DNA of 59,364 nucleotides from a candidate division WOR-3 bacterium. GTDB lineage: Bacteria; Hydrothermota; Tepidihabitantia; Tepidihabitantales; Tepidihabitantaceae. The DNA is taken from assembly GCA_039801085.1 (NCBI GenBank), contig JBDRTY010000006.1, positions 1 through 59,364 on the forward strand. Direction: 5' to 3'. Below are positions 1-59,364 of the stretch, in pieces. The notes beneath the pieces are model-generated. The model worked only from the letters and a program-made list of their open reading frames with translations, did not search any database and had not been told where the DNA came from. The position numbers and the translations under genes are program-made. The number at the start of each line of letters is the position of its first letter. Position 1 is the first letter of the stretch.

Positions 1-345
1 ACTCCGCCTCGCTGTCGCTCGGCTCCGGTCGAAATGACCGAAAAAAGGTGCCTCGGCGTCGTCCGGTCGAAATGACCTTCCTCTTTTCCGTCATTCCGAG
101 CGGAGTGAAACGGAGTCGAGGAATCCCCCCTTCTGTCATTCCGAGTTTGTCGAGGAATCGCTTTTGCGGGATTTCTCCATTCCGCTTCGCTTCAGTCGAA
201 ATGACTGTTCCTTTAGTCATTCCGAGCTTATCGAGGAATCGCTTTTCAGAGATTTCTCGGCTTCGCTCCTGCGGGGCTGCGCTCGAAATGACCCTGCGCC
301 CCTTCTGTCATTCCGAGCGGAGTGAAACGGAGTCGAGGAATCTTT
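1..345. repeat. REP/BIME-like repeat cluster A
   Basis: This cluster holds about eight partial or complete copies of a palindromic unit in both orientations. One face reads GTCATTCCGAGCGGAG, continuing to GGAGTCGAGGAATC (clear copies at 90-125 and 307-342). The opposite face reads GATTTCTC, a GC-rich core, then TCGAAATGAC (for example 169-205 and 250-292). Head-to-head pairs can fold into long hairpins. The same unit fills five other intergenic clusters in this window. The left end is cut by the window edge. Open frames here, which encode peptides such as VIPSGVKRSRG, are by-products of the repeat and not genes. Confidence 0.85.
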
Positions 346-375
346 TCTCCAATGCAAAATCCGGGGAAATGAGAA

Positions 376-401
376 CCGGGGCGTCCTTCAGGACGCCCCG
401 G
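376..401. terminator. perfect stem-loop after the Kelch-protein gene
   Basis: Positions 376-386 pair perfectly with 391-401 (11 bp, GC-rich) around a TTCA loop. The hairpin lies 20 bases past the stop of the minus-strand gene at 421. There is no strong U-run after the stem in either direction, so it may be a terminator of weak type or a 3'-end stabilising structure. Confidence 0.5.
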
Positions 402-420
402 CGTTTGTGTCCGGAGTTTT

Positions 421-3195
421 TCAGCGCACGAGCAGTTTGGCAGTGGTCTTCTTCCCTGCCTGCTGTGCCTGCACAAAGTAGATTCCCGGCGGCAGGCGGT
501 GGAGGTCAAGGGTCAGACTGGAGGAGCTGGTAACCATTTTCTGCCGGATTCTGCCCGTCAGGTCGGAGATGGTGAATACGGCGGTTCCGGGAAGCGGAGT
601 GTTCAGGCGGATATTGACCCTGCCCGCTGCCGGATTGGGGTAAAGTTCGAGCCGGAATGGAGCGGTGACCGGCAGGGGAGCTGGCGGTTCAGCAACACCC
701 GGACCCGCTTCCGGGCTCTTGTAGCACCAGAATTCGACCGTCTTGTTGCCCTTGAGCGCAAAGAAGATGCCGTTACCCATGCCGGTGATGCCGCCACCGC
801 TCTTGACCCGCTTTTTCCTGCCGGTGGTGCCGAGCTGAGGGATGGTGTCCAGTTCGGTCCAAGGTTCGGGCAGGCTGGGGTTGAAGCGCCAGAATTCGCA
901 GGTATTGCCGCCCTTGAGACAGTACATCGCCCCGTTCCACCAGGCGCCGCCCGCACCATCCTTGACCTTTTTCTTCTTGCCGAGCATGCCCGCCTCGGGG
1001 AAGTTGCGGAAGCTGGTGGCAAGCCACTGTCCGGAGCCAACATCAAATCCGAACACCTCACCGTATTTTGCCTTGACCGCATAGATGGTGCCGGTGCCGT
1101 CATAGACAATGAATGAGCCTTCCTTGTAGCTGTTCTTGCCTGATGGTCCGAGCGGTGCTTCGGGCTGTGCCTCCCAGGAGTCGGCAATCACATTGTAGCG
1201 CCAGAATTCGTTTTTGTAGCCCTTGAGCAGGTAGACGAAATCGCCCTGCGGGGTGCGGACATAGGTCATCTTGGTGCCGCCCTTGAGCGGTTTGCCGGTC
1301 GGACCGGGCGGAACATCCTTTTTTGACTCCCAGGTGTCAAGCCAGGCATCATAGCGGAAAAAGCCGAAGGTGGAGTAGCCCTTGGTCGCATAGAGGTAGC
1401 GGATGCCGTCACTGCAGAGGGCACCACCCTTGTAAACCGCCTTGTTGGCGGTGCCGGGCGGGATGTTGTCCAGAACAGACCAGGAGTCCTGCTCAATGTC
1501 ATAGGCGAGGAAGTCGTTGGTCTTGTTGCCGCGCAGGATATAGACGCGGTTGCCAAGCAGGGCAATGGCACCACCATCCTTGACCGGTTTGCCGGATGTT
1601 CCGGTCGGAAGCGGGGTGAGTTCCTGCCAGCCGGGATGAAGCAGGGTGCGGACCCAGACCGTCTTGCTGAAGCGGTCATTATAGGGTTCATTGTCGCCGG
1701 TGAGCCGGGTGGAGCAGGCAACGGTGTAGGTGCCGCGGCCGGCATTCCAGGTGCGGAAGGTGAGCAGTGCGGTGTCACCCGGGGCAATGGTGGTAATGAC
1801 CGCGGAGTCGGTAAAGACCGGTGTCGTGCCCTGCAGCACGGAAAAGAACGCCTTGAAGTTCGCCTCAGTGAAGGTGCCGAAGTTGACAATCTGAACCTGC
1901 GGAGTTAGCGGTCCTGGGGGAACAGTGTCGGCGGGTGACAGGATGGCGGTTACGCCGACATCGTGACTCGGGGTGCGGACAGTGACCGTGGAGTTGATGC
2001 GGTCATTTTCCGGATTGAGGTCGCGCGGTGCGCTGACCCAGAGGGTGGTGGTGAAGGTGCCGGCAGGGGTGGCGAGCCAGGAGGAGAAGCTGATGGTGTC
2101 GGTCTGACCGGGGTTCAGGCGATGAGTGACTGAGTCGGTGTAGAGCGGGGAGCCGAAAAATGAGATTTCAAACCAGGCTTTGAGGTTGACCGCCTGAGGA
2201 GCAAGGTTGGCGATTACTCCCTGAGGGATGACAGTGGTCGTTTCCATCACTACGCCCGCCGGTGCCAGAATGGCAATGGCGGCGACATCGTTGTAAAAGG
2301 GCGGGCGGACAAATACCCGGCGGCTGGCGGTGTCGTTTTCCGGATTCAGGTCATCGGGCAGGCGGGTCTGAAACCGGACAGTGACGATCCCGGCGGTGTC
2401 CGCACGCCAGGAGCGGAAGTTCACTGTTGCCGAATCGCCGGCGTTGAGGTTCGTGACATAGAAGCTGTCACGGTAGGCGGTGCCGATCTCGCAGACGGTC
2501 CAGAAGGAGGCGGTGCCGACCGACGGGTTGTAAACCCGGCAGGCAGGGGTGATGCTGGAGGCGGAGTCAACGGTGTCGGCCGGCGTCAGGATCCGGAGGA
2601 TGCCGACATCGGTTGCCCGGCGCTCGGCGGTGATGGTGAAGTTGTCAATGACAAACCACTGGATTGCGGTTGATTCACCGAGGCAGGCAAAGGCAATCCG
2701 GACCCCGCGGCGGTTGGTTGCCCAGCTGAGGTCATAGGTCACCAGACCGGGTTCAATCGTTCTGCCGGTAAGGTCGGCGATTTCAATTGTGAATGGACCG
2801 GAGTCGACGGCGCCGTAAATCCGGACATCGGAGATGCCGGTTCCGGGCTGAATGCCGAGGGAACAGCGGAGGGTGATGTTGTAGCAGCCGGTGAAGTCAA
2901 GATAGGGTGTGATCAGCCAGTCGTCAATCTCCTCTTCACTGCCGGTGCCGAGTGCGGCATACGGGGTCGGGTTTGCAGACCAGGGGTTGAAGCCCAGATC
3001 CGGGGCACGGTGCCAGTCGTTTCGGGAGGTGTCACCGCGGAATTCAATCGTCCAGCCGGCAGGCGGGTTGACCGTTGACCAGGTGCCGTTGAAGTTTTCG
3101 GTGATGATGGTCTGCTGGGCAGCGACCGGCAGGGAGATTGCGAACAATATCAGCAACGGGATAAATGGGGGTAATTGCACTACCTTTCTTTTCAT
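421..3195 (-). CDS. secreted Kelch-repeat protein with CARDB-like domains and sorting tail
   Basis: This 924-residue protein is predicted to be exported and surface-attached. An N-terminal signal peptide (about residues 1-27, ending PVAAQQ) is followed by a jelly-roll 'choice-of-anchor/cleaved adhesin' type domain (about 30-190). Three CARDB-like Ig-fold repeats follow, each opening with DVG or DVA then I-L-P-A (about 190-530). After these come about five Kelch-like blades rich in 'GGA..G..Y.L.G' and 'F.RY....D.W' motifs (about 540-810). The C-terminus (about 845-924) resembles a type IX secretion sorting domain, with LYPNPAAG and GIYFVQ motifs. The ATG at 3195 has AAAGGAGG upstream. The binding partner is unknown; no type IX secretion genes are seen in the window, so the export route is inference. 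Confidence 0.85.
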   Translation of the reverse strand: MKRKVVQLPPFIPLLILFAISLPVAAQQTIITENFNGTWSTVNPPAGWTIEFRGDTSRNDWHRAPDLGFNPWSANPTPYAALGTGSEEEIDDWLITPYLDFTGCYNITLRCSLGIQPGTGISDVRIYGAVDSGPFTIEIADLTGRTIEPGLVTYDLSWATNRRGVRIAFACLGESTAIQWFVIDNFTITAERRATDVGILRILTPADTVDSASSITPACRVYNPSVGTASFWTVCEIGTAYRDSFYVTNLNAGDSATVNFRSWRADTAGIVTVRFQTRLPDDLNPENDTASRRVFVRPPFYNDVAAIAILAPAGVVMETTTVIPQGVIANLAPQAVNLKAWFEISFFGSPLYTDSVTHRLNPGQTDTISFSSWLATPAGTFTTTLWVSAPRDLNPENDRINSTVTVRTPSHDVGVTAILSPADTVPPGPLTPQVQIVNFGTFTEANFKAFFSVLQGTTPVFTDSAVITTIAPGDTALLTFRTWNAGRGTYTVACSTRLTGDNEPYNDRFSKTVWVRTLLHPGWQELTPLPTGTSGKPVKDGGAIALLGNRVYILRGNKTNDFLAYDIEQDSWSVLDNIPPGTANKAVYKGGALCSDGIRYLYATKGYSTFGFFRYDAWLDTWESKKDVPPGPTGKPLKGGTKMTYVRTPQGDFVYLLKGYKNEFWRYNVIADSWEAQPEAPLGPSGKNSYKEGSFIVYDGTGTIYAVKAKYGEVFGFDVGSGQWLATSFRNFPEAGMLGKKKKVKDGAGGAWWNGAMYCLKGGNTCEFWRFNPSLPEPWTELDTIPQLGTTGRKKRVKSGGGITGMGNGIFFALKGNKTVEFWCYKSPEAGPGVAEPPAPLPVTAPFRLELYPNPAAGRVNIRLNTPLPGTAVFTISDLTGRIRQKMVTSSSSLTLDLHRLPPGIYFVQAQQAGKKTTAKLLVR

Positions 3196-3296
3196 TTAAA
3201 GCCTCCTTTGGTGCCCAGCAACCGGAGCGTCAAATATTAATGCCGGGAGCGCCGCTCCGGGCTGATGAGCAGTTAACTTTTCAGCGCCGCCATAAT

Positions 3297-3324
3297 ATGA
3301 TAAGCCGGTTTTTTAATTTGTCAA
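3297..3324 (-). promoter_or_regulatory. promoter of the Kelch-protein gene
   Basis: Reading the minus strand, TTGACA (3319-3324) and TATCAT (3297-3302) are separated by 16 bases. The predicted leader is about 95 bases and contains self-complementary GC blocks at about 3205-3265 (CCGGAGC and GCTCCGG). Confidence 0.55.
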
Positions 3325-3353
3325 TAAAATGGAATAAAAGGAATAGGTCTGAT

Positions 3354-3382
3354 TTGATTTTCTCACAATTATCGGGTATGAT
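3354..3382 (+). promoter_or_regulatory. promoter of the transaldolase-transketolase operon
   Basis: TTGATT (3354-3359) and TATGAT (3377-3382) have a 17-base spacer. Transcription should begin near 3389, leaving a leader of about 107 bases that ends in the Shine-Dalgarno AGGAGG before the ATG at 3497. The interval 3196-3496 otherwise holds only this promoter and the divergent one at 3297-3324. Confidence 0.55.
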
Positions 3383-3496
3383 TAGCAGCTTGTGAAAGAA
3401 GGAAAATTTCCGCCGGTGAAAATTAAGCCGTATTATTGTAAGGTTGCAGGTTTCAACCGTGGTTAATGATTTCAACTCTAAGCAGGAGGAACAATA

Positions 3497-4156
3497 ATGA
3501 AGATTTTCATTGACTCAGCCGATATTCGTGAGATTCAGGAGGTGGCGGGCTGGGGAATCCTTGACGGCGTGACCACCAATCCGACACTGGTCAGGAAGAC
3601 CGGCCGACCGTTCCGGGAGTGTGTGGCTGAGATTCTCAGGGTGGTGGATGGTCCGGTATCGGTGGAGGCGATCGCTCCGGATGCGGAGGGTATGGTCCGG
3701 GAAGCGGAGGAGTGGGCAAGACTGGACCCGGCAAAGGTAACAATCAAGATTCCGATGGGGATCGAGGGGCTGAAGGCGGTGCGCGAGCTGGCACGCCGGC
3801 AGATCATGACCAATGTGACACTCGTTTTTTCCCCGAATCAGGCACTTTTAGCCTGCCGTGCCGGTGCGACCTTCATCTCGCCGTTCATCGGCAGACTGGA
3901 TGACATTTCCCATGACGGAATGGAACTGGTGCGGGATATTGCCGCAATGATTGAATACTATGATTTTGCCACGCAGGTGATCGCCGCCAGTATCCGCCAT
4001 CCGCTCCATGTGATTGAGGCGATGCGGGCAGGCGCTCATATCGCCACCATTCCCTATGATGTGTTGAAGAAGATGGTGCAGCATCCATTGACCGATGCCG
4101 GGATCAAAAAGTTCTATGAGGATTATCAGCAGATTCCGAAGGGTAAGGAGGGTTAA
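3497..4156 (+). CDS. fsa: transaldolase / fructose-6-phosphate aldolase family protein
   Basis: A short (219-residue) class I aldolase of the TalC/MipB/FSA subfamily, acting in the non-oxidative pentose phosphate pathway or in fructose-6-phosphate cleavage. The start [10 protein letters not shown], the TTNPT motif (about 26-30) and the Schiff-base lysine K84 in VTIKIPM are all present, as is the C-terminal [11 protein letters not shown] signature. AGGAGG precedes the ATG. Its stop codon shares one base with the ATG of the transketolase gene (TAATG), so the two are translationally coupled and probably work together on sugar phosphates. Transaldolase versus F6P aldolase activity cannot be settled from the sequence alone. 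Confidence 0.93.
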
Positions 4157-6288
4157 TGCCGATTGTTGATTCCAGGACCGGTCAGGTAAGAAAAACCTAT
4201 ACCGCGGCCGAGCTGATTCAGGCGGCAAATCTGATGCGTGGTTACAATCTGATTGCGCTGTGTGCCGCCGGTTCCGGCCATGCGGGCGGGACGCTGTCAA
4301 TCATGGATATCACCGCCGCCCTCTATCTTCAGGTTGCCCGGCATGACCCGCAGAATCCGTTCTGGGAGGACCGGGACCGGATTATCTGGTCAACCGGCCA
4401 TAAGGCGCCCGCGCTTTACCTCGGGCTGGGGATGGCGGGTTATTTTCCGGTTGAGGATGTGGTGCGACTGCGCAAGCTTTATGCTCCGTATCAGGGACAT
4501 CCCCACTGGCTGAAGCTGCCCGGGGTGGAAATTTCCTCCGGTTCGCTCGGGCAGGGGCTTTCGGTGGCGGTCGGGATTGCCCTTGCCGCCCGGCTCGACC
4601 GCAAGAGTTACCGGGTCTACTGTATCACCGGTGACGGCGAGCATCAGGAGGGGCAGATCTGGGAGGCGGTGATGGAGGCGGGTGCCTTTCACCTGGACAA
4701 TCTCTGCTGTATCCTCGACAAGAACCGGCTGCAGATTGACGGCTGGGTCAAGGATGTGATGAATATTGACCCGATTGCGGACAAGTACCGTTCCTTCGGC
4801 TGGCATGTGATTGAGATTGACGGCCATAACATGCATCAGATTCTCTCCGCATTTGACAAGGCGGCTCAGCACCGGGGTCAGCCGACGGTGATCATCGCCC
4901 ATACGACCAAGGGTAAGGGTGTCTCCTTCATGGAGAATGTCGCCGGCTGGCACGGCAAGGCACCGAATAAGGCAGAGATGGTCAAGGGACTCCAGGAGCT
5001 CGGACTGCACTACCGGATTGATTATGAGAAACTGCTGAAGAAGGCGGAGGAGTATCAGGCAGAGGCAAGCGCCCAGCTGATGGCAAAGGTGCCGAAGTTC
5101 TCCCGGGACTATTTCTGGAACCGGCAGGAGAAAATGAAGGTGGAGATGAAGGCAACCCGGTTCGGATTCGGTGAGGCGCTGGAGGAGCAGGGCGATGATC
5201 CGCGGGTCTGCTGTATCGGGGCGGACATCTCGAGCTCCATTACCATCTCCCGGTTCTATGAGAAGCATCCGGAGCGGATGGAGCGCTGGATTTCAGTCGG
5301 CATTGCGGAACAGTCGGGAACCAATGTTGCCGCCGGGCTGGCAAAGGAGGGGAAACTGCCGGTATTCGGCACCTATGGCGTCTTTGCCGCGGGCAGAAAT
5401 CTGGATCAGCTGCGGACCACGGTCTGCTACGGCAACTTCAATGTCCTGATCGCCGGTGCCCATGGCGGGGTTTCGGTCGGGCCGGACGGCGCCACCCATC
5501 AGGCGCTCGAGGATCTGTTCCAGATCTGCGGACTGCCGAATATGCATGTCTGCGTGCCGGCGGATGCCCTGGAGACCAAGCGGGCGACAACCCATCTCCT
5601 GTTTGAAATCAAAGGTCCGAAGTACATCCGGTTTGCCCGGGAAGCGACACCGGTCGTTACAAACGAGCGGACACCGTTTGTGTGGGGGATGCCCAATGTC
5701 TACCGTTACCGGGGTGAAAAGGAGCTGTTCATTGATGCCTTTGAGGTGACAACCGCGGACCGTTATGAGAATGAGAAGGAGCAGCTGACGATTGTCGCCT
5801 GCGGACCGATGGTGCCGGAGGCGCTGCGTGCCGCCTGGATCCTGAAGGAGGATTTCGGGATTGAGACCCGGGTAATCAATCTCCATACACTCAAGTCACC
5901 GTCAACCCATCCGCATGAGACGATTCCCAACCAGAGGTATCTTGTCCAGGCAGCCCTGGAGACCGGAGTGATTCTGACCGCTGAGGAGCATCAGATTGGC
6001 GGGCTGGCAAACCGGGTTTCCTATGTCCTGCACACGGCACCGGAACTGTATGGCAAGCCGGTGGCATTCGGAGCCATCGGTGTCAAAGACCGGTTTGGCG
6101 AGTCAGGTCAGCCGTGGGAGCTGATGTGGGAATTTGAGGTTTCCGCCGAGCATATTGCCGCCAGGGCACGGGAACTGCTGGCGCTGGTGCAGCAACCAGT
6201 GGTTGCGGCGCGGGAGGCTAAAACCGGAGGGGCAAGAAAGCGGACTCCAACCCGGAAGTCCCGGGTGAAAAAGGAAAAGAGCGAATAG
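4156..6288 (+). CDS. tkt: transketolase
   Basis: Full-length (710-residue) thiamine-diphosphate enzyme that moves two-carbon ketol units between sugar phosphates. The N-terminal half carries the ThDP motif GDGE (159-162) followed by N at about residue 190; the C-terminal half has the pyrimidine-binding domain (GIAEQSGTNVAAGLA) and the transketolase C domain. The last 25 or so residues are an unusual Lys/Arg-rich, probably disordered tail. The start overlaps the transaldolase stop by one base, and the aminotransferase gene follows 12 bases downstream, so all three likely form one operon. Confidence 0.95.
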   Translation: MPIVDSRTGQVRKTYTAAELIQAANLMRGYNLIALCAAGSGHAGGTLSIMDITAALYLQVARHDPQNPFWEDRDRIIWSTGHKAPALYLGLGMAGYFPVEDVVRLRKLYAPYQGHPHWLKLPGVEISSGSLGQGLSVAVGIALAARLDRKSYRVYCITGDGEHQEGQIWEAVMEAGAFHLDNLCCILDKNRLQIDGWVKDVMNIDPIADKYRSFGWHVIEIDGHNMHQILSAFDKAAQHRGQPTVIIAHTTKGKGVSFMENVAGWHGKAPNKAEMVKGLQELGLHYRIDYEKLLKKAEEYQAEASAQLMAKVPKFSRDYFWNRQEKMKVEMKATRFGFGEALEEQGDDPRVCCIGADISSSITISRFYEKHPERMERWISVGIAEQSGTNVAAGLAKEGKLPVFGTYGVFAAGRNLDQLRTTVCYGNFNVLIAGAHGGVSVGPDGATHQALEDLFQICGLPNMHVCVPADALETKRATTHLLFEIKGPKYIRFAREATPVVTNERTPFVWGMPNVYRYRGEKELFIDAFEVTTADRYENEKEQLTIVACGPMVPEALRAAWILKEDFGIETRVINLHTLKSPSTHPHETIPNQRYLVQAALETGVILTAEEHQIGGLANRVSYVLHTAPELYGKPVAFGAIGVKDRFGESGQPWELMWEFEVSAEHIAARARELLALVQQPVVAAREAKTGGARKRTPTRKSRVKKEKSE

Positions 6289-6300
6289 AGAGGAGGCGGT

Positions 6301-7464
6301 ATGCGACTGGCAAACCGGATGGAACGGCTGGGCACTGAAACCGCCTTTGATGTGCTCTGCCGGGCAAAGGAGCTGGAGTGCAGCCGGACTGTGATCCATC
6401 TGGAGATTGGCGAGCCCGATTTTGCCACTCCCAGGCACATCGTGGAGGCAGCAAAGCAGGCGCTGGATGAGGGCTGGACCCATTACGGTCCTTCTGCCGG
6501 ACTGCCTGAGCTCCGGGAGGCGATTGCGGACTATGCCGGCAGGATGCGGGGGGTGAAGTTCTTTCCCGAGCAGGTGGTGGTGACGCCGGGTGCCAAGCCG
6601 GTGATGGCGTTTGCAATCATGGCGCTGGTGGACACGGGTGATGAGGTGATTTATCCCAATCCCGGCTTTCCGATCTATGAATCAATGATTGAATACATGG
6701 GTGGCAGGCCGGTGCCGGTACGGTTGCGGGAGGAGCGTAATTTCCGGCTGGATGCCGAGGAGCTGGCGCAGATGGTCAACAGCCGGACCAAGCTGATTGT
6801 GATCAATTCGCCGGCAAACCCGACGGGCGGTGTGCTGACCCGTGAGGACCTGCGGCTGATTGCCGATACCGCACTGAAGCACAATGTCTGGATTCTGGCG
6901 GATGAGATTTATTCCGAGATCGTTTATGATCACCCGTTTGAGTCCATTGCCCAGTTCACCGATGTCCATCCCCGGTTGATCATCCTGGACGGTTTTTCCA
7001 AGACCTTTGCCATGACCGGCTGGCGCATCGGCTATGGAATCATGCCCAGGGATATGGCGGAGAAGATGGCGCGGATTGAGACCAATATCAACTCCTGTAC
7101 CGCTACTTTTATTCAGCGTGCCTGTCTGGCAGCACTTCAGGGGCCGAAGGAACCGGTTGAGCAGATGGTGGCGGAGTTCAAGCGGCGCCGGGATTTTATC
7201 GTTGACGGACTCAACCGCCTGCCCGGATTCCGCTGTCTCAAGCCGCAGGGTGCCTTCTATGTATTTCCCAATATCGAGGGCACCGGCATGGACTGCAAGG
7301 TGCTGGCGGACCGGCTGCTGGAGGAGGAGGGCGTTGCCTGTCTTGCCGGGACCTGTTTCGGCAAATTTGGTGACGGCTTTCTCCGGTTCAGCTATGCCAA
7401 CTCGATTGAAAATATCGGCGCCGCTCTGGAGCGGATCGCACAGTTTCTGAAGCGGAACCGTTAG
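6301..7464 (+). CDS. class I/II pyridoxal-phosphate aminotransferase
   Basis: A 387-residue fold-type I aminotransferase of the aspartate aminotransferase group. Visible landmarks are the N-terminal GEPDFATP substrate loop, the NPTGG motif, YSEIVY in the cofactor pocket, and the PLP lysine K234 in GFSKTFAMTGWRIGY. GAGAGGAGG lies just before the ATG. It is third in the transaldolase-transketolase operon. The amino donor cannot be assigned with certainty; aspartate/2-oxoglutarate is likely. The stop overlaps the convergent DUF4416 gene by four bases. Confidence 0.9.
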   Translation: MRLANRMERLGTETAFDVLCRAKELECSRTVIHLEIGEPDFATPRHIVEAAKQALDEGWTHYGPSAGLPELREAIADYAGRMRGVKFFPEQVVVTPGAKPVMAFAIMALVDTGDEVIYPNPGFPIYESMIEYMGGRPVPVRLREERNFRLDAEELAQMVNSRTKLIVINSPANPTGGVLTREDLRLIADTALKHNVWILADEIYSEIVYDHPFESIAQFTDVHPRLIILDGFSKTFAMTGWRIGYGIMPRDMAEKMARIETNINSCTATFIQRACLAALQGPKEPVEQMVAEFKRRRDFIVDGLNRLPGFRCLKPQGAFYVFPNIEGTGMDCKVLADRLLEEEGVACLAGTCFGKFGDGFLRFSYANSIENIGAALERIAQFLKRNR

Positions 7465-7970
7465 TCAGTCGGCGCCAGCAGGGTTCGGCGGCAGGCCGAA
7501 AGAAAGTTCAAGCAGGTCTCGGTTTTATAATCCGGATAGGTCCAGGGCAGAGGCTGATAACTACCCTGATGAAAGATCAGCGTAACTTCCGCATATACCT
7601 TCGGGGTCAGGGCGATCCGGTGGGAATAGCCCTTGGTGGTGGCAAGCACCAGGTTGTGAAGGGTCAGAATACCCGGATCAAGATTGAGCCGGCGCTTACC
7701 ATTTTCATCCCGGAACCGGTCCTCAATTTCCATTGTTTTGTCCTTAAGCTGGCTTAACTGGTAAGGCAGAACCGGTGGTTCAAAAAGAAGCCACTGGCGG
7801 ACCAGGCCCGGACCCATTTCCGGTTCATAATAGCGGGAGAAGTTCCAGCTGATGACCGGGCTGCGGAGCAGGATCGGACCGAAGATATGATTCAGTTCCG
7901 GTTCGACGGTATTGATCAGTCCCGGCTGGCGGGCAAGGACCGCCAGAACCAGCCGGGCAGGTTTGGTCAT
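7461..7970 (-). CDS. DUF4416 family protein
   Basis: This 169-residue cytosolic protein matches the DUF4416 family: a 'FGPI...S..I.WNFSRYYEPEMGPGL' type region near residues 30-55, LDPGILTLHNLVLATTK-type core, and the PLPWTYPDYK motif near the C-terminus. The biochemical role of the family is unknown to me. It is the last gene of a minus-strand run (DapL-like, aspartate kinase, ScpB, DUF4416) with an 11-base gap from scpB and no clear Shine-Dalgarno, suggesting coupled translation. Confidence 0.8.
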   Translation of the reverse strand: MTKPARLVLAVLARQPGLINTVEPELNHIFGPILLRSPVISWNFSRYYEPEMGPGLVRQWLLFEPPVLPYQLSQLKDKTMEIEDRFRDENGKRRLNLDPGILTLHNLVLATTKGYSHRIALTPKVYAEVTLIFHQGSYQPLPWTYPDYKTETCLNFLSACRRTLLAPTD

Positions 7971-7981
7971 CAGCCCGCGAG

Positions 7982-8563
7982 TTATTCAGATTCCGGTTCC
8001 CGGGCGGCGAGAAATCCGCCCAGCTCCTCAAGCCGGGGCAGCTCATCAAGCGATTCCAGACCGAAGTAGCGCAGAAACTCCCGGGTGGTGCGATAGAGAA
8101 ACGGGTTGCCAGGACGATGTGCCCGGCCCGCAGTGACAATCAGTCCCCGCTCGAGCAGGGTCAGCAGGGGTGCGGAGCAGTCCACCCCGCGCAGCTGTTC
8201 AATCTCGGGCCGGGTGATCGGCTGTTTGTAGGCGATGATTGCCAGTACCTCCAGCGCGGCAGCGGACAGACGCTGGATCCGGGTGTGGGCATAAAGTCTG
8301 CGGATCCAGTCGGCATATTCCGGCAGGGTATAGAGCTGATAACCCTGGGCGACGCGGGAGATGCGGAAGGCTCTGCCGGTTTCGGCATAAGTCTGATTGA
8401 GCCGGTCAATCGCTTCCCGAACGGCGGTATCATCGGCACCGGTGATTTCTGTCAGCCGGGCAAGGGTAACCGGTGCATCAGCAGCAAAAAGCAGCGCCTC
8501 AATTACCGGTTCCAGCGGCTGAGCCACCGGTTCAGTCTTTTCTGCCGGTTCCGGATACTCCAT
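7982..8563 (-). CDS. scpB: segregation and condensation protein B
   Basis: The 193-residue kleisin-associated subunit of the SMC-ScpA-ScpB condensin, which organises and segregates the chromosome. It has two winged-helix domains: the first begins PVIEALLFAADAPV and the second contains the family signature LSAAALEVLAIIAYKQPITRPEIEQ-type stretch around residues 105-130, then LLERGLI and FLYRTT. The start is two bases after the aspartate kinase stop. No scpA or smc lies in the window, which is unusual as scpA often sits beside scpB. Confidence 0.93.
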   Translation of the reverse strand: MEYPEPAEKTEPVAQPLEPVIEALLFAADAPVTLARLTEITGADDTAVREAIDRLNQTYAETGRAFRISRVAQGYQLYTLPEYADWIRRLYAHTRIQRLSAAALEVLAIIAYKQPITRPEIEQLRGVDCSAPLLTLLERGLIVTAGRAHRPGNPFLYRTTREFLRYFGLESLDELPRLEELGGFLAAREPESE

Positions 8564-8565
8564 GA

Positions 8566-9789
8566 TTATGACTCCCGGGTAAGGCGGAAGCGGGCGAGCA
8601 GGGCGGTAATCGCCAGCCGGAGCTGGGAGCGACGCAGAAAACAGGTAAGCCGGGTGGCGTTGAGGGCAAACGCCTCAAGGTGAATCTGTGCCTGATGAAG
8701 AGTGTCAAGAGTGCCCGAGATGATTTCCGGATCGTTGCCGACCCCGGGTCCGACGAGCGAGACCGAAGCCAGGTCATCAGCGATATCCAGTTTCGCCGCC
8801 CGGACCTCATTCAGCAGTCCGGTCAGGATTTCCTCGGTCCGTTTCCGGTCCGGTTCCGGAATGATGAAGGAAAGGTCAAAGCGGTTGTTGTGGGCGATGC
8901 CGTGGCTGAAGAACAGAACCGGAATCCGGGCGGCAGCGAGCCGGGTGATGACCTGATGGAGACAGCGCTGTTTTTTCGTCACATCAATCAGAGTGATCCG
9001 GGCAAGTTTGTGCTGATGGGCAATTGCCCGGACAAACGCCTTTTCCATCTTTACCATTCTTTTTTCCACGACCATGGTACCTCGCTTATGGTTAAATGAT
9101 GAGCTGATTTTTAAGGGCACGCGGTATTTTTCCGCCAGGGCGCAGGCGCGGGGGTGAATTACCTCCGAGCCGGCCTGAGCAAGTTCTGCCAGTTCGGTAA
9201 AGGTGATTTCCTTAAGATGCCGGACCGCAGGAAACTCAAACGGGTTTTCAGTGAAGATGCCGTCAACATCCTTGTAAAATTCACACATATCAGCCCGGAG
9301 CGCAGCCGCCAGCGCCACAGCGGTCACATCCGAACCGCCCCGGCCCAGGGTAGTAATTTCCCGCTCCTCGCTCATACCCTGAAAGCCGGCGACGATCGGA
9401 ATTCTGCCTTCCCGGAGCGCATCGGTGATCCGGAACAGACGGATTTCCTGAATCCGGGCGTCGGTGTGAAACCGGTCGGTGATGATGCCCACCTGCGAGC
9501 CGGTAAAAGACTGGGCTTCAATCCCGTAGCCCATGATTGCCAGTGCCAGCAGCGCCATCGTCTGGCGTTCGCCGGCGGTCAGAAGCATGTCCAGCTCCCG
9601 CGGGTTGGGTTTGGGGTTGACCGCACAGGCAAGCTCCAGCAGCCGGTCAGTGGTTTCGCCCATGGCAGAGACAACCACGACAATCCGGTCGCCGCGCCGG
9701 CGCCGGGCAACGATCCGCCGGGCAACATTTCTGATCCGCTCAATGTCCGCAACTGAGGAGCCACCGTATTTCTGGACGATCAGTGCCAT
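8566..9789 (-). CDS. lysC: aspartate kinase
   Basis: A 407-residue enzyme catalysing aspartate to aspartyl-4-phosphate, the first step towards lysine, threonine and methionine. The amino-acid kinase domain opens with VQKYGGSSV and contains [17 protein letters not shown] and YKDVDGIFT. Two C-terminal ACT domains (about 265-407) should give feedback control by end products. The start lies two bases after the upstream DapL-like aminotransferase stop, which supports a role in lysine synthesis. Confidence 0.95.
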
Positions 9790-9791
9790 CT

Positions 9792-10970
9792 TCAGATGGT
9801 TTTCAGCCAGCGCCCGATCCGGCGGGCAGCGGTCCTGAGCCTTTTTTCATCAGCAATCAGGGCAAAGCGGACATACCCTTCGCCATGTCTGCCAAAACCG
9901 GCACCGGGTGCTGCCACCACCCGGCAGTTCTCAAGCAGGGCAAGGACAAAGGCAAAGGAGCGGGAGCCGTTTGCCTGGTGCTGCCAGCGCTCAGGCAGCC
10001 GTGCCCAGAGATAGAAGGTGGCGCGGGGTGGTGTCAGCTGCCAGCCGGCGGACTGAAGCGCCTGGACAAAGACCTTCATCCGCCGGGCATAGGTGTGCCG
10101 TACCGGTTCGGCGAGTTTGCGGCAATTCTGCAGCGCCCAGGCGGCAGCATCCTGAACCGCACCAAACGGTCCGGAGTCAACATTCTGCTTGATTTTCAGC
10201 ACTGCCTTCAGGATATCCGGATTACCGACCGCCATCCCGATGCGCCAGCCGGGAATGGAGAAGGTCTTGGCAAGGGAGTGGAGTTCAACTGCACAGCTTC
10301 GGGCATCAGGAACCTGGAGGATGCTGGGCGGTGGTGTCTCAAACCAGAGTTCGGAGTAGACATTGTCATTGATGACATAGAAGCCGTGCCGGAGTGCGAG
10401 CCGGATCAGCTCGTGATAAAATTCCAGTGGTGCGACCGCGGCGGTGGGATTACTGGGAAAGTTCAGACACAGCAGTTTGAGCCGGGGTCCGAGCCGGTCA
10501 ATGAGATTGAGATCAGGCAGGAAACCGTTTTTTTCCTCCAGCGGAATTGAGACCGGGGTGGCACCGGCAAGCAGGGTGTTGTTAAAGTAAACCGGATAGC
10601 CGGGATCGGCAACCCCCACCCGGTCACCATCACCACAGAGCGCCCAGATGAGATGAGCAGCACCCTCCTTGGAGCCGATAAGCATGAGCACCTCATTTTC
10701 CGGATTGAGCCGGACCCCGAAGCGCTGCTGATACCACTCGGCAACCCGGGTGCGGACAGACAGCTTGCCCGCATAGGTGGGATAGCGGTGGTTGGCGGGC
10801 TGATTCAGCGCTTGGCGCAGCCGGGCAAGCAGCGCCCGGGCGGGCGGCAGGTCCGGATTACCTTCGCCCAGGTCAATGAGTCCGCGCCCCAGCTGTGCCT
10901 TGAGCCGGTCCAGTTCGGAAAAAAGATAGGGCGGAATGCGGTTCAGGCGCAGGGCAAAAATTTTTTCCAT
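9792..10970 (-). CDS. DapL-like class I/II aminotransferase
   Basis: A 392-residue PLP aminotransferase related to LL-diaminopimelate aminotransferase and other AatA-like enzymes. It starts with [14 protein letters not shown], has [10 protein letters not shown] in the N-terminal arm and the PLP lysine K235 in [15 protein letters not shown]. Being directly upstream of aspartate kinase makes LL-diaminopimelate synthesis the most attractive role, but aspartate or other specificity is possible. There is no Shine-Dalgarno near the ATG. A 31-codon ORF (11038 to 10943) precedes and overlaps its start. Confidence 0.82.
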
Positions 10971-11038
10971 TGGTCAGGGACAGATGTTGCCGGCGGAATT
11001 CCTGCCGGTGCTGGTTTGATATCCTTTAACTGCTCCAT
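10943..11038 (-). CDS. possible short leader ORF before the DapL-like gene
   Basis: This 31-codon frame begins ATG GAG CAG (MEQLKDIKPA) and ends within the DapL-like gene in the +1 frame, overlapping its first 28 bases. A TTGACT-N16-TAAAAA promoter-like sequence (11054-11081) ends 15 bases upstream. It carries four lysines. Translation here could feed ribosomes to the DapL-like start, which lacks a Shine-Dalgarno. It may also be a chance frame. Confidence 0.25.
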   Translation of the reverse strand: MEQLKDIKPAPAGIPPATSVPDQWKKFLPCA

Positions 11039-11102
11039 GTCTGTCCGGTTAGATTTTTACCGTTCCGGGACGAAAAGTCAATATGATGTCCGCACCGTTG
11101 CT

Positions 11103-11522
11103 TTACAGCTGAAGCAGTTTCAGCCCGGAATCGGGTTCAAGCTGGCGGACGAGCTTTTCTCTGCCGGGAATGACTGCGATTTCACAGGTGGCGGCGACCC
11201 TGCCCGCAAACAGATGACCGGAATAGGTGGTCAGCCGCCGGTTACTGATGACCGCATGGAGATGGAGCACCGGGTTCTTTTCACTCCAGGCGATATTGCC
11301 CACCAGCGTGCAGATTTCATACTCTCCCGGAAAATGACGGCGGTAGTATTTTCTGGTCTTGAGGTCATAGCAGCCCAGGTCCAGTTCACTACCGGCGCCC
11401 AGTCCGATGACAAGTCCGGACTTCAGTTTCAGCTTCCGGACAAACTGCTCCAGCGCGGGTATGATCTCCTCATTCCGCTCCAGTCGGAGCTGGTAATAAC
11501 TGCCATTTTTCCGATATCTCAT
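11103..11522 (-). CDS. PPC/DUF296 domain protein
   Basis: A 139-residue protein made of a single PPC (plants and prokaryotes conserved) domain, a family of small trimeric proteins whose plant members accompany AT-hook DNA-binding domains. Landmarks are LRLERNEEIIPALEQF, GLGAGSELDLGCYD, EICTLVGNIAW, then the metal-binding-like HLHAVIS and GHLFAGRV. Its ATG overlaps the topA stop (ATGA), so it is translationally coupled to topA. The function of bacterial PPC proteins is not established. Confidence 0.82.
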   Translation of the reverse strand: MRYRKNGSYYQLRLERNEEIIPALEQFVRKLKLKSGLVIGLGAGSELDLGCYDLKTRKYYRRHFPGEYEICTLVGNIAWSEKNPVLHLHAVISNRRLTTYSGHLFAGRVAATCEIAVIPGREKLVRQLEPDSGLKLLQL

Positions 11523-13633
11523 TTTTCCTCCTGTTTCTTCGTCACCTTCCGACTTTTTTTCTTCTTAATAAAACGGCACTGGGGATAGCCGGAGCAGGCG
11601 ATGAATCTGCCGAACCGGCCCTGGCGTTCGACGAGCGGTTTGCCGCACTGGGGACAGTTCTCCTCCAGCTGGCGCGGTGGCGGCTTGGGTTCGCGCTTGA
11701 TGTAGCTGCAGTCGGGATAGCCGGAGCAGGCGATGAATCTGCCGAACCGGCCCTGGCGTTCGACGAGCGGTTTGCCGCACTGGGGACAGTTCTCCTCCAG
11801 CACTTTGGGTTCGGTTTTCTGGACATATTCACACTGCGGATAATCGGTACAGGCGATGAACTTGCCATATCTGCCCCAGCGTTCCACGAGCGGTTTGCCA
11901 CATTTGGGACACTTTTCCTCCAGTTCGCGGGCAAGGTCCTCCCGGATTTCCGGGGTGGCGGCAAGCGCCTGATCCAGATCCGCCTTGAATGGCTGGTAAA
12001 ACCGGGCGACCACCTGGCGCCAGTTTTCAACCCCTTCCTCAATCAGGTCAAGCTGTTTTTCCATTTCCCGGGTGAAGCCGATTTCAAAGATGTTGGCAAA
12101 GCGCGGGATGAGGATGTCGTGGACAATCATTCCCAGTTCTGTCGGCACCAGTCTGCCCTGCTGGCGTTCAATATATTTGCGTTCGAGCAGGGTGGGGACA
12201 ATGGTGGCATAGGTTGAAGGCCGGCCGATGCCGTTGATCTCGAGCCGTTTGATCAGGGTCGCTTCGGTGTAGCGGGGTGGCGGCTGAGTCCACTTCTGCT
12301 CCGGGATGAGTTCAGTCAGCTGAACCGGTTCACCCGGTTTCAGTTCCGGCAGGCTTTTCTCCTTTTCCGGTTCACCATACACCTGTTCGAAGCCGGGAAA
12401 CAGACTTTTGATGCCTTCAGCCCGGAAGGTGAATCTGCCGCCACTGACCAGCAGTTCAGTCTGCTGATAGACCGCATCTGCCATCTGGGAGGCAAGAAAC
12501 CGGCGGTAGATCAGACTGTAGAGCTTGAACTGGTCCGGAGTCAGAAATTCCCGGACCGATTCCGGGGTCAGTTCCGGTCTTGTCGGCCGGATCGCCTCAT
12601 GAGCACCCTGAGTGCCCTTCCGGTCCGGATAGCGGCGCGGAGTTTCGGGCAGAAACCGGCTGCCATAATTTTCGGCAATGAGCCGGCGGGTGGTCTCGAT
12701 CACCTCTTCTGCGGTCCGGAATGAGTCGGTGCGGGGATAGGTGATCAGACCTACCGTCTCCTTTTTCAAATCCACCCCTTCAAACAGCTGCTGGGCAATC
12801 TGCATCGTCCGGCGCGAGCTCATGCCCAGCGTCTGGCCCGCCTCCTTGAGCAGGGTGGCGGTGACAAAGGGCGGAAGCGGTTTTTTGTGCTTTTCCCGGA
12901 CATTAACCTTTTCAATCCGGAAAGTTGCATTGAGACAGCCGGCGCGCACCGCCTCGACCTCGGCGGCGCTCGCAAGCCGCACATTGGCACCGTCAATCTT
13001 CACCAGCAGGGCTTCAAAGTTTGCCCCGCTGGTGGTGGTGAAAATTGCCCGGATGAGCCAGTATTCCTGAGGGGTAAATTTCCCGATCTCCCGTTCCCGC
13101 TCCACCAGGATCCGGAGTGCCACGGTCTGGACTCTGCCGGCAGACTTGCCCGCCCGGACCGTCTGCCACAGCAGTGGTGAAACGAGATAGCCGACGAGCC
13201 GGTCCATCACCCTGCGCGCCCGGTGGGAGTCCACTTTGCGCAGGTCGATTTCGCCCGGGGCGTTAAATGCGGCGGTGATGCCCTTCGGGGTGATCTCATA
13301 AAAGAGCACGCGCCGGATTGGGGCACCGTTTTTGATCTCCTGCGCCACCGAATAGGCGATCGCCTCTCCCTCCCGGTCCGGGTCGGTGCCGAGATACACC
13401 GTCTTTGCCTGACGGGCAGCAGACTTCAGTTCATTGATCACCGGTGCCTTGCCCCGGATCCGGATGTATTCCGGTTCGAATCCGTTTTCAATGTCCACCC
13501 CGAGCCGGGATTTGGGCAGATCGGCAATGTGTCCCTTTGATGAGAGCACGCGCAGTCTGCCCCTGAGCAGACGGGTGATGGTGTGCGCCTTGGTTGGCGA
13601 TTCAACAATCAGCAGGTCCTTTTTTCTTGACAT
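11519..13633 (-). CDS. topA: DNA topoisomerase I
   Basis: This 704-residue type IA topoisomerase relaxes negative supercoils. The N-terminal Toprim domain has LLIVESPTKA and GTDPDREGEAIA. The catalytic tyrosine is Y299 in GLITYPRTDS. Three zinc-finger repeats with CPKCGKP or CPQCGKP and a second Cys pair lie at the C-terminus. The last two fingers are encoded by an almost exact duplication (88 identical bases at 11582-11669 and 11714-11801, 132 bases apart). A near-leaderless promoter (TTGACT-N16-TATCCT) sits 10 bases before the ATG. Confidence 0.96.
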   Translation of the reverse strand: MSRKKDLLIVESPTKAHTITRLLRGRLRVLSSKGHIADLPKSRLGVDIENGFEPEYIRIRGKAPVINELKSAARQAKTVYLGTDPDREGEAIAYSVAQEIKNGAPIRRVLFYEITPKGITAAFNAPGEIDLRKVDSHRARRVMDRLVGYLVSPLLWQTVRAGKSAGRVQTVALRILVEREREIGKFTPQEYWLIRAIFTTTSGANFEALLVKIDGANVRLASAAEVEAVRAGCLNATFRIEKVNVREKHKKPLPPFVTATLLKEAGQTLGMSSRRTMQIAQQLFEGVDLKKETVGLITYPRTDSFRTAEEVIETTRRLIAENYGSRFLPETPRRYPDRKGTQGAHEAIRPTRPELTPESVREFLTPDQFKLYSLIYRRFLASQMADAVYQQTELLVSGGRFTFRAEGIKSLFPGFEQVYGEPEKEKSLPELKPGEPVQLTELIPEQKWTQPPPRYTEATLIKRLEINGIGRPSTYATIVPTLLERKYIERQQGRLVPTELGMIVHDILIPRFANIFEIGFTREMEKQLDLIEEGVENWRQVVARFYQPFKADLDQALAATPEIREDLARELEEKCPKCGKPLVERWGRYGKFIACTDYPQCEYVQKTEPKVLEENCPQCGKPLVERQGRFGRFIACSGYPDCSYIKREPKPPPRQLEENCPQCGKPLVERQGRFGRFIACSGYPQCRFIKKKKSRKVTKKQEEK
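11582..11801. repeat. in-frame tandem duplication inside topA
   Basis: The 88-base stretch 11582-11669 is repeated without change at 11714-11801. The offset of 132 bases equals 44 codons, adding one complete zinc-finger module. The first finger upstream is much more divergent at DNA level, so this copy is recent or kept uniform by gene conversion. Confidence 0.85.
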
Positions 13634-13643
13634 CCGGGGTTTG

Positions 13644-13671
13644 AGGATAGCCGAAAGTGGTTAAAAGTCAA
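13644..13671 (-). promoter_or_regulatory. topA promoter
   Basis: On the minus strand TTGACT (13666-13671) and TATCCT (13644-13649) are 16 bases apart. The -10 ends only 10 bases before the topA ATG, so the transcript would have a leader of just a few bases. The -35 lies in the last codons of acpS. Confidence 0.5.
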
Positions 13672-14051
13672 TCTCGTTGCGGCGGTTCGCAGATTATCAC
13701 CACCGCTGCTGCATAATCCTTAAGATGGGTCAGACTCAGGTGGACGGTGCGTCCTGCCAGGATCTCCTTTGCCCGGCCGGTAACGCGGATTGAGGGCCGG
13801 CTGCGCTCATTGTCGCAGATTTCGATTTCCTGCCAGGAGATCGCACCCCGGAGTCCGGTGCCGAGCGCCTTGGAGAACGCCTCCTTGGCGGCAAACCTGC
13901 CGGCATAGGAGGGGTATTTGTCATCAAGCTTCTCACAGAAGGCGATCTCTGCCGGGGTAAAAATCCGGCTCTGAAACCGGCTGCCGAACCGCTCGAGCGC
14001 CTGCTGGATCCGCGCCACCTCAATCAGATCAATGCCGATACCGAAGATCAC
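13668..14051 (-). CDS. acpS: holo-[acyl-carrier-protein] synthase
   Basis: This 127-residue enzyme transfers 4'-phosphopantetheine from CoA to the serine of acyl carrier protein, needed for fatty-acid synthesis. The signature GIGIDLIEVARI at the N-terminus and RFAAKEAFSKALGTG in the middle carry the Mg-binding Asp and Glu. SLTHLKDYAAAVVI forms the last strand. The start codon is GTG, two bases after the HAD gene stop. Confidence 0.95.
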   Translation of the reverse strand: MIFGIGIDLIEVARIQQALERFGSRFQSRIFTPAEIAFCEKLDDKYPSYAGRFAAKEAFSKALGTGLRGAISWQEIEICDNERSRPSIRVTGRAKEILAGRTVHLSLTHLKDYAAAVVIICEPPQRD

Positions 14052-14053
14052 GG

Positions 14054-14734
14054 TCAGCGGTTCAGATTCTCCACAATCGGCACCAGCTCCAGGATGTCAT
14101 TGATCTCATAATCGGCACCGGAGTTGATGGTGCCGAATGAGTCGCCATACCGGGCAAACACGGTGATCATCCCCAGCTCCTTGGCGCCGACGATATCCCG
14201 CTCGGCCCAGTCACCGACCATGATCGCCTCGCGGGGCTGAACCTCCAGAAGCTCAAGCGCCTTCTCAAACGGCTCCCGTGCCGGTTTGCGTTTACCGGTA
14301 TCATCAAAGGTAACAACAACATCAAAGAACCGGTCAACATTGAGCGAGACAAGCCGCATCCAGACCTGAAGCCGGGGTGCATCTGAAATTACCGCCAGTT
14401 TCAGACCCATGCGGAAGAGGCGGAGCAGGGCAAGGTGGACATGGGGGTAGGGGACGAGCGCCCCTTCCCGTGCCCGGCGATAGGCGATGATACCGCTGGC
14501 GAGAATCCGGTAGTCAATATAGCCGAGCACCTGAACGAGAAAGTCGTTGAAAACCTCCTGATATTCAATCCCCTTGGCTTCGTAGATTTCGTAGATCTTC
14601 CTCTTTGCCGCCTCCGGGGTCAGGTCCAGTCCGGCGTCAATCATCGCCATCACCGCCGCATCAACCGCCGCCTCCTTCCATTTGTTGAAGTCCACAAGCG
14701 TATTGTCAACATCAAAGACCACCGCCTTCACCAT
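14054..14734 (-). CDS. HAD-family hydrolase
   Basis: A 226-residue haloacid-dehalogenase-type phosphatase, probably acting on a small phosphorylated metabolite or nucleotide (YjjG-like), with the exact substrate unknown. Motif I is VFDVDNTLVDF, motif II is VISDAP, motif III is the lysine in GKRKPAREPF, and motif IV is MVGDWAERDI. A helical cap lies between motifs I and II. I chose the ATG at 14734 (MVKAVVF) over an upstream frame start because GGTGAG precedes it and the longer start would overlap the HIT gene. Confidence 0.85.
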   Translation of the reverse strand: MVKAVVFDVDNTLVDFNKWKEAAVDAAVMAMIDAGLDLTPEAAKRKIYEIYEAKGIEYQEVFNDFLVQVLGYIDYRILASGIIAYRRAREGALVPYPHVHLALLRLFRMGLKLAVISDAPRLQVWMRLVSLNVDRFFDVVVTFDDTGKRKPAREPFEKALELLEVQPREAIMVGDWAERDIVGAKELGMITVFARYGDSFGTINSGADYEINDILELVPIVENLNR

Positions 14735-14738
14735 AATC

Positions 14739-15227
14739 TCACCGCCGGAAACGGGGTTTGAGCCGGTCATAGGTGGTGCGCAGATGCTCGCTCACCACCT
14801 TGGTCTCACCGAGCAGGGGCATGAAATTGGTATCACCCTGCCACCGCGGCACAATGTGAAAATGGAGATGTCCAGGAACACCGGCACCGGCAACCGCTCC
14901 GAGGTTGGCGCCGATGTTGAACCCCTGCGGTTTGTACTCCCGTTTCAGCGCCCGGACACACCGTTTGATCAGGGCAAGCAATTCAACTGCCTCTTTTGGT
15001 TTGAGCAGTTCAATGCTGGCGGTATGGCGCAGTGGTGCGACCATCAGATGGCCGCTGTTATAGGGGAAACGGTTCATGACGACGAAGGCGGTTCTGCCCC
15101 GGAAAAGCACGAGGTTCTCCCGGTCATTTCTGCATTTTTTGAGCTGGCAGAACAGACACCCGCCCTGTTCACAGGCAGGATTTTTCATGATGTATTCGGC
15201 ACGCCAGGGTGCCCAGAGCCGTTCCAT
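14739..15227 (-). CDS. HIT-family nucleotide hydrolase/transferase
   Basis: This 162-residue histidine-triad protein probably acts on dinucleoside polyphosphates or adenylylated molecules. The catalytic triad motif is H120-L-H122-F-H124 followed by IVPRW. An N-terminal CLFC pair (C24, C27) suggests a zinc site, as in the bacterial Ap4A-phosphorylase-like branch that starts with WAPWR. The ATG at 15227 follows a TTG codon at 15230; both come directly after the endonuclease Q stop. Confidence 0.87.
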   Translation of the reverse strand: MERLWAPWRAEYIMKNPACEQGGCLFCQLKKCRNDRENLVLFRGRTAFVVMNRFPYNSGHLMVAPLRHTASIELLKPKEAVELLALIKRCVRALKREYKPQGFNIGANLGAVAGAGVPGHLHFHIVPRWQGDTNFMPLLGETKVVSEHLRTTYDRLKPRFRR

Positions 15228-15230
15228 CAA

Positions 15231-16487
15231 TCAGCCGAAAAGCCGGAGCTGCTGACCCTTTTCGCCCGGTTCGGGCTCAAAGGTGACCCTGCGGGTGCCG
15301 GGCAGGACCTGAACGGTGCCGAAGACACCGTCAAACCCGGGCTCAACCGTAACCTCACCCCGGCGCATCCGGTCAATCCCCTCCGCAATCTTCTCCCCGA
15401 AGCGGGCAATCTCTGCAACCGGCACATCCATCAGGATCTCAAACTCCGGTCCGAGACCTTTAATCATCTCCTCATACTTCTTGGCGACGCCGGCGGTGTC
15501 CCTTCCCTGCTCCAGCGCCTCGGCGATGATCTCCTCCAGCGGCACCAGGTGCTTGAACGGAATCATATCTTTGGGCACCTCCTCCGGCTTGCGGTCTGCC
15601 AGCTGTTCAACCCGGTGCAGAACACCGATTGTCAGCTTCCGGCCGCAGACCGGACAGACATCGCCCGAGAGGGTGGACTCGCCCGGTGCGAGCCGGATAC
15701 CGCAGTTACGGTGGCCATCGTAGTGATACTTGCCTTCCTCGGGAAAGAACTCAATTGTAAACAGCAGCCGGCTTTTGTCCCTGTTCTTCAGCACCTCCCG
15801 GATAGTGTCGTAATTGAGGTCGCAGTCAAACACATTCGCCTCCCTTCCCAGCCGGCTCGGAGAATGGGCGTCGGAGTTGGAGATCAGGGTCTTTTTATCC
15901 AGTTCCGAAAGCCGCCAGTTCATCGGCGGGTCGGATGACAGTCCGGTCTCGACCGCAAACACCTCATCCGCCATGTCACCGAAGCAGTCGGTGAAGGAGT
16001 CGAATCCGGAGTTGGCGCCATAAAGAGAGAACCACGGCGTCCAGATGTGGGCAGGAACAATAAACGCCCGGGGTTCCAGCTCCAGAATCCGCGCCACCAT
16101 GTCCCGGCAGGAGATGCTGACACTGGGCCGGCCATCGGCATCAAGCTTGCCGTAACCGGCAAGCATTTCTGCGACCCGGGCTGCACTCTCCAGACTGGGA
16201 ACGAAGATCAGATTGTGCACCCGGCGGAGTCTGCCGTTCCAGGAGTAGATATTATTCACCTCGGTGTTGATGATGAAATGAACATCATCGTAAAGATAAA
16301 GGCCGTTGCCTCCATCCTTCAGGTGCTGGCTGAGCGACGCAAAATATTCCGGATGGGTGAAATCACCGGTTGCGACCAGTCTGATCCCCTTCTGCTTTGC
16401 TGCCCGGGCGATTGCGGGAATGTCCATATCGGAACTGGTTGCCCGGGAGAAACGGGAATGGATATGGAGATCGGCAATGAAGCGCAC
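15231..16487 (-). CDS. endonuclease Q-like PHP-domain DNA repair nuclease
   Basis: This 418-residue protein matches the endonuclease Q family, which nicks DNA 5' of deaminated bases (uracil, hypoxanthine) and is best known in Thermococcales. It begins with the PHP metal motif ADLHIHSRFSRATS, and later has GDFTHPEY, VPAHIWTPWFSLYG, SNSDAHSPSRLGREAN and a zinc-finger-like C-x2-C (VCPVCGRKL). The C-terminus ends QQLRLFG: QLRLF fits the bacterial sliding-clamp-binding consensus QLxLF. The start is GTG, three bases after the methyltransferase stop. Confidence 0.85.
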   Translation of the reverse strand: MRFIADLHIHSRFSRATSSDMDIPAIARAAKQKGIRLVATGDFTHPEYFASLSQHLKDGGNGLYLYDDVHFIINTEVNNIYSWNGRLRRVHNLIFVPSLESAARVAEMLAGYGKLDADGRPSVSISCRDMVARILELEPRAFIVPAHIWTPWFSLYGANSGFDSFTDCFGDMADEVFAVETGLSSDPPMNWRLSELDKKTLISNSDAHSPSRLGREANVFDCDLNYDTIREVLKNRDKSRLLFTIEFFPEEGKYHYDGHRNCGIRLAPGESTLSGDVCPVCGRKLTIGVLHRVEQLADRKPEEVPKDMIPFKHLVPLEEIIAEALEQGRDTAGVAKKYEEMIKGLGPEFEILMDVPVAEIARFGEKIAEGIDRMRRGEVTVEPGFDGVFGTVQVLPGTRRVTFEPEPGEKGQQLRLFG

Positions 16488-16490
16488 GGC

Positions 16491-17288
16491 TTATTTTAAT
16501 TTCTTTCCGGCGGATTGCAAATCCGGCGTTGGGTGCCGGCGCGGCTTTTCCGCTACCACCATCATTCGCACCGAGAAGGGGTTTACCGGCAGAAAGGTGC
16601 CGTGATGAAAGAAACGGGAACGGCTGAAACCCGTCCGCTCCAGCGCCTGCCGGACCTCGTCAATCGTATATGCCCGCTCCTGGTGAATTTCCTCATATTT
16701 TTCACCGGTGGTGCCGTCCGGCAGTTTCTCCCAGAAGACCAGCCTGAGGGTGGAGAGCATGGTCTGGCGGTCAAACCGGCACTGCCAGATCGAGACGATC
16801 TCCTCGTTCTCCCGGGTGAGCGTCCGGCTGCCCCACTGCTTTTCCAGTCCGTAAACGGTGTTCAGGTCAAAGACAAAAAGCCCGCCCGGCACCAGCGCCT
16901 GATAAACACAGGCAAAACAGCGCTCCAGCTCCTCCTCGGTCAGCAGGTAGTTGATGCTGTCATAAAGTGATATTGCCGCATCTACCGGCTCAGGCAGAGT
17001 AAAATTCCGGATGTCGGCGTTAATCACGGTGATCGGCAGATCGCCCTTCTTTGATTCCAGCACCGCCAGCATCTCGGCCGAGCGGTCAATGCCGATCACC
17101 TGATAGCCGCGGCGGGCAAAAAGGACGGTCGGAATCCCGGTGCCGCAGGCAAGATCAAGCAGTTTCTTCGGCTGGCGCCGGAACCGTCTGAAGATCCGCT
17201 CAACATAATCCACCCATTCCGGATAGTCAACATACTTCTCCATGAACCGGTCATAATAGCGGGCAAACCGGACAAAGGGCAGGGGCAT
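16491..17288 (-). CDS. class I SAM-dependent methyltransferase
   Basis: A 265-residue Rossmann-fold methyltransferase. Motif I LLDLACGTGIPTV binds S-adenosylmethionine; motif II GIDRSAEML, the INADIRNF loop and ALVPGGLFVFDLNT follow in order. The acceptor is unknown; the family resembles small-molecule methyltransferases. It heads the minus-strand run methyltransferase, EndoQ, HIT, HAD, acpS. The ATG at 17288 is preferred to the TTG two codons earlier. A TTGACT-N16-TATCTA promoter ends nine bases upstream. Confidence 0.85.
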   Translation of the reverse strand: MPLPFVRFARYYDRFMEKYVDYPEWVDYVERIFRRFRRQPKKLLDLACGTGIPTVLFARRGYQVIGIDRSAEMLAVLESKKGDLPITVINADIRNFTLPEPVDAAISLYDSINYLLTEEELERCFACVYQALVPGGLFVFDLNTVYGLEKQWGSRTLTRENEEIVSIWQCRFDRQTMLSTLRLVFWEKLPDGTTGEKYEEIHQERAYTIDEVRQALERTGFSRSRFFHHGTFLPVNPFSVRMMVVAEKPRRHPTPDLQSAGKKLK

Positions 17289-17297
17289 CCTCAATCA

Positions 17298-17325
17298 TAG
17301 ATAACCGCATTATTCCAAAAGTCAA
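17298..17325 (-). promoter_or_regulatory. promoter of the methyltransferase-EndoQ operon
   Basis: On the minus strand TTGACT (17320-17325) and TATCTA (17298-17303) are 16 bases apart, with the ATG nine bases after the -10. The mRNA would have almost no leader. Confidence 0.5.
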
Positions 17326-17387
17326 AGCCAGAGGACGGTCCGGTAAGGCACGGATAAAGTGCAAAGTGCAAAATGTGCAGAGATGGA

Positions 17388-17750
17388 TTTCTCCATTCCG
17401 CTTTGCTTCAGTCGAAATGACTCCCCCCTTTGTCATTCCGAGCGAGCCGAAGGCGAGCCGAGGAATCCCTTGACCCTTCAGGTCATTCCGAGCGGAGTCG
17501 AGGAATCTCTTTCACAATGCAAAGTGCAAGGCGGAGAGATTTCTCGACTCCGCCTCGCTATCGCTCGGCGTCGCTCGAAATGACTTTCCTTTTTTGTCAT
17601 TCCGAGCGAGGCGCAAGCCGAGTCGAGGAATCCCTTTACTAATGCAAAGTGTAAAATGTAAAATGCAGGGCAGGGATTTCTCCGCTACGGTCGAAATGAC
17701 TTTGCCTCCCTGATCATTCCGAGCGTAGTCGAGGAATCGCTTTGACAGTG
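17388..17750. repeat. REP-like repeat cluster B
   Basis: This non-coding interval between divergent genes contains several copies of the same palindromic unit as cluster A in both orientations, for example GTCATTCCGAGCG units at about 17431, 17485 and 17598 and TCGAAATGAC units at about 17410, 17573 and 17690. Between units are short AT-rich strings built from AAAGTGC/AAAATGC heptamers (17357-17385, 17641-17668). No gene is supported. Confidence 0.85.
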
Positions 17751-17794
17751 CAGAGTGCCGGGTGTAAACCGGTCCGGTTTATCATCGCAGCGGG

Positions 17795-17823
17795 TTGACT
17801 TCTGTACTCCGGTCCGGCATCAT
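17795..17823 (+). promoter_or_regulatory. leaderless promoter of the membrane-protein gene
   Basis: TTGACT (17795-17800), 17 bases, CATCAT (17818-17823), then five bases to the ATG at 17829. Transcription should start at the ATG. No Shine-Dalgarno is visible. Confidence 0.45.
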
Positions 17824-17828
17824 AGAAT

Positions 17829-18392
17829 ATGAGCCCCAGTCTGCGGGAGAGTCTTTATACCTTCGGCTATATGCTCTGCGGTGCGGTTGCGGGCTGGCTC
17901 AACTGGCGGCTGGTGCCCTTCGGAACCAGGATGCCGGTTCTGCCTTTTCTGGCGGTCGGCATCGCCGGCGGGCTGATTTATGCGGGAATGCGGCTGCGCG
18001 GGTTCGGCTTCGGGCTGATGATGGTGGTTCTGCTCTTCTTTGTCCAGCTGGCACTGACACCGCCCCTGCGTCTGGGTTCAATTGTCCGGGCGGCAATGTG
18101 GGCGTTTCCGGTCGGCAGCTCCTTTCTTCTCTCCGCTCTGCTGTTTAAACTCCTGAACCGGTTCAAACCCCTCAGGTTTCTGCTCATGGCGCTTTTTGTC
18201 GGGCTCGGCTATGTGCTGGTAGCGGTGCTGTTCCGGCTGAGACTGCACCAGCCCGCCGATTTCGGCGGACTGAAGTGGCAGTTTCTTGCCGGTGCCCTGC
18301 TCGGCGGCGTGCTCGGTGTGCTGCTCGAGATGCTGGAGTATGTGTTTCCGCCCGAGCGCTATCACCGCTCGCAGTTTATTCTGCCCGAATAA
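17829..18392 (+). CDS. integral membrane protein of unknown function
   Basis: A 187-residue protein with about five hydrophobic segments (roughly residues 8-30, 34-52, 57-77, 85-110, 118-135 and a weaker one near 155-172) joined by short basic loops. I do not recognise a family or catalytic motif. Its TAA shares one base with the ATG of the next gene, so the two are coupled. The start is set by the promoter five bases upstream and by the loss of hydrophobic pattern before it. Confidence 0.75.
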   Translation: MSPSLRESLYTFGYMLCGAVAGWLNWRLVPFGTRMPVLPFLAVGIAGGLIYAGMRLRGFGFGLMMVVLLFFVQLALTPPLRLGSIVRAAMWAFPVGSSFLLSALLFKLLNRFKPLRFLLMALFVGLGYVLVAVLFRLRLHQPADFGGLKWQFLAGALLGGVLGVLLEMLEYVFPPERYHRSQFILPE

Positions 18393-18919
18393 TGGAACTG
18401 CCGGTGATCTTGGACTGGCACTTCAACCGGTATCCGCTCTGGAAGGCAGAGGACATCTACAAGCTGATCTATCAGGGGGTGTTCGGGCCCGGACATCTTG
18501 CGGTGGAACGGGAGGAACTGGAGCAGGGGTTGAAGGCTGAACTCTCCCGGGTGCGGGGCTGTTTCACCGATGAGCCGGTCGAGCCGGTTGACCCGGAGGG
18601 GCTGCTGGTCAGGGTGAACCTCGCGCCGGTCGCCGGTTTGCCCGCAAAACAGCAGGCGCTGATTGCGGCGCTGATGACCACAATCCGGGAGTTTGTGCCC
18701 AGACCGGATCAGCTGCTGCCGAGACTGAGACAGGCGCGGGAGTGGTGTGCGGCGCACCTGCCGGCAGAAATGCCACGGCTGGAGGAGCTCATTCAGAAAA
18801 AGCCCGAACCGCCGGTCCACTCCGAACTCTACCGCCGGGTTTACCGGCCTGCCTACCGGCTCATCCTTGCCCGGCTGAGCCCGGTCTTCGGACAGAGCGG
18901 GTCAAGCGGACAGCGCTGA
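18392..18919 (+). CDS. conserved-looking protein of unknown function
   Basis: A 175-residue soluble protein beginning MELPVILDWHFNRYPLWKAE, with an aromatic/Gly-rich IYQGVFGPGHL stretch near residues 25-40 and a helical rest ending in two basic Tyr-rich helices. I do not recognise the function. The 1-base overlap with the membrane-protein gene indicates coupling. Its last 67 bases overlap the 3' end of the convergent nth gene. Confidence 0.7.
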   Translation: MELPVILDWHFNRYPLWKAEDIYKLIYQGVFGPGHLAVEREELEQGLKAELSRVRGCFTDEPVEPVDPEGLLVRVNLAPVAGLPAKQQALIAALMTTIREFVPRPDQLLPRLRQAREWCAAHLPAEMPRLEELIQKKPEPPVHSELYRRVYRPAYRLILARLSPVFGQSGSSGQR

Positions 18920-19512
18920 CACTTTGGTTTGCGGGGCAGACAGATCGTCTGCCCCAGCGCAACCAGCAGCGGATTGAAATCAATCAAGCACTCTTCGGGC
19001 ACAACCGCCATCAGTTTTCTTTCGGTCTCCGCGGGTTTCTCCGTCTTCACCAGGCCGAGCCGGTTGGCAATCCGGTGGACATGCGTGTCAACCGCAATTG
19101 CGGGGATTCCGAACCCGCGGGCAAGGACGATGTTTGCCACCTTGGGACCGACGCCGGGCAGTGCGAGCAGTTCCGGGCGGGACCGGGGCACATTCCCCTG
19201 ATGCCGGGTGCTGATTACCACTGCCAGTTTTCTGAGCAGCCGCGCCTTGGTCCGGTAGAAACCGACCGGATAGATGAGCCGGCGGATGGTGAAAATGTCA
19301 AGTCTACACAGCGCCTGGGGATCGGGTGCGCTTTTCAGGAGCCGGTTGACCGCCTCGACCGTCACCTCATCCCGGGTCCGGGTGGAGAGGATTGCACCGA
19401 TGAGCACCCGCCACGGGTCCTGATCCGGCATCCGGTGCACCGGTGCCCGGTGGAGGCGAACCGACCTTTTCAGCCGCTGGCAGATGGTGCGGATCAGCTG
19501 GGTCTTTTTCAG
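18853..19512 (-). CDS. nth: endonuclease III
   Basis: Base-excision repair glycosylase/AP-lyase that removes oxidised pyrimidines. The helix-hairpin-helix LPGVGPKVANIVL holds the catalytic lysine; the catalytic aspartate is in AVDTHVHRI; four cysteines in CLPRKPKCQRCPLDPLC bind a 4Fe-4S cluster. The first ATG (19440) gives only 195 residues and cuts into the N-terminal helix. The open frame upstream, with family-like residues KKTQLIRTICQRLKRSV, begins at a CTG at 19512 that overlaps the previous stop (CTGA), with AAGG ten bases before. I prefer that rare start (219 residues). Confidence 0.85.
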   Translation of the reverse strand: MKKTQLIRTICQRLKRSVRLHRAPVHRMPDQDPWRVLIGAILSTRTRDEVTVEAVNRLLKSAPDPQALCRLDIFTIRRLIYPVGFYRTKARLLRKLAVVISTRHQGNVPRSRPELLALPGVGPKVANIVLARGFGIPAIAVDTHVHRIANRLGLVKTEKPAETERKLMAVVPEECLIDFNPLLVALGQTICLPRKPKCQRCPLDPLCPKTGLSRARMSR

Positions 19513-19919
19513 ATGCCGAAAACCTTAAGCAGGGCGGTAAAGCCCATGGTCATGATCAGAGCGAGGCTGGCAACGGTAAAGAGCGGATGCCAGCGCAGGC
19601 TGGGTGGAACATCACCCGGTCTGCCCCTGCCATAGGTAACGAGTGTTGCCAAAAGTGCCAGCACCGCGGCGGCGATGGCAAGCGGCAGATGGGCAAGCAG
19701 TCTGACCGCCTTACCCTGACCGGTAAGCAGGGCGTTAAACAAAAGACCCAGACCGAGATTGGCAAGGGTGAGCAGAAAGTAGATCAGGGTGCGCTGACGC
19801 AGCCGGCGCAGGGGAAAGTCCCACTCGCCGAGCCGGGAAAGGGTAAGCTGGCCAATGGTCACCCCATAGCCGAGGGTCAGAAGGGCAAGAACCGGATGGA
19901 TGTAACCATACCAGGGCAT
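19509..19919 (-). CDS. four-helix membrane protein, DUF4079/b561-like
   Basis: A 136-residue integral membrane protein with four hydrophobic helices (about 5-25, 45-65, 72-95, 112-133). The start MPWYGYIHPVLAL with a histidine in helix 1 and RWHPLF before helix 4 resembles small haem-binding or DUF4079-type proteins; haem binding is only suggested. AAAGGCAGG precedes the ATG. It follows tRNA-Gly by 22 bases on the same strand with no terminator between, and its stop overlaps the likely nth start. Confidence 0.65.
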   Translation of the reverse strand: MPWYGYIHPVLALLTLGYGVTIGQLTLSRLGEWDFPLRRLRQRTLIYFLLTLANLGLGLLFNALLTGQGKAVRLLAHLPLAIAAAVLALLATLVTYGRGRPGDVPPSLRWHPLFTVASLALIMTMGFTALLKVFGI

Positions 19920-19941
19920 AGACCTGCCTTTAATTAAATAA

Positions 19942-20012
19942 AGCGGCCAACGGGAATCGAACCCGTGTAACCGGCTTGGGAAGCCGGGGCTCTACCCCTG
20001 AGCTATGGCCGC
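19942..20012 (-). tRNA. tRNA-Gly (CCC)
   Basis: Reading the minus strand from 20012, the acceptor GCGGCCA pairs with TGGCCGC, and the T arm has GGGTTCGATTCCC. The anticodon stem CCGGC/GCCGG encloses TTCCCAA, giving anticodon CCC. U73 is the normal discriminator for bacterial tRNA-Gly. The 3' CCA is not encoded. Confidence 0.95.
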
Positions 20013-20026
20013 AACTTCTGTAATTT

Positions 20027-20055
20027 AATATAATCGCCACTCTGCCGAATGTCAA
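20027..20055 (-). promoter_or_regulatory. tRNA-Gly promoter
   Basis: On the minus strand TTGACA (20050-20055), 17 bases, TATATT (20027-20032), ending 14 bases before the tRNA 5' end. It probably also drives the membrane-protein gene and nth. Confidence 0.7.
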
Positions 20056-20077
20056 GCAGATGCACACACCGCCGGCG

Positions 20078-20383
20078 GAATAAGGGATTTCTCGACTCCG
20101 CCCTTCGGGCTGTGGTCGAAATGACCCTTCTCTTGTCATTCCGAGCGAGCCGAAGGCGAGCCGAGGAATCGCTTGTCCCTTCAGGTCATTCCGAGCGGAG
20201 TCGAGGAATCGCTTTCACAATGCAAAGTGCAAAGTGTAAGGCGGAGAGATTTCTCGACTCCGCCTCGCTATCGCTCGGCGTCGCTCGAAATGACGAAAAG
20301 AGGTGTCATTCCGAGCGAGGCGTCAGTCGAGTCGAGGAATCGCTTGTCCCTTCAGGTCATTCCGAGCGGAGTGGAGGAATCCA
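20078..20383. repeat. REP-like repeat cluster C
   Basis: Copies of the palindromic unit alternate in direction (GTCATTCCGAGCG at about 20136, 20185, 20306 and 20358; TCGAAATGAC at about 20116 and 20285). The cluster ends in the AAAGTGC/AAAATG heptamer string that leads into secreted-protein module 1. No gene is supported between the tRNA-Gly promoter and 20521. Confidence 0.85.
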
Positions 20384-20434
20384 GTTCACAATGCAAAATA
20401 CAAAGTGCAAAATGAAAACAGGGGAGCAGACCGC

Positions 20435-20463
20435 TTGACAGAAGGCGGGGGACGGGTTATTAT
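20435..20463 (+). promoter_or_regulatory. promoter of module 1
   Basis: TTGACA (20435-20440), 17 bases, TATTAT (20458-20463): a near-consensus sigma70 promoter. A perfect hairpin GGTGGC-AGA-GCCACC (20469-20483) begins about where the mRNA should start; it may stabilise the 5' end or serve as an operator. In this copy the ribosome-binding site is TGAGG rather than GGAGG. Confidence 0.8.
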
Positions 20464-20520
20464 TTTCAGGTGGCAGAGCCACCAAGAACAGCAGGCAAAG
20501 GCTGCAAAAATGAGGTAAGC

Positions 20521-21082
20521 ATGAACTGTAAGAACACCAGCCTGCTTTTGGTCACCGCCCTGCTTTTCGCCCCCCCTGCTGGTAGCGCAGGGCACCAGCA
20601 CCGTGCATTACTATCTGTATGAGTATCAGGATGAGGAAGGTAATCCGGAGGCGTCGATAATCGAAATTCACAGTGAAACGGTTGAATATCCACCCGAGCC
20701 GGAGTATGTTGATTATCGAAACATGGGTGGAGAGCGCATTGCCCGCTCCTGGATTGCGCTGAAGTGGGACTATCCAAGAATCAAATCGCAATGCGGTTCG
20801 CAGACAATATCGCCGTTTAATGAGTATATAAAGGTGACGGCAACCTGGGAAAAGTGGCTTGGCGAAACGATGAAGTCAAAGCGGGGTCCCCGTTCCGCTG
20901 CGGATGGTAATGGCGGTGAGGTGCACAAGTACTGGAACGGCGGGCACAATCCGTTTATCACCCAGCCGCCAACCTACTTTGAGCATCGTCAGTATGGCTC
21001 GCATCAGTGGCGCCGGGATGATGAAAACCCGATCAGAATCCAGACGCAGCGGATAAGAAAGGAGCCACCACCCCATGAGTAG
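20521..21082 (+). CDS. module 1 small secreted protein, out of frame at a C-run
   Basis: The ATG at 20521 opens a signal peptide (MNCKNTSLLLVTALLF) followed by seven C bases (20570-20576). Read straight, translation stops at 20620 after 33 residues. With a C-run of nine, or any multiple of three, the frame would continue LLVAQGTSTVHYYLYE and then a 160-residue mature protein to 21082. The mature part has CGSQTISPFNEY, shared in outline with module 3, and no domain I recognise. Its stop overlaps the next gene's ATG by eight bases. It is either phase-OFF, rescued by slippage or frameshifting, or affected by a sequencing error. Confidence 0.7.
20570..20576 (+). repeat. C7 homopolymer in module 1 signal peptide
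   Basis: Seven consecutive C bases. Keeping the frame requires a run divisible by three, so this copy is one base past six or two short of nine. Confidence 0.9.
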
Positions 21083-22550
21083 CGGGATTTTCAACCGCGG
21101 CAGAGGCGCGCTCTGCGCCTCTGCCGTGCTGATCGCACTTTTTGCCGCCAGCGCGCTGGCTGGCGATACAATCTGGACCCGAAGGTATGACAGCGGACTG
21201 ACCGACTGGTGCTCTGAGGTGGCGCTCAATTCAACCGGCAATGTTATAATCCTGGGAGAGGGAAGAACCAGTCAGGAGTCGGATACCGTGTGGATCAAAC
21301 TGATATGTTACGACTCCGCTGGCGAGGAGCTCTGGGCGGTTGATTATGACAGCGATGCGATATATGACATGGGGTTCACGATCAGGATCGGTCCGGAGGA
21401 TGAGATTGTGGTGGCAGGCATATATTCCTACGGACCGGTAGGTGGTGGTGAGGTGGTCAAGTTTGATGAAAGTGGTAATCTGCTCTGGGTCCGGCGACCG
21501 CAGGTCAGCGGCTATGATTATACCTATCTCTCCGGTGTTGCCATTGATGACTCCGGATATGTATATGTCAGTGGTTACTGCGGCTATAGCCGCTATCCGC
21601 CCCTGCCTGATGCCCTGATCATTAAATATAATCCGGAGGGCGAGGAGGTGTGGCGGCGGGTTTATAATCTGGATGGCGATTTTATGGAATATCCGAGTCA
21701 TCTGCTCTTCGATGGCGATGGCAATTTAATCGCTGTTGGCACGGTCGGTGATGACTGGGAAACGCTGGATTATCTGATTATGAAGTTTACCCCTGACGGC
21801 GATACAGTCTGGACGCGCCGGGTTGATGTCCAGCCGGATGACGAGCCTGCTGGTGCGGTGATAACCGGGAGCAGTCTCTTTTTTGGCGGCTGGGACTGGA
21901 TAGATGACCGGGCAAGACCGGCACTGGCAAACTTCAATCTTGAGACCCTGAGACCGGTATGGACAGCCATCTACTATCTGACTGATGATGCATTTTTCTA
22001 TGATGTTGAAGCGGATTCGGCGGGCAATGTTATCGGTATCGGCCACTTTGATCGGGGAGTGGAGCCTACGCCGGCGCTGGTGATGAACTGCTCAGCCGCC
22101 TCGGGAGCCTTGCGCTGGACCGAATCATATGAATTTTTTAATGAATTTCATACAATTGCCATGGCAGGAGTCTTTCCGGAGGCGGAGGTTCTGTACCTTA
22201 CCGGAGTGGTTCTGGACACAATTGGTGATAACCCGGACATTTTTCTTGCCAAGCTCCGGTATTCTGCGGGTATCGGAATCAGTGAACGGATGAGCCGGCA
22301 CAGGATATCCCTGCTCGTTAGTCCATCGCTTGGCGGTTCGGTTAGGGTAAGGCTGTCTGTTCCAGCAAGCGGCAGTTACGACATTTCGGTTCTGGGAGCG
22401 GACGGCAGGAGTTTTGTTCAGCAAAGTCGGGTCTGGTTTGATTCCGGAAATCAGAATTTTACTCTGCCCTCGCTGCCTGCGGGTGTTTATTTTCTTGATC
22501 TTGCGGGTGCCGGGGTGCAGCGCCGGCACCGGCTGGTGGTGGTGAAGTAA
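21075..22550 (+). CDS. module 1 secreted beta-propeller-like protein with sorting tail
   Basis: A 491-residue exported protein. The signal peptide (about 1-31, ending SALAG) leads into repeated strands of the delta-60/SBBP type, each with a 'D..GN..V.G' turn and 'W.R.Y' ends, suggesting a beta-propeller (about 35-400). The C-terminal 75 residues form a Por-like sorting domain ending LPSLPAGVYFLDLAGAG and a basic RRHRLVVVK. The final 84 coding bases are identical to those of the module 3 protein. It overlaps the stop of the preceding ORF, so it is translationally coupled. The function is unknown; surface display is inferred. Confidence 0.82.
   Translation: MSSGIFNRGRGALCASAVLIALFAASALAGDTIWTRRYDSGLTDWCSEVALNSTGNVIILGEGRTSQESDTVWIKLICYDSAGEELWAVDYDSDAIYDMGFTIRIGPEDEIVVAGIYSYGPVGGGEVVKFDESGNLLWVRRPQVSGYDYTYLSGVAIDDSGYVYVSGYCGYSRYPPLPDALIIKYNPEGEEVWRRVYNLDGDFMEYPSHLLFDGDGNLIAVGTVGDDWETLDYLIMKFTPDGDTVWTRRVDVQPDDEPAGAVITGSSLFFGGWDWIDDRARPALANFNLETLRPVWTAIYYLTDDAFFYDVEADSAGNVIGIGHFDRGVEPTPALVMNCSAASGALRWTESYEFFNEFHTIAMAGVFPEAEVLYLTGVVLDTIGDNPDIFLAKLRYSAGIGISERMSRHRISLLVSPSLGGSVRVRLSVPASGSYDISVLGADGRSFVQQSRVWFDSGNQNFTLPSLPAGVYFLDLAGAGVQRRHRLVVVK
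22463..22546 (+). repeat. conserved 3' coding end, module 1
   Basis: This 84-base stretch is identical to 26973-27056 in module 3, and the likeness continues past the stop codon into the REP-like cluster. The DNA identity far exceeds that of the rest of the two genes. Confidence 0.9.
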
Positions 22551-22551
22551 G

Positions 22552-23030
22552 GGATTTCTCCACTCCGCTTCGCCTTTGGCTCCGCTCCGGTCGAAATGAC
22601 CGAAGAATGCGCGCCTGTGGTGTCGCTCCGGTCGGGATGACAGGAAACGGTTCGCCTCAGGCGCCGGGTGAAATGACTTTGCTCTCTTGTCATTCCGAGC
22701 ATGCCGAGGAATCGCTTGTCCCTTCAGGTCATTCCGAGCGGAGTCGAGGAATCGCTTTCACAATGCAAAGTGCAAAGTGTAAGGCGGAGAGATTTCTCGA
22801 CTCCGCCTCGCTATCGCTCGGCGTCGCTCGAAATGACTTTCCTTTTTTGTCATTCCGAGCGAGCCAAAGGCGAGTCGAGGAATCCCTCTTTCCCAATGCA
22901 GAGTGCAAAGTGCAAGGCGGAGAGATTTCTCGACTCCGCCTCGCTATCGCTCGGCGTCGCTCGAAATGACGAAAAGAGGTGTCATTCCGAGCGAGCCAAA
23001 GGCGAGTCGAGGAATCCCTCTTTCCCAATG
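22552..23030. repeat. REP-like repeat cluster D
   Basis: Starts directly after the stop codon with GGGATTTCTCCACTCCGC. It then has a shared linker (CTCCGGTCGGGATGACAGG) and at least six palindromic units separated by AATGCAAAGTGCAAAG-type heptamer strings. No gene is supported up to 23158. Confidence 0.85.
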
Positions 23031-23071
23031 CAGAGTACAAAGTGCAAAATGAAAACAGGGGAGCAGACCGC

Positions 23072-23100
23072 TTGACAGAAGGCGGGGGACGGGTTATTAT
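23072..23100 (+). promoter_or_regulatory. promoter of module 2
   Basis: TTGACA (23072-23077), 17 bases, TATTAT (23095-23100), followed by the GGTGGC-AGA-GCCACC hairpin at 23106-23120. Confidence 0.8.
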
Positions 23101-23157
23101 TTTCAGGTGGCAGAGCCACCAAGAACAGCAGGCAAAGGCGGTAAAAAGGAGGTAAGC

Positions 23158-23777
23158 ATGAACTGTAAGAACACCAGCCTGCTTTTGGTCACCGCCCTGC
23201 TTTTCGCCCCCCCCTGCTGGTAGCGCAGGGCACCAGCACCGTGCGTTACTATATCAGCATTAACCCCCAACCGGAGCCGGTGAATCTGACCGCACCTTAC
23301 TGGAAGGCGACGGTTCTGGCAGTCAGTGCACCGGATACCACCGCAATCGAACCGCCTCCGGAGTTTACCGAGGTTACAGTGACGCAGTTGCATTCCATGG
23401 GATATCCTACTCCTGAGGAGTCCTATAATGAGGCAGCAGCACAGGGTTATGGGGTTGAGTATGAAACTGACGGTCTGGACAAGAAATCCTGGATAAATGT
23501 GGCAAAACTGGGAGACTGGTATCAGGTTCAGTATGGTTCTGCAACCGGACGCAATCCCTGGCCCGGACAGCTGGGGCTGGGCTGTCGTTCGTATTATAAC
23601 GGAATCTTGCTGGAAGACGGGCCTGCGCCAGGACAATTTTATGAAACCAATGGCTGGTATACTTCCCACTATCACAACTACCTTGCACCTGCCGGAGATG
23701 GTGTGGAGGTGGGCAGGCATCACTGGGGCAATCGGAACCAGCCCCAGTATACTGAAGTAAGAAGGCGCTGGCCCTGA
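23158..23777 (+). CDS. module 2 small secreted protein, out of frame at a C-run
   Basis: The same signal-peptide start as module 1, but with eight C bases (23207-23214). Straight translation ends at TAG 23221 after 21 residues. A run of nine would join it to a mature region of about 180 residues ending at 23777. That region has FTEVTVTQLHSMGYPT, clearly related to FTKVTLDQLHSLGYLT in module 3, followed by a Tyr/Trp/His-rich segment (WYTSHYHNY). No known domain is recognised. Confidence 0.7.
23207..23214 (+). repeat. C8 homopolymer in module 2 signal peptide
   Basis: Eight consecutive C bases; one short of the in-frame length of nine. Confidence 0.9.
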
Positions 23778-23796
23778 TGTCAGAAGGTATCCAAAT

Positions 23797-23824
23797 CCGG
23801 GTGCACCGTTTGTGGTGCACCCGG
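23797..23824 (+). terminator. perfect stem-loop between module 2 genes
   Basis: CCGGGTGCACC (23797-23807) pairs perfectly with GGTGCACCCGG (23814-23824) around a six-base loop. No U-run follows. It sits 17 bases before the next ATG, so it may attenuate or mark RNA processing rather than fully terminate. Confidence 0.55.
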
Positions 23825-23841
23825 GCAATAAAGGAGATGGA

Positions 23842-24471
23842 ATGAAAATGACCTCGCGAAGGAAATTTTCTGCTATTACGATAACAATAGCCCTCAGCTT
23901 AATTTCGACTTTTGCCTCTGCTTATTCTCCCCGGGTTCAGTTCGGGGTGCGGTTAAGTCACTACGATATTCTGGAGGGTGGATATTTACCCGGGAATTTT
24001 AATCTTGATATCCGCTGGGAACCATACTTCGGAGTTTCCGGTGAGCTGCTGATAAATCCACTGAAAAACCTGTCACTGCGCCTGGAGCTGGCACAGCTGA
24101 GGTTCTATACCCGGCATCAGCTTGGCGGCGGACAGAGCCTGCATCTGTTTAATAACCTTGATGCTGATGTTATTTATGTGCTGCCGGTGGGTAAAAAGGT
24201 TTCGCCTCTGATTTATGGCGGTGTTAATCTGGAGAAGTATTATAACAAACCGCTTGAGGACTGGCGGGCGTTTGGTGCCGATTATGATATCCGGTTCGGT
24301 CCGGGTGTGCTCTGGCGGGCAAAGAAGAATATTGATGTTTTTGGCGAGGTTGAGCTGCTGAAGTGGGCACAGATGCACCGGCATGCAATTTATACTGACG
24401 CTCCAGAGGCGTTTGGCTACTTCCTGTTCGGATTTCCCAAGGTCAGCGTGGGTGTCCGCTACACACTTTAA
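23842..24471 (+). CDS. outer-membrane beta-barrel-like protein
   Basis: A 209-residue protein with a signal peptide (about 1-28, ending TFASA) and alternating hydrophobic/polar strands typical of a small outer-membrane barrel: VQFGVRLSHYDIL, SVRLEL-like repeats, PLIYGGVNLEKYY, and a last strand VSVGVRYTL. AAGGAGATGG precedes the ATG at 23842; the frame is open further upstream but without a better start. It occupies the place of the beta-propeller gene in module 2. The role is unknown. Confidence 0.72.
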   Translation: MKMTSRRKFSAITITIALSLISTFASAYSPRVQFGVRLSHYDILEGGYLPGNFNLDIRWEPYFGVSGELLINPLKNLSLRLELAQLRFYTRHQLGGGQSLHLFNNLDADVIYVLPVGKKVSPLIYGGVNLEKYYNKPLEDWRAFGADYDIRFGPGVLWRAKKNIDVFGEVELLKWAQMHRHAIYTDAPEAFGYFLFGFPKVSVGVRYTL

Positions 24472-24537
24472 AAGTGATCTCGGTTTTGCCCGGTATATAA
24501 ATAATACCATTTGATGAACGGTTTGTGATCCAGTTAA

Positions 24538-24880
24538 ATTGTTGGTGAGATAAAGGGATTTCTCCACTCCGCCCTTCGGGCTCCGGTCGAAATGACCGAA
24601 AAAGAAAGTACACACCTGCGGCTGTCGTTGAAATGATTTTGCCCCCTTTGTATTCCGTGCCTTTCGTTTTTTGTCATTCCGAGCGAGGCGAAGGCGAGTC
24701 GAGGAATCCCTTGACCCTTCAGGTCATTCCGAGCGGAGTCGAGGAATCTCTTTCACAATGCAAAGTGCAAGGCGGAGAGATTTCTCGACTCCGCCTCGCT
24801 ATCGCTCGGCGTCGCTCGAAATGACGAAAAGAGGTGTCATTCCGAGCGGAGTGAAACGGAGTCGAGGAATCCAGTTCACA
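24538..24880. repeat. REP-like repeat cluster E with remnant module end
   Basis: GGTGAGATAA (about 24543) followed by GGGATTTCTCCACTCCGC repeats the exact junction seen after the module 3 stop codon, although no beta-propeller gene precedes it here. It is a fossil of the common module end. Palindromic units in both directions follow to about 24880. No gene is supported from 24472 to 25003. Confidence 0.8.
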
Positions 24881-24917
24881 ATGCAAAGTGCAAAATGGAA
24901 ACAGGGGAGCAGAACGC

Positions 24918-24946
24918 TTGACAGAAGGCGGGGGACGGGTTATTAT
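24918..24946 (+). promoter_or_regulatory. promoter of module 3
   Basis: TTGACA (24918-24923), 17 bases, TATTAT (24941-24946), then the GGTGGC-AGA-GCCACC hairpin at 24952-24966. Confidence 0.8.
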
Positions 24947-25003
24947 TTTCAGGTGGCAGAGCCACCAAGAACAGCAGGCAAAGGCTGCAAAAAGGAGGTA
25001 AGC

Positions 25004-25643
25004 ATGAACTGTAAGAACACCAGCCTGCTTTTGGTTACCGCCCTGCTTTTCGCCCCCCCCCCTGCTGGTAGCGCAGGGCACCAGCACCGTGCATTACTAT
25101 CTGTATGAGTTCGGCACTGCGGAAGGCGACACCGGCGCCTGTATTGTGGAGATTTATTCCGATTCCGCCCAGTCACCCGGACCGGAGTTTACCAAGGTTA
25201 CGCTGGATCAGCTGCACAGCCTCGGCTATCTGACCTATCAGGAGCAGGTGGCATTGACTCCGCACTACAACATTGACCTTGTCTCCTATGTCAATGGCTT
25301 CATTGCCGCATCCTGGGCAGAGACGATTCCGCCCCCACCCAACCGGCCTCAAACCAAGAAATACACCTGGTGCGGATCAAAGACTCTGCGTCCTTACAGC
25401 GGACCATGGTATCTATACTGCCGGTATGAGAAAGACGGACATTTAGTTCCTGAGCATCCTTATGAAGGTGGCAGCAGGGATAGTATAGGTTATATTGCAG
25501 GCTGGACACTCGGATGTGCACGAACGATACGAGGGCAACCCAATGTCAAGTTTCATGAGGTCTGGGGTGAGCACAGTTTCACCTATCCTCCTGAAGCGAT
25601 TATCAGAACCCATGCCCAATTACTGGATGGTCGTGGTGATTAG
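25004..25643 (+). CDS. module 3 small secreted protein, out of frame at a C-run
   Basis: The same signal-peptide start, here with ten C bases (25053-25062). Straight translation ends at TGA 25106 after 34 residues. Removing one C joins the leader to about 185 residues ending at 25643. The mature part shares HYYLYEF with module 1, FTKVTLDQLHSLGY with module 2 and CGSKTLRPYSG with module 1, so the three are paralogues. It has five cysteines and no recognised domain. Its 3' end overlaps the following gene. Confidence 0.7.
25053..25062 (+). repeat. C10 homopolymer in module 3 signal peptide
   Basis: Ten consecutive C bases; one more than the in-frame length of nine. Confidence 0.9.
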
Positions 25644-27060
25644 GAGAAACGCAACCCTTTTGCTCGTTTCACTTCTGCCTTTGCTTTCCGCTCAGGACAT
25701 CGTCTGGCTGAAACGCTATGATACCGGAAGTCCTGAGCACCCCGCCAATGGGGTTCTTGATCTCTCAGGTAATCTGATAATCTGCGGGGTAACCGGTGAC
25801 TACGGTAATCATGATGTTACTCTGATCAAATACAATCCTGGCGGTGAAACGCTGTGGGTGCGAACTTATGACAGCGGAGGTGATGATCTCGGTGCCAGCT
25901 GTGCTGTCGGCAGCGATGGCGGGGTGGTGGTAGGCATCAGCCGCCACCCCGCCCCCTGTCTGCTGCTGAAATACGATCAGGAAGGAAGATTCCTCTGGAA
26001 TAAACAGTTCCAGGTTGGCAGTTACTGTTATGTGGGAGGAGTAGTAATTGATGACTCATTGAATATTTATCTTTCAGGGACTACGGCCATCTCCAGTATT
26101 TTGTACAGCAATCTTCTGCTGGCTAAATTTACTCCCTTGGGCGAATCAGTCTGGATGAGGATTTACGACTGCGGAAAGCAGGAAAACGGCGGTCAGATTT
26201 TGCTTTTACCTGATGGCGATATTTGCGGTTGTGGTAATTTTGACGATGACCGGGAATGGCTATTTGATCTGCTGATTTGCAAGTTTCAAGGCGATGGCGA
26301 TACCTGCTGGATCCGGATACTAAATGTCAAGCCACAGGATGAGGCCTATGGCATAACCGCTGATTCAGAGTGTAACCTTTACATTACCGGTGATGTATAT
26401 GAGGACTGGGGTCAGGGGATCGTGCAGCCGGACTCGTTTGTTACCGCCCGCTATCAGCCTGACGGCACGCTGGACTGGGTCAGAGTTGACGGATTAAGCC
26501 ATTACAGCTGGGGGGAGGCAATCGGTTTTGATCCTTCGGGACAGCTGCTGGTTGCCGGTGGTTGTTATGACAGCATTCTTAATGAATCCAGCGGTGCGAT
26601 TCTGTGTTACAGTCTGGACGGCACACTGTTATGGCACTGGACCTACCGGCAGGAAAACCAAAACTGCTGGTTTACCGATATAGTTATTGCTGAGCCCGGG
26701 GTGTGTTATGTGATTGGTGAAGTTGCCAATGCCGATTATGATTCCAGCGACTTTCTGGTGCTGAAACTGCGCTATCCGGTCGGCGTGGCGGAAGGGCGAC
26801 CGGCAGAAGTGCCGGCAGGTGACATTTCCCCTGCCACTATGGTCTGTGCGGGTGCAACTTTACGGTTTTCTGTTGCCGGTGCGGGTGATTACCGGCTGGT
26901 GGTGCGGGATGTGAGCGGGCAGGAGCGGCTGGTTTATGCGGGTTATCTTGCGCGAGGGGAGAACCGCCTCAGCCTGCCCTCGCTGCCTGCGGGTGTTTAT
27001 TTTCTTGATCTTGCGGGTGCCGGGGTGCAGCGCCGGCACCGGCTGGTGGTGGTGAGATAA
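25627..27060 (+). CDS. module 3 secreted beta-propeller-like protein with sorting tail
   Basis: About 477 residues. The frame is open far upstream, but a signal peptide (MVVVIRRNATLLLV..LLSAQ) fits a start at 25627; 25612 is also possible. The mature part begins DIVWLKRYDTG, parallel to DTIWTRRYDSG in module 1, and has repeated 'D..GNL.I.G' propeller strands. The C-terminal sorting domain ends LPSLPAGVYFLDLAGAG and RRHRLVVVR, identical in DNA to module 1 over its last 84 bases. It overlaps the upstream ORF stop by 17 bases, implying coupling. Confidence 0.8.
   Translation: MVVVIRRNATLLLVSLLPLLSAQDIVWLKRYDTGSPEHPANGVLDLSGNLIICGVTGDYGNHDVTLIKYNPGGETLWVRTYDSGGDDLGASCAVGSDGGVVVGISRHPAPCLLLKYDQEGRFLWNKQFQVGSYCYVGGVVIDDSLNIYLSGTTAISSILYSNLLLAKFTPLGESVWMRIYDCGKQENGGQILLLPDGDICGCGNFDDDREWLFDLLICKFQGDGDTCWIRILNVKPQDEAYGITADSECNLYITGDVYEDWGQGIVQPDSFVTARYQPDGTLDWVRVDGLSHYSWGEAIGFDPSGQLLVAGGCYDSILNESSGAILCYSLDGTLLWHWTYRQENQNCWFTDIVIAEPGVCYVIGEVANADYDSSDFLVLKLRYPVGVAEGRPAEVPAGDISPATMVCAGATLRFSVAGAGDYRLVVRDVSGQERLVYAGYLARGENRLSLPSLPAGVYFLDLAGAGVQRRHRLVVVR
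26973..27056 (+). repeat. conserved 3' coding end, module 3
   Basis: Identical to 22463-22546 in module 1; see that entry. Confidence 0.9.
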
Positions 27061-27515
27061 GGGATTTCTCCACTCCGCCCTTCGGGCTCCGGTCGAAATG
27101 ACCGAAGAAAGGTGCGCCTGCGGTGTCGCTCCGGTCGGGATGACAGGAAACGGTTCGCCTCCGGCGCCGGGTGAAATGACTTCACCCCCTTTGTATTCCG
27201 TGCCTTTCGTTTTTTGTCATTCCGAGCGAGCCGAAGGCGAGTCGAGGAATTCCTCTTTCCCAATGCAGAGTGCAAAGTGCAAGGCGGAGAGATTTCTCGA
27301 CTCCGCCTCGCTATCGCTTGGCGTCGCTCGAAATGACAGAAGGAAAGGTCATTCCGAGCGGAGTCGAGGAATCTCTTTCACAATGCAAAGTGCAAGGCGG
27401 AGGGATTTCTCGACTCCGCCTCGCTATCGCTTGGCGTCGCTCGAAATGACAGAAGGAAAGGTCATTCCGAGCGGAGTGAAACGGAGTCGAGGAATCTCTT
27501 TTCATAATGCAAAGT
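27059..27515. repeat. REP-like repeat cluster F
   Basis: Begins at the stop codon with GGGATTTCTCCACTCCGC and the same linker as cluster D. Palindromic units in alternating direction follow, separated by CAATGCAAAGTGCAAGG strings. The remaining 27516-27755 is non-coding as far as I can see, with a GGGGGG-CAGTT-CCCCCC hairpin at 27701-27717. Confidence 0.85.
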
Positions 27516-27759
27516 GCAAAATGCAAAATGAAAAGGGGAAGGGGTGCGAAGTTGAGGGTCATTGCCGGTTTTGCTCTATTCAGTTAGAGTCAGAAACATG
27601 GCGTAATTTCACATTTTCAACCCGACTTTCCCGGGTGCTGTTCCGGTAAGTTGCGGTTCTGCAGAGTGTTGCCAGGCTGATGCCGGTTTGTGCCCGAAGA
27701 GGGGGGCAGTTCCCCCCACCGTCAGGCGTAAAGCGGTCGGCAGGGTCGGTTTATCGCAA

Positions 27760-27787
27760 TTGACAGTTTATCATGCCGGGTTATACT
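27760..27787 (+). promoter_or_regulatory. promoter of the BREX-like operon
   Basis: TTGACA (27760-27765), 16 bases, TATACT (27782-27787). The first ATG (27790) lies only two bases after the -10 and would be upstream of the transcript start. The ATG at 27796 would sit at its very 5' end. Confidence 0.65.
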
Positions 27788-27795
27788 GTATGGAT

Positions 27796-28659
27796 ATGGA
27801 AGGGCTGTCTGGAGTTCTGAAGGAGCTTGCCCGCCGGTCGCAGCTGCTGGTCAAGAGGCTGAACAGTTATCAGGTTCTGCTGCAGGAGCCGGTGGCAAAC
27901 GCCCATGAGCGGGCACGGGCGCTGGCGGAGATCGAGAAGCTTGGCAACGGTTTTCCGGATGGCGAGGTCCGGCAGAAACTGCTGGCGTGGCTGGATTCGG
28001 AGCGGGCGCAGGTTGAGGAGGCAAAGTCGGAGTTCCGGTTTGAGTTTGGAAAAAGGCTGATTGCGGGGCTGGAAGGGAGCGGTCTTGTGGTCCGCGGTCA
28101 GCTGCCGGTGCTGCGGATCGGTTTTTTCACCATCCGGGCAGACTTTGAGCGGGGCAGGGCGACCATCTTCTGGGGTCCGGAGATTGAGGAGATCAAAAGC
28201 GGTATCCCGCTGGAGCCGGTCGGGCTGGCAAGGCTGGTGCGGAGCTATCAGGAGAGCCTGAAGGCGAAGGGGGTCCGGGAGCCGGAGGAGTTTCTTGCCC
28301 GCCTGCTGGCGGCATATCGGCGCCGGTGCACTGCCGAAGGGCTGGCGGAAGGGGAGCGGGTCCTGCTTTCGGACCTGCTTGCCGAGCTGGTGCTCTTGAG
28401 TCAGCCGGAAAGTTTCCGGGTTGATCCGGTCCGGGAAAATTTTGTTGAGTATCCGCGCATCCGGTTCAGTTATGACCTGTATCTATTGAAGCGCTCCGGG
28501 GTGCGGGCGGTTGCCGGGCAGGAGCTGCGGCTGACCGTTGCCAATTTTGATGCGACCGCAAAAAAGAGCCGGGCGCTGTGGGTGCCGGACAGTGAGGAAG
28601 GGGACGGAACCTATTATTCCTATATCGCATTTGTGCCGGTGCGGAGCACGGGTGCGTGA
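27796..28659 (+). CDS. unknown protein, first gene of the BREX-like ATPase-helicase operon
   Basis: About 287 residues, not recognised. The N-terminal third is helical and probably coiled-coil (Leu/Glu/Arg-rich, with an ARRSQLLVKRLNSYQVLLQE stretch). A central beta-rich part contains LPVLRIGFFTIRADFERGRA and IFWGPEIEEI; the C-terminal part has FVEYPRIRFSYDLYLL and ends in a beta-rich region. No catalytic motif is evident. It precedes the first ATPase by 27 bases on the same strand, so it is probably an adaptor or effector of that system. The start was chosen from promoter position; the frame is open 102 bases upstream of 27790. Confidence 0.72.
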   Translation: MEGLSGVLKELARRSQLLVKRLNSYQVLLQEPVANAHERARALAEIEKLGNGFPDGEVRQKLLAWLDSERAQVEEAKSEFRFEFGKRLIAGLEGSGLVVRGQLPVLRIGFFTIRADFERGRATIFWGPEIEEIKSGIPLEPVGLARLVRSYQESLKAKGVREPEEFLARLLAAYRRRCTAEGLAEGERVLLSDLLAELVLLSQPESFRVDPVRENFVEYPRIRFSYDLYLLKRSGVRAVAGQELRLTVANFDATAKKSRALWVPDSEEGDGTYYSYIAFVPVRSTGA

Positions 28660-28686
28660 GCCGGACCGGCAGATGAGGAGGTGGCA

Positions 28687-29952
28687 ATGGAGCGGGAGCT
28701 GGCAAGGGCAGTAATCAACAAGCTGGGTTCAACCGGCACACCGCCGGAGTTCGGGATTGAGGCGTTTACCGTCGGGCTGGACCGTTATCTGAAGGTGATT
28801 GAGGAGGAGTATCTGGATGGCATCCTCAAGTTCAACCTTTCCAGTTTCAAGCTGATCACCGGCAATTACGGCGGGGGCAAGACCCACTTTCTCTATTCGG
28901 TGCGCAATCTGGCGTTCAAGCACAACTACTGTGTGGCGTATGTGAGTCTGAACCCGACCGAGTGTCCGTTTGACAAGCTGGAGCTGGTCTACAAGGCGGT
29001 GGCGCTCAATCTGAGTGCACCCCAGCCGACCGATGCGATTCTGCCCCTCGGGGAGAAGGGGATTGACTCGGTGATCCGGCGCTGGGCACGGGAGTGGCGC
29101 AAGAAGGAGGAGCGGACCGAACGGCTCGAAAGCTATCTGCTGGATCTGCCGATGACCGACTCGACGAGCTTCTTCAATGCGGTGCGCGGGGCGTTTCAGT
29201 CGCTTTTGGCTGAGGACCTGGAGTCTTTTCAGGAGGCGGTGCAGTGGCTCAAGGGCGAGGAGGCAGGACGGGAGACGAGGGCGCGCTTCCGGATTTCAGA
29301 GCGGATTGACAAGTCAACCGCCTTCCGGATGCTGCGGTCGCTGGCGCAGTGGGTGCATGCGATCGGCTACCGGGGTCTGATCCTGCTCTTTGATGAGGCG
29401 GAGCGGGGGATGTCCATCGCCTCAGCCCGGGACAAGCGCCGGGCACTGGACAATCTGCGCCAGCTGGTGGATGAGTGCGGTAACTCCCGGCTGCCGGGTG
29501 CGATGTTCTTCTATGCGGTCCCGGATGACAATCTGCTGCTTGAGGGTTCAGGTCCGGTTTATGAGGCATTGAAGCAGCGGCTCCGGAGCGTGTTTTCCGA
29601 GACCAATCCGGTCGGGGTGCGGATCAACCTTGAGGAGCTGGGGATGGAGCCGGTGGCATTTCTCGAACAGCTGGGGGTGAAGCTGCGGATGCTGTTTGAG
29701 CAGGCGTATGATGTCCGGCTCAGCGGCGCGGAGAAGGTGCTGAAGGTGCTGGCGCAGACCGCGGTCGAGCGGTTTGTGCTTGATGTCAGCTACCGCCGGC
29801 TGTTTGTCGTTGCCGCGGTCGAACTGCTGCACCGGCTGAAGGCGGAGCCGAATCTGAGTTTCACAGCCCGGGATGCGGAGAAGCTGCTGCGGGTGACCAC
29901 CCAGAAGCTGGTGAAGCAGGAGCAGGAGGCGGTGGAGCGTGAGGAGTTCTAA
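28687..29952 (+). CDS. BREX-type (DUF2791/BrxD-like) ATPase 1
   Basis: A 421-residue P-loop ATPase matching the BREX system ATP-binding family. It opens with the family-like PPEFGIEAFTVGLDRYL, has Walker A GNYGGGKTHF (59-68), Walker B LILLFDEAE (about 231-239) and a sensor-like stretch around FFYAVPDDNLLLE. The C-terminal third is helical. GAGGAGG lies just before the ATG. In BREX type 2 and related loci, BrxD acts with the helicase BrxHI; here it sits beside a second ATPase and a helicase. The DNA role is inferred from family, not seen. Confidence 0.85.
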   Translation: MERELARAVINKLGSTGTPPEFGIEAFTVGLDRYLKVIEEEYLDGILKFNLSSFKLITGNYGGGKTHFLYSVRNLAFKHNYCVAYVSLNPTECPFDKLELVYKAVALNLSAPQPTDAILPLGEKGIDSVIRRWAREWRKKEERTERLESYLLDLPMTDSTSFFNAVRGAFQSLLAEDLESFQEAVQWLKGEEAGRETRARFRISERIDKSTAFRMLRSLAQWVHAIGYRGLILLFDEAERGMSIASARDKRRALDNLRQLVDECGNSRLPGAMFFYAVPDDNLLLEGSGPVYEALKQRLRSVFSETNPVGVRINLEELGMEPVAFLEQLGVKLRMLFEQAYDVRLSGAEKVLKVLAQTAVERFVLDVSYRRLFVVAAVELLHRLKAEPNLSFTARDAEKLLRVTTQKLVKQEQEAVEREEF

Positions 29953-31294
29953 ACTGGTCTCCCATCCGGTGTTCGGCGAGGGGGAGGTGCTGGACAGCCG
30001 CTGGCAGGGGAGTGAGCTGCTGGTGCGGTTTCAGACCGGGCTGCGGCTCTGGCTGCCCCGGCACCGGGTGCGGTTTCTGGTTGAGGTGGACGAGTCGCTG
30101 CTCGATGCGGCGGTTGCCCGGAGTGCGGGTGTGGACCGGGTGAGCGCCTGCCGGATGATTGAGGCATTCCGGCTCGGGATTGTGCCCCATCAGGATGTGG
30201 AGCGGTTCACCTTCGGCCGGGACCAGGAGCTGAAGGTGATTGAGCGGATGCTTGCCGGGCTGGAGCAGGGCCGGGGGGATGTGGTGATGTTTGAGGGTGA
30301 ATACGGGAGTGGCAAGACCCATATCCTTGAGCTTATTCACCACCGGGCGCTCCAGGCCGGGATGGTGGTCAGTCTGGTGCAGTTTGATCCGGTTGAGGTT
30401 TCGCCCCACCGGCCGAAGCGGGTCTACCGGGAGCTGGTGCGTAATCTGCGGTTCATCAGCGGGGATCGGGAGGGCGGATTCCGGGAACTGCTCCAGCTGG
30501 CAACCCGGCTGGATCTCGCTGACCATGTCTTCTTCGGTCCGCTCCTGCGTAAGCTGAAGCGGCTCGAGCCGGGCGCCCGGGAGAGTGAGGTGTTCTGGCA
30601 GTGGGTCGAGGGTGAGAGCACCAAGGAGTATGCGACCGAGATGCGCTCACCCTACCGGGTGCGGGGTGCGCAGGGGATTCCGGCCCTTTATGACTTCTCC
30701 ACCGCTGCCGACTTCTACTGTAATATCATTTCTGCGATCTCCTGGATGAGCCGGCAGCTCGGCTTCCGGGGGCTGGTGCTGCTCCTTGATGAGGCGGAGA
30801 CGGTGACCCGGCTCTGGGATATCGTCTATCTCTCCAAGAGCATCAACTTCATGGAGGGGCTGGTGCGGGTGGCGCTCAATGACCCCCAGCTGCGGGAGGT
30901 TTCGGACCGGCTGATTCACAATCAGGTCCGGCCGGTGCCCTATATCTACCGGGAGCCGGCGCTGCTGCTTATTTTTGCGACGACCCCGACCCCGGGTGAA
31001 TACGGCTATCTCCGGCTCGCCAATTCGGTCCGGCGCAAGCTGGAGCTGACACCGCTGGCCGAGCAGGCGCTGGTGGATGCGTTTGCGACGATGATCCGGA
31101 TTTACGAGCGGGCATATCCGGGCTTCAAACTGCCGGTCGAGGAGCAGAAACGGCTCCTTGCCTGGCTGGGCAGGAAGAGCAGTGGCGGGGTCCGGACCTT
31201 TATCAAGGGGTGTGTTGAGGGGCTGGACATCGCCCGGCTCCGGCAGCGGGGCATAATTTCCGCACCGGCGGAGATGTCAAGCCGGGCAGGATAA
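29939..31294 (+). CDS. BREX-type (DUF2791-like) ATPase 2 with N-terminal tudor-like domain
   Basis: A 451-residue protein beginning at GTG 29939, 14 bases inside the first ATPase gene. Residues 6-48 (SHPVFGEGEVL...VRF) resemble the PcrA/UvrD C-terminal tudor-like domain that binds RNA polymerase, or a CarD-like fold. The rest is a P-loop ATPase with Walker A EGEYGSGKTHIL (about 119-130) and Walker B LVLLLDEAE (about 279-287). FGRDQELKVIERML before Walker A matches the BREX ATPase family. It is a distant paralogue of ATPase 1; the pair may form a hetero-oligomeric motor. Confidence 0.83.
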   Translation: MRSSKLVSHPVFGEGEVLDSRWQGSELLVRFQTGLRLWLPRHRVRFLVEVDESLLDAAVARSAGVDRVSACRMIEAFRLGIVPHQDVERFTFGRDQELKVIERMLAGLEQGRGDVVMFEGEYGSGKTHILELIHHRALQAGMVVSLVQFDPVEVSPHRPKRVYRELVRNLRFISGDREGGFRELLQLATRLDLADHVFFGPLLRKLKRLEPGARESEVFWQWVEGESTKEYATEMRSPYRVRGAQGIPALYDFSTAADFYCNIISAISWMSRQLGFRGLVLLLDEAETVTRLWDIVYLSKSINFMEGLVRVALNDPQLREVSDRLIHNQVRPVPYIYREPALLLIFATTPTPGEYGYLRLANSVRRKLELTPLAEQALVDAFATMIRIYERAYPGFKLPVEEQKRLLAWLGRKSSGGVRTFIKGCVEGLDIARLRQRGIISAPAEMSSRAG

Positions 31295-31301
31295 GGCGGA
31301 T

Positions 31302-33359
31302 TTGGCAGCATCAGAGCTTGAAGGACAGGCAACCGGCAGAGAGATCCGGCAGGCACTGCGCCGGACCTGGCATCCGTTCTTCAGCCGGTTCGGCAGTCTG
31401 ACCCCGGTCCAGCTCGAGGCGATCCCGGTAATCCTTCAGGGGAACAATCTGGTGCTGATCTCGCCGGCTGCTTCGGGCAAGACCGAGGCGGTGGTGGCGC
31501 CGGTGGTGGAACGGCTGCTGGCGCAGGGGTGCCGGGACTTTTCCGTGCTTTACATCTCGCCGACCCGGGCGCTGGTCAATGACCTCTACCGCCGGCTGGT
31601 GGAGCCGCTCGAGTATCTGGGGCTGAAGCTGGAGCGCAAGACCGGTGATCACCCGGCAATTGATGAGGACCGGCTGCCGTTCATGCTTCTGACCACACCG
31701 GAGTCGTTTGACTCCCTGCTCTGCCGGCACCCCAGAATCTTCACCAGCCTCAAGGCGGTGATCATTGACGAGATTCACCTCCTGGACAACAGCCCGCGCG
31801 GGGATCAGCTGCGGATTCTGCTCGAACGGCTGCGGCTGATCAACCCCGCAGTCAGCTGTTATGCCCTGTCGGCGACGATTGATGATGAGCGGATCGGGGA
31901 GCGGTATTTTCCGGACGGGGTGGTGGTCAAGGTGGCAAATCAGCGGGAGATTGAGGCGGAACTGCTGAAGGCGGGCCGGGACTGGGCAGGGGCGGTGCTG
32001 GAGCGGCTCGTGGCGCTCGGTGCCCACAAGGTGCTGGTGTTCTTTAATGCCCGGTCGCTTGCCGAAGCCGGGGTCCGGCTTTTTGACCGCACCCCGTTTA
32101 CCGGCAGGGTCTGGGTCCATCATGCCAGTCTGACCCGGCAGGTGCGCGAGGAGGTGGAGGCAAGGATGAACCGGGAGCGGAGCGGGATTCTGCTCTGCAC
32201 CTCGACGCTGGAACTCGGGATTGACATCGGTGATGTGGATGCGGTTGTGCTTTACCGGCCGCCGTTCAATGTCTCCTCACTCCTCCAGCGGATCGGCAGA
32301 GGCAACCGGCGCCGGGGCAACGGGCTGGTCATGCTTGGCGTCTATCTTGACTCCTGGGAAAGGCTGCTGTTTGAGACCTTCATTGACCTTGCCCGCCAGG
32401 GCCGGCTTTACGAGAAGCGGTATACTCCGAGCCTGGCGGTCATTCCCCAGCAGATTGTCTCCTATCTGTTTCAGCGCCGGCGGATCGGCACGACCCGGGA
32501 TGCGCTCCGGCGGATCTTTGCGCCGGTCTACGGCACAAGCCGCGTCTGGGAGCAGGTGCTTGATTATCTCCTGGAGCAGGGGGTCGTCCAGACCGACCGC
32601 CGCGGCCTGCTCTATGCCGGTGAGGCGATCAGCCGGCGGATTGAGACCGGCCGGATTCACTCCAATATTCAGGAGAAGAGTTTCGGTCAGTATGAGGTCA
32701 TTGACACCACCACCGGCCAGCAGGTGGGCACGGTGTTCTTTGTGCTGGAGCGGTTCATGCTGGCGGGCAGGTCCTGGGAGATAGTTGAACGCCGGGAAAA
32801 GGAGAAGCGGATCTTTGTCAAATCGCTGAATACCGTCTCCGACAGCACCAAGGTGTTTGAAGGCACCGGCACCGGCGGTTATTATTACCGGCTGGCCGAG
32901 GTATTAAAGAGCCGGATCTTTCCCGGGCTGGCACCCGAGGAGTTTCCCTATTACACCGATGGCAGCCGGGCGTTCATCTTTCATCTCCTGGGCACAACCT
33001 ATGGCGGGCTGCTGGCCGGCGGACTGCAGGCAGAAGGGGTTGATGCCGAGGATCTGGCGGGCAAGGTGCTGGTGGTCCGGCTGAAGGAGGATGAGGACCT
33101 GCACCGGATGCCGCTGCCGGGCCGGGAGGCGCTCAAGGCGGTGGTGCGGGCACACCGGATTGAGTTTGAGGACAGTCTGGGCTCGGGTGCCTTCTTTGAC
33201 CTTCTGCCCGAGGAGCTGCAGGTTGAGGACCACCTGCTGGCGCTGGATATTGACGGGCTCTGGGCATATCTTGACACCTGGAAGCTGGTGCGGATGGAGG
33301 TGCAGGCGGTGCGCGCCCAGATTGCCGAACATCTGCCGGAGATGGTGGGTGATGAATAG
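31302..33359 (+). CDS. Lhr/BrxHI-like superfamily 2 helicase
   Basis: A 685-residue DEAD/DEAH helicase. Motif I is SPAASGKTEAVV (about 54-65), Ia YISPTRALVND, Ib TTPES, II DEIH (about 156-159), III SAT, V CTSTLELGIDIGDVD, and VI QRIGRGNRR (about 329-337). The C-terminal half, with ERFMLAGRSWEIVERREK and FHLLGTTYGG, resembles the Lhr winged-helix and domain-4 region. It starts at TTG, seven bases after ATPase 2, with AAGGCGG before it. BrxHI in BREX type 2 is the closest named relative I can suggest. Confidence 0.85.
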   Translation: MAASELEGQATGREIRQALRRTWHPFFSRFGSLTPVQLEAIPVILQGNNLVLISPAASGKTEAVVAPVVERLLAQGCRDFSVLYISPTRALVNDLYRRLVEPLEYLGLKLERKTGDHPAIDEDRLPFMLLTTPESFDSLLCRHPRIFTSLKAVIIDEIHLLDNSPRGDQLRILLERLRLINPAVSCYALSATIDDERIGERYFPDGVVVKVANQREIEAELLKAGRDWAGAVLERLVALGAHKVLVFFNARSLAEAGVRLFDRTPFTGRVWVHHASLTRQVREEVEARMNRERSGILLCTSTLELGIDIGDVDAVVLYRPPFNVSSLLQRIGRGNRRRGNGLVMLGVYLDSWERLLFETFIDLARQGRLYEKRYTPSLAVIPQQIVSYLFQRRRIGTTRDALRRIFAPVYGTSRVWEQVLDYLLEQGVVQTDRRGLLYAGEAISRRIETGRIHSNIQEKSFGQYEVIDTTTGQQVGTVFFVLERFMLAGRSWEIVERREKEKRIFVKSLNTVSDSTKVFEGTGTGGYYYRLAEVLKSRIFPGLAPEEFPYYTDGSRAFIFHLLGTTYGGLLAGGLQAEGVDAEDLAGKVLVVRLKEDEDLHRMPLPGREALKAVVRAHRIEFEDSLGSGAFFDLLPEELQVEDHLLALDIDGLWAYLDTWKLVRMEVQAVRAQIAEHLPEMVGDE

Positions 33360-34569
33360 GGTGCTGGTCATCGCCTATTATATCCCGCCGCTCGGACTTT
33401 CCGGGGTGATGCGGGTGACCAAGCTGTGCAAGTATCTGCCTGAATCCGGCTGGGAGCCGGTGATCCTGACCGTCAAGCCGGTGGCATACTACGGCTATGA
33501 TCCGGAACTGCTGGGCGATCTCAGACAGTCGGTCATAATCCGGACCGAAAGTCTGGACCTCAACCGGCTGCTTGAGATTGTGCGCCCGCGGTCAGGCGGA
33601 CGGTCCAGAACGGTGCCGGTCCACTCCGGCAGCCGCTGGGCAAGGCGGTTGAATTTTGTGCTGCTGCCTGATGCCAAGATCGGCTGGCTGCCGTTTGCCC
33701 TGCGGGCGGGCAGGCGGGCGCTTGCCGAGTATCAGCCCCGGGTGATCTTTGCGACCGCACCGCCCTGGACCACCCTGCTTGCGGGTGTCCGGCTTGCCCG
33801 GGAATCGGGTCTGCCGCTTGTTGCCGATTTCCGCGACCCCTGGCCTGCCGGTTTTACGGAACCGCCATTTTATCAGCGGCCGGTTCTGCGCCGTATGCTC
33901 AGGCGGATTGTGGAGACCGCAGCGGTGGTGCTGGTGGTCAATCCCGGCACCGGTGAACGGCTAAGACAGGCGCTGGGTGATGATGCCGGACTTGAGGCAA
34001 AGCTGGCGGTGCTGGAGAACGGGTTTGATCCCCAGGAGCTGGCGGTTGAGCCGGAGCGGCTTGAGGGTTTCAGTCTCTTATATGCGGGCAATCTCTATGA
34101 GAACCGGCAGGAGATAGCCGCTCTGGTTTCAGCACTGCAGGCGGTGCCGGAGGTCAGGCTTTATCTTGCCGGCGATGCGGATCCGGCAAGCCGGGGTCTG
34201 CTGGCGTCAAGCGGACAGGCGGTTCTGCTCGGACGGGTCAGTCACCGGCGGGCGGTGGCGCTGATGAAGGGGGCGGATGCACTGCTCTATCTGGGCAAGC
34301 CCAAGCAGCCGGTGGGATTGAAGCTGTATGAGTATCTGGGGGTGAAAAGGCCGGTAATTGTCTGGGGCAGTCCGGATGATGAGGCGGCACGGCTGGTGGC
34401 GGAGTTTGGTGCCGGCAAGATCTGTCAGACCGGTGCGGAGCTGGCAGCAGCGGTCGCCGCGATCCGGGAAAATCCGGCGCAGTTTACCAGCCGGGACCGG
34501 CAGCGGCTGGACCGGCGCTTTCAGGCACGGCGGCTTGCCGGAATCTTCCAGCGGCTGAGTGCCGGTTAA
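33352..34569 (+). CDS. GT4-type glycosyltransferase
   Basis: A 405-residue glycosyltransferase of the GT-B fold. MNRVLVIAYYIPPLGLSG and the N-terminal acceptor domain are followed by SLLYAGNLYENRQEI and the donor-site region LLYLGKPKQPVGLKLYEYLG, ending with HGG-type ARRLAGIF. It probably acts on surface polysaccharide. Its ATG lies eight bases inside the helicase gene, so it is co-transcribed with the BREX-like operon although its job looks unrelated. It faces, and just overlaps, the convergent glycosyltransferase gene at 34566. Confidence 0.85.
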   Translation: MNRVLVIAYYIPPLGLSGVMRVTKLCKYLPESGWEPVILTVKPVAYYGYDPELLGDLRQSVIIRTESLDLNRLLEIVRPRSGGRSRTVPVHSGSRWARRLNFVLLPDAKIGWLPFALRAGRRALAEYQPRVIFATAPPWTTLLAGVRLARESGLPLVADFRDPWPAGFTEPPFYQRPVLRRMLRRIVETAAVVLVVNPGTGERLRQALGDDAGLEAKLAVLENGFDPQELAVEPERLEGFSLLYAGNLYENRQEIAALVSALQAVPEVRLYLAGDADPASRGLLASSGQAVLLGRVSHRRAVALMKGADALLYLGKPKQPVGLKLYEYLGVKRPVIVWGSPDDEAARLVAEFGAGKICQTGAELAAAVAAIRENPAQFTSRDRQRLDRRFQARRLAGIFQRLSAG

Positions 34570-35450
34570 TCAGTTTTATCTGCTGACAATTTTTTCAGGC
34601 GGAAAAGCAGAACCCGGAGCAGGGCTGAAAGTTCGAGCAGGGGCAGCAGGATGACCGCTTTGAGGATAAATGACGGTTTCCGGTCGTACTTGCTCAGAAA
34701 ACGGAAAAGTGAGTGGTGGTTTTCGTAAATCATTTTAGTCTTGAGCGGGCTGGTGGAGGCGCCCAGCCGGTGCGTAACCTTTGCCTCGGGCAGATAGGCG
34801 AGCCTGCTGCCCTGCTGGTAAATCCGGTAGCAGAGGTCAACATCGTTGTAATAGATCGGAAACCGCTCATCAAACCCGCCCAGCGCCCCGAGAATTGATC
34901 GGCGCAGGAGCAGGCAGGATGCCATCGGCTGTTCCACATACTGAAATTTCTCATAGTCAAAGTCCCGGCGCCGCCAGCGGTTGATCCGGGCGCAGTTGGG
35001 AAAAATGCGGGGCAGACCGGTCAGCTCCCAGAGGACGGAGGAGAAGGTGGGAAAGGAGCGGATTGACAGCTGGGTTGTGCCGTCCGGATTGAGCAGACGG
35101 GGCGCAACCCCGGCAGCCTCAGGATGACGGTCAAGGTATTCGACCATCCGGTCAATCGCATCCGGGAAAAGCACCGTGTCCGGATTGAGCAGAAGAATGT
35201 ATTCACCCCGGGCAAGTGCCATGCCCTGGTTATTGGCACGGGCATAGCCGTAATTGGCAGGGTTATAGATGATGCGCAGCTGGGGATGGGCACCGCTGGT
35301 GACCGCCTGCTCCAGGAGCTGACGGGTGCGGTCCGAAGAGGCGTTGTCAATGATAATGACCTCATGAGGTACAACCGGTCTGACTGATTTCAAACAGGCT
35401 TCAATGTCCGCAGCGCTGTTATAGGTGACGATGATAATTGAAAGTTTCAT
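34566..35450 (-). CDS. GT2-family glycosyltransferase
   Basis: A 294-residue GT-A glycosyltransferase, rhamnosyltransferase-like. It has the start LSIIIVTYNSAADIEACLKS, the metal/nucleotide motif LLLNPDTVLF, and GGFDERFPIYYNDVDLCYR. A basic C-terminal segment with a hydrophobic stretch (about 258-283) suggests membrane association. It is last in the minus-strand order bL28, GDP-mannose dehydratase, GDP-sugar reductase, GT2, so the likely donor is a GDP-deoxy-sugar such as GDP-rhamnose (inference). Confidence 0.87.
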   Translation of the reverse strand: MKLSIIIVTYNSAADIEACLKSVRPVVPHEVIIIDNASSDRTRQLLEQAVTSGAHPQLRIIYNPANYGYARANNQGMALARGEYILLLNPDTVLFPDAIDRMVEYLDRHPEAAGVAPRLLNPDGTTQLSIRSFPTFSSVLWELTGLPRIFPNCARINRWRRRDFDYEKFQYVEQPMASCLLLRRSILGALGGFDERFPIYYNDVDLCYRIYQQGSRLAYLPEAKVTHRLGASTSPLKTKMIYENHHSLFRFLSKYDRKPSFILKAVILLPLLELSALLRVLLFRLKKLSADKTD

Positions 35451-35464
35451 CGCCGGAAACCGGG

Positions 35465-36394
35465 TCAGACCCGCTGGCGATAGTATTCGAGAAGATCGGC
35501 AAGCGTCTGTTCGAACGGTATTTCGGGCTGCCAGCCGGTGATGAGCCGGAATTTTTCCGCATTGCCGGAGAGATAGGGGATGTCATAGGGTCTGATTTCA
35601 GTTGCACCGGAGCGGACCTCAACCGGCACCCGCGACATCTTCAGCAGCAAATCCACGCCCTCCCGGAGCCGGATGGCATTGCCGGAGGTGATGTTATAGG
35701 TCTCACCGCTGATGCAGTTTTCCATTGCCAGCACATATGCCCGAACCACATCCCGGACATCGGTGTAGTCCCGGCGTACACTCAGGTCGCCCATTTTCAG
35801 CACCGGTTCCGCCTTGTCCTTCTCCACCAGGGCAATGTGCTGTGCCACCTTGGAGAAGATAAACCGTGGCGCCTGGCCCGGACCGGTATGGCTGAAGGGC
35901 CGAACGATAACGATGTCCATGCCCCATGCCTGGTAGTAAAGCCGGCAGAGCTGTTCGGCGAGATGCTTACTCCGGGCATAGACGGTGAGCGGTGCGACCG
36001 GATCGGTTTCGGAATGGGGGTTTTCGCCCCGGCCATAGACATCGGCGGAGGAGACAAAGAGGAGCCGGCAGGGAAGCATCAGCTGGTGGACCGCCATCAG
36101 CAGTTTCAGGGTGCCGAGGGTGTTGATTTCATAGACCGGAACCGGATTCTTTTCCGCCTCTGCCACTGACGATACCCCGGCAAGATGAAATATCCATTCG
36201 GGCCGGGTCTGCTCCAGAACCGATTTCAGCCGGTCAAAGTCACAGATGTCAGCGCAGAACAGCTCGACGTTCAGTCCGGCTGGCGGCGGATTGAGGTGAA
36301 TGCCGGCAACCTCCCAGCCCAGCTTCTGCAGATAGTGGCAGAGATGTCCGCCGACAAACCCTTCAATTCCGGTGATTAGTGCGCGGCGGGGCAT
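35465..36394 (-). CDS. NAD-dependent epimerase/reductase, GDP-6-deoxy-mannose reductase-like
   Basis: A 309-residue extended short-chain dehydrogenase. ALITGIEGFVGGHL is the nucleotide-binding glycine motif; the active site is Ser in FVSSADVYG with YARSK (Y-x3-K). SHTGPGQAPRF fits the GDP-4-keto-6-deoxymannose reductase (RMD) branch. It follows the GDP-mannose dehydratase by 14 bases. The last 24 residues closely match those of that neighbour, evidence of an ancient tandem duplication. Confidence 0.85.
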   Translation of the reverse strand: MPRRALITGIEGFVGGHLCHYLQKLGWEVAGIHLNPPPAGLNVELFCADICDFDRLKSVLEQTRPEWIFHLAGVSSVAEAEKNPVPVYEINTLGTLKLLMAVHQLMLPCRLLFVSSADVYGRGENPHSETDPVAPLTVYARSKHLAEQLCRLYYQAWGMDIVIVRPFSHTGPGQAPRFIFSKVAQHIALVEKDKAEPVLKMGDLSVRRDYTDVRDVVRAYVLAMENCISGETYNITSGNAIRLREGVDLLLKMSRVPVEVRSGATEIRPYDIPYLSGNAEKFRLITGWQPEIPFEQTLADLLEYYRQRV

Positions 36395-36408
36395 AATTGC
36401 AGGTGAAT

Positions 36409-37362
36409 TCAGACCCGTTCGCGCCAGTAGTTCAGCAGGTCAGAAAGCGTCTGTTCAAAAGGTATCTGCGGTTCCCAGCCGGTAGCGGTGCGGAGTCTGG
36501 TGGCGTCACCGATCAGCAGTTGAACATCACTTGGCCGCATCCGGCCCGGGTCCTGCCGGACCTCAAACTTTACCCGGGCATGACTTCTGAGGATGTCAAC
36601 CACCTCGGCGATCCGGTAGCCCCGGCCGGTGGCAACATTGTAGACCTCACCGGGGACGCCCTTTTCCAGAATCAGATAGTAGGCGCGCACCGTATCCCGG
36701 ACATCGGTGAAGTCCCGGACCGCATCAAGATTGCCAACATGCAGCACCGGTTCCCGCCTGCCCTTCTCCATTTCGGCGATCTGCCTGGCAAAGTTGGAGG
36801 TGACAAACACATGGCCGCGCCGGGGTCCGGTATGGTTGAAGCCGCGGGTGCGGATGATAAAGAGCTTGTAACTCTGATGATACTGGTAGCCCATCAGGTC
36901 CTGCGCCACCTTGCTGACCGCATACGGGCTCAGGGGCCGGAGCGGATTGGTTTCCTTGATCGGCACCTCATCCGGCAGGACCAGTCCGTACTCCTCACTC
37001 GAGCATGCGATCTGAATTCGGCAGTCGCAGCCAGCCGCCCGGACCGCCTCAAACAGGTTGATCTGAGCAATGACATTGGTGACAAAGGTTTCGGCAGGTG
37101 CCGCCCAGGACATCGGGACAAAACTCTGGGCAGCGAGATGATAGATCCGGTCCGGCTTCACACTGGCGATCAGCCGGTTGACCGAATAGGAGTCGCGCAG
37201 GTCGCAGTCATGGAGCTGAATTCGGTCCCGGAGATGTTCAATGTTTTCGGTCCGGGAGCGCCAGCGGGTCGTGCCGTGGACCTCGCCATTGCCGAGGTTG
37301 AGCAGATACTCGGCAAGATGACTGCCGGCAAATCCGGTGATACCAGTAATCAGATACTTCAA
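36409..37362 (-). CDS. gmd: GDP-mannose 4,6-dehydratase
   Basis: A 317-residue extended short-chain dehydrogenase converting GDP-mannose to GDP-4-keto-6-deoxymannose. It shows YLITGITGFAGSHLAEYL, the catalytic ACSSEEYG with YAVSK, FNHTGPRRG and VRDFTDVRDTVRAY. The start is TTG with AAGGAGG six bases before. It lies 15 bases after bL28. With the adjacent reductase it would make GDP-D-rhamnose or a related sugar. Confidence 0.9.
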   Translation of the reverse strand: MKYLITGITGFAGSHLAEYLLNLGNGEVHGTTRWRSRTENIEHLRDRIQLHDCDLRDSYSVNRLIASVKPDRIYHLAAQSFVPMSWAAPAETFVTNVIAQINLFEAVRAAGCDCRIQIACSSEEYGLVLPDEVPIKETNPLRPLSPYAVSKVAQDLMGYQYHQSYKLFIIRTRGFNHTGPRRGHVFVTSNFARQIAEMEKGRREPVLHVGNLDAVRDFTDVRDTVRAYYLILEKGVPGEVYNVATGRGYRIAEVVDILRSHARVKFEVRQDPGRMRPSDVQLLIGDATRLRTATGWEPQIPFEQTLSDLLNYWRERV

Positions 37363-37377
37363 GCTGCCTCCTTATTA

Positions 37378-37566
37378 TTATGCCTTCTGCACCCTGCCGG
37401 TGCGCAGACAGCGGGTGCAGATCCAGATCCGCCGGGTGGCAGTGCCTTCCTTGACCCGGACCCGCTGGAGATTGGGCTCCCAGCGCCGCTTGGTCACATT
37501 GTGGGCGTGACTGATGTTGGAGCCGACCATTCCGACCTTACCGCAAATCTCACAATGCTTAGCCAT
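37378..37566 (-). CDS. rpmB: 50S ribosomal protein L28
   Basis: A 62-residue bL28 with the start [37 protein letters not shown] and the second zinc pair CTRC. CxxC...CxxC makes it a zinc-binding form. AGGAGGACATT precedes the ATG. It leads the GDP-sugar gene run. Confidence 0.96.
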
Positions 37567-37615
37567 AATGTCCTCCTGTTAATAAAATTGCAAACCGTAT
37601 ACAAACTGATGCTTA

Positions 37616-37644
37616 AAGATAACGGAGAAAGTTCGGACTGTCAA
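37616..37644 (-). promoter_or_regulatory. rpmB promoter
   Basis: On the minus strand TTGACA (37639-37644), 17 bases, TATCTT (37616-37621), leaving a leader of about 45 bases with a Shine-Dalgarno. It is divergent from the promoter at 37691. Confidence 0.55.
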
Positions 37645-37690
37645 ACAAAGGCAGTGAAATATCTGCCATTTTAGAATTTAAAGATGCTAC

Positions 37691-37719
37691 TTGACAGAAA
37701 GACTGACTGCTGTTATAAA
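37691..37719 (+). promoter_or_regulatory. leaderless promoter of the AT-rich gene
   Basis: TTGACA (37691-37696), 17 bases, TATAAA (37714-37719), then six bases to the ATG at 37726. No Shine-Dalgarno. Confidence 0.65.
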
Positions 37720-37725
37720 AATTAT

Positions 37726-38979
37726 ATGAAATTAAAGAATAAATTACTATTTAGTTTATTATTAGTAAGTTCTACAGGACTATTAAAAAAGGCTAATGCT
37801 GGTGATTTAAGTCTTGCTAGCTATGCTTTTCCTTCAAAAGAAGGAAGAAAAGCAGATACTGTATGGATTGTGAATAAAAGGAGTGGTGAAAGAGACCGTA
37901 CCCTTGTGGATTCTATTGATTACCATTGGGGTGGCGGTTTATTGTATTATAATCCTGGAGACAGTGTTGCAGTTTATGTCAAAAGTAATGGTGATACTGT
38001 TGCGCAAACATTTTACAAAGGACCTGCCATAGTGTGTTGGTTACCAAATCTTTATGTAAACGGACATGGTTTAAATGTGAGAAATGCTTTTACTGAAAAT
38101 GGGGATTCAATTTATGGAAAATGTTGGATTCCTACTTTTCTCGATACAATTTACGGGAAATTTCAAAGCAATTATCCTGGAGGACCGACAGCAAGATTTA
38201 GAGTTTCTTTTGATGGAACAAAACTTTCTGGTTTTGAATTTGGCAGACAATTTAACATAGAAGTAAGATTAAGAGATTCATCTGCAACATCAACCGGCTT
38301 AATTGAAGGGAAGTTTATTGATGCTGACACCGGGCAATCCCCTATTTACTTAACTTACAATCCTGGTTTTAGAGATGTTCTAGTTGAAAGAATTCAAGCA
38401 ATTCCTGACACGGTAAATATTGGTGATAGTGTGCCATTAAATGTTGTTATAAGAAATAGAAGCGATTTAAGAAAAGAAACACCTCAAGTTATTATGACAA
38501 GAAAGAGAAATGGGCAGACACTTGATTCTATTTGCCTTTCAAGAACTCTTGAACCACCGCACTTCACTCCTGATAGTGCTTTCGTTGAATTTCCTTCTTG
38601 GATTGTAAGAAACCAGGACAGCGGCTTGAATGTAATAACTTATTATATTCCTTTGGCCGATTCCAATCCAGAAAACAATCAGATAACAGATAGTGTTTTT
38701 GTTATAGGTGACACGACGGGAATATCAGATGATCACCCTTTATTAATAAACAATTACAGAAGAAATTTAGAACAAAGCATAATATCACATGAAAGATTGA
38801 TAGAGATTATTAGAAATAGGGAGTTAGATAATGTTGATGTTTATGATGCAACTGGAAGGGAAATCGGAACAGGGGATTTAAAGCGAGGAGTTTATTTTTT
38901 TGTTCCCAAAACGACTGTAACCGAGGCAGGGGAAGAAAATAAAGTAGAGAAAGTTCTGGTTATAATATTGCAACAATGA
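37726..38979 (+). CDS. AT-rich secreted protein with sorting-like tail
   Basis: A 417-residue exported protein. The signal peptide is MKLKNKLLFSLLLVSSTGLL...ANA. A CARDB-like segment (about 225-330, DTVNIGDSVPLNVVIRNRSD) and a C-terminal Por-like tail (DVYDATGREIGTGDLKRGVYFF) are visible. Base composition is strikingly AT-rich, with codons such as AAA, ATT, TTA and AGA, unlike every neighbour, which points to recent transfer from a low-GC relative. The promoter places the start at 37726, not at the upstream ATG 37684. Confidence 0.8.
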   Translation: MKLKNKLLFSLLLVSSTGLLKKANAGDLSLASYAFPSKEGRKADTVWIVNKRSGERDRTLVDSIDYHWGGGLLYYNPGDSVAVYVKSNGDTVAQTFYKGPAIVCWLPNLYVNGHGLNVRNAFTENGDSIYGKCWIPTFLDTIYGKFQSNYPGGPTARFRVSFDGTKLSGFEFGRQFNIEVRLRDSSATSTGLIEGKFIDADTGQSPIYLTYNPGFRDVLVERIQAIPDTVNIGDSVPLNVVIRNRSDLRKETPQVIMTRKRNGQTLDSICLSRTLEPPHFTPDSAFVEFPSWIVRNQDSGLNVITYYIPLADSNPENNQITDSVFVIGDTTGISDDHPLLINNYRRNLEQSIISHERLIEIIRNRELDNVDVYDATGREIGTGDLKRGVYFFVPKTTVTEAGEENKVEKVLVIILQQ

Positions 38980-39051
38980 ATTGCCTGTATAGCGTAAACA
39001 ATTTGACGGCGGAGCGAGACATAATTTACCGGTGTGTGTTTTGCCAGGCTG

Positions 39052-39300
39052 TTAAACCTGGATCAGCAGGTCTTCTTTTGAGATGTCGTTCCAGCGGCTG
39101 ACTCGGGACAGAATGTCATTTAAAGTGCCTTTGGCAATTGTTTTGTGCAGAGGGACCGTGATCCGGTGTTCCCCTGCAGGAGTCATCCGGCTCAGCTGGA
39201 CATGACTGCCGCGCTGGCGCAGTATCTGATAGCCGAGCCGGCGCAGGAGGGCGACAATCGCTTCGCCGCTAATCTGGGGCAATTTCGGTGCCACCGGCAA
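39052..39300 (-). CDS. hicA: HicA-family mRNA interferase toxin
   Basis: An 82-residue double-stranded-RNA-binding-fold toxin that would cut mRNA. The family core LPQISGEAIVALLRRLGY, RQRGSHVQL (with the catalytic His) and HRITVPLHKTIAKGTLNDIL is intact. The start is TTG (39300) or GTG (39294), inside the end of hicB, so toxin translation depends on the antitoxin gene. Confidence 0.9.
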   Translation of the reverse strand: MPVAPKLPQISGEAIVALLRRLGYQILRQRGSHVQLSRMTPAGEHRITVPLHKTIAKGTLNDILSRVSRWNDISKEDLLIQV

Positions 39301-39493
39301 CCTTGATCTTGGTGTGAATTGCCAGCGTCAGCGGTTTACCCTTCTTCAGCTCCTCTTCAAAGTGGCAGGCGGCAGCGTCCCGGAGTTCCTCAACGAGATT
39401 GTCAAGGGAGTCACTGCAGGTGAAGATGTCGGCGTTGATGCCGCGGGCACACCAGCATTTGCCATCAGTATAAACCTCAAACTTTATGATCAC
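39269..39493 (-). CDS. hicB: HicB-family antitoxin
   Basis: A 74-residue partial RNase H-fold protein (IIKFEVYTDGKCWCARG, ADIFTCSDSLDNLVEELRDA). It is the short form lacking a C-terminal DNA-binding domain, so autoregulation by HicB alone is doubtful. It starts at GTG, five bases after a TTGACT-N16-AATAAT promoter (39499-39526), so the mRNA should be leaderless. It overlaps hicA by 32 bases. Confidence 0.85.
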   Translation of the reverse strand: MIIKFEVYTDGKCWCARGINADIFTCSDSLDNLVEELRDAAACHFEEELKKGKPLTLAIHTKIKVAGGTEIAPD

Positions 39494-39498
39494 GATTA

Positions 39499-39526
39499 AT
39501 TATTGTTCGTTGTCTGGTGGAGTCAA
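39499..39526 (-). promoter_or_regulatory. leaderless promoter of hicBA
   Basis: On the minus strand TTGACT (39521-39526), 16 bases, AATAAT (39499-39504), five bases, then the GTG of hicB. Confidence 0.5.
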
Positions 39527-39540
39527 TAACAGTAACCCGG

Positions 39541-40986
39541 TCATTCGGGTTTTACCAGCGGCTGGACAATCTGCCCGTAAGGGGCGGGAACCTGCATGAA
39601 GTAGACACCGGCAGGGAGCAGGTGAAGGTTCCGGGCGGGAACTTTTCTGCCGGTCCGGTCGTAGAGGTGAAAGTCTGCGGGAAGTAAATTCACAGTTCGG
39701 GCGTTAAGTATCGTGGGAATTCGAAGGCCAGGGGTTGAGTGATTTTCCACCGGCTGGCTGGTGAAAATTTCTGCCGGCACCCGCAGGTGGATTACCGCAT
39801 TGCGGGTGGCACTGCCTTCGCCCAGCTCCCAGGAGCCCGCCTGCCGGTCGGCAAAGCAGAGGATGTGCAGGGTGTCGTTCACCACTTCGGCAAGAGCAGG
39901 GAAGCGCTTGCTGGTTTCGTCCGGCTGAGTGAGCCGGACCGGTGGGGTCCAGGTTCTGCCGTTATCAAACGAGGCACAGCCCCAGATGTCAGCCCGGGCG
40001 ATGCCGGTAACCGGGTCAATGTTATCCGGATCAAACTGCTCCCAGACCACATAGAGCCGGTTCAGGTCGGAATTGAGCCGCCGGCGGTCAATCCCGATTG
40101 AGGGGCGGTCCAGTGCCAGGGTGTGGAGTCCGAGCCGGGCGGTGTCGGGAAAGCGGTATTCGCAGATCAGACTCCAGGCCGGTCGCTGATAAGGGCAGTA
40201 GTGCCAGAGCTGAACCCGTCCCCGGTTCGTGCCGTCATAAAGGTCGCAGACAAGATGGGGCTGAATTGAGTCATAAACCAGACTGCCGGCAAAGAGGGAG
40301 CGGTTGAGCGGTGCGGGCACAGAGTCAGAGAGGCTGTGCAGGGGATACCAGGTGCCACCGTTGTCCGGGGTTTCGCGGAAGAAAAGTTTCCGGCTGGTGT
40401 GTTCCGCCCAGACGAACCCGAGCCGGCTGGAGATTTTGGAGGCGGCGATATTGTGGCGGGGAAAGGGTCCGATCGGACCGAGGTTGCGGTATGACCAGGG
40501 GCTGAGGTAGTAAAGGCTGTCGTTGCGGATTGCAGCAAATTTCGGATAGCCGAACCGGGCAGCAGCAACCAGGCTGAACCGGGCATCAGTGGCAATTTCA
40601 GTTTCATAGAATCTGCCCGCACCGGCGGTTGAATCGCTGAAACAGGAGACGACCCTTCTGCCCTGCTCGAGACGGTCGGCGGAGATCAGCGGTCTGCCAT
40701 TGGTGATATTGATGTCCAGCGAGCCGAGATTACGCGGATAGGGGTTGAGCAGGACCGGTTGACGGAAACACCAGTTTTCACCCCGGGGTTTGAAGTTATA
40801 GCGGATCGCACCATAGCCGTCCTTGTAGATGATGTGCACACCGCGCAGGGGGTCGTAATAAATGTAACGAAGTGCGGGACCGGGAAACTGTCGGTCCCGG
40901 GTGGTCCAGCCGACGGTGTCAGTTATAACTGACGGGTAGCCTGCAGTGAGGGCAAAAGTAAGCAGGATGAGAAGACGGGCTGCCAC
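39541..40986 (-). CDS. secreted BNR/sialidase-like propeller protein with sorting tail, copy 2
   Basis: A 481-residue exported protein with a signal peptide (about 1-20) and Asp-box-like strands such as SFDNGRTWTPPVRLT and TPDNGGTWYPLHSLS, suggesting a six-bladed propeller. No sialidase catalytic set is recognisable. The C-terminal tail is FHLYDRTGRKVP...LLPAGVYFMQVP. It starts at GTG, one base after the stop of its paralogue at 40988, so the two form an operon. Confidence 0.8.
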   Translation of the reverse strand: MAARLLILLTFALTAGYPSVITDTVGWTTRDRQFPGPALRYIYYDPLRGVHIIYKDGYGAIRYNFKPRGENWCFRQPVLLNPYPRNLGSLDINITNGRPLISADRLEQGRRVVSCFSDSTAGAGRFYETEIATDARFSLVAAARFGYPKFAAIRNDSLYYLSPWSYRNLGPIGPFPRHNIAASKISSRLGFVWAEHTSRKLFFRETPDNGGTWYPLHSLSDSVPAPLNRSLFAGSLVYDSIQPHLVCDLYDGTNRGRVQLWHYCPYQRPAWSLICEYRFPDTARLGLHTLALDRPSIGIDRRRLNSDLNRLYVVWEQFDPDNIDPVTGIARADIWGCASFDNGRTWTPPVRLTQPDETSKRFPALAEVVNDTLHILCFADRQAGSWELGEGSATRNAVIHLRVPAEIFTSQPVENHSTPGLRIPTILNARTVNLLPADFHLYDRTGRKVPARNLHLLPAGVYFMQVPAPYGQIVQPLVKPE

Positions 40987-40987
40987 A

Positions 40988-42460
40988 CTAAGGTAGAATG
41001 AGCAGTTTCAGCATTTTGCCGGATTGGGACAGGAAATATACTCCAGCCCGGTCCGGCCGGCTTAATTTTTTACCGGTGATGTCATAAAACCGAGCACAGG
41101 AGCGCGGAGAAAATTGCCGGGTTCTGAATATCGTCGGCAGGTTCTGGAGCTGCTGATTCAGGCGCGGGGCAGATTCGGTAATTCCCGGAATCTGGGTAAC
41201 CGGGACCCGCAAAACGACCACCGGATTGACAGTCTGGGAGCCGTGTCCCTGTTCATAGATGCCGGCGAGCTGGTCGATGACACAGATAATGAACAGGGAA
41301 TCAGTGACAGCGGGAGCAAGGCACGGGCTGAGCCGGGAGCAGTTATCCGGTCCGGTAAGCCGGAACGGCCGGCTCCAGTGCAGGCCGTTGTCCGGCGACT
41401 GGGCGATCAAAAGGTCGGCACGGGCGATCTGGGTCTGGGGTTCATAGTTCAGGGAGTCATAGTTGAGCCACAGGACATACAAGGTGCCATCCTCCTTCTG
41501 ACCGATGGTTGGACGCAGGACAAATGGATCACCGGGTTCGGCACCGGCGAGCACCGAGCCGGGAGCGAAGCGGAAGACCAGCGACCATGCCGGACTGCGG
41601 TTTTCCTGCCAGTGCCAGATTTCTGCGGGATACTGGTGAGTTCCGTCCCAGATCTGAGTGACCACATTCAGCCGGTCATTGCGGTCAAAGATGGCATAGG
41701 CGCCCTGCCTGCCCGGTTTGGGACTGGTAATAGTGGTCGGAACAGGAAAGATATTCTGGGGTCCGGTCCAGTTAATGCCCGCATCTTCCGAGATGTTGAT
41801 CCAGAGTGCGGATGAGTCCTCATTGGTCCAGACCGCAGCCAGCCGGCTGGAGTTTTCTGAGCCGGCGAGGGTGTAGGTCGGATTTTCGGGCAGAAAGGGT
41901 CCGCAGACCGGAATCGGGTCGGTCCAGGTAATACCGTAATCCGTGGACCGGGAGTAGAGCAGAGTATCACCGGTCGGAACTGCACACAGCAGATGGAGGT
42001 GGTTATTGACCGTGAAGGCAATCGGTGGGCGCTGACATTCAATCAGGCTGGAGTCTGGCGGGCGCATACTGAATATCCCTGAGCCCGGGATGCTTTCCAC
42101 CGCAACTATGGGCCAGCGGGGTTCACGGTTGATGTAACTGGAGATAAAGGGGGAGCGGTAATAGGGCGAACTGCTCCTGGTACAGACTGCGAGGTTTCCG
42201 CCGGCGTTGCGCTGGGAGCCGAACACGCTTGCCTCGCCGGACCAGGTCCGGGTGGTAAAACTGTAAAAGTTTGCCCACATCCCGGTTTTCACCCAGGTGG
42301 TGTAGATCCCGAATCCCGGCAGGTAATAGATCCGCTGCCATGCCGGACCCCAGTTCTGCAGGTCAACGCCGGTTGTGCCGATGGTGTCGGTCTGGATGAG
42401 GGCAGAAAGCGGCGTGAACAGCAGGCCGCAGAGCAGGGTCGCCAGCGGTATTAATCTCAT
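40988..42460 (-). CDS. secreted BNR/sialidase-like propeller protein with sorting tail, copy 1
   Basis: About 490 residues; paralogue of the next gene. Shared stations include IYYLPGFGIYTTW/YIYYDPLRGVHIIY, SPDNGLHWSRPFRLT/SFDNGRTWTPPVRLT and QLAGIYEQGHGS/RQAGSWELGEGS. The signal peptide is MRLIPLATLLCGLLFTPLSA. The tail is FYDITGKKLSRPDRAGVYFLSQ. The ATG at 42460 has GGAGGT five bases upstream; a TTG six codons earlier is less likely. Confidence 0.82.
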   Translation of the reverse strand: MRLIPLATLLCGLLFTPLSALIQTDTIGTTGVDLQNWGPAWQRIYYLPGFGIYTTWVKTGMWANFYSFTTRTWSGEASVFGSQRNAGGNLAVCTRSSSPYYRSPFISSYINREPRWPIVAVESIPGSGIFSMRPPDSSLIECQRPPIAFTVNNHLHLLCAVPTGDTLLYSRSTDYGITWTDPIPVCGPFLPENPTYTLAGSENSSRLAAVWTNEDSSALWINISEDAGINWTGPQNIFPVPTTITSPKPGRQGAYAIFDRNDRLNVVTQIWDGTHQYPAEIWHWQENRSPAWSLVFRFAPGSVLAGAEPGDPFVLRPTIGQKEDGTLYVLWLNYDSLNYEPQTQIARADLLIAQSPDNGLHWSRPFRLTGPDNCSRLSPCLAPAVTDSLFIICVIDQLAGIYEQGHGSQTVNPVVVLRVPVTQIPGITESAPRLNQQLQNLPTIFRTRQFSPRSCARFYDITGKKLSRPDRAGVYFLSQSGKMLKLLILP

Positions 42461-42477
42461 AAGCACCTCCAGTTTCA

Positions 42478-42505
42478 ACTATAACAGAGTAATGATAGCT
42501 GTCAA
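42478..42505 (-). promoter_or_regulatory. promoter of the BNR-like operon
   Basis: On the minus strand TTGACA (42500-42505), 16 bases, TATAGT (42478-42483). It is back to back with the promoter at 42532; the two -35 boxes are 26 bases apart. Confidence 0.6.
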
Positions 42506-42531
42506 CTGACAGGATGGAGGAGTGTCAGAGG

Positions 42532-42560
42532 TTGACAATCGGCTGCGGGCGGGGTATAAA
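42532..42560 (+). promoter_or_regulatory. promoter of the transporter gene and its leader peptide
   Basis: TTGACA (42532-42537), 17 bases, TATAAA (42555-42560), then six bases to the ATG of a 10-codon ORF at 42567. Confidence 0.65.
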
Positions 42561-42566
42561 CTGGGA

Positions 42567-42599
42567 ATGTCTTTATTCCCGGAGTTTCAGCCTCGATGA
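42567..42599 (+). CDS. possible 10-codon leaderless leader peptide
   Basis: The frame reads MSLFPEFQPR then TGA. Its ATG is where the mRNA should begin, and its TGA overlaps the ATG of the transporter gene (ATGA at 42596). Terminating ribosomes could restart on the transporter. Confidence 0.4.
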   Translation: MSLFPEFQPR

Positions 42600-43834
42600 T
42601 TCCGATTGTCGTATTAGGGCTGGTTCTGCTGCTGATTGCGGTCCGGCAACTCGGTCCGGTAAAATTTCAGATCTGGCAGGTGATGACCGGCGGAGCGCTG
42701 GCAGTACTGCTGAGCGGCAGTATCAGGCCGCTGGAAGCCCTGAGGGCGGTGAACTGGGAGGTGATGCTCTTTCTGTTCAGCATGTTTCTGATCGGAGCGG
42801 CACTGGAGGAGAGCGGATATCTCGCCCGGCTCGCCTATCTGCTTTTCTGCCGGGCAAGGACGCGGGATCAGCTGCTGCTGATGATCCTTTTCGGATTCGG
42901 GCTTCTGTCGGCGCTGCTGATGAATGATACCTTGGCGATTGTCGGCACGCCGGTCGTGCTGTTAATGGCGGAAAGACACCGGATCAATGTCCGTGCCCTG
43001 TTGATCGCTCTTGCCTTTGCGGTGACGATCGGTAGTGCCGCAAGTCCGCTCGGCAATCCCCAGAATTTTCTCATTGCCACTGAGGCGGCAATTTCCAGCC
43101 CCTTTGTCGTATTTCTCCGGATGCTTTTGATACCGACGCTGCTCAATCTGCTGGTTGCCTTCGGAATGCTCAAGCTGTTTTACCGGGAGTATTTCAACAA
43201 CACGGTGCTCAATCACTGTGCGGAGGAGATCAGCGACAGCCACCTCGCCCGGCTTGCCCGGCTGGCACTGATTCTGCTGGCAGGGCTGATTCTGATAAAA
43301 ATCGCTGCCGGTCTGTTTCCTGCCGGTCCGGAATTGAAGCTGGTATACATAACAGTAATTGCTGCCCTGCCGATTCTGATCTTCAGCCCGCGCCGCCTGG
43401 AGCTGATTCGGAAGGTGGACTGGCACACCCTGATCTTCTTTGCAGCGATGTTTATCCTGATGGCCAGTGTGTGGCGGGCAGGGTTTTTTCAATCGCTGAT
43501 CAGTCAGCTGCAGCTGAATCTGCGTTCGCTGCCGGTAATTATGGTCATGAGTGTGCTGCTGAGTCAGTTCATTTCCAATGTGCCGCTGGTGGCACTCTAT
43601 CTGCCGATCCTGCTTGAGAACGGGGTGTCAGAGCGGGCGCTGATGGCGCTGGCAGCCGGGAGTACAATTGTCGGCAATATGCTGATTATGGGCGCGGCAA
43701 GCAATGTGATCATCATTCAGAATGCCGAGCGCCGCTCCAGGGAGACGATCACATTGACTGACTTTGCCCGGATCGGTATTCCCCTGACCCTGCTCAACGG
43801 GCTGGTGTATCTGGGATTTCTGTATCTGTTCTGA
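42596..43834 (+). CDS. ion transporter of the ArsB/CitMHS/SLC13-like superfamily
   Basis: A 412-residue inner-membrane protein with about eleven transmembrane helices in two homologous halves. SALLMNDTLAIVGTPVVLL and SAASPLGNPQNFLIA in the first half, and SQFISNVPLVALYLP and NMLIMGAASNVIIIQNAE in the second, are typical of the ion transporter superfamily substrate sites. Whether it moves dicarboxylate, arsenite or Na+/H+ cannot be decided. A weak GGAG lies 11 bases before the ATG; coupling to the leader ORF may matter. Confidence 0.85.
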   Translation: MIPIVVLGLVLLLIAVRQLGPVKFQIWQVMTGGALAVLLSGSIRPLEALRAVNWEVMLFLFSMFLIGAALEESGYLARLAYLLFCRARTRDQLLLMILFGFGLLSALLMNDTLAIVGTPVVLLMAERHRINVRALLIALAFAVTIGSAASPLGNPQNFLIATEAAISSPFVVFLRMLLIPTLLNLLVAFGMLKLFYREYFNNTVLNHCAEEISDSHLARLARLALILLAGLILIKIAAGLFPAGPELKLVYITVIAALPILIFSPRRLELIRKVDWHTLIFFAAMFILMASVWRAGFFQSLISQLQLNLRSLPVIMVMSVLLSQFISNVPLVALYLPILLENGVSERALMALAAGSTIVGNMLIMGAASNVIIIQNAERRSRETITLTDFARIGIPLTLLNGLVYLGFLYLF

Positions 43835-43845
43835 GCGGGCGGCAC

Positions 43846-43873
43846 TTGACACAGTCCGGTGCTGCAATATAAT
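43846..43873 (+). promoter_or_regulatory. leaderless promoter of the sugar isomerase gene
   Basis: TTGACA (43846-43851), 16 bases, TATAAT (43868-43873), both perfect consensus, then five bases to GTG 43879. Confidence 0.75.
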
Positions 43874-43878
43874 CCATT

Positions 43879-44727
43879 GTGCTGGATAGCGAAACGCTGC
43901 AACGGCGGTTAGGAATACAGATCCTTTTTGATTTTACTGATATCATCACAGCAATTGATTTCGCTGCCGGCAACGGCTTCGGTGTGCTGGAGCTCAACCT
44001 CGGTAACATCCGGTTCGGCAATCAGCTCCGACAGGCAGGGAAGCGTGATCAGGTACGCCGGCACGCCCGGGCAGCAGGGGTGAAGCTGGCGATTCATGCC
44101 CTGGAGGGTCCATCGTTCTTTATTCCCAGTGAACGGGTGCGGCGTTGTGCAGTTGTGGAGCTGAAGCGGACGCTGGACTGGGCAGCCGATATCGGCGCCC
44201 GGAATGTCATCATGCATCTCGGCTTTGACATGCACTACGGTTATGGCGGAGGCAACCGGTTTACTCATGAGGAGTTCCCGGAATATTATGAGCAGGCACT
44301 GCTTGCGGCGCTGGGAGAGTTGAAATCCTATGCCCGGGACCGGGCGCGGCTGTGTGTGGAGAATGTCGGCGGGTTCCGGTTTGCACCTGCAAAGAAGATT
44401 TTACCCAGACTCCTGGGCGGAAGCCTGGGGTTGTGTTTTGATATCGGTCATATCGCAATTCTGCCGAAAGAGCAGCAGGAGATGGAGCTTGCCTTTTTTC
44501 AGCGGTTTTGTTCCAGGATCTTTCACGCCCATCTCCACCATAACAACGGCATCAGGGATCAGCATCTGCCGCTGGGCGCGGGAACTGCTGATGTCAAGCC
44601 CTATCTGGAACTGCTGGTGAGCAGCCCGGCATGGCTGGTGTTTGAGACCCGGCCCCGGGAGGTGGCGCTTGCCAGCCGGGATTACTTCATTACCCGGCTG
44701 CTGCCGGAGCTGGGGAAAAAGGGGTGA
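43879..44727 (+). CDS. sugar phosphate isomerase/epimerase (AP endonuclease 2-like TIM barrel)
   Basis: A 282-residue xylose-isomerase-like TIM barrel. Metal ligands typical of the family appear in order: NVIMHLGFDMH, LCVENVGGF, LCFDIGHIAI and FHAHLHHNNG, plus the final FETRPRE. The substrate is unknown. It starts at a leaderless GTG. The stop shares one base with the epimerase ATG. Confidence 0.85.
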   Translation: MLDSETLQRRLGIQILFDFTDIITAIDFAAGNGFGVLELNLGNIRFGNQLRQAGKRDQVRRHARAAGVKLAIHALEGPSFFIPSERVRRCAVVELKRTLDWAADIGARNVIMHLGFDMHYGYGGGNRFTHEEFPEYYEQALLAALGELKSYARDRARLCVENVGGFRFAPAKKILPRLLGGSLGLCFDIGHIAILPKEQQEMELAFFQRFCSRIFHAHLHHNNGIRDQHLPLGAGTADVKPYLELLVSSPAWLVFETRPREVALASRDYFITRLLPELGKKG

Positions 44728-45686
44728 TGGCCAGGGTGCTGGTGACCGGTGCCAACGGGTTTATCGGTTCCCATTTATGTGAATATCTGGTGCATCAGGG
44801 TTATCAGGTGCGGGCGCTGGTCCGTAAAACCAGCAACCGGGAGTGGCTGGAAGGTCTGCCGGTGGAGCTTTTTTTCGGGGATCTGACTTCACCGGATACG
44901 CTCAAGGATGCGGTGGCGGGCGTGCAGGCGGTTCTGCATACAGCGGCGGTGGTCCGGGCAAGGCGGCAGGAGGATTTTGTCCGGGTAAATTATGAAGGGA
45001 CGAAGGCGCTCGCCTGGCTGGCAGCCGAAGCAGGGATTGAGCGTTTTGTACTCTTTTCCTCGGTAGCGGCCGCAGGACCGGGGTCACCGGATCGTCCGCT
45101 GGATGAAACCCGGGCCCCGATGCCGGTGAGTAACTATGGGCGGGCAAAGCTGGCAGCAGAAAATGCGGTTCTGGAGTTGAGGGGGCAAATGAAGGTCGTT
45201 ATTCTCCGTTTTCCGGCGGTCTACGGTCCAAGAGACCGGGACGGGCTCATGCTCTGGCGGACATTTGCCCGGGGCTGGGCACCGGTCCTGGGCGGAACCT
45301 TTTCGCTCATCTATGTTGCGGATGCGGTCCGGGCGGCGGTGCTGGCAATGGAACGGGATGTTCCGTCCGGTGCAATTTATTTTGTTTCGGACGGTAATTG
45401 CTATAATTACGATATGATTGCCCGGGAGTGGGAACGGATTACGGGCAAGAGATTACGGCGGCTCAGAGTGCCGCCGATGCTGGGAATGCTGGCAGCCCGG
45501 ATTTATTCCTGGTTGAAGCGGGAAGGGACGATCTTCAATCCGGATAAAGTCCGGGAGCTTTGTCAGCAATGCTGGGTCTGTGAAAACAGCCGGGCAGAAA
45601 CCGAGCTCGGTTTCAAGTCCGAATACGATTTGTGTAGGGGTGGCGAAATAACGCTGAGGTGGTATAAGGAGAGGGGATGGATATAG
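44727..45686 (+). CDS. NAD-dependent epimerase/dehydratase
   Basis: A 319-residue extended short-chain dehydrogenase. VLVTGANGFIGSHLCEYL binds NAD(P); the active site is FSSVAAAG with NYGRAK (Y-x3-K). It resembles dihydroflavonol-reductase-like or sugar-nucleotide epimerases; specificity is unknown. The ATG at 44727 shares its A with the TGA of the upstream gene. It overlaps the next small gene by ten bases. Confidence 0.85.
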   Translation: MARVLVTGANGFIGSHLCEYLVHQGYQVRALVRKTSNREWLEGLPVELFFGDLTSPDTLKDAVAGVQAVLHTAAVVRARRQEDFVRVNYEGTKALAWLAAEAGIERFVLFSSVAAAGPGSPDRPLDETRAPMPVSNYGRAKLAAENAVLELRGQMKVVILRFPAVYGPRDRDGLMLWRTFARGWAPVLGGTFSLIYVADAVRAAVLAMERDVPSGAIYFVSDGNCYNYDMIAREWERITGKRLRRLRVPPMLGMLAARIYSWLKREGTIFNPDKVRELCQQCWVCENSRAETELGFKSEYDLCRGGEITLRWYKERGWI

Positions 45687-46012
45687 AGGAAGAGAATAAA
45701 AACCGGGGTGCAAACCGGGGCAGGCGCATCCCGAATCCTGAAGGTGTCGCCCGCGAACTCGAGGCACGCTGTCAGGAGCTGGGGGTCAGGGTGATCTATG
45801 ATGACCTGCGCGGTGAAGGTGGAATCTGCCGGGTTCGGGACCGGCTGATGGTGATCATCAACCGCCGGGTTTCGGTTCAGACCAGGATCCGGATGCTGGA
45901 AACGGCACTGCAGCGGGCGGAGCGGTCAGTATTTGTTTCTTCAACGGAGAAAAGTCAGCCCGGTCAGACGGCAGTAGCGGATCCTGCCGGGGTGCGCAAA
46001 AAGGGTAATTAG
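45677..46012 (+). CDS. small protein of unknown function
   Basis: A 111-residue protein with a charged N-terminus and a core reading ELGVRVIYDDLRGEGGICRV, RDRLMVIINRRVS, then a helix TRIRMLETALQRA. I do not know a function. AGGAGAGGGG precedes the ATG. It is the third gene of the isomerase-epimerase run. Confidence 0.65.
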   Translation: MDIEEENKNRGANRGRRIPNPEGVARELEARCQELGVRVIYDDLRGEGGICRVRDRLMVIINRRVSVQTRIRMLETALQRAERSVFVSSTEKSQPGQTAVADPAGVRKKGN

Positions 46013-46027
46013 CAAAAAACTGCCCGG

Positions 46028-46750
46028 TCAGTTGCCTGTCTCCAGCTGACGCAGGAGCCATTCGGCTTCGGGCTTGTCATCAAGATAGAAATCGGCAGGA
46101 TAGGTGGGTTTTGCTGTCTTCAACAGCAGGCGCAGTTGCTCACGGGCAGCATCCCTTCTGCCCTGTTTGAGGTAGACACGGGCGAGGTCAAGCCGGATCA
46201 CGGTGTAGTTGGGATCGAGCCGCAGTCCCTTTATCAGATATCTTTCCGCCTGCTTCAGGTCCCCACCGGCAAAGGGTGGCAGTTCGTAATAAAGCACACC
46301 AAGGGCTTCATAAACTGTGGGATAATTTGAGTCCAGTTCCAGTACCCGGTGGAATGCCTTTTTCAACGCTGGCACCATAAATAATGAGTTCAGTACCCCA
46401 CGGGTTTCTCCGATCCTGCCTTGGGCAACTGCCCACCACATATGGCCATCCGGATTGTTAGGATTGACCTGCTGCAGGGTTTCGGCAATCGCCCGGGCGC
46501 GCTCAAAAAACCTGATTTTTTGTTCCCGGTCCGGTTCCAATTCGCCCAGCTGAGTGTGAATCCGGGACCAGAGGTAAAGGGTCGGTTCATGGCGCGGGTC
46601 AAGCTGGCGGGCGTGAGCGAGGAGTTGATAGGCGGAGTCAAGATAATGCGGATTGAGATGCCGGTTGAACAGAAAATAGCTAGCACGGTTGCAGATCGTG
46701 TCAATCCGGCTTACGGTGCTTAGAAGGGAAAAAATCAGTAAACAGGCCAT
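46028..46750 (-). CDS. TPR-like lipid/periplasmic protein, TatT/RMD-like
   Basis: A 240-residue protein with a short N-terminal hydrophobic segment (about 1-12, likely signal or anchor) and helical repeats. The station WWAVAQGRIGETRGVLNS, then ALKKAFHRVLELDSNYP and GGDLKQAERYL, resembles the TatT/regulator-of-microtubule-dynamics TPR family. It starts immediately after the acyl-CoA ligase stop and is co-translated. Confidence 0.72.
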   Translation of the reverse strand: MACLLIFSLLSTVSRIDTICNRASYFLFNRHLNPHYLDSAYQLLAHARQLDPRHEPTLYLWSRIHTQLGELEPDREQKIRFFERARAIAETLQQVNPNNPDGHMWWAVAQGRIGETRGVLNSLFMVPALKKAFHRVLELDSNYPTVYEALGVLYYELPPFAGGDLKQAERYLIKGLRLDPNYTVIRLDLARVYLKQGRRDAAREQLRLLLKTAKPTYPADFYLDDKPEAEWLLRQLETGN

Positions 46751-48541
46751 TTATTCTTCCTGATACATGGAGTCGATCAGGGAAGTATATACCCGGCTGA
46801 TTTCCGGACGCCGGGTTTTGAGCGTGGGAGTCAGAAGGCCGTTTTCCACCGTAAACGGCTCAGCAATGAGCCGGAACTTGCGGATCTGCTCATAAGGGGC
46901 AAAGGGGCGGAGACAGCGGTCAATTTCGGAACGGAACAGGCTGATGATCTGCGGGTGCGTGAGCAGGTCCTCATAGCGCTGAAAAGGTATGCGGTTTTCC
47001 CGGGCGTAATCTTCCAGGGTGAGCCGGGCGGGAACCAGCAGTGCAACCAGATAGGGCCGGCGATCGCCGATGACCACCGCCTGTTCAATGAATTTTGATG
47101 CCAGCAGCGCCTGTTCGATCGGCACCGGTGCAATGTTCTTCCCATAGGAGTTGACGATCAGCTCTTTGATCCTGCCGGTAATGATCAGGTTCCCCTCAGA
47201 GTCAAATCTTCCCTGGTCGCCAGTATGAAACCAGCCTTCAGGATCGATCACGCGGGCGGTCTCCTCCGGCTTTTGGTAATAGCCGAGCATGACATTGGGT
47301 CCGCGCACCAGAATTTCGTCATTTTCTCCGATTTTGACCTCAACGCCGGGGAACGGTTTGCCTACCGTGCCCACCTTTTCGGCGCCGGGAACTGCCGCGC
47401 AGACGACGGGTGAGGTTTCGGTCAGACCGTAACCTTCAACAAGGTTGAACCCGAGATTCCGGATTGTGCGTGCCAGTTTCCGTTCGAGCGGTGCGCCGCC
47501 GGAAACAATAAGCCGGATTCTGCCGCCGCCCAGTTTCCGCAGTTTGCGCACCACCAGGAGATCAAGGAGCATCTTTTTCAGCATCAGTCCGAGCGGAACC
47601 CGGCGTTTCCGGGATTTGAGCTGATGGTACCGGTTCAGGCTCTTAATCGTGGCGATCATCAAAATCCGCTGGAGAGCCGGACCGGTCAGGACCTTTTCCT
47701 GAACGGCATTATAAACCTTTTCGAGCACGCGGGGGACGACAATCAGCAGTGTCGGCCGGACTGCAGCCACATCCTCGCGGATCGTCTGGAGCGATTCCGC
47801 ATAGGCGATGGCGGCGCCGGCAAAAAGCATGGTGTAATACCCGCAGGTCCGTTCGAACATATGACAGAGCGGGAGAAAGGAGACGAGCGTATCCTTCTCC
47901 GTGACATTGAAGCGCTCAATTGCCGCCTGGACATTGGACATGATGTTGCGGTGGGTGAGCATGGCGCCCTTGGGCTCACCGGTAGTCCCTGATGTATAGC
48001 AGATGGTCAGCAGGTCATCAGGTTTTGCAGGATGGGGTTCAAGCAGTCCCGGTTTGGTTTTCAGGGTATCTGCCCCCTGCTGCTGGAGACGGGTAAAGCT
48101 GATGATTCTTGCATCCGCACCGGCGGAGGGCTCGAAAAATGTGATGACCAGCTTCAAGCCCGGGATTGAGTTCAGTCGGGGGAGGAGCGGGTTGAGCAGG
48201 TCCGGTGACTCCACAAACAGGTGTGATACCTCGGCATCTCTGAGGATGTATTCTACCGTATCCAGGGCAAGGGTGTGATAGACGGGAACTACGACCGCGC
48301 CCAGCTTGATGGTGGCGAGATCGGCAATTACCCAATCCGGACGGTTGTAGGAATAGATCCCAACCCGCATTCCCGGTTTGACACCGCAGGCAGCCAGTCC
48401 GGCGGCAGTTTCGTCAACCAGCCGGTTCAGCTGCTCAAAGGTGATCGGCTGAAACCGGCCCCTGACCTTGTGCAGCAGGGCAGGTTTGGGTCCGCAGCGC
48501 CGGACTGCGGCGCTGAATGCTTCATAGACCGTGTCCTTCAT
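46751..48541 (-). CDS. long-chain acyl-CoA synthetase (AMP-binding)
   Basis: A 596-residue adenylate-forming enzyme activating fatty acids with ATP and CoA. The P-loop-like ICYTSGTTGEPKGAMLTHRN, FLPLCHMFER, EGYGLTETSPVV, GWFHTGDQGRFDSEG and IKELIVNSYGKNIAP are in the proper order, close to the FadD15 branch. A leaderless promoter lies upstream (TTGACT-N16-CATATT, six bases to the ATG). Confidence 0.92.
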   Translation of the reverse strand: MKDTVYEAFSAAVRRCGPKPALLHKVRGRFQPITFEQLNRLVDETAAGLAACGVKPGMRVGIYSYNRPDWVIADLATIKLGAVVVPVYHTLALDTVEYILRDAEVSHLFVESPDLLNPLLPRLNSIPGLKLVITFFEPSAGADARIISFTRLQQQGADTLKTKPGLLEPHPAKPDDLLTICYTSGTTGEPKGAMLTHRNIMSNVQAAIERFNVTEKDTLVSFLPLCHMFERTCGYYTMLFAGAAIAYAESLQTIREDVAAVRPTLLIVVPRVLEKVYNAVQEKVLTGPALQRILMIATIKSLNRYHQLKSRKRRVPLGLMLKKMLLDLLVVRKLRKLGGGRIRLIVSGGAPLERKLARTIRNLGFNLVEGYGLTETSPVVCAAVPGAEKVGTVGKPFPGVEVKIGENDEILVRGPNVMLGYYQKPEETARVIDPEGWFHTGDQGRFDSEGNLIITGRIKELIVNSYGKNIAPVPIEQALLASKFIEQAVVIGDRRPYLVALLVPARLTLEDYARENRIPFQRYEDLLTHPQIISLFRSEIDRCLRPFAPYEQIRKFRLIAEPFTVENGLLTPTLKTRRPEISRVYTSLIDSMYQEE

Positions 48542-48547
48542 AAATGA

Positions 48548-48575
48548 AATATGAACAGCTTCCGGAGAAAGTCAA
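48548..48575 (-). promoter_or_regulatory. leaderless promoter of the acyl-CoA synthetase gene
   Basis: On the minus strand TTGACT (48570-48575), 16 bases, CATATT (48548-48553), six bases, ATG. Divergent from the promoter at 48589, with 13 bases between the -35 boxes. Confidence 0.6.
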
Positions 48576-48588
48576 GATGCGGGCGTGA

Positions 48589-48617
48589 TTGACAGCGGAG
48601 CCAAAACCACCTATATT
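48589..48617 (+). promoter_or_regulatory. leaderless promoter of the YbbR-domain gene
   Basis: TTGACA (48589-48594), 17 bases, TATATT (48612-48617), six bases, then GTG at 48624. Confidence 0.7.
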
Positions 48618-48623
48618 GATGTT

Positions 48624-49532
48624 GTGCATCTGCTCCGGATCATAACCAGCAACCTCGGATTGAAAATACTGGCACTTTTTTTTGCGGTATTCCTCTGGCT
48701 CGTGGCGGTGCTGGACCGGAGTTATGAGGTCCGGGTAAGGGTGCCGATTGTCCTTGGTGACCAGCGGCAGGAGGCGCGGGTAATTACCGATGTTGATGCC
48801 CGGACCGCGGTGGTCACGATCAGCGGCAAGGGCAAGGAGCTGCTGCGGCTCCGTCCCCAGCGGCTGGAGTTCCGGCCGGTAGTGCCGGAAGGCAGATTCG
48901 GCTCCCGGCAGATCAAACTGAATGTCAGCGATCTCAATCTTCCCGGCAATCTGAGCGTCCGGGCGGTGGAACCGGAGGTGATCGAGGTCCGGCTCGGTCC
49001 CGCAGCTTCCAAAGAGGTCAAGGTGACCGTGCCGACCAAGGGGCAGCCCGGTGGTGGAATGATGGTTTCCGAACTCCGGGTCAATACTTTGGTCCGGGTA
49101 ACGGGTACGGCAGGAGATATTGAGCAGATTGCCGAGATCTCTACCGAGACGCTGGATCTGAGTTCAGTTCGCAGTAACGAGGTGCGGAGGCTGGCGGTTC
49201 AGGTGCCACGAGCGGGGGTTACATGCACACCCGAAACGGTCGAGGTCGAGATTCGGCTGGAGAAAGAGGGGGCAAGGATTTTGCTCGGACTGCCGGTCCG
49301 GGTGCTGGCACCGCCCACCTGTGAAGTCCGGGTTGAGCCGGCTGAGGCACAGGTGGCAATTGCCGGTCCGGCAGACCGGATCGATTCCATTGAGCCATCG
49401 GATATTACGGTCCAGATCAAAATTTCCAGTTTGAGTCCAGGGCAATATCGGCTGGGGGCGGATGTGGTGTTGCCCGAAAAGTTCCGGCTGGTGAAGATTG
49501 AGCCGCTGCTTTTTGATGTGACCGTCCGCTGA
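48624..49532 (+). CDS. YbbR-domain protein
   Basis: About 302 residues: an N-terminal membrane anchor (LGLKILALFFAVFLWLVAVL, about 10-29) followed by three to four YbbR-type beta-rich repeats with 'V.V.G....L..I' and 'L.S' stations. In Firmicutes such proteins (CdaR) regulate the diadenylate cyclase; no cyclase gene lies here. The promoter sets the GTG start. TsaD begins one base after its stop. Confidence 0.85.
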   Translation: MHLLRIITSNLGLKILALFFAVFLWLVAVLDRSYEVRVRVPIVLGDQRQEARVITDVDARTAVVTISGKGKELLRLRPQRLEFRPVVPEGRFGSRQIKLNVSDLNLPGNLSVRAVEPEVIEVRLGPAASKEVKVTVPTKGQPGGGMMVSELRVNTLVRVTGTAGDIEQIAEISTETLDLSSVRSNEVRRLAVQVPRAGVTCTPETVEVEIRLEKEGARILLGLPVRVLAPPTCEVRVEPAEAQVAIAGPADRIDSIEPSDITVQIKISSLSPGQYRLGADVVLPEKFRLVKIEPLLFDVTVR

Positions 49533-49533
49533 A

Positions 49534-50529
49534 ATGCTGATTCTGGGGATTGAAACATCCTGCGATGAAACCGCGGCAGCGGTGTTAGAGGATGGTCTTT
49601 TTGTCCGGTCCAGTACTGTCTCTTCCCAGCTTGTGCATGCACTTTACGGCGGCGTAGTCCCGGAGCTGGCAGCACGGGCACATATCCGTATGATTGTGCC
49701 TGTGGTGGAACAGGCAGTGCGGGAAGCCGGAATCGATTATCCGCAGGTGGAGCTGATTGCTGTGACCCATGCCCCCGGACTGCTGGGTGCTCTGCTTGTC
49801 GGTCTGCCCTTTGCCAAGGGTTTGAGTTTCAGCCTGAACATCCCGTTTGTCGGGGTAAATCACATTGAGGGGCATATCTTTGCCCTGCGGCTTGAATATC
49901 CCCAGCTTCAGCCGCCATACCTGGGAGTGGTGCTTTCCGGCGGTCATACCGAACTGCTGCTCGTTAATGACTGGTGTGAATATCAGGAGCTGGGGGCAAC
50001 AGTTGATGATGCCTGTGGTGAGGCTTTTGACAAGGTGGCAAAGCTGCTCGGTCTGACCTATCCCGGCGGGGTTGAGATTGAACGGCTGGCGCTTGAGGGC
50101 AGACCGGTAATAGACTTTCCGGTTGCTGATGCCGGCGGGCTGGACTTCAGTTTTTCCGGACTCAAGACCGCGGTTCTCTATTATCTGCGCGAGCATCCGG
50201 ATGCCCACCGGCCGGATGTGGCAGCTTCGTTTCAGGTGGCAGCGGTCCGCCAGATTGCAAAAAGGGTGGAACAGGCGGTCCGGCAGACGGGAATGAGAAG
50301 GGTTGGTGTCTCTGGTGGTGTGGCGGCAAACCGGTATCTGCGCCAGCAGTTGCAGCTGCTAGCCGATCGACTAGGGTTTGAACTTTTAATTCCCCGACCC
50401 AAGTTCTGCACTGATAATGCAGCGATGATTGCCGCTGCCGGCTATGAGCGGTTCCGGCGGTTTGGTCCTTCTCAATTTGACCTGCCAGCCTTTGCCCGGC
50501 TGTCGTTTGCCGGTTCAAATCAGAAATAA
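49534..50529 (+). CDS. tsaD: tRNA N6-adenosine threonylcarbamoyltransferase
   Basis: A 331-residue ASKHA-fold enzyme making the t6A37 base of ANN-decoding tRNAs. The signatures are ILGIETSCDETAAAV, VTHAPGLLGALLVG, the metal site HIEGH, LSGGHTEL, GEAFDKVAKLLGL and the last SGGVAANRYLR with CTDNAAMIA. Full length for the family. Confidence 0.97.
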   Translation: MLILGIETSCDETAAAVLEDGLFVRSSTVSSQLVHALYGGVVPELAARAHIRMIVPVVEQAVREAGIDYPQVELIAVTHAPGLLGALLVGLPFAKGLSFSLNIPFVGVNHIEGHIFALRLEYPQLQPPYLGVVLSGGHTELLLVNDWCEYQELGATVDDACGEAFDKVAKLLGLTYPGGVEIERLALEGRPVIDFPVADAGGLDFSFSGLKTAVLYYLREHPDAHRPDVAASFQVAAVRQIAKRVEQAVRQTGMRRVGVSGGVAANRYLRQQLQLLADRLGFELLIPRPKFCTDNAAMIAAAGYERFRRFGPSQFDLPAFARLSFAGSNQK

Positions 50530-50570
50530 GTTTTTTCTGCGACCGGGTGGGATGTCCTTTCTGCCGGGGA

Positions 50571-50598
50571 TTGACTGCGGATGGCAGGCAGATAGAAT
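50571..50598 (+). promoter_or_regulatory. cysS promoter
   Basis: TTGACT (50571-50576), 16 bases, TAGAAT (50593-50598), nine bases to the ATG, so a leader of only a few bases. Confidence 0.5.
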
Positions 50599-50607
50599 TG
50601 GCACAGG

Positions 50608-51996
50608 ATGAAGGTATATAATACCCTCACACGACAGAAAGAGGAATTTGTCCCGGTGGAGAAGGGCAGGGTCAGAATCTATACCTGCGGACCAACCGTC
50701 TACTGGTTTGCCCATATCGGTAATTTCCGGGCATATGTGTTTGCCGACACCCTGCGCCGGGTGTTTGAATATCTGGGCTATGAGGTCCGCCATGTGATGA
50801 ACATTACTGATGTCGGGCATCTGACTACTGATGATGACCTGGGTGAGGATAAGCTTGAGGCGGGCGCCCGGCGGGAGGGGAGAACGCCAGAGGAGATCGC
50901 CCGGTTTTATGAGCAGGCGTTCTTTGCTGATGCACAGAAACTCAATATTATCAGACCGCATATTGTCTGCCGGGCAACTGAGCATATTCCGGATATGATT
51001 GAACTGATCCGGCGGATTGAGGCGAATGGATTTACCTACCGGACCAGTGTCGGGTTGATCTTTGATACCAGCAGGTATCCGGATTACTGGCGTCTGGGCA
51101 GGCTGAATCTGGAGGAGCAGCGTGCCGGTGCCAGAGTGGCGGTGGACCCGGAACGGCGTAACCCGTCCGACTTTGCGCTCTGGATTACCAATCAGCCCAG
51201 ACACCTGATGCAGTGGGATTCGCCTTGGGGCCGGGGATTCCCGGGCTGGCATATTGAATGCTCGGCAATGTCAATCAAGTATCTGGGGGAGGAGTTTGAC
51301 ATTCACACCGGCGGAATTGACCATATCCCGATTCACCACACGAACGAGCGGGCGCAGAATTTTGCTGCCACCGGCCGGGAGGTGGTGCGCTACTGGATGC
51401 ATAACGCCTTTCTCCAGCTCGGTGAGGCACGGATGGGCAAGTCGGAAGGCAATATCATGACCGTCACTGAGCTGGAAAGGCAGGGTTATGAGCCCCTGGC
51501 GTTCCGGTATCTGTGCCTGACCGCCCATTACCGGATGCCGCTTAATTTTACGATTGAAGCACTGCAGGGAGCGCAGAACGGGCTCCGAGGGCTGCGGGAG
51601 CTGGGATTGAATGCCCGGACCTGGCAGGAGGTTACAGGTGAATCGGAATGGCTGGAACGGGCACAGCTGGAATTCCAGACTGCGCTTGAGGATGATCTGA
51701 ACCTGCCGCAGGCAATGGCGGTGGTGTGGAGTCTGGTGCGGGAGGGCAACCGGCGCCAGGACCGCCGTGCCTGGAAGCTGCTCCTCGATTTTGACCGGGT
51801 TCTAGGTCTCCGGCTCGGAGAAACGCTCGAGGGGGAACAGGACATACCAGCCGATGTCCGGGCGCTGGCTGAGGAGCGGGAGCAGGCACGCCGGGCAAAG
51901 GACTGGGCAAGGGCGGACCGGTTGCGGGCGGAGATTTTAAGCCGGGGTTTTGTGATTGAGGATACAAAAGAGGGCTGGCGTTTGAAACGTGCTTGA
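50608..51996 (+). CDS. cysS: cysteinyl-tRNA synthetase
   Basis: A 462-residue class I synthetase charging tRNA-Cys. [13 protein letters not shown] holds a zinc cysteine and the HIGH-like [14 protein letters not shown] and [14 protein letters not shown] complete the zinc site; RMGKSEGN is the KMSKS counterpart. The DALR-type helical C-terminal domain is present. Full length. Confidence 0.97.
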
Positions 51997-52021
51997 CTTG
52001 TGACCGGTTTTATGTTAAATT
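51993..52021 (+). promoter_or_regulatory. tRNA-Ile promoter
   Basis: TTGACT (51993-51998), 17 bases, TAAATT (52016-52021), ending 11 bases before the tRNA 5' end. The -35 overlaps the cysS stop. Confidence 0.6.
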
Positions 52022-52032
52022 TAAAGCTGTCT

Positions 52033-52105
<73 letters not shown>

Positions 52106-52115
52106 TTTTAATTTT

Positions 52116-52994
52116 ATGAATCGCCGGATTGTGATTCTGATTGTGGCGTTGATGGTGCTGGTAACTATTCTCGGTACCGCGTTAACAGTCGGGGTATTTC
52201 TTTCCGGAGTCAGGAAGGAGGAAATACCGGCAGCAGGGGGTGCGCTTGGTTATCTTACCATTGAAGGGACAATAACCGATTCCCGGGAGACGGTACGTCA
52301 GCTCCAGTCGCTGGCAAAGAATAAGCAGGTAAAGGGGATTCTGATTCGGGTGGAGAGTCCGGGCGGCGGTGTAACTGCCGCACACGAAATTTACTCCGAG
52401 ATCAAACGTATCCGGGAGCAGGGTAAGCCGGTGGTGGTGTCAATGGGCACGGTTGCTGCCTCGGGCGGGTATTATGTCTCGACACCGGCCGATGTGATCG
52501 TTGCCAACCCCGGTACTCTGACCGGTTCGATCGGGGTAATCATGCAGCTGCCCGTGGTCCGCGGGTTGCTGGACAAGCTCGGAATGCGGGTGGAGACAAT
52601 CAAGTCCCGGGAGGCAAAGGATGTCGGCTCACCATTCCGGGAGATGACCGATGCTGACCGGCGTCTGCTTCAGACAGTGGTTAATGATGTGTACAGTCAG
52701 TTTCTGGAGGTAGTAAGCCGGGAGCGGAAGATTCCGCTTGACAGTCTGGAAAAGATCGCCGATGGCAGAGTTCTGACCGGCAGACAGGCGCGGCAGTTTG
52801 GTCTGGTGGATACGCTGGGTACATTTGAGGATGCAAAGCGGATTCTGGCTGAGCGCTGCGGGATCAGGGGCGAGCCGAAGTGGGTTAAACCCCGTCCGAA
52901 GCTGCGCCAGCTCTGGCGGGAGTTTTTTGACGAGGCCGGTGAACGGTTTTTCGGGATGCGGAACTATCCCCAGCTTTTATACCGCTGGTTCTGA
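52116..52994 (+). CDS. sppA: signal peptide peptidase SppA
   Basis: A 292-residue membrane-anchored serine protease that degrades cleaved signal peptides. There is one N-terminal membrane helix (about 4-30). The nucleophile is S116 in GTVAASGGYYVS and the general base K168 in SREAKDVGSP. It is a single-domain (short) form. The ATG is ten bases after tRNA-Ile, with no Shine-Dalgarno and no separate promoter visible. Confidence 0.93.
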   Translation: MNRRIVILIVALMVLVTILGTALTVGVFLSGVRKEEIPAAGGALGYLTIEGTITDSRETVRQLQSLAKNKQVKGILIRVESPGGGVTAAHEIYSEIKRIREQGKPVVVSMGTVAASGGYYVSTPADVIVANPGTLTGSIGVIMQLPVVRGLLDKLGMRVETIKSREAKDVGSPFREMTDADRRLLQTVVNDVYSQFLEVVSRERKIPLDSLEKIADGRVLTGRQARQFGLVDTLGTFEDAKRILAERCGIRGEPKWVKPRPKLRQLWREFFDEAGERFFGMRNYPQLLYRWF

Positions 52995-53043
52995 TTTTCC
53001 CTGACAGTTCATCAAAAATCGATTAATTTCCGGAGCGCTCGGC

Positions 53044-53439
53044 TCACGGCGAACTGGCAGGAGGAGTTAGCTGCGGCTTGGTGGCGGTTCTGATCAGCCG
53101 TCGGGCACGGGTGAGCAATCGGTGGATGGTGCGCAGTTTCTCCTCTGCAGTTTTTGGTTCAGCCTCGGACTTTGTCTGCTCAAGCAGGGTCCGCGCCTGG
53201 GTTAACAGTGATTCCGCGCTATTCAGTGAGCTCGCGGCTTCAGGAGAGAGCGGAACCGCCTTTGCTTGTGCCAGCCGGGCGGTAACCTGATTAACGCTGG
53301 CTTCAGTCCGTTCAGTCTGCAGTTTGATTTCTTTTGCTGTGATCCGGCGCTGGGTGCTCTTGCTGCCGGCAATGATGAATATGATACCGGCGATCACCAG
53401 GATACCGACAGCCGTCCAGATGATAATCCTCAGTTTCAT
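53044..53439 (-). CDS. membrane-anchored coiled-coil protein of unknown function
   Basis: A 131-residue protein with one N-terminal membrane helix (about 4-24) and a long Glu/Ala/Arg-rich helical region, ending in a Pro-rich tip. AAAGGAGC precedes the ATG. It is similar in plan to the upstream 123-residue gene, and both follow secA on the same strand, so a link with export is possible but unproven. Confidence 0.7.
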   Translation of the reverse strand: MKLRIIIWTAVGILVIAGIIFIIAGSKSTQRRITAKEIKLQTERTEASVNQVTARLAQAKAVPLSPEAASSLNSAESLLTQARTLLEQTKSEAEPKTAEEKLRTIHRLLTRARRLIRTATKPQLTPPASSP

Positions 53440-53452
53440 CTTCTGCTCCTTT

Positions 53453-53489
53453 GGGCGGGGGTTTGATCTCAGTTCCCAAACCCCCGCCC
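53453..53489 (-). terminator. 13-bp stem-loop between two small membrane-protein genes
   Basis: GGGCGGGGGTTTG (53453-53465) pairs perfectly with 53477-53489 around an 11-base loop. It follows the 123-residue gene and ends just before the Shine-Dalgarno of the next gene. There is no U-run, so partial termination or RNA stabilisation is likely. Confidence 0.6.
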
Positions 53490-53502
53490 GGGATTGTTAT
53501 TT

Positions 53503-53874
53503 CTACTCCCCTCGTTTCGCCAGCCGTTTGAGCTTGCGCAGTTCGGAAATATAGTCCTGAATCTCATTGCGCTTGTCGGTCAGCTGTTTTGGGTCGGTGA
53601 GAGTCTGGAACTCGGCGATCGCAGCCTGTGCCTTAGCCATTACCTCCTGCGCCTTTTCAGCTGATGGTCCGCTCAGTCCGGCGAAGTCCTTCCCGAGGTC
53701 GTTGAGGATGTCATTCCAGCGGGCGACTTCCTTGGGAATGTCAGCGACCTCCACAACACGCTTGCCCACCCTTGATTCCTGAGAACGGGTGCGGATCACC
53801 CAGATGCCGACGATGATGACGATGATGCCGAGGACGACATACAGGATGATTCGGCTTTTCGGGATTTTTGCCAT
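53503..53874 (-). CDS. membrane-anchored helical protein of unknown function
   Basis: A 123-residue protein with an N-terminal membrane helix (about 9-29, ILYVVLGIIVIIVGIWVI) and a helical soluble part. The ATG at 53874 has AAAAGGAGGAGC upstream; the longer frame to 53946 lies within secA. It starts 12 bases after the secA stop, so it is likely in the secA operon. Confidence 0.72.
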   Translation of the reverse strand: MAKIPKSRIILYVVLGIIVIIVGIWVIRTRSQESRVGKRVVEVADIPKEVARWNDILNDLGKDFAGLSGPSAEKAQEVMAKAQAAIAEFQTLTDPKQLTDKRNEIQDYISELRKLKRLAKRGE

Positions 53875-53885
53875 TGCTCCTCCTT

Positions 53886-56800
53886 TTATTTGGTTGTCCT
53901 GTTTTTGCTGCCCGCTGCTGACGGGATACCCGCCCGTCCGCAGCAATGTTTATATTTTTTCCCGGACCCGCAGGGACACGGGTCATTACGCCCGACCTTG
54001 GGCGTTTCCCGGCGGATGGGTGCCGGTCCCGGACCCAATGCCGGCGGTTGCGAGCCTGCTTCCGCAGTCGCCTGAGGTTTATAGGCACGCACCGGTGTCC
54101 GGGTCCTCGGGTTCAGCCGGTCCTCACCACTTTTCGGGTCGAGCCGGAAAAGCACGCGCAGCGCCTGCTGATAAAATTCCTGCATCGTCTCACTGAACAG
54201 ACGGAAGGACTCCTGCTTGTATTCCACGAGCGGGTCCTTCTGACCATAAGCCTGCAGGCCAATTCCTTCCCGCAGGATATCGAGCTGGTGCAGATGGTCG
54301 CGCCAGGCTTCATCCAGTGTGCCGAGAAATATCCGGCGGCACCACTGGGGAAACCGTTCCGGACCGAGCTCACCGGCCAGCTGCTGATACCGGTGGCGGG
54401 CGATCTCTTCCAGCATCGACTTCAACTGCTGACGGTTGTGCACCGTTTTGACCATTTCCTCCGGATTGATATCGGCAAGAAAGGTCTTGAGCATCTCGCC
54501 GCGCAGTCCGTCCCAGTTCCACTCATCAATATTGCCGGTGGCAAACTGTTCAATCAGCCGGTCAAGATACAAATCCAGAATATCATTAAATACACCGGCG
54601 AGGTCGGGCTCTTTGAGAATGGTGTCGCGCAGACTGTAAATTACCTCCCGCTGGCGGTTCATCACATCGTCATATTCCAGCAGGTGACGCCGGATTTCCG
54701 CATTACGGATCTCCACCCGCTTCTGGGCGTTGGCAATCACCCGGGTAACCAGCTTGTTGGCAACCGGTTCATCCTCATCCGGTGCCCAGCGGTCAAGAAC
54801 CGCTGCCATCCGGTCCGAGCCGAACAGGCGGAGCAGATCATCCTCAAATGAGAGGAAAAAGCGCGATGAGCCGGGATCGCCCTGCCGGCCCGATCTGCCC
54901 CGGAGCTGGTCATCGATCCGGCGTGCCTCATGCCGTTCGGTGCCGATGACATACAGTCCGCAGGGGACTTCCTCATAGCAGCGTCCGGGTTTTTCCTCCC
55001 AGTAGGCGCATTTGCCGTCACCGGAAATCAGATAGCACCGCTCGCCCTTGACCACCCCGGGTCCCAGCTTGATGTCGGTGCCCCGGCCCGCCATGTTCGT
55101 GGCAATGGTTACTGCCCCGGGCTGGCCGGCATAGGCGATGATCTGGCTTTCGGCTTCGTGATTCTTGGCGTTGAGGATTGAATAGCGGATGCCGGTCGGG
55201 CGCAGCATCCGGTCCAGCTCTTCGGACGCCTGGACCGAGGTGGTACCGACCAGTATCGGCCGGCCGAGCCTGTGCCATTTGACGATTTCTTTGACCACCG
55301 CCTGATACTTTGCCTTCTTGGTGCGGAAGACAACATCCGGATAGTCAATCCGGCGCACCGGTGCGTTGGTCGGGATTTCAATCACCTCAAGTTTATAAAC
55401 CTGATAAAGCTCACTGGCGATGCTTAAGGCGGTTCCGGACATACCGGCGATCTTCTTATACATCCGGAAGTAGTTCTGCAGGGTGATGGTGCCGAAGGTC
55501 TGGGTCTCCTCCCGGACCTGAACCTGCTCCTTTGCCTCGAGCGCCTCATGCAGACCGTCCGAGAACCGCCGGCCCGGCATCAGCCGGCCGGTGAACTCAT
55601 CAACGATTACCACCTGACCGTCCGGGGTCACCACATAGTCCACATCCTTCTCAAACAGGGCATAGGCCTTGAGCAGGGCATGGATGTTTGCCAGCCGGTC
55701 GCTCTTTTCCGCAAACTGGCGGTAGGTTTCCTCCTTGCGCTGTGCCCGTTCCTCCGGAGTGAGTCCGGGCTCAACATCCCAGCGGGCAAGCTCGGTGCTC
55801 AAATCCGGCAGTACAAAGAAGTTCGGATCATGGGGGGACAGGGCGGCACGCCCCTTGTCGGTCAGCTCAACCGAATGATCCCGTTCATCAATAACGAAAA
55901 ACAGTTCGGCATCAATTTCGGGGAGCCGCTTGTCCCGGCGCAGGATTCCATCCACCTGTTCAATCGTCCTTTTTACCCCCTCCTCCTGCTGGACCCGCAT
56001 CAGCCGTTTGTTCTTCGGTGATCCACGGAGCGCCTGCAGGAACTTTATTCCTGCCTCACTGGTTTTTCCCTGGCGCCAGAGCCGTTCCCCTTCTTCGACC
56101 AGCCGGTCCACCAGCCGGTCCTGCTCCCGGAAGAGCCGGCTGATCAGGGGCACCAGTTCCTGGAGCTGCTTCTGCTTGGAAAAGCCGACCGGTCCGGAGA
56201 TGATGAGCGGGGTGCGGGCTTCGTCAACTAGGATGATGTCCACCTCGTCAATGATCGCATAATGGTGGCCCCGCTGGACCTTGTCTTCCCAGGCGAGGAC
56301 CATGTTATCGCGCAGATAGTCAAATCCGAACTCGTTGTTGGTGCCATAGGTGATGTCGCAGGCGTACTGGGGCCGGCGTTCTTCCGGGCTCATTCCCGCC
56401 TGGATATAACCGACGGTCAGGCCCAGTGACTCATAAATCGGTCCCATCCACTCCCGGTCGCGCCGTGCCAGGTAATCATTAACCGTGACCAGATGGCACC
56501 CCTTTTTCTCCAGCGCATTGAGATAGAGCGGCATCGTTGCCACGAGTGTCTTGCCCTCCCCGGTTTTCATCTCCGCCACCTTGCCTTCATGGAGAACAAT
56601 TGCACCGATCAGCTGGACATCAAACGGCACCATGTCCCAGGTGATCTCCTGATTGGTTACGGTCCAGCGCTTGCCGACGAGCCGCCGGCAGGCTTCCTTG
56701 ACCAGGGCAAAGGCTTCAGGCAGGATCGAGTCCAGGGATTCGCCGTCCCGGACCCGGGCGATGAACTCCTCGGTCTTTTTGGGCAGGTCGGAGTCAGCAA

Positions 56801-56909
56801 GGGTTTTATAGGTTTCATAGATGGCGTTGATCTCTGCCACCTTCTCCCTCAGCCTTCTTACCTCCCGTTCGCTCTTGCTCGGAACGAGCCGTTTCAACAA
56901 ACCCAGCAT
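53886..56909 (-). CDS. secA: preprotein translocase ATPase SecA
   Basis: The 1007-residue motor that drives proteins through SecYEG. Walker A is [15 protein letters not shown]-like [23 protein letters not shown] and [13 protein letters not shown]. The C-terminal zinc motif is [13 protein letters not shown]. Between the two parts of the nucleotide-binding fold there is an enlarged segment (about residues 265-400, [20 protein letters not shown] and [16 protein letters not shown]) of the type found in Bacteroidetes/Chlorobi SecA. TGGACA-N17-TAAAAT (56921-56949) ends 11 bases before the ATG. Confidence 0.97.
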
Positions 56910-56920
56910 TTTAATAAACT

Positions 56921-56949
56921 ATTTTAATAATTTGAGCAGCACTTGTCCA
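56921..56949 (-). promoter_or_regulatory. secA promoter
   Basis: On the minus strand TGGACA (56944-56949), 17 bases, TAAAAT (56921-56926); the ATG follows after 11 AT-rich bases without a Shine-Dalgarno. Confidence 0.5.
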
Positions 56950-56958
56950 GATTTGACA

Positions 56959-58701
56959 TCAGCTCAGTTTCTTCACCGCCCGTTCCATTTCCTCGCGCAC
57001 CTCCCGGAACCCCTCCCGACCGATTGCGCTCCTGAGGGCAGGAATGGCATCCGGGTCGCCGATTTCCGCCAGTGCCCGGGCTGCGGCTTTGCGTACCTCC
57101 TGACTGGAATCGGAGAGGGCAACACACAGGTCATGGACCGCCTCCGGTGCCTTGATCCGGCCCAGGAGCCGGGCAACTTCCAGCCGGATTTCCGGGCGGA
57201 GATCACGCAGCCGGGGCAGAAGACATTCCAGCGCCGCCTTTCCGGCGCTGCTGAGCGCTCCCCAGTCCTGCCGGGCGCAGAAAAACTGGAGCCGGGTCCG
57301 GGGATCGGTCGGGACATTGCGCTGAGCAACGAGCGCCTCGGCTGCCGCCTTGCGCACCGCTGCATCAGGGTCGCTGAGCGCCTGAATCAGTGCTGGTGTT
57401 GTTTCCGGTGCCGGGGGGAAGTTCAGACCAAGTGCGTGGGCGGCATACTCGCGGGCGTTCGGGTTGTTATCGCTGGTGAGCAGTTCCGCAAGTCTGATTC
57501 CGGCGTCCGGGTAATTCCGGGGTGTGATTGACCGCGCTGCCGCCTGCCGGACCTCAAGGTCGCCGTCTCGCAGAGCAAAAAGCAACCGATCGAGTGCGAT
57601 GGTGCGGATCCGAGCCGGGGTATTTTCCGGCACCGCACCCAGTGCCATTGCCGCATTCACTCTGACCTCAGTTTCGAGGTCATCAAGCGCGGTCACCAGC
57701 AGTTTGACCGCAGGCTCCAGATGAACCGGCAGCAGGAGCCGGGCGGTAGTCTGAACCGCAACGATTTTCAGCTCCGGCGGTTCTTCGGTGTTGGTGATGA
57801 GCTGTTCGAACCGGTGCAGGGCTTTTTCCGGAGCGACCTCTGCCATCCGCTCCAGCACCCGCGACTGGAGGTTGATCATCCCCTCTTCTGCCAGGCGGGG
57901 TTCAAGCAGGCAGGCAAGCGAATCAAAGCTGTCGGTCTGCATGATCAGGCGTTCCAGCTCCCGCTCGGCCTGTCTGCGCTCAGCATCCCGGTCCAGCAGT
58001 TTTGCCTGAGCAAGCCAGTAGTCCAGTGTCTGTTCCGGTGTGCGCGGTTGAAACTGGCGGCGCCGGAGCGCCTTCAGGGCAAAAATCCGTTCCTGAGGCT
58101 GGGCTGCCCGCAGCCGTTTGATCAGTTCCTGCTCAACTTCGGGTGAACCGGCACGGGCAAGGGCGTGCAGACAGTGCTCATAAAGCTGATAGAGCAGCAT
58201 CAGATTCTTCAGATGGCGTCGGAATTCAAGGTCAACCTGTCGGATTTCAGTTTCCAGCTCCGATTTCAAACCCTCGAGCTCAGCCTGCGGGGCGTTCCGG
58301 CGCCGGGCTTCAGCCAGCAGCTTTTCATATTCGCTGACGATCCCGGATTGGAATGTGATCCGGATCCGGTTGACCACCCGCGCAACCGGTCCCAGTCCGG
58401 TTTCTGCCTTTTCCCAGGTGAAATCCTCATCTTCCGGCAAGGGCGTCAGCCGCTCCGGTGGTTGGGGGAGACGGTTGAGAACATCAAAGACAAAATCAAC
58501 ATCCTCAACCCGGCCGGACTGTGTCCTGATAGTTACCCCATTTTTTGCTGATTCCAGCTCCTTTTCAAGCCGGACAGAAAAGTCGCGCAGTTTATCTGCC
58601 AGTTCCGGACGGTTAAGGTCAACAGTCTCCAGCAAATGCCAGAAGGAAAGGAGACTTGAGACCTTTGACCCGGGCTTCCGATGTCCGAACAGCCATTTCA
58701 T
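56959..58701 (-). CDS. HEAT-repeat protein of unknown function
   Basis: A 580-residue soluble protein. Residues 1-190 are helical and partly coiled-coil. From about 200 to the C-terminus run HEAT/PBS-lyase-like repeats, each with 'D...VR..AA.AL' or similar (for example ETEVRVNAAMALGAVP, DLEVRQAAARSI, DAAVRKAAAEAL, SQEVRKAAARALAEIGD). Such scaffolds bind protein partners; none is evident. A TTGATT-N17-TAGTCT promoter (58710-58738) ends eight bases before the ATG. Confidence 0.85.
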   Translation of the reverse strand: MKWLFGHRKPGSKVSSLLSFWHLLETVDLNRPELADKLRDFSVRLEKELESAKNGVTIRTQSGRVEDVDFVFDVLNRLPQPPERLTPLPEDEDFTWEKAETGLGPVARVVNRIRITFQSGIVSEYEKLLAEARRRNAPQAELEGLKSELETEIRQVDLEFRRHLKNLMLLYQLYEHCLHALARAGSPEVEQELIKRLRAAQPQERIFALKALRRRQFQPRTPEQTLDYWLAQAKLLDRDAERRQAERELERLIMQTDSFDSLACLLEPRLAEEGMINLQSRVLERMAEVAPEKALHRFEQLITNTEEPPELKIVAVQTTARLLLPVHLEPAVKLLVTALDDLETEVRVNAAMALGAVPENTPARIRTIALDRLLFALRDGDLEVRQAAARSITPRNYPDAGIRLAELLTSDNNPNAREYAAHALGLNFPPAPETTPALIQALSDPDAAVRKAAAEALVAQRNVPTDPRTRLQFFCARQDWGALSSAGKAALECLLPRLRDLRPEIRLEVARLLGRIKAPEAVHDLCVALSDSSQEVRKAAARALAEIGDPDAIPALRSAIGREGFREVREEMERAVKKLS

Positions 58702-58709
58702 AACAGAAT

Positions 58710-58738
58710 AGACTAATACAGTTATCAGTAAAAATCAA
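58710..58738 (-). promoter_or_regulatory. promoter of the HEAT-repeat gene
   Basis: On the minus strand TTGATT (58733-58738), 17 bases, TAGTCT (58710-58715), eight bases to the ATG; near-leaderless. Confidence 0.45.
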
Positions 58739-59155
58739 GAGGTTCTGTGTCTATCTCAACCCTGTCCTGGACAGAAATATGTGCTCAGTCATGCACAAAT
58801 CAAGTTTAAGTTATCTCATTGATAAACATATAGTTAGCATTACAGAAGCGATTTTGGGGGGCTAGCCCGGGGCAGGCCCGGATACGGTTGGGGGAACGAG
58901 TGCTTGTTATGCTGTGATTTATGGCTGGGTCTAAGACCCAGGGAGGGGTTTATCCCGGGTTCAGATTTTGGTGCTGGTGTTGATTCGGGCCGGGGCAGGG
59001 TGTCAGACAGACCTTTCACAATTGAGGCCGGAGTTCCGGTCAGGTTTGCCGGGGTGATATGGGGTCTGTGCCGGGCTGAATAACTCACCGGTTTTGATAC
59101 CGAAGCAGAATGCGGTTTTTGCTCTGCCCGGCAGGGTGGAATGCAGTTAAAAAAT
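58739..59155. other. long intergenic region with no supported gene
   Basis: About 420 bases between the divergent HEAT-repeat and secreted-protein genes. The first 110 bases are AT-rich; from about 58850 it is GC-rich with a GGGGGGCTAGCCCGGGG stretch. An 82-codon frame on the minus strand has no ribosome-binding site or recognisable protein features. I see no RNA gene. Confidence 0.5.
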
Positions 59156-59183
59156 TTGACAATGATGACGATAAAATTAAAAT
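59156..59183 (+). promoter_or_regulatory. promoter of the last gene
   Basis: TTGACA (59156-59161), 16 bases, TAAAAT (59178-59183), with a 31-base stretch containing GGAGGT before the ATG at 59215. Confidence 0.65.
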
Positions 59184-59214
59184 TGATTAAGCAGTCAAAA
59201 CCGGAGGTGTATTA

Positions 59215-59364
59215 ATGAGGAGATTTGTTCTGAGCGGTCTACTTCTGCTCCTTGCCTTCGGCTTCGGGATGATCAGTCCGGAGCTGGAGCGGCATCTGAG
59301 CACCGCGGCGGCTGACCAGAAGCTGCCGGTTCACATCGTTCTGAAAAACCAGTATGACACCCGG
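59215..59364 (+). CDS. secreted protein, N-terminal fragment (possible subtilisin propeptide)
   Basis: Only the first 50 residues are in the window. MRRFVLSGLLLLLAFGFG is a signal peptide; ISPELERHL and LPVHIVLKNQYDTR resemble the start of propeptides of secreted S8 peptidases. GGAGGT lies seven bases before the ATG. The assignment to a protease is tentative; the gene is cut by the window edge. Confidence 0.6.
   Translation, partial: MRRFVLSGLLLLLAFGFGMISPELERHLSTAAADQKLPVHIVLKNQYDTR

Follow-up and report, generated by a model that had tools for sequence, protein, structure and literature searches.

The window, that is, the whole 59,364-nucleotide stretch of DNA analysed here, encodes a homologue of endonuclease Q (EndoQ; 15231–16487, minus strand; 418 amino acids, GTG start) which ends in a candidate motif for binding the bacterial sliding clamp. 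The protein encoded by this open reading frame terminates in ...EPGEKGQQLRLFG, followed by the stop codon at 15231–15233, and the motif itself, QLRLF (15237–15251, minus strand), is separated from the stop codon by a single glycine. We consider it probable that this protein is a bacterial EndoQ, a metal-dependent enzyme of the PHP family which nicks DNA 5′ of deaminated bases (uracil, hypoxanthine) or abasic sites, and that it is tethered to the β-clamp DnaN by QLRLF on a flexible tail. We infer the enzymatic activity from relatives that have been assayed in print, and presume that the tail binds in the pocket of DnaN.

The 418-residue protein shows full-length homology to EndoQ and shares its architecture of PHP domain, zinc site and C-terminal part, as judged with phmmer and Foldseek. 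In the phmmer search, the EndoQ of P. furiosus (5zb8) was matched over residues 5–394 with an E value of 3.2e-59. The AlphaFold2 model, for which a 20-row alignment served as input, has a mean pLDDT of 92 and matched the EndoQ structures 5zb8 and 7k30 in Foldseek with E values of 2e-37 to 2e-41 and TM scores of 0.85–0.90 (TMq 0.85–0.86), the identity to P. furiosus EndoQ being about 33% over the fold match. No Pfam family was matched by the protein, and its score for NCBIfam TIGR00375, a model which matches EndoQ (205.9 bits), lies under the curated cut-off of 326.6 bits, so that it is not assigned to this family. The same cut-off was reached in none of the 147 genomes of the home phylum.

Alignment to P. 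furiosus EndoQ places D6, H8, H10, E76, H91, H147, E180 and SDAH (205–208) in the PHP nuclease region of the window's protein (15783–16487, minus strand, the boundary at 15783 being approximate). The metal and base-pocket set of the P. furiosus PHP domain is described as D6, H8, H10, E76, H84, H139, E167, G169, S171 and SDAH (PMC4357722, PMC8307549), and E76, H84, H139, G169 and S171 are reported to be essential or to contact the base (PMC8307549). These five residues correspond to E76, H91, H147, G182 and S184 here and are invariant across 20 aligned EndoQs. Judged by both alignments, the metal and base-pocket residues of an EndoQ PHP domain are in place. A candidate four-ligand zinc site, consisting of H259, C262, C278 and C281 (15645–15713, minus strand), is aligned as well and is conserved in the same 20 sequences. 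Its first ligand is a cysteine in the T. kodakarensis and P. furiosus enzymes, whereas it is a histidine (H259) in the window's EndoQ; the other three are cysteines. A four-cysteine zinc signature has been put forward as a possible signature of EndoQ (PMC4357722). Histidine occupies the first position in 172 of 184 parsed EndoQ rows, a count which includes repeated genomes.

A PHP nuclease with the EndoQ fold could also act on another substrate, with the tail still binding the clamp. The identity of only about a third to P. furiosus EndoQ, the histidine among the zinc ligands, the score under the TIGR00375 cut-off and the long branch between bacterial-type and methanogen-type EndoQs in the tree described below are in line with such a change. 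However, every residue reported as essential or base-contacting is retained, and the EndoQ of B. pumilus is mentioned as active (PMC6202378, PMC8438529). A different substrate therefore seems unlikely to us, and nicking at deaminated bases is the activity that we prefer.

Residues 402–418 (15234–15284, minus strand), which comprise a linker and the motif, are predicted to form a disordered tail (AlphaFold2 pLDDT under 50). The motif through which proteins bind the β-clamp is given as Q[aliphatic]x[LM][FL], with QLxLF as the strongest binder (PMC11139829). QLRLF fits this motif and lies inside the predicted disordered stretch, which is the combination sought in a clamp client. The original prediction, which had read the C-terminus as QQLRLFG and recognized the QLxLF clamp consensus in QLRLF, is confirmed in this respect. 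The whole genome was also scanned with degenerate DNA patterns for Q-h-x-L/F-F followed by zero or one residue and a stop codon (TGG was also admitted). Such a C-terminal pattern is matched at 15 genomic places, and of these only the one in EndoQ stands at the end of an open frame of more than 105 codons.

The class is represented by 57 sequences, that of the window among them; all 57 keep the glutamine of the motif and the leucine ahead of the last aromatic residue, which is phenylalanine in 56 and tryptophan in one. The nine residues before the motif each vary, with entropies of 2.5–2.9 bits, and the invariant leucine is encoded by six different Leu codons. This free codon use shows that the conservation acts on the protein. 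The home phylum (candidate WOR-3/Caldifarciminota) was sampled with 147 genomes, 114 of which contain an EndoQ match. From these, 112 C-termini were read, one further gene running off its contig and another being a fragment; three of the 112 come from broken or partial genes with an intact 3′ end, and 11 loci repeating a genome were dropped. The published clamp motif is found in 88 of the 107 ordinary EndoQs of the phylum, compared with a mean of 0.42 for shuffled tails, and a looser rule with the glutamine still required, Qxx[LMIF][FWLI], is satisfied by 101; all 107 end in [LM][FW] plus at most two residues. Some lineages lack the motif glutamine and have KDGLLF, SPLLW, ERRGLF or GELTLF in its place. 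Five divergent EndoQs belonging to one family (374–389 amino acids as read) end right after the core, and none of the five carries the motif. The motif is thus conserved as protein sequence among orthologues, throughout the class and in most of the ordinary EndoQs of the phylum, and the outcome that would have spoken against the original prediction, a lack of tail conservation among bacterial EndoQs, was not seen in the home phylum, the divergent family excepted.

The genome to which the window belongs has one DnaN, which matches a solved β-clamp with an E value of 1.9e-43, and one Pol III alpha subunit (DnaE), which contains an internal QYNLF. The position of this QYNLF presumably corresponds to the usual clamp-motif site of Pol III alpha proteins. 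Pol III alpha is therefore a second protein of this genome with a QxxLF sequence. In E. coli, the clamp motif of Pol III alpha is QADMF (PMC11139829).

Clamp binding by EndoQ has been described in archaea. The Thermococcus enzyme binds PCNA with a KD of 55 nM and its nicking is stimulated, both effects being lost without the C-terminal PIP box (PMC4858679); the statement in the original prediction that archaeal EndoQ works with PCNA is accordingly backed by published work on Thermococcus. In the same article, Shiraishi et al. (2016) reported β-clamp consensus motifs at the C-termini of bacterial EndoQs and called a test of them interesting (PMC4858679). The clamp-motif reading is supported at the sequence level, has already been printed as a prediction for other bacteria and is not new in kind; the window adds a well-conserved case of an EndoQ with this putative clamp motif in another phylum. 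The EndoQs of B. subtilis, B. pumilus and Desulfovibrio are likewise full-length bacterial homologues with a C-terminal β-clamp consensus (PMC4858679). The present protein differs from them in its phylum and in that tail conservation, codon use and disorder were measured here, the Bacillus proteins being compared by description. The T. kodakarensis and P. furiosus EndoQs have the same fold, the same core residues and also a clamp motif at the extreme C-terminus, but their boxes, QRSITEFL and QRTLLQYI, are directed at PCNA (PMC4858679), whereas QLRLF would address the bacterial clamp. Polymerases with the β-clamp motif also carry Q[aliphatic]x[LM][FL] at a flexible C-terminus (PMC11139829), but EndoQ is no polymerase, and the main text of this clamp-motif review has no occurrence of EndoQ.

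For a wider sample, a collection of genome contigs was scanned at the DNA level for the EndoQ motif PAHx[FW..]TPW, which lies far from the tail, and at least 118 stretches were obtained. Among the matches listed, 115 loci contain an EndoQ and three do not. From the 115, 82 complete C-termini were kept; 25 running off the stretch were dropped together with eight others, namely six with frameshifts or odd ends, one that was masked and one on the same contig as another locus. One locus of this sample and one of the phylum sample probably come from the same genome and have the same tail, and were counted once per table. The loose motif is found in 42 of the 57 bacterial rows among the matches listed, one of these (L125) being a chance match inside the domain; most bacterial EndoQs of this sample carry the motif, with clear lineage-specific absences. 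The strict form Q[LM]xL[FL] occurs in 24 of the 57 bacterial and in none of the 25 archaeal complete rows among the matches listed, while unambiguous PIP boxes occur in 8 of the 25 archaeal and in none of the 57 bacterial rows. Still among the matches listed, the 25 archaeal tails divide into eight PIP boxes, four that fit both rules, three with QxxL[FI] and ten with neither, and the 35 standalone bacterial EndoQs into 21 QxxLF-like tails (L125 being included only through its in-domain match), 14 with neither and none with a PIP box. Eight of these 14 motif-less proteins fall in the clade of helicase fusions discussed below.

Archaea use PCNA as their clamp. Three Pacearchaeota EndoQs have tails resembling the bacterial motif (QAKLF in L144, QSTLI in L172 and QKKLF in L213), and therefore the short QxxL[FI] motif alone does not distinguish the two clamps. 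In a tree of 131 EndoQ rows from which the tail columns were excluded, 11 archaeal rows (methanogens and Thermoplasmatota) stand on one side, with a long branch separating them from the bacterial-type EndoQs. The 14 other archaeal rows (DPANN, Bathyarchaeota and relatives) are nested among bacterial EndoQs with an SH-aLRT of 97, and PIP boxes are present in 8 of the 14 among the matches listed. Within one EndoQ lineage, the tail thus mostly matches the type of the host's clamp, a pattern which comes from one or two switches. As an independent statistical test, the link between motif and domain failed for want of events: the tree offers two domain changes, from which one or two independent pairs can be formed, and the sign test gives p = 1. 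The switches are too few for the link to count as statistically independent. The parallel drawn originally between the bacterial clamp motif and the archaeal PIP box holds; the archaeal clade among the bacterial EndoQs is mostly of the PIP type.

The tail might also be a real linear motif for a partner other than the clamp, for instance a protease adaptor or some further protein involved in repair, and the home-phylum lineages without the clamp-defining glutamine would suit this explanation. We regard it as improbable, because the letters and the position of the tail match the published clamp motif (PMC11139829), and QYNLF is present in the Pol III alpha encoded by this genome. Furthermore, in the archaeal clade nested in this lineage of EndoQs the tail is PIP-like, an indication that the clamp is the partner. 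That so short a C-terminal motif, of five residues, should be neutral or due to chance is very improbable in view of its excess over shuffled tails (88 of 107 against a mean of 0.42) and of its invariance beside a variable linker and with free codons.

In the mechanism proposed for the clamp-tethered EndoQ, the PHP domain would nick DNA on the 5′ side of a deaminated base, while the QLRLF tail would dock in the DnaN pocket. With its flexible tail, EndoQ would be able to travel with a loaded clamp or be brought to one, and the enzyme may in this way be recruited to DNA under replication or resynthesis. Should the tail bind DnaN, the repair of uracil and hypoxanthine by bacterial EndoQ would be coupled to the clamp as in archaea, with the same enzyme using a different motif for each clamp. 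With a match in 114 of the 147 home-phylum genomes, the distribution of EndoQ reaches far outside the small number of bacterial genera mentioned in the literature examined. The UDG superfamily (PF03167) gave no match in the window's genome or in two congeners (completeness 96.8%, 96% and 97%, respectively), and all three contain EndoQ and EndoV. As no UDG was detected in these genomes, EndoQ may start uracil repair in the genus. The idea that EndoQ and UDG are mutual substitutes was rejected for the 147 genomes, 82 of which have both, 32 only EndoQ, 26 only UDG and 7 neither (Fisher p 0.51). The two are not complementary across the phylum, and therefore nothing general follows from the UDG-less genus.

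A clade of 49 bacterial rows in the 131-row tree (SH-aLRT 96) contains fusions of EndoQ with a UvrD-like helicase, and the UvrD-helicase domains of one of them (L157) were confirmed with Pfam. The fusions share the EndoQ domain and the end motif with the window's EndoQ, which by comparison is standalone. Among the matches listed, 20 of the 22 complete fusions have a QxxLF-like end, one fits both rules and one neither (EHLSLF), with 15 fitting the strict form; in 21 of the 22, the motif sits at the new C-terminus, that is, at the helicase end. The junction between EndoQ and helicase keeps Qxx[LMI][FW] in 8 of the 32 readable fusions among the matches listed (shuffle mean 0.49) and xx[LM]F in 20 of them (shuffle mean 3.3). 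Junction and C-terminal motifs are both present in at least five fusions. Loci with such a double motif include L117 (QLNLF at the junction, QLRLF at the end), L131, L147, L158 and L192. At L199, EndoQ and helicase are adjoining separate genes, each with a motif (QLTLF and QMTLF, respectively), and at L150 a split EndoQ lacks the tail while the neighbouring helicase ends in QLTLF. A split neighbouring helicase was considered as an explanation for tail-less standalone EndoQs and holds for L150 only: nine other loci have no helicase-like ORF in the surrounding stretch, and two more (L196 and L179) gave no helicase match either; L168, whose stretch extends too little downstream, was left aside.

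No description of EndoQ–UvrD fusions was found in searches of open-licence PubMed Central papers. The double-motif fusion, an extension encountered in none of the papers searched, is the aspect that most deserves experimental study. More tentatively, EndoQ may be seen as a repair module held to the clamp by a tail that is adapted to the clamp of the host, QxxLF for DnaN and a PIP box for PCNA. In many bacteria, it would then form one chain with a UvrD-like helicase, with one clamp motif terminating the helicase and frequently another at the junction, which could make a doubly clamp-anchored nick-and-unwind machine for deaminated bases. This broader picture is possible, and we hold it with clearly less confidence than the tethering of the window's EndoQ.

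The EndoQ gene lies between a gene for a HIT-domain protein directly downstream (14739–15230, minus strand) and one for a SAM-dependent methyltransferase directly upstream (16491–17294, minus strand). The three genes are probably carried on the same transcript, as judged from their spacing only. Elsewhere in the window, the region 28681–33359 (plus strand), together with 27688–28659 (plus strand), encodes a tandem pair of BrxC/D-type ATPases followed by a BrxHI/SngC-like helicase, and PADLOC also matches SngB/SngC. This cluster looks like a small defence-type module; the ORF in front of it had no Pfam or PADLOC match. A topoisomerase I-like protein is encoded at 11519–13633 (minus strand), and its end carries, as read from the translation only, three zinc-finger-like repeats that resemble one another.
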